A program made the position numbers and the translations under genes. Of a DNA stretch of 49,028 nucleotides, positions 1 through 49,028 are shown piece by piece. The notes under the pieces are model-generated. The model was not told the origin of the DNA and searched no databases. It saw only the letters and a list, made by a program, of their open reading frames with translations. Position 1 is the stretch's first letter, and each line of letters opens with the position of its first letter. The DNA is taken from the NCBI GenBank assembly GCA_017961175.1, contig JAGCXV010000065.1, positions 1 through 49,028 of the forward strand, given 5' to 3'. The stretch is from Bacteroidales bacterium. Lineage in GTDB: Bacteria > Bacteroidota > Bacteroidia > Bacteroidales > UBA932.

Positions 1-956
1 ATATTTCGACCGTCTCCCTCTGTATTGAAACGAAACGATGCTTTGGAGATTCCAGGAAGTGACATTCTAATACTCAGAAAGCTAAACGAATAAAATTCAT
101 ACGTAAGTTCAATGCCGTGGTCTGTACAGTATTTTCTTAATGGTTTGCTTACATGCGTCATGGCAAGGGATTGGCAGTATATGTCTCTTCTTTGGTTCAA
201 CTCTTCTGATAGATTGTAGATCACCGAAATACAGTTACAGAAAGCAGAAACAGAATTAACCTCATATTTAGCAAGAAGTTGAGTTATTGCCAAATCCTTT
301 TTGGACTCTTTTTCACGTTCTCTAAACATTCCGGCAAGATAATCGGCATATTGGATTAAGGCTGACTTGATCTGCTCATCATCGTTTGTTCTGCAAATGT
401 TATTACGAAGCCATGGAAGAATATCGTATCTGAAACTGATTTCTGCAAATCTACCTGTTGTTTGGTCTGAAAAACCAAGGACTTCCAGAGCCTTATCTGT
501 TAAGCTATTTTTAGATATGTTTTTTGTCCCATCAGAGGTTAAGTAGAGGGCAAATATTCTCTCTTTCTTGAAGCCCCTTCCAATACAACTCAACAGGTAA
601 CGCTCCATCTGGTGGTCTTGATCAATTGCATTATATATTTTGTTCTCAATGATAATAGCGTAATCATTACCCTCGATGAGAAGGTCGATTCTATCTCTTT
701 CATTAAAGAAATGTGGTTCTGAACAGGAAATATCATCTGGAATGATAGTTGACACCTTTTTTAACCTTAGAAATTCTTCATAGAAAGGATAATGTCCATC
801 TATCTTGTAATCCATAATCAAACGAAGAATACGAGAGTGGACATTTTCGTTTACATAAACAGCATCAAGTATATTGGCCTGGCTTATGCTATCTTTGAGT
901 TCGCGAACTTTCGCAGCCAGATTTAGGGTTTCTGAATAATTCATTTGTCGATACAT
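1..956 (-). CDS. PD-(D/E)XK nuclease family protein (PDDEXK_4 type), C-terminus cut by window edge
   Basis: The gene reads leftwards off the window, so about 315 N-terminal residues are visible and the C-terminus is missing. Numbered from the ATG at 944, it shows a nuclease core: NERDRIDLLI supplies Asp87, IIIENKI supplies Glu100 and Lys102, and HQMERYL follows. This D...ExK arrangement is typical of the PD-(D/E)XK nuclease superfamily, often found in phage-defence loci. Two in-frame ATGs are possible, at 956 and 944; neither has a clear ribosome binding site, and the longer form is given. It lies 143 bases downstream of two DUF262 genes on the same strand, which suggests but does not prove a shared transcript. 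The target (phage, plasmid or other DNA) is unknown. Confidence 0.85.
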   Translation of the reverse strand, partial: MYRQMNYSETLNLAAKVRELKDSISQANILDAVYVNENVHSRILRLIMDYKIDGHYPFYEEFLRLKKVSTIIPDDISCSEPHFFNERDRIDLLIEGNDYAIIIENKIYNAIDQDHQMERYLLSCIGRGFKKERIFALYLTSDGTKNISKNSLTDKALEVLGFSDQTTGRFAEISFRYDILPWLRNNICRTNDDEQIKSALIQYADYLAGMFREREKESKKDLAITQLLAKYEVNSVSAFCNCISVIYNLSEELNQRRDIYCQSLAMTHVSKPLRKYCTDHGIELTYEFYSFSFLSIRMSLPGISKASFRFNTEGDGRN

Positions 957-963
957 TTTTAAC

Positions 964-977
964 GGCGGTTGATGGTT
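964..977. repeat. Left copy of a 14-bp direct repeat flanking the DUF262 gene pair
   Basis: GGCGGTTGATGGTT here matches GGCGGTTGATTGTT at 4772-4785 in 13 of 14 positions. Both copies have a T5 run just to the left (three extra bases intervene here). The copies sit outside the two DUF262 genes in the same orientation. They could be a cassette boundary, a shared regulatory motif or chance. Confidence 0.4.
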
Positions 978-1042
978 TTTGAGCGTTAAGTTAAGGAATC
1001 TAGATTATGGTACTAGTTATTGTGGTTATTGTTCAATGGCAG

Positions 1043-1057
1043 TTAAAGATTCTTTAA
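1043..1057. repeat. Small palindrome TTAAAGA-T-TCTTTAA
   Basis: A perfect 7-bp inverted repeat with a one-base centre lies in the gap between the larger DUF262 gene and the nuclease gene. It is AT-rich and could be an operator or a chance palindrome; no promoter box was recognised beside it. Confidence 0.25.
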
Positions 1058-1099
1058 TTACCGCAAGGAAGATTTGCTAGCTCAATGAACGGTATCAAG

Positions 1100-3109
1100 T
1101 CACTTATCTTGAATTTCCGCAAATAATAAAGACACCATCTTTTTCTGATGACTCTCTATATCTGGGAATAACCATTCCTGTCCATCGTTTTTTTTGAAAA
1201 GATTGTCTTTGCAAATTTGCATCATAATTCGAAATTTCAAAGAGGCTACACTCACTAGGGCAATCTTACCTGAAGAGTCAAGATAGTGATCAAGTTTAGC
1301 TTTAGGACTCCAGTTCGAACCAGAACTATTTGCTTCACTGCCAATCATAGCGAAATTACCAAAACAGTTTATCTGGTTTTCGTCTATGCCTGCACCGATA
1401 TTGGCCTGCGGATAATAATGCTCCAAAGAGCGACGGGTACGTGAGAAATAGAATTGATCGAATACCTTCAAACCAAAATCAGAGCAGCCTAAATCAGAGA
1501 AAAATTTATTTCGTTCTTCAGAATAACCTTTTTTTAACTCCTTACCAGAGAGATTATCTGCGTATTTTTCCCATATAACAAAATCTATATAGTTGAACAC
1601 AAACAGTGGAATCCCCTTGGATTTATTTGTACCATCCCCAAAAATACTATTGAAGTCCGAGCTCATATTGCGGATTGTTACATTAAGATCTTTGCCTTCG
1701 ATGACGACTTGGTCAAATGCACCAGAGATAGGCGTATTAATCTCGTTCAGCAGTCCTTTGTTCAGGTAAATATCAAAGAAATATTTATTCGCTAATTTTT
1801 TGAGGAATTTGCAATAGTCTGCCAAATCACGGTTCTTAAATAGGTGGTAAATAGAATAGAAAAGGTAATTCTTACGCTGACGAGGTGTGAAGGAAACTTC
1901 AAACATAGACAGAAGTTGCGTCAACTTCTCCTGTAATTTGTTATCTTCAGAGAGGTTTTTGGGATAACTTGATTTCCCTTCCAACTGCCAATGCTGCAAT
2001 TGCCAAGGATTACTCTCTGTTGTATCATCCTCGTTTGAATGGTGTACAATATAGTTATCCAATAGATATTTTGCTTGAAGAAGATTGAAGCAGAACTTTT
2101 TTGCAAAATCGCGGTCAGGCTCTGCTTTATCAAAAGCATTAATTAGTTCCTTGTCATCAAGAATGAACTTTGTTGGCTGGAAACCAGATTCTTCCATTCG
2201 CGTTATTTTGAGCACAATGAGCAAGAAATTTGGGAAGTCAATAATGGGTTGGAATACCTTATTCCTGCCTTCATCTTCTACATTCACATTCTCTTTTGCC
2301 CCTGTATTTATGAATTCTTTCAATTTGCATCTTCTCATTCCTGTCTCTTTAATTTCAGGAAGTGCTTCAAATGATTGCCCATAGAACAAGAAATCATTGA
2401 GGTTTAGCCCAAAAACATTTTTTGCTTCCGGGTACTTCAGTTGAACGTAGGTGTCCATTTCACTGCATGCCTGCCAAATATTGGAGAATTTCGTTCTTTC
2501 TTGGTCATTGAGCAATGCTATCAGTTTTGCCTTGATAATCTCATGTTTCTCCAATTGTTCTCCACGGGAATTCATTACTTCAAAATAATGATTGAGGTCT
2601 ACGTCTCTTGGGACATTGTAATGAATGATATGTACGTTGTTCATTAGGTAGTTGGTGAAAAGCTTTTCTCGTTCGCTCCCCACGATTTCCTTAATTGCTA
2701 AACAAGCATCATGATACCCTCTTACTATTCCAAAATCTTTCTCGTCGTGATTGAAGTCAGGAATCTTGATAATAGTCTTGTTTGACCGTTCACGGGCACG
2801 GTACGTTAATTTATTATTTATATCTGCATTCAATGCCTTCAAGATAAGATACAGAGTTGTCAAGCGTTGTTGCCCATCTATCACCTCATACTTATGATCT
2901 CCTTTATCGAAAGATACGAGAGTTCCTATGAAATATGTGTCTTTGTTCATTTCGCATGCATCCCAAACGTCATGAACAAGTGCCTCTATTTCGTCTTTTC
3001 CCCATGCATAGTTACGCTGATAGATAGGAATTTCGTATATGAATTTTTCCGTACTATTGAAAATATCACTTATTGATAATTCTTGGAGTTGTGGATTACT
3101 TCTGCTCAT
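1100..3109 (-). CDS. DUF262 / GmrSD-type protein with C-terminal HNH-like (DUF1524-like) region
   Basis: This 669-residue protein begins with a DUF262 domain: IPIYQRNYAW around residues 27-36 and the hallmark DGQQRLTT at 78-85. In GmrSD-type enzymes this domain is a ParB/Srx-like NTPase that drives cleavage of modified DNA. Near the C-terminus, SLEHYYPQ with His564, followed by an NCFGNFAMIG stretch, resembles the DUF1524 HNH nuclease pattern (EHxxPQ ... GNL). Sensor and nuclease parts therefore seem to be in one chain. Its start lies 2 bases after the stop of another DUF262 gene, so the two are almost certainly co-transcribed. Activity against modified phage DNA is inferred from the family. 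Base composition is visibly AT-richer than the housekeeping genes to the right. Confidence 0.85.
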   Translation of the reverse strand: MSRSNPQLQELSISDIFNSTEKFIYEIPIYQRNYAWGKDEIEALVHDVWDACEMNKDTYFIGTLVSFDKGDHKYEVIDGQQRLTTLYLILKALNADINNKLTYRARERSNKTIIKIPDFNHDEKDFGIVRGYHDACLAIKEIVGSEREKLFTNYLMNNVHIIHYNVPRDVDLNHYFEVMNSRGEQLEKHEIIKAKLIALLNDQERTKFSNIWQACSEMDTYVQLKYPEAKNVFGLNLNDFLFYGQSFEALPEIKETGMRRCKLKEFINTGAKENVNVEDEGRNKVFQPIIDFPNFLLIVLKITRMEESGFQPTKFILDDKELINAFDKAEPDRDFAKKFCFNLLQAKYLLDNYIVHHSNEDDTTESNPWQLQHWQLEGKSSYPKNLSEDNKLQEKLTQLLSMFEVSFTPRQRKNYLFYSIYHLFKNRDLADYCKFLKKLANKYFFDIYLNKGLLNEINTPISGAFDQVVIEGKDLNVTIRNMSSDFNSIFGDGTNKSKGIPLFVFNYIDFVIWEKYADNLSGKELKKGYSEERNKFFSDLGCSDFGLKVFDQFYFSRTRRSLEHYYPQANIGAGIDENQINCFGNFAMIGSEANSSGSNWSPKAKLDHYLDSSGKIALVSVASLKFRIMMQICKDNLFKKNDGQEWLFPDIESHQKKMVSLLFAEIQDK

Positions 3110-3111
3110 CT

Positions 3112-4638
3112 CTATTTTTCAAAAAAACTGTTTTCAACAAAATAATGGAGGTAGTTGGTATATACGCCATCTTCTTTATTATCAACATCTTCTGTATTCG
3201 CTTTAACAACATATCTTGGTAAGGGCTTGATTAGGTCAGCCAGTTCACTTAATAGTGCTTCGGGAGTACTTGCTTCAGCAATGCTTTTGTACAGATTAAA
3301 CGAGTTAATTATATTCGGATTGCCCATGATATAGTTTTGGGCAGATAACCATCCTAAATTTGAATACTGGGCGCGAAGCGAGTAGGCCCAAACAAAATCC
3401 AGTACCAGGAACTGCTCAAAAAGGTCTAGGTCTTTATTTGTAGGCTTCTCTGGGCAGAATCTGTCGACATAGAGTAGCGCCGCTAAATCAAACAGTTTCC
3501 TTGTGATTCTATTTCCTGTGCCGTTCCGATATTTACGTAAGTCGAGTGTCTGTACGATTACATTGCCGTTGACAAAGTAGCCTACATATTTATCGTTGTT
3601 CTGAATGTCTTTCAAAATGTTGAAATAATGACTGGCATAGTCAAAAAACGGCTTTCCTGCAACTATCGGAGCTTCCAACTGGAATGGATTAAGATTTCTC
3701 ATTCCAGAAACAAAAGGCATGGCTGACATATTTACCATATCTGCATAAGCGTATGCTCCCTTGAAGAATTGCGCATATGGAGAATTATCTCCTTTATTGA
3801 TGCCTTTGAACTTGTCTATATTATGTTCATTTAGTTCCCAGGCTTTATTACCGCGAAGCCATTCTCTCACACGATATAGGTATTCCCCAAACAAGTCTGC
3901 TAGCTCATTTTGGTTCATATCCTCCCAGCGTTTTACGATCTTAACAGTATCATCCACTCCAAGGTCATTCATCTCTCTAAGATGGTAAGCCTTTAGCAAA
4001 TCATGGGGGAAGAGCTTCTTTCCGCGTGCATTCTGAGAGTCAAAGAACTGAAATGCTTCAGAAATATCATTTGTTATAACTACAATGATTTCACACTGAT
4101 TCTCTATAAAGTCGCGTAAATCGGAAACGTTTCGGTCATCAGACAGAACTTCTATTGCTCTGTCTTCAGTAAGTGTATGAGCAACTTCTTTTGTGCGCAT
4201 ATCAGTCATAGCGTCTCTTCTCCTTATGAAGGCGCGATAGTTGTTAGCAACATTCTCACGTGTAAAAGGATTGTCCAAGAAAAACTCGTTTAGGAAATAT
4301 ATGTTTTTTTCTTCCTCCAAGAGAGCCAACAACAGCAAGGCAAATGTTGTGATTCTCTGCTGTCCATCTACGATGTTGTAACTATTATCTTTCTCGTCAT
4401 GATGTAAAATTAGTGTGCCTACACGATACACTTTTTTATTGGCATTTTTCGCTTCAATGATATCGTCAAGTAGCTGAATGGCATTCTTTGCCGTCCATTT
4501 ATATGGACGCTGATAGTTGGGAACTACCAGCTCAACATTCTCTAACACTTTGTCATCACGCATTCGGGGAATTTTTTTCTTCAAAAGAAGATCCCCAATT
4601 GAAGCTATTCCAAGCTGCAATTTTATTTTATCTGCCAT
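3112..4638 (-). CDS. DUF262 domain protein, first gene of the pair
   Basis: This 508-residue protein carries its own DUF262 domain: VVPNYQRPYKW around 38-48 and DGQQRITTFALLLLALL from 91. I see no EHxxPQ HNH signature in its C-terminal half, which ends with the aromatic-rich segment YLHYFVENSFF. It could therefore be a sensor or regulatory partner for the nuclease-bearing DUF262 protein 2 bases downstream. In classical two-gene GmrSD systems only one protein has DUF262, so two complete DUF262 proteins in tandem is a different arrangement. It is the first gene of the unit; its promoter should lie in 4639-4821, where I find only weak partial matches to TAnnTTTG. Confidence 0.85.
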   Translation of the reverse strand: MADKIKLQLGIASIGDLLLKKKIPRMRDDKVLENVELVVPNYQRPYKWTAKNAIQLLDDIIEAKNANKKVYRVGTLILHHDEKDNSYNIVDGQQRITTFALLLLALLEEEKNIYFLNEFFLDNPFTRENVANNYRAFIRRRDAMTDMRTKEVAHTLTEDRAIEVLSDDRNVSDLRDFIENQCEIIVVITNDISEAFQFFDSQNARGKKLFPHDLLKAYHLREMNDLGVDDTVKIVKRWEDMNQNELADLFGEYLYRVREWLRGNKAWELNEHNIDKFKGINKGDNSPYAQFFKGAYAYADMVNMSAMPFVSGMRNLNPFQLEAPIVAGKPFFDYASHYFNILKDIQNNDKYVGYFVNGNVIVQTLDLRKYRNGTGNRITRKLFDLAALLYVDRFCPEKPTNKDLDLFEQFLVLDFVWAYSLRAQYSNLGWLSAQNYIMGNPNIINSFNLYKSIAEASTPEALLSELADLIKPLPRYVVKANTEDVDNKEDGVYTNYLHYFVENSFFEK

Positions 4639-4771
4639 ATTCTTTTGTTTTCTTGAGATTGATTCAATAATTGATTTTTTGGATTTATGGAGACACTAGT
4701 GGATTCATTTATGATTTAAATTGTTATTCAAAAAACAAATATCGCGATTCTTGGTTATAGGTGTTGTTTTT

Positions 4772-4785
4772 GGCGGTTGATTGTT
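4772..4785. repeat. Right copy of the 14-bp direct repeat flanking the DUF262 pair
   Basis: GGCGGTTGATTGTT, matching the copy at 964-977 in 13 of 14 bases and also preceded by a T5 run. It lies in the 183-base gap between the first DUF262 gene and the SanA-like gene, outside the DUF262 pair. Confidence 0.4.
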
Positions 4786-4821
4786 CTTTAAAAACAAAGT
4801 TCTAATCTATCTCTGCAAAAG

Positions 4822-5613
4822 TTAGGCAGAGTCAAGGGGTTGCTTTGTGGTGGAGTCTGGTTTTAACGCGGAGGTTGAATCTATTGCTTTCTTTGTGGAG
4901 TCTCTGGCTATGGTCTTTGTGCTGTCTTGGGCTGAGTTTTTTATTGTTGTGTCTTTCAGGATGATAGTGTCCTGCGGGAAGGTGATTGGGATGGGATCGC
5001 CGAGGAAGTGGGGTTTCTTGCCAAAGAGGATATCAAGGACAGCTTTGGTGCGGGCAAGCTTTTCGCGGAAATACATGCGTATGCGCCAGTATCTGGAGAT
5101 AGTGTTTTTGGCGTTGAAGGCAACGGCGTCAATGCCAAGATGCTGGCAGATGTAGAGAGCCCTCTGGTTGTGGAATTCCTGGGAGATGATGGTGAAGGAG
5201 TTCTGGCCAAAGACCTTCTGGGCGCGGATCATGGAGTCAAAGGTGCGGAAACCGGCATAGTCCAGAAAAATGCGGTCTGCCGGTATGCCTTTGGAGACAA
5301 GGTCCTTCTTCATATACTCAGGCTCGTTGTAGGAGCGGTGGCTGTTGTCTCCGCTGATCAGCACAACCTTGATCTTGCCTGCCTTGTAGAGGTCTACAAC
5401 GGCCTGGATGCGGTGAACATAGTAGATGTTAGGTCTTCCAGTACGGCCGATAGGGTTGGTGCCAAGAAGCAGGCCAACGTCGTTGCAGGGAATGTCGTTG
5501 ACATTGTTGAACAGCTTTCCTCTGGAGCTTTTTTCAACGATGTAACTGCACCAGGCAACTATCGCGATGCCGATGATACAAAGGATGATGAATAATTTGA
5601 AGAGCCTTTTCAT
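4822..5613 (-). CDS. SanA/YdcF-like DUF218 membrane protein with a glycosylation-sequon tail
   Basis: This 263-residue protein has one N-terminal membrane segment (residues about 5-24) and a periplasmic DUF218 domain. Recognisable parts are GLLLGTNP, the VLISGDN stretch and a FIIS-like strand, as in SanA (vancomycin high-temperature exclusion protein), linked to envelope barrier function. The last 50 residues are not part of the family fold. They are a Lys/Ser/Thr-rich tail with seven D(S/T)x sites at Asp215, 221, 230, 238, 245, 253 and 261, each matching the Bacteroides O-glycosylation motif D(S/T)(A/I/L/M/T/V). It starts 50 bases after the peroxiredoxin gene and probably shares its transcript. 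The molecular activity of the family is not settled. Confidence 0.85.
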   Translation of the reverse strand: MKRLFKLFIILCIIGIAIVAWCSYIVEKSSRGKLFNNVNDIPCNDVGLLLGTNPIGRTGRPNIYYVHRIQAVVDLYKAGKIKVVLISGDNSHRSYNEPEYMKKDLVSKGIPADRIFLDYAGFRTFDSMIRAQKVFGQNSFTIISQEFHNQRALYICQHLGIDAVAFNAKNTISRYWRIRMYFREKLARTKAVLDILFGKKPHFLGDPIPITFPQDTIILKDTTIKNSAQDSTKTIARDSTKKAIDSTSALKPDSTTKQPLDSA

Positions 5614-5663
5614 TGCTGCTAAGCGTTCCTTATGTTGTCTTTTGCCTTTTTCTTCAGAGATGA

Positions 5664-6119
5664 CTATTGGTTGAGAATCTGGGCGGCGGCGTTTTTGGTG
5701 TCCACTTTTTCTATGATGCGCTCAAGGATGCCTTTATCGCTGAAGATGAAGGTTCTTCTGAGGGTGCCCATTGTGGTTTTGCCGTACATTTTCTTCTCTC
5801 CCCAGGCTCCGAAGTCCTGAAGCATTTGGGTGGTGGTGTCTGCCAGAAGGGTGAACGGCAGGTCGTACTTGGACTTGAAGCCGGTATGGGACTTTGGACT
5901 GTCCTTGCTCACTCCCACAACGTTGTAGCCGGCCTTGGAGAGGGCGGCGTAGTTGTCTCTGAAACTGCAGGCCTCAGCCGTACAGCCGGATGTGTTGTCC
6001 TTCGGGTAGAAGTATATGATGGTTTTCTTTCCGTTTCCGATAAAGTTTTCTGATTTAACAGTGTTGCCGTCCTGGTCGAGAACCTCGAATGCCGGCATCT
6101 TGTCTCCAATTTTCAACAT
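5664..6119 (-). CDS. bcp: Thioredoxin-dependent thiol peroxidase (Bcp/PrxQ)
   Basis: A 151-residue peroxiredoxin that reduces hydrogen peroxide and organic hydroperoxides with thioredoxin-supplied electrons in the cytoplasm. TSGCTAEACSF carries peroxidatic Cys46 and resolving Cys51, the CxxxxC arrangement of the Bcp/PrxQ group. IGDKMPAFEV near the start and RRTFIFSDKG near the end also fit. An upstream TTG at 6146 would add nine residues, but it overlaps the -7 box TATCTTTG (6144-6151, minus strand), so the ATG at 6119 is preferred and matches the usual family start. The gene diverges from the small membrane-protein gene at 6190 and precedes the SanA-like gene. Confidence 0.93.
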   Translation of the reverse strand: MLKIGDKMPAFEVLDQDGNTVKSENFIGNGKKTIIYFYPKDNTSGCTAEACSFRDNYAALSKAGYNVVGVSKDSPKSHTGFKSKYDLPFTLLADTTTQMLQDFGAWGEKKMYGKTTMGTLRRTFIFSDKGILERIIEKVDTKNAAAQILNQ

Positions 6120-6143
6120 AGCTGCAATAATTTGTTCTATGTT

Positions 6144-6173
6144 CAAAGATAATGCAAAATATTCTTATTTTTG
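6144..6173. promoter_or_regulatory. Divergent pair of Bacteroidetes -7 boxes
   Basis: TATCTTTG on the minus strand (6144-6151, serving bcp) and TATTTTTG on the plus strand (6166-6173, serving the gene at 6190) both match TAnnTTTG exactly and lie back to back. No convincing TTTG at -33 was seen for either, so they rest on the -7 boxes only. Confidence 0.4.
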
Positions 6174-6189
6174 TGAGGGAGGGTTAAGT

Positions 6190-6495
6190 ATGAAGGGTTT
6201 CTTTCTCAAGATCAAGAACTGGCTCCAGAAGCTGTCATTCCGTACCGGACTGATTGTTCTTCTGCTTTGCATTCCGTTCTATATCCTCTCTTTTGCACAG
6301 ATGGCCCTTCCAATCAGCGCCGGGGCAAAAGGAGTGCTCTGGGTGGTGCTGTTCGGCTTGGCGAAGACTTTCCAGTGGGGCGGAATTACGATTCTGGGAG
6401 TGGAAGGCGTAAAACGAGTCAAGGCTTATTTCAGGAAGAAGGGAAAGGGCGCAGAATCTTCTGAAGCAGAAAAAGATACAAGTTATATAGAATGA
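6190..6495 (+). CDS. Small membrane protein with two predicted transmembrane segments
   Basis: A 101-residue protein with hydrophobic segments at about residues 20-41 (LIVLLLCIPFYILSF) and 46-70, and a Lys/Glu-rich C-terminal tail. In size and layout it resembles the 'transporter suffix domain' proteins, but I cannot confirm that. The ATG at 6190 is preferred over the longer upstream reading because that would run through bcp; GAGGGAGGG lies just upstream. It ends one base before the rhodanese/metallo-hydrolase lipoprotein gene, so the two form an operon. Confidence 0.7.
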   Translation: MKGFFLKIKNWLQKLSFRTGLIVLLLCIPFYILSFAQMALPISAGAKGVLWVVLFGLAKTFQWGGITILGVEGVKRVKAYFRKKGKGAESSEAEKDTSYIE

Positions 6496-6496
6496 T

Positions 6497-7543
6497 ATGA
6501 AAATGATTATGAGTTTTTCAATTATCCCGATGCTGATGAGCATTTTCTCTTGCTCAGGAGCGAAGTACATCGATATGGACGTGACCGAGTTCGGTCTGCT
6601 GCTCAAGGAACAGGAGGCGGCTTTGATCGACGTGAGGACAGACAAGGAGTATGCCGAGGGGCATATCGCAGGAGCGGCGAACTTTGATTTCTTCAGCGAC
6701 TCTTTCCTTAGTATGGTGGAGGAGGCCTACCCTAAAGACAGGCCGCTGGCTGTTTACTGCCGTAGCGGAAAGCGCAGTGCTGGTGCCGCAAAGCTGCTTG
6801 CCAAGGCAGGCTATACGGTTTATAACCTGAAAGGCGGTTATCTGGCATGGACTGAGGCCGGTAACCGAGTGACAAAGTATGAGGTGGAAGTTTTCAAGAC
6901 AAAGAACGGCTCTCCTGTTGCGATCTGCCTGATCAAGCACGGGACGCTGGAGATAGAGTATGACGGCCTTACTGTCCACGTGGATCCGGTGGGCGAGTAC
7001 GGAAAACACACAGACTATGCGACCGAATTTCCGAAGGCAGACGTGATACTTGTAACTCACGAGCATCCAGACCATCTGGACGATGCCGCGCTGAAGACTC
7101 TGGAGGGAGAGAATACTGTTCTGATTCTCAACAAGACCAGCGCAGACCGTATAGGAAGGGGAGAGATAATAGCCAATGGCCAGAGCAGGGAGCTTCCTAA
7201 GGGAATAACCCTGGATGCTGTTCCCGCATACAACACGACTCCAGGAAGGGAGATGTTCCATCCGAAAGGCAACGGCAACGGGTATGTGCTCACGATAGAC
7301 GGGCTGAGAATCTACATAGCAGGAGACACGGAAGATGTTCCCGAGATGGCAGACCTGAAGGATATTGACATAGCGTTTCTGCCTGTCAACCAGCCTTATA
7401 CTATGACTGTTGAGCAATGCGTGAATGCCGCCAATATGTTCAAGCCGAAGGTTCTGATACCATATCACTTCAGCAAGACGGAAATGAGCGGCCTGCCGGG
7501 TATGCTCCCGGATATCAAAGTGCTGCTGCGTCAGATGCAATAA
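6497..7543 (+). CDS. Lipoprotein fusing a rhodanese domain to a UlaG-like metallo-beta-lactamase-fold hydrolase
   Basis: A 348-residue protein. The N-terminus is a lipoprotein signal with Cys19 (MSIFSC), predicting an anchored extracytoplasmic protein. Residues about 25-120 form a rhodanese domain: ALIDVRTDKEYAEGHI and the active-site loop YCRSGKRS with Cys88. Residues about 145-345 form a metallo-beta-lactamase fold with the metal motif THEHPDHLD (His188, His190, Asp192, His193), IYIAGDTED and IPYHF, closest in pattern to UlaG-type MBL hydrolases. Known rhodanese-MBL fusions such as persulfide dioxygenases usually have the MBL domain first, so the order here is unusual. A role in sulfur or persulfide chemistry is only an inference; a simple hydrolase is also possible. 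Confidence 0.85.
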   Translation: MKMIMSFSIIPMLMSIFSCSGAKYIDMDVTEFGLLLKEQEAALIDVRTDKEYAEGHIAGAANFDFFSDSFLSMVEEAYPKDRPLAVYCRSGKRSAGAAKLLAKAGYTVYNLKGGYLAWTEAGNRVTKYEVEVFKTKNGSPVAICLIKHGTLEIEYDGLTVHVDPVGEYGKHTDYATEFPKADVILVTHEHPDHLDDAALKTLEGENTVLILNKTSADRIGRGEIIANGQSRELPKGITLDAVPAYNTTPGREMFHPKGNGNGYVLTIDGLRIYIAGDTEDVPEMADLKDIDIAFLPVNQPYTMTVEQCVNAANMFKPKVLIPYHFSKTEMSGLPGMLPDIKVLLRQMQ

Positions 7544-7549
7544 AGCGGG

Positions 7550-8101
7550 TTATTCCTGCTTGTTTTGCTCTTCTTTTTTGTCTGCCGGGGTCTTAGGTTT
7601 CTTGAAGTACTCCCAGATAGCCCAGAAGGTGAGGACGGCCATTGCAGCCACAGCTACGAAGGCGTGGAATGAGGTGCCGTGCTTGAGGCTCATCCATATC
7701 ATGAAGTAGTTGAAAACAAACAAGATGGCCCCGCCAAGCAGGAGCACCAGAACTGCGGACGGGATGTTCTTCTTGTCCTGGATTTGGACCTTCTTCTTCC
7801 TGACAAGACGGAAGAGGGAAATGGCAGGAAAGAGGGCTATCAGCAGAGAAAAGATGAAAGCAATCTGTCTTCTCAGCTTGTCCTGAGCTTCAGTCTCGGC
7901 GCTTTGCTGTAAAACCTTGTCCATCTCTGCCTGCATCTTCTGGAAAAGCTGGTTGGTGTCAGCTCCGTACATCTTCAGAAGGTCCTCTTCAGTCAAAGGC
8001 GTGTTCTGGAGAATGGAGTCAATGCCGGAACTGGTTTGCGCTGTGGCAGGCACTGCAGCAAGGAGCAGGCCAAGAATGGATATGGCTATAAACTTTTTCA
8101 T
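7550..8101 (-). CDS. Secreted-signal membrane protein of unknown function
   Basis: A 183-residue protein with a signal peptide ending near VPATAQ (residue 22), a polar coiled region (about 25-80) rich in Gln/Glu, then three membrane segments at about 83-98, 113-133 and 143-165 and a Lys-rich cytoplasmic tail. I do not recognise the family. Its ATG overlaps the carbonic anhydrase stop (ATGA, 8098-8101), implying translational coupling as the last gene of the antiporter-carbonic anhydrase unit. It converges on the rhodanese fusion gene with six bases between stops. Confidence 0.75.
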   Translation of the reverse strand: MKKFIAISILGLLLAAVPATAQTSSGIDSILQNTPLTEEDLLKMYGADTNQLFQKMQAEMDKVLQQSAETEAQDKLRRQIAFIFSLLIALFPAISLFRLVRKKKVQIQDKKNIPSAVLVLLLGGAILFVFNYFMIWMSLKHGTSFHAFVAVAAMAVLTFWAIWEYFKKPKTPADKKEEQNKQE

Positions 8102-8637
8102 ATTTCTGTTAGTTCTCCCGTGGCGGAGTCGATGATGAATCCTCTTACGGTAATGTCTTTAGGTATCAGAGGATGATTCTTTATTGTCTCTACGGTTTTC
8201 TTCACCGATTTTTCAGTGTCGTGGAAGCCTTCCAGCCACTGGTCCAGGTCAATTCCGCAGCGGTTTACGGTATCCAGAGTTTCCTCGGCGATGCCTTTTT
8301 GTATCATCTGTTCCCTGAAGTGAGCATAACTCATGTGGCAGGCTCCGCAAGAAGAATGGTGGATAACCATAACCTCTTCAACTCCAAGTTCGTAGATTGC
8401 CACTATGAGGCTTCTCATCGCTGAGTCAAAAGGGGAGAGGATGACTCCTCCGGCATTCTTTATGATCTTGGCGTCTCCGTTTTTCAGGCCAAGGGCGGAA
8501 GTCAGAAGGACGGACAGGCGGGTGTCCATGCAGGACAGCACGGCCAGTTTCTTCTTTGGATATTTGTCTGTAAGATAGCTTTCGTAGGATTTTTCTTCCA
8601 CGAATTTCTTGTTGAACTCTAATATCTGGTCTATCAT
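8098..8637 (-). CDS. Beta-class carbonic anhydrase
   Basis: A 179-residue enzyme interconverting carbon dioxide and bicarbonate. The zinc ligands are in place: Cys36 in LSCMDTRL (with Asp38 and Arg40 of the conserved dyad), His94 and Cys97 in IHHSSCGAC. The short length and lack of N-terminal extension fit the compact YtiB-like beta group. It lies 6 bases after the antiporter gene and overlaps the following membrane-protein gene by 4 bases. This layout suggests bicarbonate/proton supply is coupled to cation/proton exchange. Confidence 0.93.
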   Translation of the reverse strand: MIDQILEFNKKFVEEKSYESYLTDKYPKKKLAVLSCMDTRLSVLLTSALGLKNGDAKIIKNAGGVILSPFDSAMRSLIVAIYELGVEEVMVIHHSSCGACHMSYAHFREQMIQKGIAEETLDTVNRCGIDLDQWLEGFHDTEKSVKKTVETIKNHPLIPKDITVRGFIIDSATGELTEI

Positions 8638-8643
8638 GACACT

Positions 8644-10242
8644 TTATCTGAGCAGCACCAGATGGTCTCCCTCGTGGAGGACGGTGTTGCCGTTAGGAAT
8701 GATGTTTTCGTCCCCTCTGCGGACAAGGATGATGATGCCGCTTCCCGGAACTTCCTTGATCTTCTTGCCGATTCTGCGGCTGGTAGGCTTGACGGTCTTT
8801 TCCAGGAAGATGGCGTCAGAGCCTTCAAAAGCTTTGGTGACGATAATTGCCTTGTCACCAGGCTGAAGGACTGTGTCCCCTCTTGCGATTATCTGTTCAT
8901 TTCCTCTCAAAATAAGGGCGATAAGCACATTCTTCGGGAAGTTTATCTGGTGAACCTGCTTTCCGCACATATTGCTTTCCGGAGTGATTTCAACCCAGCT
9001 GAAGTGGAGACTGTGGTCTTCTGTATAGTCGTTGAAGGACTTGAGCACATTGCTGTTCTTGTCTATCATATCCAGCTTTTTGGCCGCCCAAGGAATCATA
9101 GAGCCCTGGAAGGCTATGGATATGACAACCAGGCAGAAGACTATGTTGAAAAGGTCTTCCTGGACAGCCTCGTCTCCGTTTATACACATGATGGCAAAGA
9201 CAATGGCCGAGGCTCCTCTCAGGCCCACGAACGACACGAAGGCCATCTGCTTGAAACTGTATTTGCGGAATGGAGCCAGTACGCTGAACACAGCCGCCGG
9301 TCTGGCAACCAGAAGCAGGAACAGGAAGATGAGTATGGCCGGAATGATGTCATTTGGCATCTTGGACGGTTCTACCAGCAAGCCTATCAGGAAGAAGGTC
9401 AACACCTGCATAAGCTCGTTAATTCCGTCGAAGAAGTTCACGATGGTCTTCTTGTCCTTGAAATCCTGGTTACCTACGATCATTCCCACCAGGTAAACGC
9501 TCAGGTAGCCGTTGCCTCCCAGAATGTCCGGGATCGAATAGCTGGCAACCGCAAGGGCCAGGATAAAGAGCGAGATGTAGCCGCTGCCTTTGATGGTAAC
9601 TTTCTGAAGCGTAAGGCTGGCGATTTTGGCTATGACCAGACCGCAGGCGGTTCCAATGCCGATCTGCATCAGCAGCATCAGGGCCAGTTTTCCACCCGAG
9701 GCGCTTCCGTTTGCGATAGAAAGCATGCCGATGGTCAGCATATATGCCATAGGGTCGTTGCTTCCGCTTTCGACCTGAAGCATAGGGGAGGTATTGTTCT
9801 TCAGACCGAGCTTTTTGGTCCTGAGGATGGAGAATACAGATGCGGCATCCGTAGAGCTCACTATCGCTCCGAGGATCAGGCTTTCTATCAGGCCCCAACC
9901 CAGAATAAAGTAGCACAAAAGGCTGGTAACGGCAGCAGTTATGACAACTCCCACAGAAGCCAGCAGACCCGCTTCGGTGGCTATGTGCCTGACGGCGCTC
10001 CAACGGGTTCCGAAACCGCCGTAGAACATGATGAATATCAAGGCGCAAGTACAGAAGTTGTGGGCAAACCTGAAGTCATCCATCTGGAACGGAATCACGT
10101 CGGTGACACCGAAGATTGCGCCCAGCAGAAGAAAGGCCAGCAGAGCCGGAATTCCCAGGCGTGTGGAAATGTTGTTAAGCCCGATGCTTATAAACAGTAC
10201 AAGTGCACCGATAAGCAGAATGAGAGTTATCATACTCTGCAA
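8644..10242 (-). CDS. Cation (K+)/proton antiporter, NhaP2/CvrA-like, with C-terminal TrkA-C domains
   Basis: A 532-residue inner-membrane protein: about 12 hydrophobic segments over residues 1-390 of the CPA1 exchanger type, including SSTDAASVFSIL and ESGSNDPMAYM (the conserved Asp pair region). The cytoplasmic C-terminus carries a TrkA-C/RCK-C-like fold (ITPESNMCGKQVHQ, GDTVLQPGDKAIIV) and a second, partly repeated copy ending in GNTVLHEGDHLVLL. This matches NhaP2/CvrA-type potassium/proton antiporters, used for potassium export and pH control. An ATG at codon 4 is an alternative start. It is followed by carbonic anhydrase after 6 bases. Confidence 0.9.
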   Translation of the reverse strand: MQSMITLILLIGALVLFISIGLNNISTRLGIPALLAFLLLGAIFGVTDVIPFQMDDFRFAHNFCTCALIFIMFYGGFGTRWSAVRHIATEAGLLASVGVVITAAVTSLLCYFILGWGLIESLILGAIVSSTDAASVFSILRTKKLGLKNNTSPMLQVESGSNDPMAYMLTIGMLSIANGSASGGKLALMLLMQIGIGTACGLVIAKIASLTLQKVTIKGSGYISLFILALAVASYSIPDILGGNGYLSVYLVGMIVGNQDFKDKKTIVNFFDGINELMQVLTFFLIGLLVEPSKMPNDIIPAILIFLFLLLVARPAAVFSVLAPFRKYSFKQMAFVSFVGLRGASAIVFAIMCINGDEAVQEDLFNIVFCLVVISIAFQGSMIPWAAKKLDMIDKNSNVLKSFNDYTEDHSLHFSWVEITPESNMCGKQVHQINFPKNVLIALILRGNEQIIARGDTVLQPGDKAIIVTKAFEGSDAIFLEKTVKPTSRRIGKKIKEVPGSGIIILVRRGDENIIPNGNTVLHEGDHLVLLR

Positions 10243-10264
10243 AAATAAGAAAAATGTCCTTTAG

Positions 10265-11440
10265 CTATAGGCACATCTTGTAGATGTTCTCCACATCCTG
10301 CTTCTGGAGAGGCTTGAAGCCCTGTAGCGTTCCACCGTTTACGGCTTTCTCCGCCATTTCGGCAAAGTGGGTCTGGTCTATTCCCAAATCGGTGAGAGTG
10401 CTCTTCAGTCCAAGACTTCCAAAGAGGAAATCGCTGAGGCACTTGATAGCCTTGCGAGCAATGTCCATAGGCGGGAGAGAAGAGTCTATGCCGAAGACGT
10501 TTACTCCGAACTGCACAAACTTGCCAACAGTGTCCTCATTCAGGCAGTACTCCATCCACCTCGGAGTAAGAATAGCCAATCCCAGACCATGAGTAATGTC
10601 GTAATAGGCAGACAGCTGGTGCTCCATAGGATGGCAGCTCCAAGCCAGACGCTTTCCTCCGTCTATGAAGCCGTTTATCGCCCAGGAAGAAGTCCACATA
10701 AGGTTGGCCCTGGCCTCGTAATTTTCAGGCTCTTTCATCGCGATAGGGGCATATTTTATGACGGTCTTCATCAGGCCCTCCATAAAGCAGTCCAGCATAT
10801 AGAGATCCTGGTCCATATTGAAGTAAACCTCAAAGATGTGGCTGAGCATATCTGCCGCTCCGCAGGCTGTCTGGTAAGGGCTTACTGTAAAGGTGTTTGT
10901 AGGGTCCAGGAACGATGCCTTCGGCAGCATCGGAGGGCACATGCAGCCAATCTTGTCGTTGGTATCAGGGTTGCTGATCACTCCGCCGCAGTCCATCTCG
11001 CTTCCCGTTGCGGACAAGGTCAAAATGCTGACTATCGGAAGTGCTTTCTCCACCGGAACCCTTTTCTTCATATCGAAGAAATCCCAAGGGTCAAAGTCCA
11101 CAAGCGCTCCTGCGGCCATAAACTTTGTGGCGTCTATAGTTGAACCTCCTCCAACCGCCAGCAGCACGTCTATGTTGAGGTCTTTGCACATCTGCGCTCC
11201 CTGCCTTACGGAACTGATTCTTGGATTAGGCTCTATGCCAGAAAGTTCGAATAGTTCCAGCCCTGCGTCCTTTATCTCCTTGACCACCTTGTCGTAGAGT
11301 CCGATGCGCTTGATGGAGCCGCCTCCGTAAGTAAGAAGCACACGTTTGCCCCATTTCTTGAGTTCCGGACCAAGGTTCTGAAGCTGCTCCTTTCCAAAAT
11401 ATACTCTGACAGGTATGTCGTAAATGAAATCGTGGATCAT
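10265..11440 (-). CDS. Iron-containing alcohol dehydrogenase (butanol-dehydrogenase/YqhD type)
   Basis: A 391-residue NAD(P)-dependent enzyme that reduces aldehydes to alcohols or the reverse. The cofactor region shows VLLTYGGGSIKR and AVGGGSTIDATKF; metal ligands are expected in ACGAADMLSHIFE (Asp and His), HPMEHQLS and DITHGLGLAIL. The ordering and GGGS turn fit the YqhD/BdhA branch. It lies 20 bases after the flavodoxin gene and 22 bases before the antiporter gene on the same strand, so they may share a transcript. A role in disposing of reducing power or detoxifying aldehydes is inferred. Confidence 0.92.
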   Translation of the reverse strand: MIHDFIYDIPVRVYFGKEQLQNLGPELKKWGKRVLLTYGGGSIKRIGLYDKVVKEIKDAGLELFELSGIEPNPRISSVRQGAQMCKDLNIDVLLAVGGGSTIDATKFMAAGALVDFDPWDFFDMKKRVPVEKALPIVSILTLSATGSEMDCGGVISNPDTNDKIGCMCPPMLPKASFLDPTNTFTVSPYQTACGAADMLSHIFEVYFNMDQDLYMLDCFMEGLMKTVIKYAPIAMKEPENYEARANLMWTSSWAINGFIDGGKRLAWSCHPMEHQLSAYYDITHGLGLAILTPRWMEYCLNEDTVGKFVQFGVNVFGIDSSLPPMDIARKAIKCLSDFLFGSLGLKSTLTDLGIDQTHFAEMAEKAVNGGTLQGFKPLQKQDVENIYKMCL

Positions 11441-11460
11441 TGCTTTGCTGTATTAAGTGG

Positions 11461-12039
11461 TTAAAGAGATAGCGAATCTATCCAGGCTTTTACATCCTGG
11501 TCTGATGCCCTGTTGAGCACCTTTCCGGCTTTCCAGTTGATCTTAGGGTACTGTGCCTTGAACTGGGCGTTTGCCTTGTCAATGGTGCTGCCACCGGATG
11601 TCGCAAAGAACACCACGGTCTTGCCCTCAAAACCGTATTTCTCTATGAACGTGTTGATTATGGTAGGGGCCGTGTACCACCAGACAGGGAATCCGATGAA
11701 TATAGTTCCGTACTGGCCGGCGTTCTCCAGATCCTTTACAAATGCCGGGCGGGAGTTCTTGTCCGCCATCTCCACGCTGCTGCGTGAAGTCTTTACTGTC
11801 CAGTCCAGATCCTCGGATGTATACTTGACTTCCGGTTTGATTTCATAAAGGTCTCCACCGGTTGCCTTTGCAACCTTCTCTGCCAGGGCCTTGGTTGTTC
11901 CTGTCGCGGAGAAATAAGCTACGAGTGTCTTCATATTGTTTTCCTCCTGAGTGTTAGTGTTTTGTTGGGATTTCTTGTTTTGCGCGCAGGATGCAATTAC
12001 CATTGCCATTGCCGCGATTGTAAGCAGGATCTTTTTCAT
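11461..12039 (-). CDS. Flavodoxin-domain lipoprotein with a second internal start
   Basis: The 192-residue form starts with a lipoprotein signal (AMVIASC, Cys18) and a Gln/Asn-rich linker. From residue 36 it is a flavodoxin-fold domain: TLVAYFSATGTTKALAE is the FMN phosphate-binding loop, and GFPVWWYTAP and FFATSGGS are the aromatic and isoalloxazine-contact loops. Without the leader, the protein from Met36 would be a normal 157-residue cytoplasmic flavodoxin. A strong Shine-Dalgarno AGGAGG lies 8 bases before that internal ATG (11943-11948). Two products, an anchored form and a cytosolic form, are therefore possible. Neighbours are a Fe-type alcohol dehydrogenase downstream and an AAA ATPase upstream. 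Confidence 0.9.
   Translation of the reverse strand: MKKILLTIAAMAMVIASCAQNKKSQQNTNTQEENNMKTLVAYFSATGTTKALAEKVAKATGGDLYEIKPEVKYTSEDLDWTVKTSRSSVEMADKNSRPAFVKDLENAGQYGTIFIGFPVWWYTAPTIINTFIEKYGFEGKTVVFFATSGGSTIDKANAQFKAQYPKINWKAGKVLNRASDQDVKAWIDSLSL
11932..11948 (-). promoter_or_regulatory. Shine-Dalgarno plus internal ATG inside the flavodoxin gene
   Basis: On the minus strand AGGAGG (11943-11948) is followed after 8 bases by ATG (11932-11934), codon 36 of the flavodoxin lipoprotein and the natural start of a leaderless flavodoxin. This is among the best Shine-Dalgarno matches I noticed in the window, in a phylum that often does without one. Confidence 0.55.
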
Positions 12040-12054
12040 ATAATTAGTGATTCT

Positions 12055-13191
12055 CTATTCATAAAACACTTGTCTTTTTAGCCATAGCTTAAACAATGAA
12101 TCGTTTATTGTTATGGTTTGACCATCTATATCAATCAAATCTTTCTTTAAAAGAGCTTTTTTGATGGATTGAACATTTGATGATGATTCCAACCTGTATT
12201 TGTTGATGATTTCTTTTCGGCTGAAACCATCATTAATTCCATTTGCTACAGCCTTAAGAAAATTTAGTTGAAATTCCGAAAGCTGTTCAACCTCTCTTTG
12301 AAAGAACACTTTATTCTGCTCAAGAATGTCATCGATAGCAGAATTAACGTCTTTCTCTGTTACCACTTTGTCGGATTTGTACCAGACTATCCAGGCTAGG
12401 TGCTGAACATATGATGACAGATCTTCAGTTGCCTGGCATATTCTTAGTGCTAATTTTTCAGAAATGCTCTTTCCGGTTTCCTGAAACTTAGAGCAAATGA
12501 ACGGAACCCATTCTTCTGACGGAATTTTCTTTAGGAACATCATATCACCGAATTTATAGAAAGGCATACTCTTATCGTTGAAGATGTTTTCCATCAAATG
12601 TTTCTTGCTGCCGAACATACAGTACGTAATATTCTGCTGGTGCTGCCATACAGAGCGTAGCTTTTTTTGGATTGTCAACGAATCCGGGAAATCAGCAATT
12701 TGTTGAAATTCATCAATGCAAATGACAAGGCGAATTTTCTTTTTTTTCACAATCCTTTCCGGCAATTGCAATATGCCTTCTTTCGTATTGTCTTTTTCTT
12801 CCCAAGAGAAAGAAAGAGAAAAGTCATTCAAAGGGTCAGGGCCAAAAGAAAATTTCGGTGAAATATTGGAGAGAAATGCTTTAGCTGTTTCTACCCATTC
12901 TTCAAGCTTTGATGATGTCTGTTTAATGACAGCTGATGCAAAAGCATGATAAAAATCATATTCGGACTTGCATTGAAAGATGTCTATGAATACTGGTTTT
13001 ATTGTTTTTGTATCAATCTCAGACAATACTTTTTTTACAAGAGAGGTCTTTCCCCATCTCCTTGGAGAAATGAGGATAGTGTTGATGCCATGTGTTAAAT
13101 TTGCCTTAAGACGTTTCGCATCTTCTTCTCTATCAGTAAAATATGAACCTTCTGCAGCTTTCCCGAATACAAAAGGATTTTCTATAGCCAT
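12055..13191 (-). CDS. AAA-type ATPase (archaeal ATPase/STAND-like, ATPase_2 family)
   Basis: A 378-residue P-loop protein: Walker A SPRRWGKTSL near residue 42, Walker B LVICIDEFQQ near 157, a sensor-like segment YCMFGSKKHLM, and a C-terminal winged-helix-like region (GFSRKEIINKYRLESSSNVQSIKKAL). The layout FTDREEDAKRL...ISPRRWGKTSL is typical of Bacteroidetes ATP-binding proteins of the ATPase_2 group, whose roles are mostly unknown. It is AT-richer than its downstream neighbours and diverges from the restriction-modification gene, so it probably belongs to the same acquired island. Four 15-bp tandem repeats lie just upstream of its start. It is only 15 bases ahead of the flavodoxin gene. 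Confidence 0.85.
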   Translation of the reverse strand: MAIENPFVFGKAAEGSYFTDREEDAKRLKANLTHGINTILISPRRWGKTSLVKKVLSEIDTKTIKPVFIDIFQCKSEYDFYHAFASAVIKQTSSKLEEWVETAKAFLSNISPKFSFGPDPLNDFSLSFSWEEKDNTKEGILQLPERIVKKKKIRLVICIDEFQQIADFPDSLTIQKKLRSVWQHQQNITYCMFGSKKHLMENIFNDKSMPFYKFGDMMFLKKIPSEEWVPFICSKFQETGKSISEKLALRICQATEDLSSYVQHLAWIVWYKSDKVVTEKDVNSAIDDILEQNKVFFQREVEQLSEFQLNFLKAVANGINDGFSRKEIINKYRLESSSNVQSIKKALLKKDLIDIDGQTITINDSLFKLWLKRQVFYE

Positions 13192-13228
13192 AATCGAGAG
13201 TTATAAAGTTGTTACAAATATAAGTAAT

Positions 13229-13288
13229 AAAATTATTAGTAACAAGTTTATTAGTAATAAACCTATTAGTAAGAACTTTATTTGCAAC
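13229..13288. repeat. Four 15-bp tandem repeats upstream of the ATPase gene
   Basis: Units: AAAATTATTAGTAAC (13229-13243), AAGTTTATTAGTAAT (13244-13258), AAACCTATTAGTAAG (13259-13273) and AACTTTATTTGCAAC (13274-13288). The core TATTAGTAA is kept in the first three. A fifth, weaker unit may precede at 13214-13228. Period 15 is fixed. The array ends about 38 bases upstream of the ATPase ATG, a position suited to an operator or iteron-like array. Confidence 0.7.
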
Positions 13289-13356
13289 AGTAAGGTGCAG
13301 CTTTTAAGTTTTTAGAATAATCGCGCCTTCCTGTCTATTCACTTTTGCGCAGACAG

Positions 13357-13390
13357 TTTGTCAATCTTGTCGCAAATTATGCTACCTTTG
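13357..13390 (+). promoter_or_regulatory. Promoter of the restriction-modification gene
   Basis: TTTG at 13357-13360, 22 bases, then TACCTTTG at 13383-13390, an exact TAnnTTTG. Spacing is one or two bases longer than the usual 19-21. Predicted transcription start is near 13397. Confidence 0.5.
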
Positions 13391-13666
13391 TAAAGGTGAG
13401 ATAATTTCGCAATAGGCAGTTTTCCTAAATTTTTAGGGATTATTGTAGGCAAGCGAGAGACAAGAAACGATAAATACATATGCAAACACGTAATTGGATT
13501 GGCTAAGATAAGGCTATGCCCACCATTTTGATGCGCCAGATCTTGTTCTTAACCATAAATATGGATTCTGTTCCTTTTACCTTGTGGATTCGCACAAGAA
13601 GGGTCGTATTATAATGAGTGCATAAATGCCTAACTCTCAATTATGTACAGCGTTAAATGCTGAAGT

Positions 13667-16600
13667 ATGATAACACAGAAAAATATATCCGCACTTCTTT
13701 TGCATTTAGGCTTTACCGAAAGCAATAGCATATTTAAGAGAGACTATTCTCAAGGTGCTAGCATTGAGGTAAACTTTGTTTCACAAAAGATTACCTATTC
13801 TCCATTGGATTCTGATTTCAAAGAGGGCGAGTACCCAACGAAAGATAAGCCAGCTAAAGGATTTGTAATTCATCGTGATACTACCTTGAATTTCAGTGCT
13901 AACGAAAGTTTTGTTTGTCTTGTTTGCGTTCATTTGTTGCTGAAGAAAGGGTATGAGCCTAAGCATATCGTTTTTGAACCAGCTTTTAAAGTTGGTCATG
14001 TAAATAAACCCTCCTACGGAGATATTCTTGTATTTGATAAGGAATACCATCCTCTTGTTTTGATTGAGAACAAAACATATGGTTCGGAGTTTTCGGCCGA
14101 ATGGAATAATATGCAAAAGGATGGAGGGCAATTATTCAGCTATCTCGGTCCACTTGTCAATAGCCTTGGCTTCTGTGAAAATCTTGTTCTTTTTGCCGCC
14201 GATTATGATGAAAAGGAAATACTAAAGAATCATATTATTACTTTAAAGGATAACGACAAGCGATTAAAAGAACTTGATAATCCAAAAACATTCAGCAACG
14301 CACAGGGACGTTATTTTGATGTGTGGAGTGAGACTTATGCCAAGTCATTTGAAACAAAAGGGCTGTTTGAAGATGATATTGCCCCTTATTCTATAGGCAA
14401 ACTAAAATATACCATTAATGACCTTAAGGGACTATCGCATGCGGAGATACGTCCAATTTACCATGAGTTTGCCACAATCCTGCGAAATCATGCAATTACT
14501 GATTTTGAGCACTCGTTCTATATTCTTATCGACTTATTCCTTTGCAAAATAACAGATGAAAGAAACAATCCAAATGACTTGCAGTTCTTTTATAAGGGTA
14601 TTACTCGCGACACGCCAAAGGAATATTGTGCTCGACTCTTAAACCTTTACCAACAGGGGAAGAAACAACTCTTTGGAATTGATGTAGTAAACAAAAACGA
14701 AAGCGACATATCCCAGATATTTGAAGACACCAATCGTTCTGTTACAAATGGTCTTTTTGCTGGGATTAAAGAGCTATTTGAGGAGATAAAGTTCTATAAT
14801 ATCAAGAAGTTTAACTTTATTGATGTTGAGAACAAAGAAGAGTTTGAGATGAATTTCCAAATCCTTATAAAGATAGCTTCCCTTATTCAAGACATCAATT
14901 TAAGCAACAGTGAGACTAATCACTTCTTTGGTGACCTATTTGAAGGCCTTCTTTCAAGAAATGTCCATCAGACTGAAGGACAATTCTTCACGCCCCTCCC
15001 TATTGTTAATTTTATCATTAAATCTCTACCGCAATTCCCCAATTCAAGCAATGTGAAGGTGCTTGACTACGCTTGCGGGGCGGGTCACTTCTTGACAGAA
15101 TTCATAAAATCTTATCCACAAGCGGATGCATATGGTATTGAGAAAAGCCAACCGCTGAGCCAAGTCGCAAAAATTGCAACTATCATAAATGGAGCTAAGG
15201 ATTCTCATATTGTATTTAAAGACTCATTGAGTATCTTTAATACTGCGGAGGTTCGTTTCCAAGGATTTGACAGGGAAAATTTCGACTGTATCATTGCAAA
15301 CCCTCCATATAGCGTAAAAGGTTTTTTGAATACTTTATCAGACAATGACCGACAGCAATTCAACCTTATCAAGTTCGTTAAAGAAAAATCATACGGGTCA
15401 AACGATAGCATTGAATGTTTCTTCATCGAGCGAACCAAGCATTTTTTGCAACCTAACGGATTGGTAGGCATCATCCTACCCGGTTCTATACTCTCAAACG
15501 GGAATCTATATACCAAAGCCCGTGAGTTATTGTTTGAGAGTTTCAACTTATTGGCTATAGTCAATTTAAATAGTCGCACTTTTGGCTCAACTGGCACGAA
15601 CACCATCGTGCTCTTTGCTCAGAAAGTAAAGAAAAATTCAGGAGGACTGCTTGATACTTTTATCAGCAAAAAGGACTATACGCAGTATCTTAGCTATAAG
15701 GCAATAGAGTCCTATATGCAAAAGCAGGGCTACTCAAAGGATGATTATTTTGCTTTTATGCAGGATAATGTCTTGGGTAAGTCTCTTGAAGAACATGAAA
15801 TATTCAATGAATATAAGAAGAAATTCAAGCCCAAAGCTATCAGCCTGTCGGAGAAGAAAATTTGGTTCAAGAGTTCTTCGTATTATCGTTCTGACCTGAA
15901 GGATAATTCAAATGAGAACAAGTCTCTTTTCATTAGTTTTCTTCAGTCTGATGATTATAAAAGATTAGAAAGTGCGGAATATCAAAAAAGATTTATTTCA
16001 TATGCTAAAGTTATCGAGCGCGATAAACTTAACACGTTCATTCAGATTTATGATAATACCGTTGTAATTTTGCAATCGCCCCCGGACAAGGTAAAGAACA
16101 AGAGCAACAAAGATGCGATTGTAAAGTTCCTTGGTTACGATTGGAGTAACCGTAAAGGAGACGAGGGGATTAAATATGTTACTACTCGCTCCTTTACTGA
16201 ATCCGCAGAAGAAGACACCCCAGATGGTGATGAGAAGGACGCAGATGTTGTCGCTGCAATTAATTCAATCAAATACATAGCCACACCGCTTTATAACCCT
16301 AATGATGCATGGGACAGGAGTAAGTTCGCATTTGCTATCCGAAAGCATATCTATAATCAATGTCGTAAGTTCTCGTTCGGGGCCTGCTCAGTCCCAAATG
16401 AATACATTGAGCAGGAGTATGAAGGTGGAATGAATGAATTATTATCTTCCGCTTCGTTGGCAGATATGATTGATTTTAGCCGAAATAGCTTCGACAAATC
16501 AATTAAGTTGACCGCTGATAGAAAGGTAGAGATTGTTAGCAAGTACCCATTAGTTAAATTGGGTGGTAGCGATGGCATCTGCGATATAAGAATAGGTGGG

Positions 16601-17668
16601 ACTCCTTCCAGAAAGAATATGGCTTATTTCGGTGGGACTCATCCTTGGGTTTCAATTGCAGAAATGAATGGTCAAGTAATAACTGATACAAAGGAGAAAA
16701 TCACAGATGCGGGTATTCGAAATTCCAATGTAAAACTTATCCCGAAAGGAACAACCCTTCTCAGTTTTAAACTGAGCATAGGTAAAACAGCTATAGCTGG
16801 AATAGATTTATACACTAATGAAGCAATTGCAGCTTTGATCCCAAAGGATAAGAAACAGGTTTCCGATAAATATTTATTCGCTTTGTTCAGCGGTAAGTTG
16901 ATTGATTTGGAAAATGTTGGAAACAAAGCTTTTGGGAAGAGCCTAAATAGTACATATTTAAACAATGACATAAAAATACCTCTCCCGCCTCCGGATATCC
17001 AACTTAAAATAGTTCAAGAGTGTGAAAAGGTGGACAAGGAGTACCATCGTTCGCGAATGAGTATTGAAGAATACAAAGCGAAGATTGCGGCTATTTTTGC
17101 TCGTCTTGAGATAATTATTAAGAATCAGGGGGGGGTGAAAATCAGTGAGTTATGCGATTTTGTCACCACTAGAACATCCAAGATTGACTTGAGCTCCTAT
17201 GTTTGTACAGATAATATGCTACAGAATTTTGAAGGGGTTATTCCGTTTGAAGGTTCTGCCGTTATTTCTTCGGCCATACAATATATGGCTGGCGACATTC
17301 TCATTTCCAATATTCGCCCGTACCTCAGAAAAATTTGGCATGCGGATAGAAATGGTGCGTGTTCTCCCGATGTGCTTGTACTTCGTCCCAATCTTGAGAA
17401 GATAGATACGGTTTTTCTTTATTATAGTTTAAGAAGAGACCGTTTCTTCGATTTCATAATGGAAGATGCTGGAACAAAGGGAATGAAGATGCCTCGAGGC
17501 AATAAAGCAGAGATAATAAAATTTGAAATAGCCGTTCCATCACCTAAAGAACAGCAATCCATAGTTGAAGAAATCTCACATCTTGATAAGCTCATTCAGC
17601 AAGCGCAGAATGTTATTGAGAATTGTGACTCACAAAAACAAGATATAGTCAGGAAGTATATAAGCTAA
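13667..17668 (+). CDS. Single-chain restriction-modification enzyme (Type IIG/IIB-like: nuclease, N6-adenine methyltransferase, two recognition domains)
   Basis: This 1333-residue protein joins all three restriction functions. Residues 1-150 carry a PD-(D/E)XK nuclease: Asp119 in PSYGDILVFD, Glu134 and Lys136 in VLIENKT. Residues about 420-680 are an N6-adenine methyltransferase: QFFTP at the start, motif I DYACGAG from Asp467, catalytic NPPY at 545-548. The C-terminal third is HsdS-like with two target-recognition halves, about 965-1110 (PLVKLGG..., PLPPPDIQ) and about 1158-1320 (KISELCDF..., VPSPKEQQ), separated by helical spacers. This matches AloI/BcgI-like Type IIB or bipartite Type IIG enzymes. 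A G8 run at codons 1154-1157, between the two halves, is set up for frameshifting. The gene is AT-rich and probably acquired. Confidence 0.92.
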   Translation: MITQKNISALLLHLGFTESNSIFKRDYSQGASIEVNFVSQKITYSPLDSDFKEGEYPTKDKPAKGFVIHRDTTLNFSANESFVCLVCVHLLLKKGYEPKHIVFEPAFKVGHVNKPSYGDILVFDKEYHPLVLIENKTYGSEFSAEWNNMQKDGGQLFSYLGPLVNSLGFCENLVLFAADYDEKEILKNHIITLKDNDKRLKELDNPKTFSNAQGRYFDVWSETYAKSFETKGLFEDDIAPYSIGKLKYTINDLKGLSHAEIRPIYHEFATILRNHAITDFEHSFYILIDLFLCKITDERNNPNDLQFFYKGITRDTPKEYCARLLNLYQQGKKQLFGIDVVNKNESDISQIFEDTNRSVTNGLFAGIKELFEEIKFYNIKKFNFIDVENKEEFEMNFQILIKIASLIQDINLSNSETNHFFGDLFEGLLSRNVHQTEGQFFTPLPIVNFIIKSLPQFPNSSNVKVLDYACGAGHFLTEFIKSYPQADAYGIEKSQPLSQVAKIATIINGAKDSHIVFKDSLSIFNTAEVRFQGFDRENFDCIIANPPYSVKGFLNTLSDNDRQQFNLIKFVKEKSYGSNDSIECFFIERTKHFLQPNGLVGIILPGSILSNGNLYTKARELLFESFNLLAIVNLNSRTFGSTGTNTIVLFAQKVKKNSGGLLDTFISKKDYTQYLSYKAIESYMQKQGYSKDDYFAFMQDNVLGKSLEEHEIFNEYKKKFKPKAISLSEKKIWFKSSSYYRSDLKDNSNENKSLFISFLQSDDYKRLESAEYQKRFISYAKVIERDKLNTFIQIYDNTVVILQSPPDKVKNKSNKDAIVKFLGYDWSNRKGDEGIKYVTTRSFTESAEEDTPDGDEKDADVVAAINSIKYIATPLYNPNDAWDRSKFAFAIRKHIYNQCRKFSFGACSVPNEYIEQEYEGGMNELLSSASLADMIDFSRNSFDKSIKLTADRKVEIVSKYPLVKLGGSDGICDIRIGGTPSRKNMAYFGGTHPWVSIAEMNGQVITDTKEKITDAGIRNSNVKLIPKGTTLLSFKLSIGKTAIAGIDLYTNEAIAALIPKDKKQVSDKYLFALFSGKLIDLENVGNKAFGKSLNSTYLNNDIKIPLPPPDIQLKIVQECEKVDKEYHRSRMSIEEYKAKIAAIFARLEIIIKNQGGVKISELCDFVTTRTSKIDLSSYVCTDNMLQNFEGVIPFEGSAVISSAIQYMAGDILISNIRPYLRKIWHADRNGACSPDVLVLRPNLEKIDTVFLYYSLRRDRFFDFIMEDAGTKGMKMPRGNKAEIIKFEIAVPSPKEQQSIVEEISHLDKLIQQAQNVIENCDSQKQDIVRKYIS
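17128..17135 (+). repeat. G8 homopolymer inside the restriction-modification gene
   Basis: Eight Gs encode the end of Gln1154, Gly, Gly and the start of Val1157 (CAG GGG GGG GTG). With seven Gs the frame reads CAG GGG GGG TGA and stops at once. With nine it reads GGT GAA AAT CAG TGA and stops four codons later. Either change removes the second recognition domain. Confidence 0.85.
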
Positions 17669-17845
17669 TATGGAAAAAGTAGCCCTCATACGCGTTAAAG
17701 AAAACGGCTGGACTCATTCCTCCGCGGGGAGGTAAGGTGTTAATGAAATGATGTATTAAGTCCTCGCAATCAGTGAAATACGAATGGTTGTTCTGCGGAT
17801 GATTTGTGGCCGCATTATGAAGAGAGTATGAAATCTATACTTATC
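17669..17845 (+). pseudogene. Remnant coding sequence behind the restriction-modification gene
   Basis: An ATG at 17670 opens a 21-codon frame reading MEKVALIRVKENGW before a stop. Further on, about 17786-17850, another frame reads SADDLWPHYEESMKSILI to a TAA. Both look protein-like but are too short to be genes. They may be the two ends of a gene lost by deletion, perhaps a former partner of the RM enzyme. No family was recognised. Confidence 0.3.
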
Positions 17846-17870
17846 TAACTGTCTGAACAGTTATTGTTTT
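17846..17870 (+). terminator. Terminator after the restriction-modification gene
   Basis: TAACTGT (17846-17852), loop CTGA, ACAGTTA (17857-17863), followed by TTGTTTTT. A short stem with a T-rich tail on the plus strand. Confidence 0.5.
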
Positions 17871-19868
17871 TCATTTCAGGGCGCGCATCGCGTTGAGAAC
17901 GGCCAGGACGGTCACTCCAACATCGGCGAACACGGCCATCCACATTGTAGCGATACCTAGCGTTGCCAGAATCAGGACTGCAACCTTTACTCCAATTGCA
18001 AACCAGATGTTCTGCCTGGCTATTGAAAGTGTGCGTCTTGCAATCTTTATGGCAGTGGCGATCCTGGAAGGCTTGTCATCCATCAGCACCACGTCTGCGG
18101 CCTCTATGGCGGCATCGCTTCCCATAGCTCCCATCGCTATGCCCACATCTGCCCTGGCAAGGACAGGGGCGTCGTTGATGCCGTCTCCCACAAAGGCAAG
18201 TGTTCCTTTTTCCAGAAGCTGTTCAACGATCCTCACCTTATCTGAGGGCATCAGTTCCGAGTGGTATTCAGATAGATTCAGCTTCTCGGCGATTTGCTTT
18301 GCAACTTCCTCCCGGTCTCCGGTAAGCATTACGGTATCTGTTATACCCATAGACCTCAGCTCGGAAATTGCCTGGGCGCTGTCTTCCTTCATCTGGTCGT
18401 TGATGACTATGTGGCCGGAGTATTCCCCGTTGATTGCTATGTGAATTATTGTGCCGGCGTGGTGGCAAGGATGCCACTTCACTCCTATGGATTCCATCAG
18501 CTTTTCGTTTCCGGCATATACAGTGTCGTTTCCTATTCTGGCTTTTGCACCTTTTCCGGCAATCTCCTCAATCTCAGAGACCTGGCATCCGTCTGTAGCT
18601 TCCTGAGGGAATGCGTCCCTGAGTGCTCCGGCGATAGGGTGGGTGGAGAAATGCTCCACGTGAGCGGCCAGGTGCAGCAGATGGCTGGAGTCTGAACCGT
18701 GCCCCTGATGGCATTCCTGTGAATGCGAGCCGTCTATGCAGGTGTCCGGATGCACGGCCTCTACAGCAAACTTTCCTTGTGTGAGGGTTCCGGTCTTGTC
18801 AAAGACCACGGTCTTAACCTTGGAGAGGATGTCCATATAGCTGGCTCCCTTGATGAGGATTCCCTTTCTTGAAGCTCCGCCGATTCCTCCGAAGAAAGTC
18901 AGAGGAACACTGATGACAAGTGCACACGGGCAGCTGACCACCAGAAACATCAGAGCCCTGTACAGCCAGGTGGGGAAACTCTCTGAGAAACTGCCGGATA
19001 GAAGTGGCGGCAGGAAAGCCAGCAAGATAGCGGCGCATACCACTATAGGGGTGTAGATCCTGGCAAAGCGGGTGATGAAAGTCTCGCTCTTGGACTTCTT
19101 TTCAGCGGCATTCTCCACCAGGTCTATGATCTTGGAAGCTGTGCTTTCCTTGAAACTCTTTGTGGAGCGCACCTTTATCGCTCCAGACAGGTTCACGCAT
19201 CCTGAAATGACCTCGTCATTGACACCTGCTTCTCTTGGCACGCTCTCTCCTGTCAGTGCCACAGTATTCAGCGATGTAGCTCCTTCTATAATCTGCCCGT
19301 CCAGAGGAACTTTCTCTCCCGGGCGGATAACGATAACTTCTCCAACCGCCACTTCTTCCGGGCTCACTTCCAGCAGTTTGCCGCCTCTTTCCACATTGGC
19401 TTTGTCCGGCCGTATATCCATCAGATGGGCAATGCTTTCCTTGCTCTTGCCTTCCGCATAGCCTTCAAACAGCTCTCCCACCTGGAAGAAAAGCATCACG
19501 AATACCGCCTCAGGAAACTGGGTTTCCGCTCCCGGCAGGAAGCCTATGCAAAGCGCTCCAATAGTTGCAACAGACATCAGAAAATGCTCGTTGAAGGCAT
19601 CTCCGTGAACCAGCCCTTCCACGGCCTCTTTCAGCGTTTCCCATCCTGTTAGAAGATATGGAACAAGATAAACCAGAAGCAGTTGCCAGGTCTTGAGATT
19701 GCACTTCTTTTCAATTATTACAGCCGCAACCAGCAGAATGACTGTCGCGATTATGACAGCAAGTTTTCCTTTCAGCCCCCCTTCCTCATAATGATGGTGA
19801 TGTTCATGATGATGATGGTGCTCGCAGAATTCATCGTGATGATGCTCGTGTATATGATCGTGTGCCAT
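17871..19868 (-). CDS. Heavy-metal P1B-type ATPase (Zn/Cd/Co efflux type) with His-rich N-terminus
   Basis: A 665-residue inner-membrane pump. The first 30 residues are almost entirely His, Glu and Asp (HHHHHEHHHH), a likely zinc-binding tail; no CxxC heavy-metal-associated domain is present. The membrane core holds the metal-site motif SCPCALVIS (Cys313-Pro-Cys315), phosphorylation site DKTGTLTQGK (Asp357), TGES in the actuator domain and GDGINDAP. SCPCALV with these features indicates ZntA-like divalent metal export. The ATG at 19868 has AGGAGA upstream (19875-19880); the longer reading would overlap the regulator gene. It starts 2 bases after the winged-helix gene, so expression is probably coupled to it. 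Confidence 0.93.
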   Translation of the reverse strand: MAHDHIHEHHHDEFCEHHHHHEHHHHYEEGGLKGKLAVIIATVILLVAAVIIEKKCNLKTWQLLLVYLVPYLLTGWETLKEAVEGLVHGDAFNEHFLMSVATIGALCIGFLPGAETQFPEAVFVMLFFQVGELFEGYAEGKSKESIAHLMDIRPDKANVERGGKLLEVSPEEVAVGEVIVIRPGEKVPLDGQIIEGATSLNTVALTGESVPREAGVNDEVISGCVNLSGAIKVRSTKSFKESTASKIIDLVENAAEKKSKSETFITRFARIYTPIVVCAAILLAFLPPLLSGSFSESFPTWLYRALMFLVVSCPCALVISVPLTFFGGIGGASRKGILIKGASYMDILSKVKTVVFDKTGTLTQGKFAVEAVHPDTCIDGSHSQECHQGHGSDSSHLLHLAAHVEHFSTHPIAGALRDAFPQEATDGCQVSEIEEIAGKGAKARIGNDTVYAGNEKLMESIGVKWHPCHHAGTIIHIAINGEYSGHIVINDQMKEDSAQAISELRSMGITDTVMLTGDREEVAKQIAEKLNLSEYHSELMPSDKVRIVEQLLEKGTLAFVGDGINDAPVLARADVGIAMGAMGSDAAIEAADVVLMDDKPSRIATAIKIARRTLSIARQNIWFAIGVKVAVLILATLGIATMWMAVFADVGVTVLAVLNAMRALK

Positions 19869-19870
19869 AA

Positions 19871-20245
19871 TTATTCTCCTTTTATAATAAGCCAGTGGCC
19901 GCCCTTGTTGCAACCCTGGCGTTTGATTATGCCTTCCGCCTTGAGGTTGGCCAGCTGTTTTTCAATGGCCTTTTCTGTAACGCAGACTTTCTGTGCCAGA
20001 GCCTTTGCTGTAATGTGCTTGTTCTCAGCGATAAGCAACAATATCTTGTCTCTTGTCTTGAGGTTCTTCTTTGGAACACATTCTTCTTGCTGCGGCTCTG
20101 TTTTAACAGGTGCAATAGTCTGGTTTATAGCAGAATCGATAGAGTTCAGAATATCAGATGCAAGCTTTTCCCTGAACTGCTGGTAATCCAGCTCGACAGA
20201 CTCGTTGTTTTCTGTAAAAAGCAGCACTTTTTTAATCTTGTCCAT
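19871..20245 (-). CDS. Winged-helix transcriptional regulator of the metal-efflux operon
   Basis: A 124-residue protein. The C-terminal half is a winged helix: KTRDKILLLIAENKHITAKALAQ then the recognition helix near VTEKAIEKQLANLKAEG and a wing at RQGCNKGGHW. The N-terminal half is acidic and polar, without a known sensor fold. Cysteines in QQEECV, QKVCVT and RQGCNK could bind metal, but that is a guess. It is neither a typical ArsR/SmtB nor MerR protein, the usual regulators of zinc pumps. It is the first gene of the operon with the P-type ATPase. Three operator-like repeats at 20246-20304 cover its promoter, suggesting autoregulation. Confidence 0.75.
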   Translation of the reverse strand: MDKIKKVLLFTENNESVELDYQQFREKLASDILNSIDSAINQTIAPVKTEPQQEECVPKKNLKTRDKILLLIAENKHITAKALAQKVCVTEKAIEKQLANLKAEGIIKRQGCNKGGHWLIIKGE

Positions 20246-20304
20246 AATTTTTATCCCCTAAGTCTAAAATTTTAATACCCTACAAAAATACAATTTATTC
20301 CCTA
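20246..20304 (-). promoter_or_regulatory. Three operator-like repeats phased at 22 bp over the metal-efflux promoter
   Basis: On the plus strand AATTTTTATCCCCTA ends at 20260, AATTTTAATACCCTA ends at 20282 and AATTTATTCCCTA ends at 20304. The ends are exactly 22 bases apart, two helical turns, so all copies face the same side of the DNA. They bracket the -7 box and cover the region up to the start codon. Confidence 0.65.
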
Positions 20305-20311
20305 AAAACAA
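20283..20311 (-). promoter_or_regulatory. Promoter of the winged-helix/P-type ATPase operon
   Basis: On the minus strand TTG (20309-20311), 18 bases, then TATTTTTG (20283-20290), an exact TAnnTTTG box. The box lies between the second and third 22-bp-phased repeats, so a bound regulator would block it. Confidence 0.6.
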
Positions 20312-20350
20312 TAGTTTCTACCATAAATTTGCCGATATTTTATAAAATAA

Positions 20351-20382
20351 TTTGGTTTATAATGTAAACTGGTTTATCTTTG
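20351..20382 (+). promoter_or_regulatory. Promoter of the membrane-protein/regulator pair
   Basis: TTTG (20351-20354), 20 bases, TATCTTTG (20375-20382): a full Bacteroidetes consensus promoter. Transcription should start near 20389, giving a leader of about 90 bases before the ATG at 20481. Confidence 0.75.
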
Positions 20383-20480
20383 CATTGGATTTGAGACTGA
20401 CCGAGTGCGCAATTGGGAGGTAACGGATCCGACAATGGCCATTTTAAATTTTAAGTTTTAATTTTTAAAAAGTATTTACA

Positions 20481-21110
20481 ATGGAAACTATCGTTAACAA
20501 AGAAAACCTTTCAACCGAAAATTCTCTGAAGATTATCGCAGAGACAATGGAGCGCAGCAGAAAAACAATTGCCAAGAATCTTGGAAAGCCCCTGATCCTT
20601 TGGGGTTGCCTGGTGGCAGTTACTGCATTGGTTATTTACTTCCTCTGGTCAAAGACCGGCAGCCCTGTTTGGAACCTTCTGTGGTTTGCTATGAGTGCCA
20701 TAGGTGTTGTATGCAACATTATTATGGACAAGAACAAGGAGAAAGCTCCTAAAACCGAGGTTAGCAGAATCATCGGCAAGACCTGGATGTGGTTCGGAAT
20801 CTTTGCAACAGGCTTCTACTTCCTGATCTGGGTAGCTGCCCTTATAATGAGGTATTTCGAGCTGGGCAACATCGTGGTTGCCAATATGACTCTCGTAATT
20901 GCCTTGCTGATGGGACTTTGCGGCGTGATTACCGGAGTGGTTATGAAGATGAAGTCAGTTGTTGCCTGCCTTGTTGTGGCTACTGCAATATCTGTAGTTG
21001 TGGCTTTGATCTGCAACGGTCCGGCCCAGCTTCTGGTATTCGTTGTGCTCGGCATCCTGGGACTTCTGATTCCTGGAATGATCCTTCAGAACAAAACAAA
21101 GCAGAACTAA
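20481..21110 (+). CDS. Integral membrane protein of unknown function
   Basis: A 209-residue protein with a polar N-terminus (about 35 residues) and six hydrophobic segments, at about 38-55, 65-80, 103-122, 130-150, 155-172 and 178-200. No catalytic motif or named family was recognised. Similar proteins in Bacteroidetes are often encoded next to a small winged-helix regulator, as here, 24 bases downstream. The pair is likely one operon from the consensus promoter at 20351-20382. Confidence 0.75.
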   Translation: METIVNKENLSTENSLKIIAETMERSRKTIAKNLGKPLILWGCLVAVTALVIYFLWSKTGSPVWNLLWFAMSAIGVVCNIIMDKNKEKAPKTEVSRIIGKTWMWFGIFATGFYFLIWVAALIMRYFELGNIVVANMTLVIALLMGLCGVITGVVMKMKSVVACLVVATAISVVVALICNGPAQLLVFVVLGILGLLIPGMILQNKTKQN

Positions 21111-21134
21111 AATAACGCTATAAAACAAAGTGTT

Positions 21135-21446
21135 ATGGAAGAGAAACAGACAACGTTCAAGCCGCTGGATCCGCTGCTCCATTCGGAGTTAAGGCTTGCG
21201 GTGATGAGCATACTGATTGGCGTGGAGGAGGCGGACTTCGTCTACATCAAGGCTCAGACCGGAGCTACGGCCGGAAACCTGAGCGTGCAGCTGGACAAGC
21301 TCTCCGCGGCCGGATACATCGAGGTGGAGAAGACCTTCAAGGGCAAGAAGACCTGCACTATCTGCCGGATTACCGGCAAGGGCCGCGATGCTTTTGCCGA
21401 GTATGTTGAAACTCTCAAGCAATATCTCCAGATTCCAAAGGTCTGA
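21135..21446 (+). CDS. Winged-helix transcriptional regulator (HTH_34-like)
   Basis: A 103-residue single-domain DNA-binding protein. LLHSELRLAVMSILIGVEEADFV begins the first helices, TGATAGNLSVQLDKLSAAGYI is the helix-turn-helix, and KKTCTICRITGKGRDAFAEY is the wing and last helix, a pattern typical of the MarR-like HTH_34 group. It follows the membrane-protein gene and probably controls that operon. No effector domain is present. Confidence 0.85.
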   Translation: MEEKQTTFKPLDPLLHSELRLAVMSILIGVEEADFVYIKAQTGATAGNLSVQLDKLSAAGYIEVEKTFKGKKTCTICRITGKGRDAFAEYVETLKQYLQIPKV

Positions 21447-21475
21447 GAATCGCCGAGGTTGATTTTTAGGAATGA

Positions 21476-21520
21476 AAAGTACTCCCGCTGCTACACTGAT
21501 TGTAACGGCGGGAGCACTTT
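21476..21520. terminator. Terminator shared by convergent genes
   Basis: AAAGTACTCCCGC (21476-21488) pairs with GCGGGAGCACTTT (21508-21520) with one mismatch around a 19-base loop. A/T runs on both sides make it usable in both directions between the regulator gene and the lipoprotein gene that converges on it. Confidence 0.7.
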
Positions 21521-21536
21521 ATTTATGGCGGATAAA

Positions 21537-22331
21537 CTACAGGTTAGTGAAGTTTATCTTGTAGATCTTGGAAGTGGTGTCGTCGGATACCCAGATGCAG
21601 CTGTGAGCGTGGTCCACATACACTCCTTCTCCATTGTCTATGAAGGAAACGCTGTAGCTCTGAAGCAAATCACCGTTCAAATTGCAGAGATTGATAGTGC
21701 GGCTCTTGCTGTCCGCTATCCAGAGCACATTCCTCACAGGATCGTAGCAAAGGTCAGCGATTTCTTTGAGAGGGCCGCTTGACAGGTCCCGGCGGCTGAT
21801 TTCCCCTTTGTCCAGAGAGTATTTGATCAGCACAACCGGCTTTTTCTGGTTGCCTATCAGAAGGGTGCGGTCTTTGTACCAGGTGATGCCTTCAAGTCCG
21901 TCGTTGGTGCCAAGGCCCACATCGCTGATTACACAGATCAATTCATCCTTCTTGTAGTCCGGAGCAACCAGACGGTGTACTTCCTGTTTGTTTTCAATAA
22001 TATAATAGACATCCTTGGTTTTAGGGTCTATAGTCACGCCTTCGCAATCGAAATGGCCATTATAAAAGTCTGTGGTTATGCCTTTCCATGTGATATGGTT
22101 TATGCCGTTTTCGTCTGAAGCTGCCAGAAAACCGTCACCGTTAGGTGCCAGGCAAAGGCCTGAAATCTCCTCGCAGGTGGTATTGATCTCAGAATAATTA
22201 CCCATAACCGGCTTGTAATTTTCCGGGGTGTCCGGGGATGATTCCGGGCTAAGGTGCTTGTGTGAACAAGAAGATACTGCAGCAATCAGAACAGCTGCAG
22301 CTAGTGTTAAGATTAATTTATTAACTCTCAT
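21537..22331 (-). CDS. SdiA-regulated-like (beta-propeller) lipoprotein
   Basis: A 264-residue lipoprotein: signal LTLAAAVLIAAVSSC with the lipid Cys about 22 residues from the ATG at 22331, then a Ser/Pro linker. The rest shows repeated strands of a propeller: EEISGLCLAPNGDGFLAASDE, FDCEGVTIDPKTKDVYYI, GLEGITWYKD, EIADLCYDPVRNVLWI, NGEGVYVD. The ISGL/EG repeats match the SdiA-regulated family (PF06977), whose function is not settled. The longer reading from 22379 overlaps the divergent acetyltransferase, so the ATG just before the signal peptide is used. Confidence 0.85.
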   Translation of the reverse strand: MRVNKLILTLAAAVLIAAVSSCSHKHLSPESSPDTPENYKPVMGNYSEINTTCEEISGLCLAPNGDGFLAASDENGINHITWKGITTDFYNGHFDCEGVTIDPKTKDVYYIIENKQEVHRLVAPDYKKDELICVISDVGLGTNDGLEGITWYKDRTLLIGNQKKPVVLIKYSLDKGEISRRDLSSGPLKEIADLCYDPVRNVLWIADSKSRTINLCNLNGDLLQSYSVSFIDNGEGVYVDHAHSCIWVSDDTTSKIYKINFTNL

Positions 22332-22347
22332 TACGGTTTTCTTTTTA

Positions 22348-22355
22348 CAAATATA
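22348..22355 (-). promoter_or_regulatory. -7 box of the SdiA-regulated-like lipoprotein gene
   Basis: TATATTTG on the minus strand, exact TAnnTTTG, 17 bases before the ATG at 22331. No clear -33 TTTG was seen. Confidence 0.4.
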
Positions 22356-22382
22356 CTCATGAATTTGTATATTTACCATGCT

Positions 22383-22952
22383 ATGACAGAACTTGAAAAA
22401 TTAAATGCCGGCCTGCCATACTGCTATGCAGATGCGGAAATGATTGCCAGAAAGACCAGGGCGATCAAGTGGTGCGAGGAGTACAACACCATTGACGGAA
22501 CAGACTATGAGGCTCAGTACAAGTGCCTTCAGAAGATGCTTGGGGCAGTTGGCGAAAGGGTGTGGATATCCAAGACCTTTGGCTGTGACTGCGGAAAGAA
22601 TATCTTCATCGGCGATGATTTTACAGGTAATTTCAACCTGACCATCCTGGATATCCGTGAGGTTTACATCGGCAACCACGTGATGATAGGGCCGAACACT
22701 CTCATCACTACCGTTGGGCATCCGCTCTCTCCAAAGGGCAGGCGTGAATATATCGCTGAGGCCAAGCCTGTCAGGATCGGCAACGATGTGTGGATTGGCG
22801 GAAACGTAACCATACTGCCAGGGGTCACGATAGGCAACAATGTGGTCATAGCCGCCGGAGCTGTGGTTCACGAAGATATTCCGGACAACTGCCTTGTCGG
22901 CGGAGTTCCTGCATACATAATCAAAGACCTGCCCAACGATGTCGAAGACTAA
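22383..22952 (+). CDS. Sugar O-acetyltransferase (maltose/galactoside acetyltransferase family)
   Basis: A 189-residue acetyl-CoA-dependent enzyme of the LacA/Maa family. MTELEKLNAGLPYCYADAEM is the N-terminal Mac domain; residues about 70-180 form the left-handed beta helix of hexapeptide repeats (GKNIFIGDDF, YIGNHVMIGPN, RIGNDVWIGGNVTILPGVTIG). The catalytic His113 lies in TVGHPL, and GGVPAYIIK closes the domain. It acetylates a sugar hydroxyl in the cytoplasm; the natural acceptor is not predictable. The ATG at 22383 fits the family start. Its end overlaps the AlkD-like gene by 14 bases. Confidence 0.93.
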   Translation: MTELEKLNAGLPYCYADAEMIARKTRAIKWCEEYNTIDGTDYEAQYKCLQKMLGAVGERVWISKTFGCDCGKNIFIGDDFTGNFNLTILDIREVYIGNHVMIGPNTLITTVGHPLSPKGRREYIAEAKPVRIGNDVWIGGNVTILPGVTIGNNVVIAAGAVVHEDIPDNCLVGGVPAYIIKDLPNDVED

Positions 22953-23703
22953 TATGCTGCTTCAAAATATGCTTCTTTGCCGCGACGAGAGTCAGGTGGC
23001 GGGGCTTATGCGTTTCTTCAAGACCGGTCCGGGACAATATGGGGAAGGTGACAAGTTCCTGGGTATCAAGGTGCCTGTTACAAGGGAAGTTGTAAAGGAG
23101 TGCTGGAAGGAAGTATCTTTTGAGAATCTTGAGGAGTGTATTCTCAGCGATTATCACGAGGTGCGTCTTGCCGCTCTGCTATGCCTGGTGGAGATATTCT
23201 CCCACCCGCAGAAGGCATTATCTGCTGTAGGCCTGGATGGGAATGTTGATGTGAAGGACGCTTTGCGGAAGCGGTGCGTGGATTTTTATCTGGCACATAC
23301 CGACAGAATCAACAACTGGGACCTTGTGGACCTTTCCTGCTACAATCTTCTTGGAGCCTGGCTTCTGGATAAGGACAGGACTCTGCTATATGACCTAGCC
23401 AAAAGCGGCAAGAATATCTGGGAACAGAGAATCGGAATAGTTTCAACGATGGCCTTTATCAGGAAGGGCCAGTTGGATGATACCTTTGCTATTGCCGAGA
23501 TATTGCTTAACCACCCTCACGACCTGATTCAGAAGGCGGTAGGGTGGCTGTTAAGGGAAGCTGGCAAGCGGGATGAGAAACGTTTGATGAAGTTTCTGGA
23601 TACCCGTTACCGGACTATGCCCCGCATAATGCTGAGGTATGCGATAGAGAAATTCCCGGAACCTATTCGCCGAAGCTATCTGAAGGGCGATGGTGTCTTG
23701 TAA
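22939..23703 (+). CDS. DNA alkylation repair protein (AlkD family)
   Basis: A 254-residue all-helical HEAT-like repeat protein of the AlkC/AlkD glycosylase family, which removes bulky or cationic alkylated purines. Typical segments are GQYGEGDKFLGIKVPVTREV at about 33-52, HEVRLAALLCLVEIF, the core RINNWDLVDLSCYNLLGAWL, and LIQKAVGWLLREAGK near residue 200. The Trp-Asp in NNWDLVD and the Trp in GWLLRE occupy the positions of the AlkD DNA-contact and catalytic residues. It overlaps the acetyltransferase gene by 14 bases and ends before a strong terminator. Confidence 0.92.
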   Translation: MSKTNMLLQNMLLCRDESQVAGLMRFFKTGPGQYGEGDKFLGIKVPVTREVVKECWKEVSFENLEECILSDYHEVRLAALLCLVEIFSHPQKALSAVGLDGNVDVKDALRKRCVDFYLAHTDRINNWDLVDLSCYNLLGAWLLDKDRTLLYDLAKSGKNIWEQRIGIVSTMAFIRKGQLDDTFAIAEILLNHPHDLIQKAVGWLLREAGKRDEKRLMKFLDTRYRTMPRIMLRYAIEKFPEPIRRSYLKGDGVL

Positions 23704-23726
23704 TATGTTGAAGGTCAAGATATTGT

Positions 23727-23760
23727 AAAATAACCCTATTTTGAGGAATAGGGTTATTTT
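23727..23760. terminator. Bidirectional terminator with a perfect 14-bp stem
   Basis: AAAATAACCCTATT, loop TTGAGG, AATAGGGTTATTTT. The A/T ends give a U-tract in either direction, separating alkD from the convergent membrane-protein gene. Confidence 0.9.
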
Positions 23761-23805
23761 GTAATGCATTGAAAATAAGATTATTGTCGAGCACCATCGC
23801 CCCAG

Positions 23806-24387
23806 TTAACCCTCGGAGGTAAGGTCCTTGATCTGGGCGAGGGTTTCATCGGATTTTGAGAGGATGTTGTGGCGCAATATGAGTCCAATAGCTCCGCCGA
23901 TTACGATTCCCACTCCGAGACCGATGAACATCGCATACTTTGCTTCTGAAGGGAATGCCTCGTTTTTCATGATTTCATAGACCATTCCGCTCAGCCAGAG
24001 GATAAGCAGAGGAATTCCGATCCAGAGCCAGTTGGTGTAGCCTTTTCTGAAGCGTACGATTCCCTTGGCTGCAGTTACGAGATCTGTGTTCATGTTAGGG
24101 AGCCTGTTGTTAATCACGATGGTAGCAACCAGGCAGAAAGCCAGCATTACTTCTGTCGCGATTACGAAAGGAATAGAGAATCCCACATTCAGGAGGTTGA
24201 GGCAGAGGAGCATAGCAACTATACCGATAACCGTTTGGAAGAGAGCTTTTCTCTGAAGGCTGCCGAGAGTCTTGCGGTAGGCGTTGCGTAGGAGCTTGTC
24301 GTTGACAATGGTTTCTCCTTCCAGTTTTTCCTTCATCTGTCGCAGCTGCTGCTGCATTTCGTTGAGTATGTTATCTGTGTTTTCCAT
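23806..24387 (-). CDS. Membrane protein encoded with an ECF sigma factor
   Basis: A 193-residue protein starting at the ATG one base after the sigma-factor stop (24389); the longer reading runs through that gene. It has a charged N-terminal helix rich in Gln and Lys (MQQQLRQMKEKLEG) and four hydrophobic segments (about 50-66, 70-90, 115-133, 150-170). The position directly behind an ECF sigma gene, with a cytoplasmic N-terminus and membrane anchor, suggests an anti-sigma role, but no known anti-sigma domain is visible. Confidence 0.75.
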   Translation of the reverse strand: MENTDNILNEMQQQLRQMKEKLEGETIVNDKLLRNAYRKTLGSLQRKALFQTVIGIVAMLLCLNLLNVGFSIPFVIATEVMLAFCLVATIVINNRLPNMNTDLVTAAKGIVRFRKGYTNWLWIGIPLLILWLSGMVYEIMKNEAFPSEAKYAMFIGLGVGIVIGGAIGLILRHNILSKSDETLAQIKDLTSEG

Positions 24388-24388
24388 T

Positions 24389-24859
24389 TTAGTGCATCTT
24401 TTTGAGTTGTTCTTTGATTCTGACAAGACGGACAGAGACATTCTTGGTGCTGATTCCGACAATCTGGCCGATCTCCTCATAGCTGAGGTTTTCCAGCCAC
24501 AGCAGGACTATTGCCCTGTCAAAAGGCCCGAGCTTGGAGATTCTGTCTTTCAGGAGATTGGCCTGGATGGAAGCCGAATCGCGGTCTTCAAAGAGGTCTA
24601 TCTTCATTGAGAGAGGTTCCTTTCTCGGCATACGCCTTTTCTTGCGGTCTGAAGAGATGCAGGTGTTGAGGCTTACCTTCCATATCCAGGAGTTCAGGCT
24701 GCTTTCTCCACGGAAAGTTCCGGATCCTTTCCAGAGGTTGATCAGGATCTCCTGGAAGAGGTCGGCGACCTCCTCTTTGTCCTGCGAGAACATATAGCAG
24801 ACGGTGTAGATCGTCCCCTTGTGTTCCCTGACCATTTTTTCGAATTCTTTTTCTGTCAT
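24389..24859 (-). CDS. ECF-type RNA polymerase sigma factor
   Basis: A 156-residue sigma-70-family factor. Region 2 runs from about 10 to 75 (TVCYMFSQDKEEVADLFQEILINLWKG, SWIWKVSLNTCISSDRKKRR). Region 4 is about 100-150 (LGPFDRAIVLLWLENLSYEEIGQIVGISTKNVSVRLVRIKEQL), with its helix-turn-helix binding the -35 element. It is followed by a membrane protein one base downstream. A TGCGTCTA element 26 bases upstream is shared with the second ECF gene of the window and may be its -10 site. Confidence 0.93.
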   Translation of the reverse strand: MTEKEFEKMVREHKGTIYTVCYMFSQDKEEVADLFQEILINLWKGSGTFRGESSLNSWIWKVSLNTCISSDRKKRRMPRKEPLSMKIDLFEDRDSASIQANLLKDRISKLGPFDRAIVLLWLENLSYEEIGQIVGISTKNVSVRLVRIKEQLKKMH

Positions 24860-24884
24860 GTCCGTTTTGTTTGTTTCTGCCCAT

Positions 24885-24892
24885 TAGACGCA
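24885..24892 (-). promoter_or_regulatory. Candidate ECF-sigma -10 element TGCGTCTA
   Basis: On the minus strand TGCGTCTA is followed by ATGGG; a T-rich AGTTTTTCC lies upstream. The same TGCGTCTA precedes the other ECF gene at 29618-29625. CGTC-type -10 boxes are common for ECF sigma factors. Confidence 0.4.
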
Positions 24893-24950
24893 GAACCACT
24901 GGAAAAACTACACAAAGGTCAGAAAAAAATGTATTGTGTGGGAGATTTAA

Positions 24951-27839
24951 CTAGAAGATCATGCTCCAGGCGGCCTTCTGGGCCCTCTGGCTGTTGGCCG
25001 CGTTCATCTTGCCGAAGTTCCATTTGACACCGAAGAGTATATAGCGGCCCAGTACAAGAGAATAGGTGTCTTGTTCGTAGTTTGCCGTTACCGTATGCCT
25101 GAGGCTACGGGTCTGGTTGAGAATATCGTGAACCTTGACACTCAGGTTGAAGGCCCCGATGTTCTTGGATACTTCCGCATTCCACTGCCATTCAGGCTTT
25201 CCGTAACCTTTTGCATAGCCGTTGAATAACGCATAGGCTATGTCAGAGATGAATTCGAACTCGTGTTTTGTGGTGTATCTGCCTTCTGCAAAGAAGCGGG
25301 TGTCCAGAGTGTTGGTGTTCACGCTCTTGTTCAGGGAGTATCTGGATACTTGAGCTGTTGTACCGATTCCGGCAGAGAACGAGTATTGCTTCTGGTTGAG
25401 TCTGACTCTGAAGCTGCCTCCAGGAATAAAGATTCTGGTCTTGCTCTTTCTGAAGCCGCTAAGGCCTTCATAGAAGCGGTTGCCCTTGCTGTTTCCCCAG
25501 AAGTCTGCCATAAACGCCGTATAGTCAAAGGTTTCTTTGTCCAGTCCCGGCAGGGTTCCGGTTGCCTGATAGCTTGACGAGTAAGAATATGTGCCGTTGG
25601 CAGAAAGGCTCAGAGACCATATCTTTTTGGAATCCAGCGGGGTAGTGTAACTGGAACTCAGCCAGAATGAATAATATGGGTCTTTGGAATTTACCGGAAT
25701 GGTATAGAGGATTCCGTCTGAATCATACCAGAGTGCGTTGGTGATGGTTTTGGTATTGTAAGAAAGACTCATGTTAACCATCAGGTTGGTGAATTTCGCC
25801 CTGTCGTTCCTGTTCCATCCCAAGCCTAAATGTGTGTTTGAATAAGGCCTCAGATAAATGTTTCCAATACCCAGGCTGGATGGATTGCTGATGTTCAGAA
25901 CAGGTAGCATACGGCCATTGTTTGGCTTCTGGCTACTTCCGCTCATGTTCAAACTGAAACGGTTAAAACCTTTTGAAATCATGAGTCTCAGTGTAGGGGC
26001 CACATACCAGTTCCACTCTCCTTTTCCTGTGGTATCCAGTACGTTATAGCTTTGGGAAATAAGCCGGTTGAGAGTTCCGTTGGCCGTGACTCCTAGTGTA
26101 ACATAGCTTTGCTTGCTGAACTTGTACTGGGTGGTAATGTCATACTGCTGGTTGATGTTGTGAGTCTTGCTCAACGATGAATAGTAGCTGTTCTTTCCGC
26201 CTGCGTCAAATGCGTCTCTTGTTCTTTCAGATTCATTCAGGCGGAAATTTGCTTGAGCGGAAAGCATTAGTTTGTCAGAAAGCGGTTCAGTATATCGGAG
26301 TAGGGTTAATGTAGAATAGGAATCAGTATTCGAGACATAGCGCATCGTTCGGCTTTCTTCCGAGGCAGCGGTTTGGAATAAGGAGGATTCATCGCTGTTC
26401 CCATTGCTGTTTATAACACTACCATTGAAATTGAAATGGAAAGATCTGTCTTTCTTCCCTCCGAGATCCTTGATTGTAAAGCCTGTGCTGACCATTGCGG
26501 TTCTGCTGAGGGAATGGTCTCGGGAGCGGTTCTCAGCCTGGTTGATAAGAGACTCTTCCCTGTAGGTTTCAGAAGAGCCGTTACCGTATGTGTCTGTTTT
26601 GCTGAATTTAAAGCGGGGAACAAAGCTGAACTGGAACTTTCCTTTCTCTTTTTTCATTTCAATATTTGCGCTCACGTCGTTGCCGTAAGACCTTCCGGAA
26701 TTCCTGGAAGCGGATAGCAGGTTTCCGCTTTCCTGGAAAGTTGTCCTGTAGCTTTGAGAGCCTGATTCAGTATCGCCGTAGCTGTAGGTTGCAGCCAGTG
26801 TTGTCTCCACGTCCTTGATTCTGGATGTATTTACATTCAGTCCTATCTGAGCGGCAGACGAAAGGCCGGAGACACGTGAAAAGGAGAGTTCATCACCATC
26901 AAATGCCATAAAGATTGCTATGTTGCCGTCGTTTACATTCTGGCCGTTGGCAATTATTGTAACCTGGTCTTTCTGGTTATATGCTGCAACCAGTGCATTG
27001 GTGCTGTACAGTAATCCGCGATTGTCTCTAAGCGGCTCGTCGCTTTTCTTGCCCTCTATTGTAGTTCCGCCCTTAACTCCCACATTGCCGAACCAGCCCT
27101 GTTCGTATTCTTTCTTCAACCCGACATCCAGAATCTTTTCCCGGTTTCCGTCCTGTATGCCAGTTGCTCTGGTTTGTTCGGATTCCCTGTCAATTACGCG
27201 TATCTTGTCTACAATTGCCGCCGGAAGATTGTTCAGCGCAGTGGCCTGGTCATCAAAGAAGAATGTCCGCCCTCCAACTGTAAGCTTGGAAATGGCTTCT
27301 CCATTGAAAATCACCTTGCCCTGATCGTTGATTTCCATTCCGGGCATCCTCTTTATCAGGTCTTTGAGCATGGCGTTGGCACCAACCCTGAAAGAAGAGG
27401 CGGAGAACTCGATTGTATCCTGTTTTATCACGATGGGATTGCCCACATCGGTGACGGTGATCGCTGAGAGATAATTCTCGTCCAGTTTGAGCTTGACAGT
27501 CCCCATATCCACCCTTTCTTCCCTGAAATACTTCTCTTTTGCGTAATGCTTGTAGCCCATCATCTCGATATGGAAAACATAGTTTCCGAAAGGAACATCT
27601 CTCAGGGTTGCAACTCCGGACGTGTCTGATATTATGAAATTTGATATGACCGTGTCTTTTGCCGGCACAACATATACGGAAGCATAAGGAATGGACTCGC
27701 TGGTAAGGGAGTCTATGATCTTCACCCTTATGTTGCTCATCCTCCTGTTTGTCAGATTGTCATTGCCAATGAAAATCTGCGCCCTGGCAGAAAGGCTGAA
27801 TACAAGTGTCAGTATTATCGCGATAAATATCTTTTTCAT
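24951..27839 (-). CDS. Outer-membrane beta-barrel protein, TonB-receptor-like (CarboxypepD-reg-like + plug + OMP_b-brl_3)
   Basis: A 962-residue outer-membrane protein. A signal peptide ends at about residue 21 (SARAQ). Residues 35-125 are a carboxypeptidase-regulatory-like Ig fold (VKIIDSLTSESIPYASVYV, GYKHYAKE). Residues about 130-225 are plug-like, with LKDLIKRMPGMEI at 158-170 and GKVIFNGEAISKLTVGGR. The rest is a long barrel rich in alternating aromatic strands, ending in an aromatic residue (MIF). This layout matches Bacteroidetes TonB-dependent-like barrels of unknown cargo; no TonB box was recognised. It lies 64 bases after the secreted plug-like protein gene, in the ECF sigma cluster to its right. 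Confidence 0.9.
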   Translation of the reverse strand: MKKIFIAIILTLVFSLSARAQIFIGNDNLTNRRMSNIRVKIIDSLTSESIPYASVYVVPAKDTVISNFIISDTSGVATLRDVPFGNYVFHIEMMGYKHYAKEKYFREERVDMGTVKLKLDENYLSAITVTDVGNPIVIKQDTIEFSASSFRVGANAMLKDLIKRMPGMEINDQGKVIFNGEAISKLTVGGRTFFFDDQATALNNLPAAIVDKIRVIDRESEQTRATGIQDGNREKILDVGLKKEYEQGWFGNVGVKGGTTIEGKKSDEPLRDNRGLLYSTNALVAAYNQKDQVTIIANGQNVNDGNIAIFMAFDGDELSFSRVSGLSSAAQIGLNVNTSRIKDVETTLAATYSYGDTESGSQSYRTTFQESGNLLSASRNSGRSYGNDVSANIEMKKEKGKFQFSFVPRFKFSKTDTYGNGSSETYREESLINQAENRSRDHSLSRTAMVSTGFTIKDLGGKKDRSFHFNFNGSVINSNGNSDESSLFQTAASEESRTMRYVSNTDSYSTLTLLRYTEPLSDKLMLSAQANFRLNESERTRDAFDAGGKNSYYSSLSKTHNINQQYDITTQYKFSKQSYVTLGVTANGTLNRLISQSYNVLDTTGKGEWNWYVAPTLRLMISKGFNRFSLNMSGSSQKPNNGRMLPVLNISNPSSLGIGNIYLRPYSNTHLGLGWNRNDRAKFTNLMVNMSLSYNTKTITNALWYDSDGILYTIPVNSKDPYYSFWLSSSYTTPLDSKKIWSLSLSANGTYSYSSSYQATGTLPGLDKETFDYTAFMADFWGNSKGNRFYEGLSGFRKSKTRIFIPGGSFRVRLNQKQYSFSAGIGTTAQVSRYSLNKSVNTNTLDTRFFAEGRYTTKHEFEFISDIAYALFNGYAKGYGKPEWQWNAEVSKNIGAFNLSVKVHDILNQTRSLRHTVTANYEQDTYSLVLGRYILFGVKWNFGKMNAANSQRAQKAAWSMIF

Positions 27840-27903
27840 TCCCCAATCTGTTACGAGCGGCTTACGGGATGCAATATAAAAAAAAATCAGTTGATTATGA
27901 AAA

Positions 27904-28500
27904 TCAATCGTCTTTCTTGACAGTGTATCTGGTACCGTTGATGGTGATAAACTCTACAGGTTTCCCGTCTATAGAGACGCTTCCGTCTGCCTCTGTTTTT
28001 GCCCCGGGAATGATTTTGAGAAGTGTTTTTAGGTCTAATTTCTTAAGCACGTTCTGGTTTGGCTGGGTTTCTATGAAAGTGGTGATCAGGATTTTTGGGC
28101 CATTCTTGTCCGGATTCTCCTTTTGCTCGCTTCTAATGCTCTTCATAGTCCTCTCCGATGATCCCAACACTTTTTTTAGATAATCGTTCCCTTCTTTATG
28201 ACCATACTTTTTGCCATCTATGATAAAAGACATGTTAGGATAATCCGGTTCGGTAGTAGCGGTTGCTATGCCGAAAAAAGAACCTCTTCCCTGAGACGAT
28301 GTTCTGATAGAGTGGACAGTAACTGCATCTTTTCCCTTCCCGGTGCCTGAAATCTTGTAATCTTTGATTATCTTGCCTTTAAGCTGAGAGCCATCAAAAT
28401 TATCTACGGTTATGTCATCTATGACATAAACAACCTTCTGGGCAAATGCTCCGCAGCAAGCCAGAAGAATGACGGTTGTAAGTAATAATATCTTTTTCAT
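27904..28500 (-). CDS. Secreted protein with TonB-plug-like motifs
   Basis: A 198-residue protein with a signal peptide ending near GAFAQ (residue 21). The middle part has the plug-domain rhythm FIIDGKKYG, MKSIRSEQ, GPKILITTFI. The C-terminus, residues 157-191, reads LKTLLKIIPGAKTEADGSVS and continues with a DGK/NGTR hairpin. That C-terminal block closely parallels the plug segment at 158-191 of the barrel protein encoded next. It has no barrel of its own. It could be a free plug-like partner, a decoy for the barrel, or a part of a TonB signalling route. Unrecognised as a named family. Confidence 0.75.
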   Translation of the reverse strand: MKKILLLTTVILLACCGAFAQKVVYVIDDITVDNFDGSQLKGKIIKDYKISGTGKGKDAVTVHSIRTSSQGRGSFFGIATATTEPDYPNMSFIIDGKKYGHKEGNDYLKKVLGSSERTMKSIRSEQKENPDKNGPKILITTFIETQPNQNVLKKLDLKTLLKIIPGAKTEADGSVSIDGKPVEFITINGTRYTVKKDD

Positions 28501-28511
28501 AATTCTAAGTT

Positions 28512-29075
28512 TTAATAATCAATACCAGGAGAATTGAGTGAAATTAAGAAGAAAGACTGGTCTTCTTCTGTTTGGGAAAGCAGATATTTCCCCTTGCTTC
28601 CGTCCGGGAAATAGGCTGTCAGGATATAGCCGCCTTCAATGGGCTCGAATTCACATTTTTCTGCTTCTTCCAGTGCGTTATTGGAGAATAGAAGTACTTG
28701 TTCTACCGGGTTGCCCGAATAGTTTTCACTCTGAGTCTCAGTAGATTGGGTCCGAAGAAGGAAAAACATCGCGACAGCTGCCGCAAGTCCTGCAAGGGAA
28801 TATCCCCAAATTCGGCTATTTCTGTGTCTGGAAATAATGCTGTCAAACTCTTCCTCCGCGATAATATCATCTTCCAGAAGATAGTCTTTTCCTTTATCAG
28901 CCTCTACAAATAGATTTGCGTGGGCGAGGATTGCAGCAATCTTCTCTTCCTCTTTATCCTGTGGCGGATTCTCTGCAAAGGATTCTGCAAGCAGGCGCTC
29001 TTCCTCTACAGATGTTTCAGCATCCAGGTATTTTTGGATGAGAGCTTTGCGGTTTATGTTTCTTCTTGTTTCCAT
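28512..29075 (-). CDS. Anti-sigma-like single-pass membrane protein
   Basis: A 187-residue protein. Residues 1-95 are acidic and helical (KALIQKYLDAETSVEEERLLAESF), resembling the cytoplasmic N-terminal part of small Bacteroidetes anti-sigma proteins. One membrane segment lies at about 104-120 (GYSLAGLAAAVAMFFLL). The periplasmic C-terminal part has FEPIEGGYILTAYFPDG. It is 36 bases behind the ECF sigma gene, the normal place for its anti-sigma factor, and 11 bases ahead of the plug-like protein gene. Confidence 0.75.
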   Translation of the reverse strand: METRRNINRKALIQKYLDAETSVEEERLLAESFAENPPQDKEEEKIAAILAHANLFVEADKGKDYLLEDDIIAEEEFDSIISRHRNSRIWGYSLAGLAAAVAMFFLLRTQSTETQSENYSGNPVEQVLLFSNNALEEAEKCEFEPIEGGYILTAYFPDGSKGKYLLSQTEEDQSFFLISLNSPGIDY

Positions 29076-29111
29076 TGCTGTATCTTCTGCGATTTATTCA
29101 TTCTTTTTATA

Positions 29112-29606
29112 TTAAGTATTGAGGCTCTGAACCAGTGCTTTTCTGGCTGCTGAGATGGAACTCTTTACGCTGCCCTTGCTGCGTCCGGTTATGGCTGAAA
29201 TCTCGTCAAGAGACAGGCCTGAAGCCCTGAGCCGCAGCAGTTTGATGGTTCCTTCCGAGAAACCCTCCATAGTTCTGTTAAGTATCGCCGAGGCTTCTGT
29301 TTCCCTGATTCTGTTAAGAGCCGGGTTGTCAGAAACCGATGAGGTCTGCGCTTCAAGTCCGGAATGGGTTGCTCTACTTTTTTTGCGCCAGGCGGAAATG
29401 CAGGCATTCTTGGCGGCTCTAACGGCCCAGGCTTCTGCATTCAGGATATCCGTTCCGTTTTGCTTTGCTGTCCACAGTTTCAGAAGCACATCCTGTACGA
29501 TGTCTTCCGGATCTGATTCCAGGTGGGCGGAAAGGAAAAACCTGCGTGTGAGGGCAAGTACCTTTGGTCTCAGTTGCGCAAGTTCTATGTCAAAGCTTTT
29601 TGCCAT
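29112..29606 (-). CDS. ECF-type RNA polymerase sigma factor
   Basis: A 164-residue ECF sigma factor. Region 2 includes ESDPEDIVQDVLLKLWTAKQ and AEAWAVRAAKNACISAWRKKSR; region 4 includes FSEGTIKLLRLRASGLSLDEISAITGRSKGSVKSSISAARKAL. It heads a four-gene set: sigma, anti-sigma-like membrane protein, secreted plug-like protein and outer-membrane barrel. Its start lies 12 bases after a TGCGTCTA element, giving a very short leader if that is its -10 box. It likely controls this set in response to the barrel or an envelope signal. Confidence 0.93.
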   Translation of the reverse strand: MAKSFDIELAQLRPKVLALTRRFFLSAHLESDPEDIVQDVLLKLWTAKQNGTDILNAEAWAVRAAKNACISAWRKKSRATHSGLEAQTSSVSDNPALNRIRETEASAILNRTMEGFSEGTIKLLRLRASGLSLDEISAITGRSKGSVKSSISAARKALVQSLNT

Positions 29607-29617
29607 ATTCCATTAGA

Positions 29618-29625
29618 TAGACGCA
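29618..29625 (-). promoter_or_regulatory. Candidate ECF-sigma -10 element TGCGTCTA
   Basis: On the minus strand AACTTTTTC, nine bases (ACATATTTG, overlapping the element), then CGTCTATC. Identical in its eight core bases to 24885-24892 and again followed shortly by TAATGG. Consistent with an autoregulated ECF promoter. Confidence 0.4.
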
Positions 29626-29650
29626 AATATGTGAAAAAGTTAAGAAAACA

Positions 29651-29680
29651 AAAAGATCCAGCCTGATGACTGGATCTTTT
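29651..29680 (-). terminator. Terminator of the tRNA-Ala gene
   Basis: AAAAGATCCAG (29651-29661) and CTGGATCTTTT (29670-29680) form a perfect 11-bp stem with an 8-base loop, immediately downstream of the tRNA on the minus strand, with a T-run. Confidence 0.85.
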
Positions 29681-29681
29681 G

Positions 29682-29754
29682 TGGAGCATAGGGGAGTCGG
29701 ACCCCTGACCTTTTGAATGCCATTCAAACGCTCTGCCAACTGAGCTAATGCCCC
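29682..29754 (-). tRNA. tRNA-Ala (anticodon GGC)
   Basis: A 73-base cloverleaf on the minus strand. Acceptor GGGGCAT pairs with ATGCTCC (one G-U). The D arm is GCTC/GAGC, the anticodon stem is TTTGA/TCAAA with loop ATGGCAT giving anticodon GGC, and the T arm is AGGGG/CCCCT with loop TCCGACT. Discriminator base is A; CCA is not encoded. Confidence 0.95.
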
Positions 29755-29787
29755 AACGGGACTGCAAATATATAAAAAAGTCTTGTT

Positions 29788-29979
29788 TTATCCCCTAAAC
29801 AGCAGGATTATGATTGTGAAGATAACCGCAGCAACGAGAACTATAATCCAGCCCTTGTTGCCGCGTGGCTTCTTGGGCTCGAACTGATATTCGTACCAGA
29901 TTCTCTGCTGCTCCATCTGCTGGGCCATGTTCTGCAGATTCTGATGATCCTGATTGTCCTGTTGGTAGTTCTCTTCCAT
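29788..29979 (-). CDS. Small tail-anchored membrane protein
   Basis: A 63-residue protein with a Gln/Asn/Asp-rich N-terminal half (QQDNQDHQNLQNMAQQMEQQ) and one C-terminal membrane segment (GWIIVLVAAVIFTIIILLF). It starts one base after the C69 peptidase stop, so the two are co-transcribed. No function recognised; tail-anchored topology is predicted. Confidence 0.65.
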   Translation of the reverse strand: MEENYQQDNQDHQNLQNMAQQMEQQRIWYEYQFEPKKPRGNKGWIIVLVAAVIFTIIILLFRG

Positions 29980-29980
29980 A

Positions 29981-31645
29981 TTATTTCTGAGGGTTTATGT
30001 AACGGTCTCCGGTATGAGTCTTGACTGCCTCGATGAAGGCTGGGGCATAGGCCGGAGAAGTATGTCTGCCAGGGGCCAGTTCTCCGTCCTTGGACGGCAG
30101 CATGATCTGGTCGTTGTGCTTGACAATGATGAGCTTGGCGAGCTTGTCCCAGCGCTTCATCATCTTGTCTGTGTACTGCTCGGTCTTGCGGGTGAGGAAA
30201 TCGCTGAGCTCGCTTGGAGTCATCTTTGCAGCGGCTTCCTCAACCTTCTTCTGGTCTTCCTCGTAGTAGTCTTCAAGTTCTTTCTGGGCTTCTTTGAGGT
30301 CCGGATAGAGGGCGCTCCATCTCGGATAAACCATATTGGCAACCCAGTTGTTCATCCAGAAGGCGCTTTCCGTGGAGAACTCGCGGATGTTGTTGTTTTC
30401 CCTGCGGAAAGGCTCAGGTATGCGGTTGATTCCGCAATAAACAGGAACATAGGCTACCATTGTGGCATCGTCGAGGTTGAAATAGGTTATTCCGCCCACA
30501 GCGTCAGGAAGCCAGCTTCTCATCTGGCAAACCATTGTCATTCCGCTCTGCTGGCATCCTATAGGCCTCTCCCTGAACATCTTGGTGGAGTCGCTGCTGT
30601 AGAAATTGACCGGCTGGTTGCGGTAAGGAGAGCCCCAAGGGCCTGCGCTTACGTCTGCGGTCATGTCGAGGGCGGTTCCCTCATAGTGGTCTCTCATGTC
30701 ATTCATTATGTCCCTTACGCTGACTGGTTTGTCAGGCTTGATCCACAGAGGAAGATGGTCGCAGATCTCAACCTTTCCGTTTATGAACGGCAGGTATGAG
30801 TCCATCTCTGCCTTGTCATAGTGGTGGCGGAAGAAGCTCCATACACGGGCCTCACAGTAGCGGATCTTGCTGAAATCCATTGGCTGGTAGGCGTCCCTGA
30901 AGCTGAAGTCCTTGTCTTCTCCGCTGTAGTATCCCATTTCGCGGGCAAAGGAAATGATGTCTGAAGAATACATGCACTCGTTTTCAACGATGCAGAATCC
31001 CAGTTTCTTGTCGGCCTTCTTAGCCTGCGGGAACTGCATAATGCGGCTTGAGTTTGCGTATGCTGTGATGCAGTCATCAGGGAGCCTCATTGCAATCCAG
31101 ATTGCTCCCTTGCGGCCCTTGCCCTTGCCGATAATCTCCATAATCCAGGCCTCTTCCTTGTCGCACACGGCAAAGGATTCTCCGGTTGAGTTGTAGCCGT
31201 ATTCCTGCACCAGCTGGTGGATGACCTCAATGGCTTCGCGAGCGGTTGATGCTCTCTGAAGGGTAACGTGCATCAGGGTGAAGTAGTCGAAGTACCCCTC
31301 AGGGTTGCGGAGTTCCTTCCTTCCGTCCCAGGTGGTTTCCACGATGCTTACCTGATGGTCGTTCATCAAGCCTACAACACCGTATGTGTAAGGCACTTGC
31401 TTTACGAGTCTCGGTCCTGCCTGCGGTCCCCAACCCCTGATGTTCAGCATTTCGTCTGCCGGATGCATTCCGGGCATGGAGAAAGACAGTGATGCGGCAA
31501 AGCCGAAGCCGTCGCAATTGTATGTGCATATCACGCTTCCGTCCGTGGAAGCTTTCTTTCCGACAATAAGGTTTGTACAGGCGTCAGCCGTAGAAGGCTG
31601 GAAAATGAGCAGTGCGCCCACGAGAATGGTAAACAGGCGTTTCAT
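29981..31645 (-). CDS. C69-family dipeptidase (PepD-like), exported
   Basis: A 554-residue N-terminal-nucleophile hydrolase. A signal peptide ends at STADA, leaving Cys23 of ACTNLIVGKKASTDGS as the first mature residue, the expected catalytic nucleophile of family C69. Further family signatures are SVICTYNCDGFGF, GLMNDHQVSIVETTWDGRKE, and SGESF-like NSTGESFAVCDKEEAW. It cleaves dipeptides, probably in the periplasm. The ATG at 31645 directly precedes the signal peptide; the longer reading would cross the divergent promoter region. Divergent from an M28 peptidase, with an 18-bp palindrome between them. Confidence 0.92.
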   Translation of the reverse strand: MKRLFTILVGALLIFQPSTADACTNLIVGKKASTDGSVICTYNCDGFGFAASLSFSMPGMHPADEMLNIRGWGPQAGPRLVKQVPYTYGVVGLMNDHQVSIVETTWDGRKELRNPEGYFDYFTLMHVTLQRASTAREAIEVIHQLVQEYGYNSTGESFAVCDKEEAWIMEIIGKGKGRKGAIWIAMRLPDDCITAYANSSRIMQFPQAKKADKKLGFCIVENECMYSSDIISFAREMGYYSGEDKDFSFRDAYQPMDFSKIRYCEARVWSFFRHHYDKAEMDSYLPFINGKVEICDHLPLWIKPDKPVSVRDIMNDMRDHYEGTALDMTADVSAGPWGSPYRNQPVNFYSSDSTKMFRERPIGCQQSGMTMVCQMRSWLPDAVGGITYFNLDDATMVAYVPVYCGINRIPEPFRRENNNIREFSTESAFWMNNWVANMVYPRWSALYPDLKEAQKELEDYYEEDQKKVEEAAAKMTPSELSDFLTRKTEQYTDKMMKRWDKLAKLIIVKHNDQIMLPSKDGELAPGRHTSPAYAPAFIEAVKTHTGDRYINPQK

Positions 31646-31658
31646 AAATATCAGATGT

Positions 31659-31676
31659 TTTATATCGCGATATAAA
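31659..31676. promoter_or_regulatory. Perfect 18-bp palindrome between divergent peptidase genes
   Basis: TTTATATCGCGATATAAA lies 14 bases from the C69 peptidase start and 56 from the M28 peptidase start, where one dimeric regulator could act on both. The -7-like boxes TATATTTA (minus) and TATCTTTA (plus) beside it are 7-of-8 matches. Confidence 0.55.
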
Positions 31677-31731
31677 TATACGATAATTAATGATAATTGT
31701 CTTATCTTTACTGAATAATACATATCTGATT

Positions 31732-33309
31732 ATGAAAAAACTGTTCGTTCTTCTGGCCGTTTTCCTGCTACCGGCGTTTTCTGCGGCACAGGCCGTCCAT
31801 ACAACCCTTCAGCAGGAGGAGGCTTTGCTCCGCGACTGGATAAAGACAATATCTTCAGATGAATTCGGAGGCCGTAAGCCGATGACGCCTTACGAAGAGA
31901 AAACCATAAACTATATGGTAGACCAGATGAAGGCTCTTGGCTTGAAGCCGGCCTTTAACGGAAGCTGGTTCCAGCCATTCAAGATGATTGCCACCACCTG
32001 CAAACCGGTAGGGGACAAGTTCCGCGTAAAGGGCAAAAAGAAGACGGAACTCATCCATAAAGAGGATATGATGGTCTGGACCGCAAGGGCAACGGACAAG
32101 GTCAAGTTGCCTTCTGCAGAAATAGTCTTCTGCGGATTCGGGATTGACGCTCCGGAATTCAACTGGAACGATTTCGACGGAATAGACGTTAAGGGCAAGA
32201 TAATCATCGCGATGGTAAATGAGCCGGGGTATTACAACTCTTCTCTTTTCCGCGGCAAGAACATGACTTATTACGGAAGGTGGCTCTACAAGTTCGAGCA
32301 GGCAAAGAGGATGGGCGCTGCAGGATGCCTGGTGCTGCACAACACTGAGGCTGCCGGTTACGGATGGCACGTTTGCGTAAACGGCCATATTGAAAGCAAT
32401 CTTGCCTTGTATGACGAGGATACAAACAACTCTGATGCGCTGGCCATAAAGGGATGGCTTCACGAGAAAGGCTGCCGTAAACTGTTTGCCGCAGCCGGGA
32501 TGGACTTCGAAGCCGCGCTTGAAGCCGCCAAGAAGCCGGGGTTCAAGGCCTTCAGCCTCAACCTCAAGTGCGATGTGGACATGGACGTGGAATATAACAT
32601 CGACCAGACATGCAATGTTGCCGGAATGATCGAGGGCACGGACCTAAAGGACGAGTGCGTGGTTTTCAACGCCCATTGGGACCACCTTGGAATAGGCCTT
32701 CCGGACGACAGGGGAGACTCCATCTACAACGGGGCTTCGGACAATGCCTCCGCGATGGCCGCCCTGCTTTTTGCCGCCAAGAAGAGTTTCGAGATGCCGG
32801 TAAAGCCTCGCAGGACATTGATTTTCCTGAGCGCATCGTCTGAGGAAAGCGGTATGTTCGGATCCCAGTACTATTGCGAGCATCCAGCATTTCCTATGGA
32901 GAAGACGGCAGCCTGCATAAACTTCGAGAGCGTCGGTCCGGCAGAACTTACCCACGATATCAGCGTCATGGGAGGAGGGGCCTGCGAACTGGACAATTAC
33001 ATCGTCGAGGCCGCTGCCGCACAGGGCCGTTATGTTTTCTTCAAGTATGACAATTCAGACGGCTGGTTCTTCAGGTCAGACCATTTCAACTTCGTGAAAA
33101 AGGGCGTTCCGGCACTGGTCATAGAAAACGGAAAGGACATCGTTGACCCTTCCCGTCCTAACAAATATCCTTACAAGAGCATATATCACAGGCCGATAGA
33201 CGAGTATCACGACGATTGGGACATAGAGGGAATGATCGCCAACATCAACCTTATGTTCAGTATGGGAATCCGTGCCGCCAATTCGGACAAGGCGCCACGC
33301 TGGTATTAG
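31732..33309 (+). CDS. M28-family metallopeptidase, exported, with PA-like insert
   Basis: A 525-residue zinc aminopeptidase-like enzyme with signal peptide [20 protein letters not shown]. Residues about 120-260 look like a PA domain ([35 protein letters not shown]). The M28 catalytic domain has zinc ligands His315 (NAHWDHLG), Asp337 (GASDNASA), the Glu pair 371-372 (ASSEESG) and His451 (RSDHFNF). It likely trims peptides in the periplasm. The ATG at 31732 precedes the signal peptide. The xanthine phosphoribosyltransferase gene follows after 16 bases. Confidence 0.92.
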
Positions 33310-33325
33310 AATAAGTTTAAAGATT

Positions 33326-33901
33326 ATGTTTATAGATACTTTGAAAGAACGTATCCTCAAGGAAGGCAAGTGCTTTGAGGGTGGAGTGCTGAAAGTTGAC
33401 CGTTTCATCAACCATCAGATGGATCCATATCTGATGAAGCAGATTTCCATTGAGTTCATCCGCCGTTTTGCCGATTTGAGTGTCAACAAGATAGTTACCG
33501 TAGAGGCTTCCGGCATTGCTCCTGCGGTGATGCTGGGCTATCAGATGGAGCTTCCTGTAGTCTTTGTAAAGAAGCAGAAACCTTCCACTATGGATGAGAT
33601 GTATGTAGCTCATTCACATTCATTTACTAAGCAGTGCGACTACAGCATGATCATCAGCAAGGAGTTTCTGACTTCAGAAGACCATGTTCTTTTCATAGAC
33701 GATTTCCTTGCCTGCGGAAGTGCCGGAAAGGGTATCGTTGACCTCTGCCGCCAGGCCGGGGCCACCATCGAGGGAATGGGTTTCATCATCGAAAAGGAAT
33801 TCCAGAAGGGACGTTTCCTTCTTGAGGCCGCCGGTGTAAAGCGTATAGAATCACTGGCTATAATCGAATCCCTTGAAAACGGACAGGTCAAGTTCAGATA
33901 G
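33326..33901 (+). CDS. xpt: Xanthine phosphoribosyltransferase
   Basis: A 191-residue purine-salvage enzyme that converts xanthine and PRPP to XMP in the cytoplasm. The Xpt-type start [14 protein letters not shown], the [16 protein letters not shown] segment, and the PRPP-binding loop [16 protein letters not shown] (121-136) are diagnostic; KKQKPSTM also fits. The ATG at 33326 is the family start; the upstream reading overlaps the M28 gene end. No purine riboswitch-like leader is present, as the gene sits 16 bases behind the peptidase gene. Confidence 0.95.
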
Positions 33902-33906
33902 ACGGA

Positions 33907-34530
33907 TTATTTTATCCGCTTCAGTGTAAATTCATCCTCGTCCATCTTGCCGAAGAGCTGCTGCCCGTCGGCGCTCAGGCTCATCGTATCCTTTTCCTTG
34001 CCGCTGGTTATGAATATCTGGGAATCCTTAACTACGTAAGTTCCTTTTTCTGTCATAGAAGACATACTGATTGCCGCCTTCAGTGCCTTTCGTGTGACCC
34101 AGCCAACACCATTTTTTTTCAGCTCTTCCTCATCGATAGACATAACCGCCTTGACCACAAGTTGTTTCTCTGACTTGAACTCTACGGTTACGGCTGCCTT
34201 AGTACCCTCGGCTAAAGCCCTGAGAACCGCTTCCGCCTCTTTCATCTTCTCGTCCACTTCCTTAAGCTCCTTTTCATTGAGAGGCCTTCCGAGTTTCTTT
34301 TCTTTATCTGCGATGGTTTTCTGCCTTGCCTCAGCCATATCCTTGTCTATATCCGTGGTGGCGTCTTTCAGGGCATCCTTGAATTTCTTGTCAAAGATGT
34401 TGGCATTGTAATAGACGCGTCCGGCAAGGCTTTCCTGGGCATGGGATGCTGTTCCTAAAAGCGTAAATGCCAGCAAAATGCACAATATCCTGAATAGTCT
34501 CATTGTCTTCATATTCCTGTCGGTGACCAT
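33907..34530 (-). CDS. Secreted protein of unknown function
   Basis: A 207-residue protein with a signal peptide ending near GTASHAQ (residue 32). A charged helical stretch (about 50-105) is rich in Lys, Asp and Glu. The C-terminal half looks like a small beta barrel or lipocalin-like fold (KAAVTVEFKSEKQLVVKAVM, KGTYVVKDSQIFIT, DGQQLFGKM). The start overlaps the upstream stop as TAATG, supporting the ATG at 34530 by translational coupling; ATGs at 34512 and 34503 are alternatives. Third gene of the S41 peptidase unit. Confidence 0.7.
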   Translation of the reverse strand: MVTDRNMKTMRLFRILCILLAFTLLGTASHAQESLAGRVYYNANIFDKKFKDALKDATTDIDKDMAEARQKTIADKEKKLGRPLNEKELKEVDEKMKEAEAVLRALAEGTKAAVTVEFKSEKQLVVKAVMSIDEEELKKNGVGWVTRKALKAAISMSSMTEKGTYVVKDSQIFITSGKEKDTMSLSADGQQLFGKMDEDEFTLKRIK

Positions 34531-34892
34531 TAATTATCCTGAATAAACGAATGCAATTTGAAAGAAATGTATCCTTTGCTATCCAGATATGTGAGGGCAT
34601 CGCCGAGCAATGCTTTCTTTCTGGATTCTTCCATGTCTGAAAAGAACAGGATCTCCATAAACGTTTCCAAGGCACGCTCCGAGAATTTCTTCTCTTCCAC
34701 TAAATAACAAATCGGATTCTCCATCTTGAGAACGGTATCCAGGTCAATCTCGAGGTCCTCCTTGCCGATTTCCTCCCTGACATTGGATAAGGAATAGTCC
34801 GGCTTCTTCTTGCCAAACAAACCCAATCGCCTGGCAATCATCAGCATCATTTCTCCAATGCGGTCTATCTCCCTAAGCAGTATGTCTTCCAT
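34530..34892 (-). CDS. Small cytoplasmic protein of unknown function
   Basis: A 120-residue, mostly helical acidic protein without signal peptide or membrane segment. MEDILLREIDRIGEMMLMIARRLGLFGKKK opens it, and MENPICYLVEEKKFSERALETF lies in the middle. The start resembles small DUF6483-type proteins, but I cannot confirm that. It sits 10 bases behind the S41 peptidase gene and overlaps the next gene at TAATG. Confidence 0.7.
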   Translation of the reverse strand: MEDILLREIDRIGEMMLMIARRLGLFGKKKPDYSLSNVREEIGKEDLEIDLDTVLKMENPICYLVEEKKFSERALETFMEILFFSDMEESRKKALLGDALTYLDSKGYISFKLHSFIQDN

Positions 34893-34902
34893 GGCAATTA
34901 TT

Positions 34903-35796
34903 TTACTTCAACGATTTAAACCAGATCATGGATTCTTCCATTGGAGTTTCTGTGTTTACATCCGGCTCGATAGGGTCGTCGCAGAACTCTTCTCCAGTCC
35001 TTGCTACGTCACATCCTTCTGTCAGAACAAGCATAGAGCCGTCGCTCATCTTGTAAGGGCGGTTGCTTGATGCATATCCGGCTGTCGGCGAGCCAAATAC
35101 ACGGGCATTATCCAGTCCTCTGAAGCACAGCAGAAGAGCCTCAGCGGAGCTTCCGGTTCCTTCATCGGTGAGAATGGCCACAGGGCACCCGATAGGTGTC
35201 AGTTTCTTTATTCCGGCAACATTCAAAACATAATCCAGAGTAATCCACATCGTCCTTTTCCTTGAGCGGAAGCGGAGTATGTTTCCATCCGGAATGAACC
35301 TGTGTACAGAACTGATCATAGGGTACATATCCCCTCCGCCGTTTCCCCTGAGGTCTATAATTACTCCTTCAATATTTTCCGGAATTGCTTCAATTACAGT
35401 GTTGGCATATTTAAGGCCTTCATCGTGATTGCCTGAAAACTGTGGCAATTTCACCACCGCAATCTTTTTTCCGCAAGAATCCGTGATGCTGACCTGGGGC
35501 ATTTCCCATTCGGAAGTCTTCTCCTTCACCTCAATTTCCGCCTCCTTCAGGAAAGAGTGCTTCCCACCTGCTACCTTCAAAGCCTTCTTGACCACATCGT
35601 GAGCCTCTTCCATCGAAACCGGAGTTGCTGACAGTGCTTCCTTCCTGGCCTTTTCCCATTTTTCTCCAGTGGCATACAGCCCGCTTCTGTCCATAATCTT
35701 GACAGCCTTTTTCACAAAGTTCCTGTTTGCATCCGAACACCCGAAAGCAATTAAAACCATCGTGATGGCAAAAAAGAATCTTAAACTCCTTTTCAT
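34903..35796 (-). CDS. S41-family peptidase lipoprotein, resembling nisin-resistance-protein (NSR) type
   Basis: A 297-residue lipoprotein (ITMVLIAFGC, Cys20) with an S41 protease domain. The nucleophile loop is DEGTGSSAEALL (Ser216/217). The usual lysine of C-terminal-processing S41 proteases, in TAGK, is replaced: the sequence is GSPTAGYASSN. A histidine, His80 in GGKHSFL, is placed as in NSR-type enzymes, which use a Ser-His dyad. VIIDLRGNGGG is the conserved core strand. No PDZ domain is evident. An outward-facing peptidase acting on peptides such as bacteriocins is an inference from this resemblance. First gene of a three-gene unit, downstream of tRNA-Leu. Confidence 0.85.
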   Translation of the reverse strand: MKRSLRFFFAITMVLIAFGCSDANRNFVKKAVKIMDRSGLYATGEKWEKARKEALSATPVSMEEAHDVVKKALKVAGGKHSFLKEAEIEVKEKTSEWEMPQVSITDSCGKKIAVVKLPQFSGNHDEGLKYANTVIEAIPENIEGVIIDLRGNGGGDMYPMISSVHRFIPDGNILRFRSRKRTMWITLDYVLNVAGIKKLTPIGCPVAILTDEGTGSSAEALLLCFRGLDNARVFGSPTAGYASSNRPYKMSDGSMLVLTEGCDVARTGEEFCDDPIEPDVNTETPMEESMIWFKSLK

Positions 35797-35826
35797 CTGA
35801 ACAAACTATCAAATCTGTTACGAAAC

Positions 35827-35852
35827 AGGCATCCGTTAGAGACCGGATGCCT
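35827..35852 (-). terminator. Terminator of the tRNA-Leu gene
   Basis: AGGCATCCG (35827-35835) and CGGATGCCT (35844-35852) form a perfect 9-bp stem with an 8-base loop, directly behind the tRNA on the minus strand and followed by GTTTCGT. Confidence 0.75.
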
Positions 35853-35861
35853 GCGCTTAGG

Positions 35862-35943
35862 TGCGGGTAAAGGGACTCGAACCCCCACGGATTACTCCAC
35901 CAGATCCTAAGTCTGGCGCGGCTGCCAATTACGCCATACCCGC
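35862..35943 (-). tRNA. tRNA-Leu (anticodon TAG)
   Basis: An 82-base class II tRNA on the minus strand. Acceptor GCGGGTA pairs with TACCCGC. The anticodon stem is CCAGA/TCTGG with loop CTTAGGA giving anticodon TAG. A variable arm GTGGAGTAATCCGT type extension and the T arm GGGGGTTCGAGTCCC-like loop follow. Discriminator is A; CCA is not encoded. Confidence 0.95.
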
Positions 35944-35974
35944 TTGGACTGCAAAGGTATTATTTTTCTGACGA

Positions 35975-36007
35975 TTTGCAAGGAGAGAAAAATAATGGTT
36001 ATATTTG
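35975..36007 (+). promoter_or_regulatory. Promoter of the first rSAM/lipoprotein genes
   Basis: TTTG (35975-35978), 21 bases, TATATTTG (36000-36007), a full consensus promoter. Transcription should start near 36014, 31 bases before the first lipoprotein ATG. The same -7 octamer is used upstream of the second lipoprotein. Confidence 0.75.
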
Positions 36008-36044
36008 TTAGGTTGAAAATGATCGGTTTCGAAAAATACCAGTT

Positions 36045-36488
36045 ATGAAAATGTTCAAGAAGATATTGGTTGGAGCTATGGCGCTGCTAGGGTTTTCCGC
36101 CTGTGGCAATAATTCTGGTCCTAAGGTTGAGTACGGATGCCCGCACGCCTCTCTTAGAGTTAACGTAAAGGTAATGGACGAGGATGGCAATCCTGTAGGC
36201 AAGACCAGGTTGCTGCTGAAGAGCCTTGAGGATTATAGGGATGTTAGCGTTGTAGATACTAAGGAAGACGGAACAGTTTCGGATACTTTGCATCTGTTTG
36301 CCGATTTCCGGTTATTGTCAGGAGCCAATGTAGTGTATTATGGCGAAGAAAACGTTGAGCATTCAGGCAAGTTCAAGGATGATTCCGTTACCGTAAAGGC
36401 AAAGCAGATTGAGGAAGGAAAGGGTAACTGGGAAAAAGGGACCTATGAGATGAACATCGATCTCAAACTTACGAAGAAAGCCGAGTAA
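36045..36488 (+). CDS. Putative lipoprotein of the rSAM/lipoprotein system (first copy)
   Basis: A 147-residue lipoprotein: signal MKMFKKILVGAMALLGFSAC with Cys20. Shortly after comes EYGCPHASL (29-37), then an Ig-like body (NVKVMDEDGNPVGKTRLLLK, DTKEDGTVSDTLHL, GKFKDDSVTVKAKQI). EYGxPHAxL and the FKDDSV block recur in the lipoprotein at 37643. From memory this matches the small lipoproteins encoded with radical SAM enzymes in Bacteroidetes (TIGR04134 with TIGR04133). It is followed after 14 bases by the radical SAM gene and is probably its substrate or partner; the chemistry is unknown. Confidence 0.85.
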   Translation: MKMFKKILVGAMALLGFSACGNNSGPKVEYGCPHASLRVNVKVMDEDGNPVGKTRLLLKSLEDYRDVSVVDTKEDGTVSDTLHLFADFRLLSGANVVYYGEENVEHSGKFKDDSVTVKAKQIEEGKGNWEKGTYEMNIDLKLTKKAE

Positions 36489-36502
36489 AATCAGATAGTT
36501 AT

Positions 36503-37588
36503 ATGAGAGGGCTGCCTTTCAAGACATGGCTTGCCTGTGAGGCTGAGCGCAAGCTCCGTCATTTGGATATCAAGGAGCATAAACTCAAGCAGCTCTTTTG
36601 GGAGTGTACGCTCTCGTGCAATCTTGCTTGCAGGCACTGTGGCAGTGACTGCAAGATTCTTCCAAGCGCCACATCGATGAAGGTCGATGATTTTCTGAAG
36701 GTGCTGGATTCCGTCAAGGCTTATTGCGAGAAGACAGGAGAAAAGACAGGGGAGATCCTGGTGATTCTGACCGGAGGCGAGCCTCTGATGCGCAAGGACC
36801 TGGAGGAGTGCGGGCGCAAGATAATCCTGAAAGGTTTCCCGTGGGGAATGGTTACCAACGGTTTTGCTATGACTCCGGAGAGGTTCCGGCGTCTGATGGC
36901 TTCCGGCCTGCACTCAATGACAGTCAGCTTGGACGGACTGAAGGAGTCTCACGACTGGATGAGGGGCCGCTCAGGAAGCTACGAAAAGGCAATTCAGGCT
37001 ATTAAGCTGGCGATTGCGGCCGGGGATGACCTTGCCTTTGACGTGGTGACTTGCGTTAATCAGCGCAATTACGGTGAACTCAATCAGATAAAGGAGATGC
37101 TTATCGCTTTGGGCCTCAAAGATTGGAGGGTTTTTACCGTCTTTCCGTCCGGCCGGGCCAAGGAGGACCCTCTTCTTCAGCTGGACAACGGGCAGTTCCG
37201 CGGAGTGATGGAGTTCATTGAAGCTACCCGTAAGGAAGGCAGAATCCAGTGCAGTTACTCTTGCGAGGGCTTTCTGGGTTCTTATGAGGGCAAGGTAAGA
37301 AACCACCTTTTCCGATGCCACGCCGGAGTGAATGTGGGCTCCGTGCTCAACGATGGCTCCATTTCCGCCTGCGTGAGCATCCGTTCAGACTATAATCAGG
37401 GAAACATTTACAAGGACGACTTTATGGAAGTGTGGAACAACCGCTTCCAGGTTTATCGCGACAGGTCCTGGATGAAAAAAGACCAATGCGGTTCCTGCAG
37501 GTTTTTCCGCTACTGCGAGGGCGGGGGAATGCATCTGAGGAATTCAGACGGTACTTTGCAGTTCTGCCACCTCGACCGCCTGAAATAA
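36503..37588 (+). CDS. Radical SAM/SPASM-domain enzyme of the rSAM/lipoprotein system
   Basis: A 361-residue radical SAM protein. The cluster motif is C39-NLA-C43-RH-C46 in LSCNLACRHCG; TGGEPLMRKDL is the SAM-contact GGE region, and TVSLDG follows. The C-terminal SPASM part has further cysteines for auxiliary Fe-S clusters: FRCHAGVNVGS, ISACVSI, DQCGSCRFFRYCEGG and QFCH. SPASM enzymes usually modify ribosomally made peptides or proteins. Here it lies between two related lipoproteins, the obvious candidate targets, though a leader-peptide recognition (RRE) domain was not recognised. Shares the upstream promoter with the first lipoprotein. Its stop codon runs directly into a T10-G9 tract. Confidence 0.92.
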   Translation: MRGLPFKTWLACEAERKLRHLDIKEHKLKQLFWECTLSCNLACRHCGSDCKILPSATSMKVDDFLKVLDSVKAYCEKTGEKTGEILVILTGGEPLMRKDLEECGRKIILKGFPWGMVTNGFAMTPERFRRLMASGLHSMTVSLDGLKESHDWMRGRSGSYEKAIQAIKLAIAAGDDLAFDVVTCVNQRNYGELNQIKEMLIALGLKDWRVFTVFPSGRAKEDPLLQLDNGQFRGVMEFIEATRKEGRIQCSYSCEGFLGSYEGKVRNHLFRCHAGVNVGSVLNDGSISACVSIRSDYNQGNIYKDDFMEVWNNRFQVYRDRSWMKKDQCGSCRFFRYCEGGGMHLRNSDGTLQFCHLDRLK

Positions 37589-37607
37589 TTTTTTTTTTGG
37601 GGGGGGG
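37589..37607 (+). repeat. T10-G9 homopolymer tract ahead of the second lipoprotein gene
   Basis: Ten Ts (37589-37598) then nine Gs (37599-37607), starting right after the radical SAM stop codon. Such runs slip easily during replication. It ends six bases before the -7 box TATATTTG. No stem precedes the T-run, so it is not a normal terminator. Confidence 0.85.
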
Positions 37608-37621
37608 AATCAGTATATTTG
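37596..37621 (+). promoter_or_regulatory. Candidate length-switchable promoter of the second lipoprotein gene
   Basis: TTTG at the T/G junction (37596-37599) and TATATTTG (37614-37621, exact consensus) are 14 bases apart, short of the 19-21 seen elsewhere in this window. Adding five to seven Gs would restore normal spacing. At the present length the promoter is predicted to be weak or off. Confidence 0.45.
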
Positions 37622-37642
37622 CCATAACATAAGGGTTGAATC

Positions 37643-38125
37643 ATGGCAAGGAAAGCACTGTCTTTATACAAATACATTTTGAGTGCCCTGATGGGGTTGC
37701 TCGGCTTTTCATCTTGCATAATACCTAGAGCCGAATACGGTTCTCCTCACGCAACCTTGTCAATCAAGGCTAAAATAGTGGATGAATCGGGTGCTCCTGT
37801 TAGCAATGCCAAAATAAGGCTAAGAACCGAGGACAATGTGGATCACGGAACCTATATCCATGACGGGTATATTATTCCGCTCTACAACAAGTCAGATTCC
37901 AACGGAATGATAGACACTACGGGAACTTTCTATGCGGTCCCGTGTAAAGGTGAAACATATTTTGTTTTCTACGCAAAAGACAACCCTCATCTTGAAAGGG
38001 TTTTCAAAGATGATTCGGTAATGGTAAACCCGGTCCAGGTTAAAAAGGCCAAGGACTGGTTTTGGGGCAGTTACAATCTAGAGGGTACGCTTAAGCTTAA
38101 AGAAAAACCATCAACAGACGAGTAA
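37643..38125 (+). CDS. Putative lipoprotein of the rSAM/lipoprotein system (second copy)
   Basis: A 160-residue lipoprotein: signal up to LMGLLGFSSC (Cys25), then EYGSPHATL (31-39), the same motif and spacing as in the lipoprotein at 36045. The body is again Ig-like (KAKIVDESGAPVSNAKIRLR, SNGMIDTTGTFY) and ends with ERVFKDDSVMVNPVQVKKAKD, matching GKFKDDSVTVKAKQI of the first copy. A duplicate with much divergence, likely served by the same radical SAM enzyme. It has its own -7 box behind the T10-G9 tract and so may be switched independently. Confidence 0.85.
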   Translation: MARKALSLYKYILSALMGLLGFSSCIIPRAEYGSPHATLSIKAKIVDESGAPVSNAKIRLRTEDNVDHGTYIHDGYIIPLYNKSDSNGMIDTTGTFYAVPCKGETYFVFYAKDNPHLERVFKDDSVMVNPVQVKKAKDWFWGSYNLEGTLKLKEKPSTDE

Positions 38126-38127
38126 AG

Positions 38128-38952
38128 CTAGAAACTTTTGGCGATGGCGATGAAGTCGTCTGCCTTGAGGCTTGCGCCTCCGATCAGACCGCCGTCAATG
38201 TCTTTCTGGCTGAAGAGCTCCTGGGCGTTGGATGGCTTGCAGCTTCCGCCGTAGAGGATGGAAGTTTCTTCTGCCAGAGGGCCGAACTTCTCTGCCAGGG
38301 TCTTGCGGATGAAGGCGTGGATTTCCTGAGCCTGCTCCTTGGTTGCAGTCTCGCCGGTTCCGATAGCCCATATTGGTTCGTAAGCAACAACGATATTCTT
38401 CATCTGCTCATCGCTGAGGTTGAAGAGAACCTCCTTTATTTCATTGGCAACCACGTCGAAATGCTTGCCTGCCTTTCTTTCCTCGAGAGCTTCTCCCACG
38501 CAGTAGATGACCTTAAGGCCGGCTGCGAGAGCCTGGTGAATTTTCTCAAGAAGGATGGCATTGGTTTCTCCGTAGTAGCCTCTTCTTTCTGAGTGGCCGA
38601 GGATTACATATTCCACTGGAGCTCCGGTAGCACCTTCAGGTGCGCCAGCAACTGTTCCAACTGCCTTGTTTACAGATGCAAGCATCTTGGCGGAAACCTC
38701 TCCGGTATATGCGCCTTTTTCCTTGTCCGAGCAGTTCTGGGAGCCGAGAGAGATCTTGCTGCGGCAGAACGGGCATTTGATATCGCCGATGATCTTGCTT
38801 ACAGGGAAGAGGTGGGTGAAAGGAGTGTTAACGATGAGTTTCACGTCCTGAGGAACGTCTTCTATCTTTCCGATTATCTGATTAACAAGGTCGATTCCTT
38901 CGGCAACTGTGGTGTTCATTTTCCAGTTTCCTGCAACAATTTTCTGTCTCAT
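38128..38952 (-). CDS. tpiA: Triosephosphate isomerase
   Basis: A 274-residue glycolytic enzyme interconverting dihydroxyacetone phosphate and glyceraldehyde 3-phosphate. Catalytic residues are in place: Asn9 and Lys11 (AGNWKMN), His120 (LGHSERR) and Glu192 (AYEPIWAIGTG), with the phosphate loop LYGGSCKPSNA. It is about 25 residues longer than usual. One addition holds the zinc-knuckle-like CPFC (Cys60, Cys63) just before loop 3, and another (about 97-112, VGTVAGAPEGATGAPV) lies before the His loop. Stop codons of this gene and the second lipoprotein nearly touch, converging. Confidence 0.95.
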   Translation of the reverse strand: MRQKIVAGNWKMNTTVAEGIDLVNQIIGKIEDVPQDVKLIVNTPFTHLFPVSKIIGDIKCPFCRSKISLGSQNCSDKEKGAYTGEVSAKMLASVNKAVGTVAGAPEGATGAPVEYVILGHSERRGYYGETNAILLEKIHQALAAGLKVIYCVGEALEERKAGKHFDVVANEIKEVLFNLSDEQMKNIVVAYEPIWAIGTGETATKEQAQEIHAFIRKTLAEKFGPLAEETSILYGGSCKPSNAQELFSQKDIDGGLIGGASLKADDFIAIAKSF

Positions 38953-38995
38953 AATACGTTGTGGTTAAAATATCTGTTTCTTGATTGATTCTGCG

Positions 38996-39026
38996 TTGCA
39001 AAAGTAGCAAATAGTGGGTATTTTTG
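38996..39026. promoter_or_regulatory. Overlapping divergent promoters of the permease and tpiA
   Basis: Plus strand: TTG (38996-38998), 20 bases, TATTTTTG (39019-39026). Minus strand: TACTTTTG (38999-39006), an exact -7 box for tpiA. The two promoters occupy the same 30 bases, so polymerase binding at one would interfere with the other. Confidence 0.55.
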
Positions 39027-39038
39027 TATACCGAAAAC

Positions 39039-40040
39039 GTGAGAATATCTGTTTTGAAAAGGAGTGGCGCATATTTTTTAGTCTCGGCGATTGCCTTGCT
39101 GGTGCTGATGGCAGCCGACCTGGTTTTGGGGTCGGCCTCGCTCAGCGTGCGGGATCTTTTTACCACTGACCTGGGAAAGGATATTCTGGTGAACTTCCGT
39201 ATACCGAAGGCTGTGGTGGCTCTGGTTTCCGGTATGGCGCTGGCTGTTTGCGGCCTTCAGATGCAGACGCTTTTCCGCAATCCACTGGCAGACCCTTACA
39301 TATTGGGAGTCAGCAGCGGAGCGGGCCTGGGAGTGGCCCTGTATATAATGGGAACATCCCTGATGGGCGGCGGAGGAGGTTCCGTGCTGAACTCTCTTGG
39401 AAGCGCAGGAGCGGCCCTCGCAGGAGCGGCTGTGGTGACAGTCCTCATAATGTATGTTTCCAACCGGGTGAAGGGAAGCCTGACGCTTCTGATATTCGGC
39501 GTGATGATAGGTTTCATAGCAAGCGCCCTGGTGAATCTTCTTCAGTACACTTCCAACGCTCATTCCCTCAAAGCCTATGTCTTGTGGACTATGGGAAGTT
39601 TTGCGGCCCTGGACTGGCTGAAGATAGGGATACTGTGCGCTCTTGTGCTCATTGGACTGGTGCTGGCGGTAATGAATATCAAAGACCTTAACGCCATACT
39701 TCCGGGAGACAGTTATGCCTCATCGATGGGTCTGGATGTCAAAAGGATAAGGATGAGGATCCTGGTTTCCACAACCCTTCTCAGCGGAGCGGTAACGGCT
39801 TTCTGCGGGCCGATAGGCTTTCTGGGGATCGCGGTTCCGCACATAGCCAGGTTCATTTTCCGTAATGCTGACCACAGGGTGCTGCTGCCGGCCTCCGCCC
39901 TTCTGGGAGGATGCCTTACCCTGCTGGCAGACACATTAAGCGAACTTCCGGGAACGGGTTCCGTTATTCCGATCAACACCGTGGCCGCCCTTCTGGGCAT
40001 TCCGGTAATCCTTGTCATTCTCTTCAGAAAGGGCCGGTAG
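39039..40040 (+). CDS. FecCD-family iron-siderophore/cobalamin ABC transporter permease
   Basis: A membrane permease of about 333 residues with some ten hydrophobic segments. RIPKAVVALVSGMALAVCGLQMQTLFRNPLADPYILGVSSGAG is split here into known FecCD/BtuC signatures: RxPR-like RIPK, GMALAVCGLQMQ, RNPLADPYILG. Near the end, GPIGFLGIAVPHIARFI is the cytoplasmic ATPase-contact loop. The reading frame extends up to a TTG at 39024, but that overlaps the -7 box; the GTG at 39039 is preferred, giving a very short leader. No ATPase or binding-protein gene is next to it. Confidence 0.85.
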   Translation: MRISVLKRSGAYFLVSAIALLVLMAADLVLGSASLSVRDLFTTDLGKDILVNFRIPKAVVALVSGMALAVCGLQMQTLFRNPLADPYILGVSSGAGLGVALYIMGTSLMGGGGGSVLNSLGSAGAALAGAAVVTVLIMYVSNRVKGSLTLLIFGVMIGFIASALVNLLQYTSNAHSLKAYVLWTMGSFAALDWLKIGILCALVLIGLVLAVMNIKDLNAILPGDSYASSMGLDVKRIRMRILVSTTLLSGAVTAFCGPIGFLGIAVPHIARFIFRNADHRVLLPASALLGGCLTLLADTLSELPGTGSVIPINTVAALLGIPVILVILFRKGR

Positions 40041-40049
40041 GGGCCTTTA

Positions 40050-40081
40050 TTTGATTAAGCCGAGTATTTTGTCTAAATTTG
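40050..40081 (+). promoter_or_regulatory. Promoter of the tig-clpP-clpX genes
   Basis: TTTG (40050-40053), 20 bases, TAAATTTG (40074-40081): full consensus. Transcription should start near 40088, about 50 bases before tig. Confidence 0.75.
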
Positions 40082-40089
40082 CAGGTCTT

Positions 40090-40103
40090 GGACATTTATG
40101 TCC
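40090..40103 (+). promoter_or_regulatory. Inverted repeat at the predicted 5' end of the tig transcript
   Basis: GGACAT-TT-ATGTCC, a perfect 6-bp inverted repeat beginning about two bases after the predicted transcription start. It could be an operator or, in RNA, a 5'-end hairpin. Confidence 0.4.
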
Positions 40104-40137
40104 ATCGCCGAACAGATTATTTACAATTAGAGACAAT

Positions 40138-41532
40138 ATGAAAATTACTAAGAAAGAAACAGAACAGCTGACCTACCTCCTGACGGTAGAGTTCGAGAAG
40201 AAAGAAGTTAACGAAAAGAAAGACAAGCAGCTGAAAGAGTATCGCAGAAAAGCAGAAATCAAGGGATTCCGCAAGGGTATGGCTCCTATGGGGCTGATTG
40301 AGAGGCTCTATGGCCCGGCAGCTGTGAACGAGGCCGTAAACGAGATCATAACAGACGGAATCAACGGTTACATAAAGGAAAATGACATTGACCTCATCGG
40401 CGAGCCTATTCCAAACGAGGAACTCCAGAAGCAGATAGACATTGAGAAGGACGAGAAGTTCGAGTTCGTGTATGATATGGCAGTCCGTCCAAAGGTTGAT
40501 GTTGCGCTTGACAAGGCAGACAAGGTGGCTTACTACGACATAAAGGTTGAGGATGACGCTCTTGCAAAATACAAGGAGGATATTCTCCGTCAGTTCGGTT
40601 CCCTTGAGGACACTGAGAAGGCCGGCGAGGAGGATTTCCTGGAAGTTACTCTTGAGCAGGGAGAAAAGAAGGTTGAAAATACCTTCATAACTCTCAAGAG
40701 CATAGACGCAAAGAACAAGAAGCAGTTTATCGGAAAGAAGGCCGGCGACAGCTTCGACATTGATGTCGTAAAGTGCTTCCCTAACGAGACTGACAGGGCT
40801 TCCCTGCTGAGAATCAAGAAGGAAGAGTTTGACCCGGCCAATCCGGTTTACAAGCTCACCATCGGAAAGGTTCAGACATTTGCTCCGGCAAAGATTGACC
40901 AGAATCTGTTCGACCGCCTTTTCGGCAAAGATACCGTTAAGGATGAGAAAGGCTTCGAGAAGGCTCTGGCAGAGAGGCTTAAGGGCGAGTACAAGCAGGA
41001 GAGCGAGTGGCGTTATCGCAGAGACCTTATAGATTTCCTTGTAAAGAAGACCGATCTTCCGCTTCCTGAGAACTTCCTGAAGAAGTGGCTGTTCAAGATC
41101 AACGAGGGCAAGTTCACGATGGAGCAGATCGAGAAGGAATTCCCTCTCTTCCTGCAGGATTACCGCTGGCAGATGATCAGCCGCAAGATATTCGCCGACC
41201 AGAAGATGAAGATTGCCAAGGAAGACCTCCTGAAAGTGGCAAAGGAGATGACTGCTCAGCAGTTTGCAATGTATGGCCTGAATCAGGTTCCGGAGCAGAC
41301 CCTTACCCAGTATGCCGAGCAGATGCTCAACAATGAGAAGGAGGCCAACCGCATCTATGAAAAGTGCGAGGAAGACAAGGTTCTGGATTATGTAAAGGGT
41401 ATTGTTACCGCTGACGTAAAGGAAGTTACCCGTGAGGAACTTGCGCTTCTGAACGAAAATGCCGCTCCTGCAAAGCCTGCAAAGAAGAAGGCTCCTGCAA
41501 AAAAGAAAACCACGAAGGCCAAGGAAGAATAA
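40138..41532 (+). CDS. tig: Trigger factor (ribosome-associated chaperone)
   Basis: A 464-residue chaperone that binds nascent chains at the ribosome exit. The N-terminal ribosome-binding region has the signature GFRKGMAPM at about 40-48 (the GFRxGxxP loop). The FKBP-like middle domain is present but divergent (DFLEVTLEQGEKKVEN), as is usual in Bacteroidetes. A helical C-terminal cradle follows. The last 20 residues are an unusual Ala/Pro/Lys tail (KPAKKKAPAKKKTTKAK). The ATG at 40138 is used; the upstream reading overlaps the permease gene. First gene of tig-clpP-clpX, ten bases before clpP. Confidence 0.93.
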   Translation: MKITKKETEQLTYLLTVEFEKKEVNEKKDKQLKEYRRKAEIKGFRKGMAPMGLIERLYGPAAVNEAVNEIITDGINGYIKENDIDLIGEPIPNEELQKQIDIEKDEKFEFVYDMAVRPKVDVALDKADKVAYYDIKVEDDALAKYKEDILRQFGSLEDTEKAGEEDFLEVTLEQGEKKVENTFITLKSIDAKNKKQFIGKKAGDSFDIDVVKCFPNETDRASLLRIKKEEFDPANPVYKLTIGKVQTFAPAKIDQNLFDRLFGKDTVKDEKGFEKALAERLKGEYKQESEWRYRRDLIDFLVKKTDLPLPENFLKKWLFKINEGKFTMEQIEKEFPLFLQDYRWQMISRKIFADQKMKIAKEDLLKVAKEMTAQQFAMYGLNQVPEQTLTQYAEQMLNNEKEANRIYEKCEEDKVLDYVKGIVTADVKEVTREELALLNENAAPAKPAKKKAPAKKKTTKAKEE

Positions 41533-41541
41533 AGCATTCTC

Positions 41542-42216
41542 ATGAATAAAGATTTTAAACTTTTCGCATCAGACCGTAAAGGCATCAGTTCCCTGAAGCT
41601 GGACGGCTACGCAGCCCAAACCGCTGCCTACATAAACCCTACGATCATTGAGGAAAGGCATCTTAACGTTGCCTCCATGGATGTTTTCTCCCGCCTTATG
41701 ATGGACAGGATCATCTTCCTTGGAGTTCCTATCAACGATGATGTGGCAAACATTATCCAGGCACAGCTTCTGTATCTGGAGAGCGCAGATCCTGAGGCTG
41801 ATATCCAGCTGTATATCAACTCTCCAGGCGGACAGGTATATGCGGGTTGGGGTATTTACGACACTATGAATCTCGTGAATCCTAATGTCTGCACCATATG
41901 CACCGGAATGGCAGCTTCCATGGCAGCCGTGCTGCTGGCAGCTGGAGTAAAGGGCAGGCGCAGCGCGCTTCCTCACTCAAGGATAATGATCCACCAGCCA
42001 ATGGGCGGTGCATCCGGACAGGCATCCGACATCGAGATTGAGGCAAGGGAAATCATCAAGACCAAGAAGGAACTGTATGAATCCCTGGCCCAGAACACCG
42101 GCAAGACTCTGGAACAGATAGAGAAAGATGCCGACAGAGATTACTGGATGACATCCCAGGAGGCCAAGGAATACGGAATGATAGACGAAATTCTGGCTAA
42201 GGCCAAGAAGAAATAA
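41542..42216 (+). CDS. clpP: ATP-dependent Clp protease proteolytic subunit
   Basis: A 224-residue serine peptidase forming the tetradecameric barrel that degrades proteins fed by ClpX. The triad is visible: Ser126 in TGMAASMAA, His151 in [11 protein letters not shown], and Asp200 in [17 protein letters not shown] is the oxyanion-hole loop. The nucleophile loop reads GMAASM where most ClpP have GQAASM. It lies ten bases after tig and ends one base before clpX. Confidence 0.96.
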
Positions 42217-42217
42217 T

Positions 42218-43483
42218 ATGGCTGCTGCAGGTGGAACCGGAGGGAACCAGAAGGCTCCCAGATGCATAATTTGCGGACGCACGGAGAAGGACGGTGCCTT
42301 GCTTATAGGCCGTTCTTCCGGATGCATCTGCACGGATTGTGTCGAGAATATCCACAATTATATTCACGAAAATCAGCCATCCGGAGACAACAAGAAGTTT
42401 GTCTCCCAAATCAAGGAAGATTTCAAGCTCCTGTCCCCTAAAGAGATACACAAGTATCTGGACCAGTATGTGATAGGCCAGGAAGAGGCAAAGAAGTTCC
42501 TGAGCGTTGCTGTCTACAATCATTACAAAAGGATCTTGAGCCAGAAGGAAGAAGACTCCGGTCTGGAACTTGAGAAGTCCAATGTTCTGATGGTGGGGCC
42601 TACCGGAACCGGTAAGACCCTTCTGGCAAGGAGCATTGCCAAGATGCTCCATCTACCGTTCGCCATCGTCGACGCAACAGTCCTGACTGAAGCCGGATAT
42701 GTGGGCGAGGATGTGGAGAGCATTCTTACAAGGCTTCTGCAAGATGCTGACTATGACGTTGCCAAGGCAGAGATGGGAATTGTCTTCATAGACGAGATAG
42801 ACAAGATTGCACGCAAGAGCGACAATCCATCCATAACCCGCGACGTTTCCGGAGAGGGCGTCCAGCAGGCAATGCTGAAGATCCTGGAGGGAAACATCGT
42901 GAACGTTCCTCCGCAGGGCGGGCGCAAGCATCCTGAGCAGAAGATGATTGCCGTAAATACCAACAATATCCTCTTCATCTGCGGCGGCGCATTCGAGGGC
43001 ATAGACAAGAAGATTGCCCAGAGACTGAACACCAAGGTTGTCGGATATGGGGTTCAGGAAAAGACCAAGGGCGTGGACAAGAAAGACCTGCTGCGATACA
43101 TTGCGCCTCAGGACCTCCGTTCATACGGCCTGATTCCGGAACTCATAGGAAGGCTTCCGGTTGTGACCTTCCTCCATCCGCTTGACAGGGCGGCTCTTAT
43201 GGACATATTGACTCAGCCGAAGAATGCCCTTATGAAGCAGTACAGGAAGATCTTCAAGATGGACGGCATAGACCTGAAGGTGGATGACAGCGTGCTTGAC
43301 CTTATAGTTGATACGGCTGTTAAGTATAACCTCGGGGCAAGAGGCCTGAGGTCTATCTGCGAGGCCATCATGGTGGATGCGATGTACGAGGCTCCGTCTT
43401 CCGGAAAGAAATCTTTCAGGGTAACATTGGATTACGCACAGGAGAAGCTGGCTTCCTTTACCGGAGGCCTGCTGCTTGGCTGA
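42218..43483 (+). CDS. clpX: ClpX, AAA+ unfoldase of the ClpXP protease
   Basis: A 421-residue AAA+ ATPase. The N-terminal zinc-binding domain has Cys16-x2-Cys19 and Cys38-x2-Cys41 (CIICG, CTDC). Walker A is [13 protein letters not shown], the pore loop [11 protein letters not shown], and Walker [12 protein letters not shown]. Sensor 2 is GARGLRSI near 385-392. It unfolds tagged substrates and passes them to ClpP. One base separates it from clpP, so they are translated together. Confidence 0.97.
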
Positions 43484-43505
43484 TATCGTATAAAAGATTG
43501 ATAAA

Positions 43506-44372
43506 ATGACTTACGACGAGTTATACGCTCAGATCAAAAAGAAAGGAAGTTTCCTTTGCGTGGGACTTGATACGGACCTGGAGAAGGTTCCTGCCTGTGT
43601 AAAGGAGAGGAACGTGACCATGTCCGATGCCGAGGCAATCTTCCTCTTCAACAAGGACATCATCGATGCCACGGCTCCCTATACCGTTGCCTATAAGATA
43701 AATACGGCTTTCTACGAAGCCCCCGGCTGGGAGGGTGTGATGCAGATGGAAAGGACTGTAATCTATCTCCGTGACACTTATCCGGATATTTTCATCATCG
43801 CTGATGCGAAAAGGGGAGATATCGGAAATACCGCCAAGCAATATGCGAAGGCCTTCTTCCAGAGAATGGACAGCGATGCGGTGACTCTTTCTCCTTATAT
43901 GGGCGGAGACGCAATCCTTCCTTTCCTTTCCTACAAGGACAAGTGGGTAATCCTTCTGGCCCTGACATCCAACGTTACGGCTGTGGACTTTGAGACGATG
44001 CCTACCGTGGAGCAGAGCGTATATCAGTATGAACCGCAAGTACAAGTTCCTTTATACGAGAGAGTTATCCGTAAGGCATCCCAGTGGGGGAGCAAGGAAA
44101 ACATAATGTTTGTGGTTGGAGCCACCCGTCCGGAGCAGCTTGCCAGGATCAGGCAGATCTGTCCGGACAATTTCTTCCTTGTACCTGGAGTTGGTGCTCA
44201 GGGAGGAACCGTCGAAGAAGTAGCCAGAGCCGGAATGAACTCCAGCTGCGGCCTTCTGGTCAACTCATCGCGAGGCATCATATATGCCGATTCTACAGAG
44301 AAATTTGCGGAAACAGCCGCCCTCAAGGCTGAGGAGATGGCTTGTGAAATGAGACGTTTTTTGGAGAAATAA
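43506..44372 (+). CDS. pyrF: Orotidine-5'-phosphate decarboxylase (subfamily 2)
   Basis: A 288-residue enzyme producing UMP from OMP, the last step of de novo pyrimidine synthesis. The catalytic cluster is Asp100-Lys102-Asp105 in IIADAKRGDIGN; CVGLDTDLEKVP at 18-29 and FFLVPGVGAQGG are the other phosphate-site segments. The length fits the longer 'sub2' (mycobacterial-type) group rather than the 230-residue E. coli type. It lies 22 bases after clpX, possibly still on that transcript. Confidence 0.95.
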   Translation: MTYDELYAQIKKKGSFLCVGLDTDLEKVPACVKERNVTMSDAEAIFLFNKDIIDATAPYTVAYKINTAFYEAPGWEGVMQMERTVIYLRDTYPDIFIIADAKRGDIGNTAKQYAKAFFQRMDSDAVTLSPYMGGDAILPFLSYKDKWVILLALTSNVTAVDFETMPTVEQSVYQYEPQVQVPLYERVIRKASQWGSKENIMFVVGATRPEQLARIRQICPDNFFLVPGVGAQGGTVEEVARAGMNSSCGLLVNSSRGIIYADSTEKFAETAALKAEEMACEMRRFLEK

Positions 44373-44383
44373 AACTTTAAGAT

Positions 44384-46207
44384 ATGAGAAAATTCATAGC
44401 ATTTTCAGCGATTGCGATTGCAGCCCTTCTGTTCTGCAACGCTTCCAATGCACAGAAAGTAAAGGTGATTTTTACTTCTGACCTTCATTCATGTGCGGAG
44501 AAATATCCTAGGCTTACAGCCTTCATCAACCAGGAGAGAGCAAAGGCTCAGGCAGAAGGCTTCGGAGTGGTTACCCTTGATGCCGGCGACATTGCATTCG
44601 GTTCCATTTATTCCGCTTTCACGGAGATAGATGCTACAGAGTATCGCCAGCTGGCACTGGCCGGATACGATGCATTCGTGTTCGGAAACCACGACTTTGA
44701 CCTTGGGCTTACTTCCCTGGCCTATATGTTCTACAATTCACGTATCCAGGGCAATTCCATCAACCCTGTTACCAACACGCTTGTAGACTGGCCAATCAAT
44801 ATCACAGCCAATATCGATGCCGGAGAGAACAAGGATTTCTCCCAGGCTCTCCCTTACATAGGACATCAGCGCTATATCGTTCTGCAGAAGAACGGAGTGA
44901 AGGTTGGCGTTTTCGGTATCCTCGGAAAGAACGCATATGAAACCAGCGCCGTTAAGGGTAAGATGCCGTGGAAGGATCCTGTTGAGGTAGCTAAGCAGAT
45001 AATCCCTGCTATCCAGAAAGCAGGCGTGGATTTCATCATCGCCCTGAGTCACAGCGGAGCCCTTGCAAGGGAAAACAGCGAGGATGCCCGTCTTGCAACA
45101 GAGTGCCCTGAAATCAACCTGATTGTCAGCGGTCATGACCACGAGGCCCTTAAAGAGCCTTATATGGTAGGCAATACCGCAATTGTCTCTGCCGGAGCAA
45201 ACGGAGACTTCATCGGTGAGGCAGACCTTGCCAAGAACGGTGCGGCAGTTTCCGTTTCCGATTACAAGCTTCTCCCTGTTCCTGAGGACATTACCCCGGA
45301 TCCAGCCACCCAGATTATCTTCAACAAACTGAAGGAAAAGGTTACAGACCAGTTCGGAAAGCGCTATCACTCTTCTCCTTTTGACGTGATTGACACCATT
45401 AAAACTCCTCTTTCAGTACATACGGATGCAAACGGTTTCAACCCTATGGGTTACGATGTCGCCAGAGCAATCTTCAACGCTGCTTACTGGATCAAGGAAA
45501 TCGTCAGCGATACTTCTCGCCTGGTGGCCGTTGTTCCTGACGGAGTCCTTCGCAAGGAGCTTCCAGAAGGCCCGATTACCTACAACGATGTGTTCAACTC
45601 CCTCTCCCTTGGAAGGGATTCCAGAAAGAACCCTGGCAGCCAGCTTGTCGTAGTTTATCTCAAGGGAAGCGAAATCAAGAAGATATGCGAGTTCAACTGC
45701 TCTTCATCAGCCGAGAATCCTGATACCCACATCAGTTTCTACGGCCTGAACTACAACTACAACTCCCGTATGCCTAAGTTCTTCAGGGTTAAGGATGTTT
45801 ATGTTCACGGCAAGAAGGTGGTTTCTTCTGACCTCTATCCTGTTGTTACGGACCTCTACACTGCCAATAACATTTCCCTGGCAGGCGAGAAGTCCCACGG
45901 CCTTCTGAGCCTTGAGCCTAAGAACAAGGATGGAAAGGAAGTTCCGGATATCGAGAGATATTGCAGCCTCAGAGGCAACGCAGATGGCTGGTTCCTCGAT
46001 AATGCTGATATCCAGGAATGGTATGCTTATGCAGTTTACCTGAGAGATAAGGTTATTCTCAACGACAGCTATCCTGTTCCTGCCGCCACCAACAAGCCGA
46101 GCTACCTGCCGTTCATAATCTTCGGAGGACTCTGCATATTGGCCCTTATCCTTCTAGACATAGTTATCCGCTCCTTCAAGAAAAAGAAGAGAGCCCAGAA
46201 AGCTTAA
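44384..46207 (+). CDS. 5'-nucleotidase/UshA-like metallophosphatase with C-terminal membrane anchor
   Basis: A 607-residue exported enzyme. Signal peptide to about residue 23 (NASNAQ). The metallophosphatase domain shows TSDLHS (Asp33, His35), DAGDIAFG, FGNHDFDLG, LSHSG and SGHDHE. The C-terminal 5'-nucleotidase domain covers about 320-530 and includes FNPMGYDVARAIF and VPDGVLRKELPEGPITYNDVF. A final membrane segment (PFIIFGGLCILALILLDIVI) and a basic tail anchor it, which is unusual among periplasmic UshA enzymes. It likely hydrolyses nucleotides or sugar nucleotides. Starts 11 bases after pyrF and ends before a terminator. Confidence 0.9.
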   Translation: MRKFIAFSAIAIAALLFCNASNAQKVKVIFTSDLHSCAEKYPRLTAFINQERAKAQAEGFGVVTLDAGDIAFGSIYSAFTEIDATEYRQLALAGYDAFVFGNHDFDLGLTSLAYMFYNSRIQGNSINPVTNTLVDWPINITANIDAGENKDFSQALPYIGHQRYIVLQKNGVKVGVFGILGKNAYETSAVKGKMPWKDPVEVAKQIIPAIQKAGVDFIIALSHSGALARENSEDARLATECPEINLIVSGHDHEALKEPYMVGNTAIVSAGANGDFIGEADLAKNGAAVSVSDYKLLPVPEDITPDPATQIIFNKLKEKVTDQFGKRYHSSPFDVIDTIKTPLSVHTDANGFNPMGYDVARAIFNAAYWIKEIVSDTSRLVAVVPDGVLRKELPEGPITYNDVFNSLSLGRDSRKNPGSQLVVVYLKGSEIKKICEFNCSSSAENPDTHISFYGLNYNYNSRMPKFFRVKDVYVHGKKVVSSDLYPVVTDLYTANNISLAGEKSHGLLSLEPKNKDGKEVPDIERYCSLRGNADGWFLDNADIQEWYAYAVYLRDKVILNDSYPVPAATNKPSYLPFIIFGGLCILALILLDIVIRSFKKKKRAQKA

Positions 46208-46230
46208 ATCCTGCCTGTAAACAAATTATA

Positions 46231-46259
46231 AGGGGTGTAAAGAAAATTTACACCCTTTT
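46231..46259 (+). terminator. Terminator after the nucleotidase gene
   Basis: GGGTGTAAA (46233-46241), loop GAAAA, TTTACACCC (46247-46255), then TTTTCTTTTTG. A perfect 9-bp stem followed by a strong T-tract. Confidence 0.9.
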
Positions 46260-46350
46260 CTTTTTGTTTTTCCTTAAACCTCCTGTTTCTCAGCGATTTG
46301 ACTTTTGTGGCACGGGTGGTGCTACTACATGTTGCGATTGATTTCAGGTT

Positions 46351-47763
46351 ATGGTTAAAGTTAATTCAGTTAGATGTTTGTTTGCGTGGTCTGCTGCGCT
46401 TTTCCTGATGCTTTCTTCAGCAGGTCAGTCCTTAGCCCAAGATATGGCTGACACCGGGGAAAGCGCAGAGTCCCCAATGCCGATGACTCTCCTTCAGTGT
46501 ATGGAATATGCCGTGGAGCATTCATCAAAGATGAAGATGGCCCAGGCGGATCTTTCCGATGCCAGAGTGGAGCGTAGAGATGCGATTCTGAAAACTTTCA
46601 CTCCATTTGTCAGTGCATCTTCTTATGGCTATTACAACTGGGGCCGAAGCGTTGACCCTGAGACCAACACCTACAGCAACATCAAGTCTTTCCACAACGG
46701 ATATTCTCTTTCAGCCGGCCTTACTTTGTTTGACGGATTCCAGGCAGTCAACAATATGAAGATTGCAGAGACTTCTCTTCTTATGGGTATCAGCCGGGAG
46801 CAACAGACTGAGGATGAGGTTTGTCTGGCAACTATGGAAGCCTGGAGCAATGTACTTTATTATACTGAGTTGTCAAAGATTCTCCAGGATCAGGTGGCAG
46901 CCGCCGAGTTGTCTCTTTCCAAAGCCAGAAAGGAAGAGCAGCTTGGCAAGAAGGCTTACGCAGACGTGGTCCAGATGGAAGCCGAACTTTCAGACAAGCA
47001 GTATCAGAGCCTTCAGGCCAAGAACCGCGCGGAGGATGCGCTTCTTACCCTCAAGAGCGTGATGATGTGGCCGATGGAGGAGCCTCTTGTCCTGGATGAG
47101 AACGAGCCGTCTCGTCTTGCAAATGAGTCCGCCGGCACGAAAGAAGACATCAGTCAGATTGTAGATTACGCTCTGGCCCACAATCCCCAGGCAATAATCG
47201 CCGAGGGAAATGTCAGCAATGCCAAAAGACAGCTTTCCACAGCCAGATGGCAGCTGGCTCCGAGCCTGAGCCTTAACGGTGGCTGGTCAACGTCTTATTT
47301 CACATATCCAGGCAGAGCCGGCTACACTCCGACTCCATTCAGGGAGCAATTCAAGAATAATCGCGGAGAATATCTTCAGGTAAGCATAAGCATTCCGATA
47401 TATAACAGACTCCAGTCTCAATCGTCTGTAAGAAGGAGAAAGAACGCGTTTGACAAGGCGGTAGCCGAAAGAGACCAGAAGATGACAGAGCTGGCCTCTG
47501 AGGTAAAAAGGGCCGTACAGGACAGGGACAATACCCTCTCATCCTGGAAGCTGGCCGTAAAAAGGGCTGAAGTCCAGGAAGAAGCATATAAGCTGAATGT
47601 CAAGAAATACGAGCAGGGCATGATTTCCTCCATAGAGTATCAGACAGCAGTAAACACCTGGCTCCAGGCTCAGGCCGACAGGCTTCAGGCCCAGCTCACC
47701 TATATGATCAAGGAAAAGGTTCTCAGATATTATCAGGGGCAGAGTTATCTGTCTCAGCGATAA
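46351..47763 (+). CDS. TolC-family outer-membrane efflux protein
   Basis: A 470-residue exported protein with a signal peptide ending near QSLAQ (residue 30). It has the two-repeat OEP fold: LLQCMEYAVEHSSKMKMAQADLSDARVERR begins the first repeat, SAGLTLFDGF is a barrel strand, and SISIPIYNRLQ plus VKRAVQDRDN and YEQGMISSIEYQTA belong to the second. It forms the outer-membrane channel of a tripartite exporter with the adaptor encoded 36 bases downstream. About 90 bases upstream carry no exact TAnnTTTG box. Confidence 0.93.
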   Translation: MVKVNSVRCLFAWSAALFLMLSSAGQSLAQDMADTGESAESPMPMTLLQCMEYAVEHSSKMKMAQADLSDARVERRDAILKTFTPFVSASSYGYYNWGRSVDPETNTYSNIKSFHNGYSLSAGLTLFDGFQAVNNMKIAETSLLMGISREQQTEDEVCLATMEAWSNVLYYTELSKILQDQVAAAELSLSKARKEEQLGKKAYADVVQMEAELSDKQYQSLQAKNRAEDALLTLKSVMMWPMEEPLVLDENEPSRLANESAGTKEDISQIVDYALAHNPQAIIAEGNVSNAKRQLSTARWQLAPSLSLNGGWSTSYFTYPGRAGYTPTPFREQFKNNRGEYLQVSISIPIYNRLQSQSSVRRRKNAFDKAVAERDQKMTELASEVKRAVQDRDNTLSSWKLAVKRAEVQEEAYKLNVKKYEQGMISSIEYQTAVNTWLQAQADRLQAQLTYMIKEKVLRYYQGQSYLSQR

Positions 47764-47799
47764 TTACACAAATAATAAAGAAATAGGATAGCAATCGAT

Positions 47800-49028
47800 A
47801 TGGATAGGGTTATTGAAAAGAAAAAAGGAATACGCCGGGCTTTCACCACTAAAGCTCTTCCATACTGGCTGGGAGCGTTTGTGCTGCTCTTTGTGGTTTA
47901 CCTTCTTGCCAAGGGTAACCAGAAGACTCTCAGGGCAGATGCCAAGAGCATCACTCTCAGCGAAGTGAAAAAGGGAGAGTTCAAAGATTACATCAGGATC
48001 AACGCCCAGGTTCAGCCAATGGTTACCATACAGCTCAGCCCGATGGAAGGCGGAGTGGTGGAGCAGATTCTCATAGAGGAAGGCACTGCCGTAAAGAAGG
48101 GCGATCCGATAGTCCGCCTGAGGAACGACAATCTGGACCTTCAGATTCTCAACGCCGAGGCAGACCTGGCCGAAAAGGAGAACATCCTGCGTAACACCAT
48201 GATTTCCATGGAACAGCAGAAGCTCTCCGTACGAAAGGAGAGGCTTGCCCTGGAGATGGAAGTCCAGAGGAACAGGCGCACATACGAGCAGTACAAGGCT
48301 CTCTATGCAGACAAGCTTGTTTCAAGAGACGAGTATCTCAAGGCTGAGGAAGATTTCATCCTGAGCCAGAAAAATTACCAGCTCACCAAAGAAAGGGAAA
48401 GGCAGGACAGCCTTTACCGCTCTGTGGAAATCCAGCAGATGAACGAGAGCCTTTCCAATATGCGTCTGAATATGAATATGATAAGGGAGAGGAAAAACAA
48501 CCTCACCGTTACCGCTCCTATAGACGGAGAACTCGGTCTTCTGGATGTTGTACTTGGCCAGAATGTTGCCGCCGGAATGAAGATTGGCCAGATCAACAAC
48601 CTCGAAACCTACAAGATAGAGGCTCAGATCGACGAGCATTACATAGATCGAGTGACAGCCGGCCTTTCAGCTTCTTTCGACCGCCAGGGAGAAACATACA
48701 ACACAGTCATCCGCAAAGTCTATCCAGAGGTCAGGGAAGGAAAGTTCAAGGCAGACTTCCTCTTCACAGGAGCCCAGCCGGACAACATAAGAACCGGCCA
48801 GACCTATTACCTGAACCTCCAGCTCGGACAGAGCGAGGAAGCCATCCTCATAAGCCGCGGCTCCTTCTACCAGAAGACCGGCGGACAGTGGATTTACGTG
48901 ATGGACAAGGACGGAAAGGGCGCAACCAAGCGCAAAATCAAGATCGGCAGGCAGAACCCTCAGTACTTTGAGGTGCTGGAAGGCCTGAATCCAGGAGAGA
49001 AGGTAATCACTTCCAGTTATGACAACTA
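47800..49028 (+). CDS. HlyD/RND-type periplasmic adaptor, C-terminus cut by window edge
   Basis: At least 409 residues, running off the right edge. A charged N-terminus is followed by one membrane anchor (YWLGAFVLLFVVYLLA, about 27-42). The lipoyl-like half (VQPMVTIQLSPMEGGVVEQI, EEGTAVKKGDPIVRL) and its partner half (LTVTAPIDGELGLLDVVLGQNV) flank a long coiled hairpin rich in Glu, Arg and Gln. Beta-barrel and membrane-proximal parts follow (ETYKIEAQIDEHYI, GQWIYVMDKDGKG). It bridges an inner-membrane pump to the TolC channel encoded just upstream. A MacB-like ABC transporter gene would be expected beyond the window. Confidence 0.93.
   Translation, partial: MDRVIEKKKGIRRAFTTKALPYWLGAFVLLFVVYLLAKGNQKTLRADAKSITLSEVKKGEFKDYIRINAQVQPMVTIQLSPMEGGVVEQILIEEGTAVKKGDPIVRLRNDNLDLQILNAEADLAEKENILRNTMISMEQQKLSVRKERLALEMEVQRNRRTYEQYKALYADKLVSRDEYLKAEEDFILSQKNYQLTKERERQDSLYRSVEIQQMNESLSNMRLNMNMIRERKNNLTVTAPIDGELGLLDVVLGQNVAAGMKIGQINNLETYKIEAQIDEHYIDRVTAGLSASFDRQGETYNTVIRKVYPEVREGKFKADFLFTGAQPDNIRTGQTYYLNLQLGQSEEAILISRGSFYQKTGGQWIYVMDKDGKGATKRKIKIGRQNPQYFEVLEGLNPGEKVITSSYDN

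Follow-up and report, generated by a model that had tools for sequence, protein, structure and literature searches.

A run of eight G residues (G8) between the two recognition domains (TRDs) of a single-chain Type IIG/IIB restriction-methylation enzyme is likely a slippage-prone contingency tract that switches the protein between a full enzyme with two TRDs and a half form with one, probably altering its specificity. The gene lies in a 49,028-nucleotide stretch of DNA from a Bacteroidales bacterium, the whole of which is referred to here as the window. We consider it highly probable that the tract is an evolved phase-variable element and, given such an element, our analysis leans towards a change in specificity over plain loss of activity. 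G runs at the same joint in homologues, differences in their length, and the existence of short forms make a slippage switch like that of the Neisseria gonorrhoeae Type I system NgoAV the best reading of the data, while the shortness of G8 and the absence of a run from most homologues and from all order- and class-level loci read count against it. Homopolymer switches of specificity are already known; new here would be one in a single-chain two-TRD enzyme and in Bacteroidales.

Architecture of the enzyme and position of the tract

The PADLOC model REase_MTase_IIG (PDLC03624) covered residues 1-1332 of the enzyme (E 2.2e-251), and Pfam placed N6_Mtase together with two stretches of Methylase_S on this single chain, as expected of an AloI/TstI-like architecture (Table 1). 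The closest solved structures by sequence were a Type I S subunit (1yf2) and the BsaXI RM protein (8w0p), and no helicase was found among the 12 Pfam families matched in the window. HSDR_N_2 scored 17.9 bits in the putative nuclease region against a cut-off of 25, with homologue L239 just passing at 25.7; we take the GD...ENK residues there to be a PD-(D/E)XK motif, and likewise presume that the connector corresponds to CR1. Divergent from the restriction gene is an AAA ATPase gene (12055-13191, minus strand; ATPase_2, 2.9e-09), which weakly matched the defence models PDC-S01 (0.00011) and MADS-8 (0.00099).

Table 1. Features of the window enzyme, and specificity (S) genes carrying a G run at the inter-TRD joint
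Feature	Position	Strand	Basis
Type IIG/IIB restriction-methylation gene, single chain of 1333 aa	13667..17668	+	Open frame, PADLOC, Pfam
Putative PD-(D/E)XK nuclease region, residues 90-143	13934..14095	+	Weak Pfam HSDR_N_2; GD...ENK by eye
N6-adenine methyltransferase, residues 418-658	14918..15640	+	Pfam N6_Mtase 1.7e-30; NPPY by eye
TRD1, residues 970-1126	16574..17044	+	Pfam Methylase_S; PDB 1yf2 S subunit 3.7e-34
Central connector, predicted coil, presumed CR1-like	17045..17125	+	Alignment of 13 S parts; conserved QxxIVxEC...EEYKxKIA
G8 tract, connector/TRD2 joint	17128-17135	+	Read from sequence; gain or loss of one G truncates protein
GTG, candidate restart codon of second half	17135..17137	+	Read from sequence, in second half's frame
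TRD2 and tail	17138..17665	+	Methylase_S 3.1e-07 on separate half; also match at 17351-17620
S genes with joint run: window; L132 (G038, same genus); L047/L150 (G049); L151 (G055, G7); L158 (G601); L160 (G041)			

The tract sits at the end of the connector, immediately 5' of TRD2. A first-pass annotation, made from the sequence alone, had placed an in-frame G8 at codons 1154-1157 of 1333, and the exact tract and its open frame bear this out: the context CAG GGG GGG GTG contains exactly eight Gs, which start at the third position of codon 1154 and end at the first position of codon 1157. Its predicted stops were reproduced in both frames, with an immediate TGA at G7 and, at G9, the reading GGT GAA AAT CAG TGA, which stops after four codons. 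The domain order agrees with the further claim that either slip spares the nuclease, the methyltransferase, and the first recognition half but removes the second. The GTG noted directly behind the run is also present in the frame of the second half, and in the G7 state the new stop overlaps it (GTGA). Possible start codons at the run also occur in L132 and L239.

A G run recurs at the joint of some Type IIG homologues

A scan of the contigs of named genomes yielded 15 IIG loci, and further genome searches added more. A script for the connector motif marked 28 places, three of which were a different motif near the N-terminus, leaving 25 distinct IIG homologues including the window enzyme; the motif misses some homologues, such as L048, which has no G6 run. 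We found a G run 100-105 nt past the connector motif in six of the 25, so that the search for a same-site run suggested by the first-pass annotation gave five positive homologues besides the window enzyme. The run measured G8 in the window, L031, and L034, G9 in L237, G7 in L058, and G6 in L239, all read from draft or metagenome assemblies in which a homopolymer miscall is possible. It was absent from the remaining 19, three of which are short forms without a second TRD. Comparing homologues with one another, the joint is in frame in the window, L031, L034, and L237 and out of frame in L239 and L058. Runs of G6 to G9 at one joint, in and out of frame, support the earlier proposal of phase variability by slippage.

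L237, L239, and L058 are distant homologues (35-38% identity over the matched part). L031, from sheep cecum, and L034, from Lentimicrobiaceae, share 76-78% identity with the window enzyme in the nuclease-methylase part, compared to 23-25% in the second TRD; for L031 the values are 78% and 23%, respectively. Both have retained G8 in front of a second TRD unlike that of the window. Among these three genes, the codon that takes up the first G of the run encodes Gln, Met, or Thr, and of the 57 glycines common to all three, nine use a single codon throughout; only two of these are GGG throughout, and they are the two within the run. Since the codon holding the first G varies while the glycines of the run are always GGG, it is the nucleotides that are conserved and not the residues. 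Mixed codons for Gln-Gly-Gly-Val, which the first-pass annotation had named as evidence against its reading, did not appear in L031 and L034, where both glycines are GGG GGG.

A scan of viral contigs returned no other copy of the window gene. G142, a genome of the same order, has the same gene as locus L038 from a Bacteroidales bacterium, which fits the assignment of the window to that order. One further IIG homologue, L055 (949-5403, minus strand; 1484 aa), carries a C-terminal Peptidase_S24 domain (5.1e-12) behind its second TRD.

Natural one-TRD forms and a constrained out-of-frame half

Two IIG homologues, L033 (1151 aa) and L040 (1139 aa), end at or just after the joint, and a third, L042 (1181 aa), ends some 25 residues beyond it. 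A hidden second TRD behind L033, L042, and L040 was considered and rejected: on the strand of the gene, the 1158, 731, and 131 bases searched, respectively, held no open stretch longer than 85 aa and, as judged by eye, nothing resembling an S protein. Because half forms persist in nature, we argue that they do something.

L239 and L058 come from different genomes found in two family searches and are 95% identical over 3.8 kb, yet their runs differ (G6 vs G7). In each, the upstream frame stops within five codons of the start of the run, while a different frame stays open for the 177 codons of a second recognition domain. Between the two genes this out-of-frame half showed a dS of 0.178 and a dN of 0.032 (dN/dS 0.18), with 16.5 synonymous vs 13.5 non-synonymous changes, a split that neutral drift would give with P about 4e-5, while the upstream frame meets 20 and 14 stops across it in the two genes. 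Comparison of the out-of-frame half with an in-frame relative gave a dN/dS of 0.19-0.22, and the upstream part gave 0.056. The constraint on the out-of-frame half may predate the last frameshift.

L240 and L241 have nuclease-methylase parts 92-95% identical to those of L239 and L058, in genomes from two family searches, and recognition domains that differ from theirs. At the sequence level, this pattern points to recent transfer with TRD shuffling.

Some apparent Type I specificity genes of the same family carry a run at the same joint

Methylase_S searches matched 17 of 39 genomes of the genus, 58 of 119 of the family, and 250 of 384 of the order. We read 87 S loci, mostly the best-scoring ones (30 from the genus, 27 from the family, and 30 from the order, new at each level; 275,065 bases). 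These held six distinct sense runs of at least seven Gs, window included, and all six lay at the inter-TRD joint, either 57-83 nt past the first TRD match or 10-20 nt before the second. Without the window, five of five runs fell within 120 nt behind a TRD match, a zone making up 3.8% of the sequence; the resulting P near 8e-8 is rough, as the loci overlap and the 57 genus and family loci represent 47 genes. The run was present in six of these 47 genes and absent from 41. No sense G run was found in the 30 order-level S loci or in 30 class-level loci, read after a class-level protein search that matched 143 of 395 genomes.

The five run-bearing hsdS genes outside the window are apparently Type I, judging by neighboring frames inspected by eye and by methylase-like matches, which lie near L132, L047, and L151. 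These last three are split at the run, and L158 and L160 are in frame. Among genes with a YEYYRDxLLxF-like connector and a readable second domain, the run occurred in five of five within the family and in neither of two outside it, in a count that omits loci cut by a contig end; the family member G002, with a near-miss connector, has no run. C runs were rejected as a joint switch, since the sense runs of at least seven Cs in L168, L189, L192, and L200 are not at the joint; in three of these loci the Cs, as judged by eye, encode the prolines of an IPLPP-like stretch. A sense C run also occurs in the class-level locus L225. The split L132 hsdS gene (G038, contig 115) contains a second simple repeat, a CAGA tetranucleotide array encoding TDRQ repeats, at 2450-2548 and reaching the end of the locus.

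Placement, not length, sets the run apart from chance

Dinucleotide shuffles of the window gave a mean of 1.13 G8 matches, with at least three in 13 of 100 shuffles, compared to three observed matches from two tracts. Tract length alone was dropped as evidence: the tract by itself is not significant because the shuffles yield about one G8 per window. Shorter runs were rarer than expected, with three G5, no G6, and no G7 in the window against first-order expectations of 24, 5.9, and 1.4, respectively. The whole genome (1.92 Mb) contains 42 G6, three G7, one G8, and two G9 runs (counted from 59 rows), and its runs of at least eight Gs exceed the geometric tail (0.23 expected; P about 0.002, a post hoc value). 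It is the placement at the joint, not the length of the run, that goes beyond chance.

Two broader associations of such runs were considered and rejected. Runs of at least eight Gs are no general mark of RM genes, as many were intergenic or within other long frames among 60 regions from ten relatives; this survey includes the tract of L034 itself, omits one G477 tract and all those of G484 and G487, and leaves aside the tracts of L031 and of G049 contig 158, covered separately, while G483 had none. A link to TAnnTTTG, which we take to be the Bacteroides -7 box, was too weak: the box lay within 30 nt of four of 63 tracts, two of them near-identical, compared to two tracts on the opposite side and 1.5% of random places.

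A proposed specificity switch and its precedents

At G8, one chain would carry two different TRDs and be expected to read a bipartite asymmetric site. One G more or fewer would bring a stop within a few codons of the joint, leaving the nuclease, methyltransferase, TRD1, and connector. If such half forms behave like those of NgoAV, EcoR124I-NT, and BsaXI TRD1-CR1, two of them should pair and recognize a bipartite site that is palindromic. In the window gene at G7, the GTGA overlap would also make restart of the second half possible. We infer slippage within a strain as well as activity and specificity of the half form, and likewise any consequence for phage defence or gene expression.

The comparisons below draw on excerpts of the cited reports. 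The closest precedent is NgoAV, whose specificity gene has its two halves separated by a poly-G run; the short form carries one TRD, and the recognized site changes (PMC9577141; PMC6789123). Its short form reads GCAN8TGC and its fused form GCAN7STCA, and the run ranges from six to nine Gs among 92 strains (PMC9577141). The window gene shares the poly-G at the joint of the halves, off-frame lengths that leave one TRD, and both frames among its homologues. NgoAV differs in being a Type I system with a separate HsdS in Neisseria, whereas the window encodes a single-chain nuclease-methylase-specificity enzyme in Bacteroidales with a putative half form.

Further precedents come from other enzymes. 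In Helicobacter pylori JHP1272 and HP1353-HP1354, a homopolymer towards the 3' end of a Type IIG gene determines whether a recognition part is present and hence which site is read; in JHP1272 the second tract adds a domain that converts GGWTAA to GGWCNA (PMC3936762). These enzymes are likened to the MmeI family, their first tract acts as an on/off switch and the second adds a small domain, and they do not have a pair of Type I-like TRDs (PMC3936762). AloI and TstI (1251 aa) resemble the window enzyme in that a single chain carries the nuclease and the methylase and recognizes both half-sites, but phase variation is not mentioned in the excerpts on them, and the likeness is one of architecture (PMC4027205). 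BsaXI TRD1-CR1 is a Type IIB specificity part that ends after the first TRD and a helix; it differs in being engineered and in belonging to a separate S subunit, and this half form is active on AC N5 GT (PMC9159934). EcoR124I reduced to its N-terminal half is likewise described as active, reading GAAN7TTC.

The strongest rival, which has a modest chance of being correct, is a plain on/off switch in which loss of the second half inactivates the enzyme. Its model is Cj0031 of Campylobacter jejuni, a single-chain Type IIG enzyme with poly-G in only some alleles, which is active at G9 but not at G10 and recognizes CCCGA and CCTGA (PMC4889913). The Cj0031 run, however, is found at base 2573 of 3732, flanked by conserved domains and not by a pair of Type I-like TRDs (PMC4889913). 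The Campylobacter likeness drawn by the first-pass annotation thus holds as far as poly-G in a Type IIG gene goes, but it is weaker than the likeness to NgoAV and the H. pylori systems. A second model is the BcgI-like HP1471/JHP1364 of H. pylori, a Type IIB specificity gene with a phase-variable run of 13-14 Gs; it is a separate S subunit whose short form is considered inactive, the genes being treated as off at G13, and the inactivity at the shortened run is also blamed on a missing start codon (PMC3936762). Since TstI forms a tetramer, as AloI appears to do (PMC4027205), a half form of a fused enzyme may assemble badly. Against inactivation stand the three homologues that are natural half forms and the activity of the BsaXI, NgoAV, and EcoR124I-NT half subunits. 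On balance, our analysis suggests that the half-form logic likely carries over to the fused enzyme, the tetrameric single-chain TstI notwithstanding; a specificity switch is our preferred reading.

Other explanations of the run

G runs can serve as a slippery sequence, and the run might act on transcription or on the ribosome to produce a fixed mixture of long and short proteins, with no genetic switch. A constitutive frameshift of this kind would also account for the open second halves of the split genes. We consider it improbable, as run length differs between genes that are 95% identical, a difference that is unnecessary if the frameshift signal is fixed, and as L031, L034, L237, L158, and L160 are in frame like the window gene and need no recoding there.

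Marginally less probable again is that the run is a recombination seam for swapping second TRDs, its slipperiness being incidental. The divergence of the second TRD past the run behind similar front parts in the window, L031, and L034 would fit, as would the different TRDs behind the near-identical front parts of L239, L058, L240, and L241. A seam, however, gives no reason for five of the 11 run-bearing genes (L239, L058, L047, L132, and L151) to be out of frame with both halves open, and homologous recombination needs more than eight bases. Least probable of all is a chance run, or a glycine linker set by amino-acid need with no special mutability: about one G8 per window arises by shuffling, glycine linkers suit a domain joint, and runs of at least eight Gs also occur within other long open frames of relatives, but the codon pattern and joint placement of the runs argue against it, as does an in-gene G8 that goes against the scarcity of G5-G7 in the window.

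The slippage switch, if real, would mean that Bacteroidales diversify methylation and restriction by slippage as well, in Type I and Type IIG systems alike, and that assemblies may display such genes as broken halves. A more ambitious reading, in which the poly-G joint is a family-wide device of Type I and IIG enzymes that toggles asymmetric and palindromic sites while the second half is restarted as its own chain in the short state, the tract thus setting the combinations of halves that assemble and not activity as such, is doubtful, ranking below the on/off switch and slightly above the slippery sequence.

Phase variation in Bacteroides is best known to proceed by DNA inversion. B. fragilis is among the hosts of inverting hsdS loci (PMC7394358), and a review names invertase-mediated genes and counts RM systems among those that are switched (PMC11868660). 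At the level mostly of titles and abstracts, we found no report from Bacteroidales of Type IIG or hsdS genes being switched by poly-G or another simple repeat, nor any of a slippage switch in a single-chain two-TRD enzyme. Simple repeats occur in 7.9% of REBASE hsdS genes, and Bacteroidales hsdS cases may sit within the data of that survey (PMC7394358).

Other G runs in the genome

The two G9 runs of the genome lie elsewhere. One, within the window, is a T10G9 run (37589-37607) that directly follows the stop codon of TIGR04133, a radical SAM/SPASM gene, 35 nt 5' of a gene for a radical SAM-associated lipoprotein (TIGR04134), and TATATTTG stands six bases 3' of the run. It is possibly a promoter-spacing repeat. 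Similar arrangements of T8-T9 followed by G8 occur in L068, L074, and L091. The second G9, on contig 30 of the same genome (L046; 4813-4821), has no long open frame through it; about 1.3 kb ahead of it ends a long frame that, judged by eye, resembles an Rhs gene.
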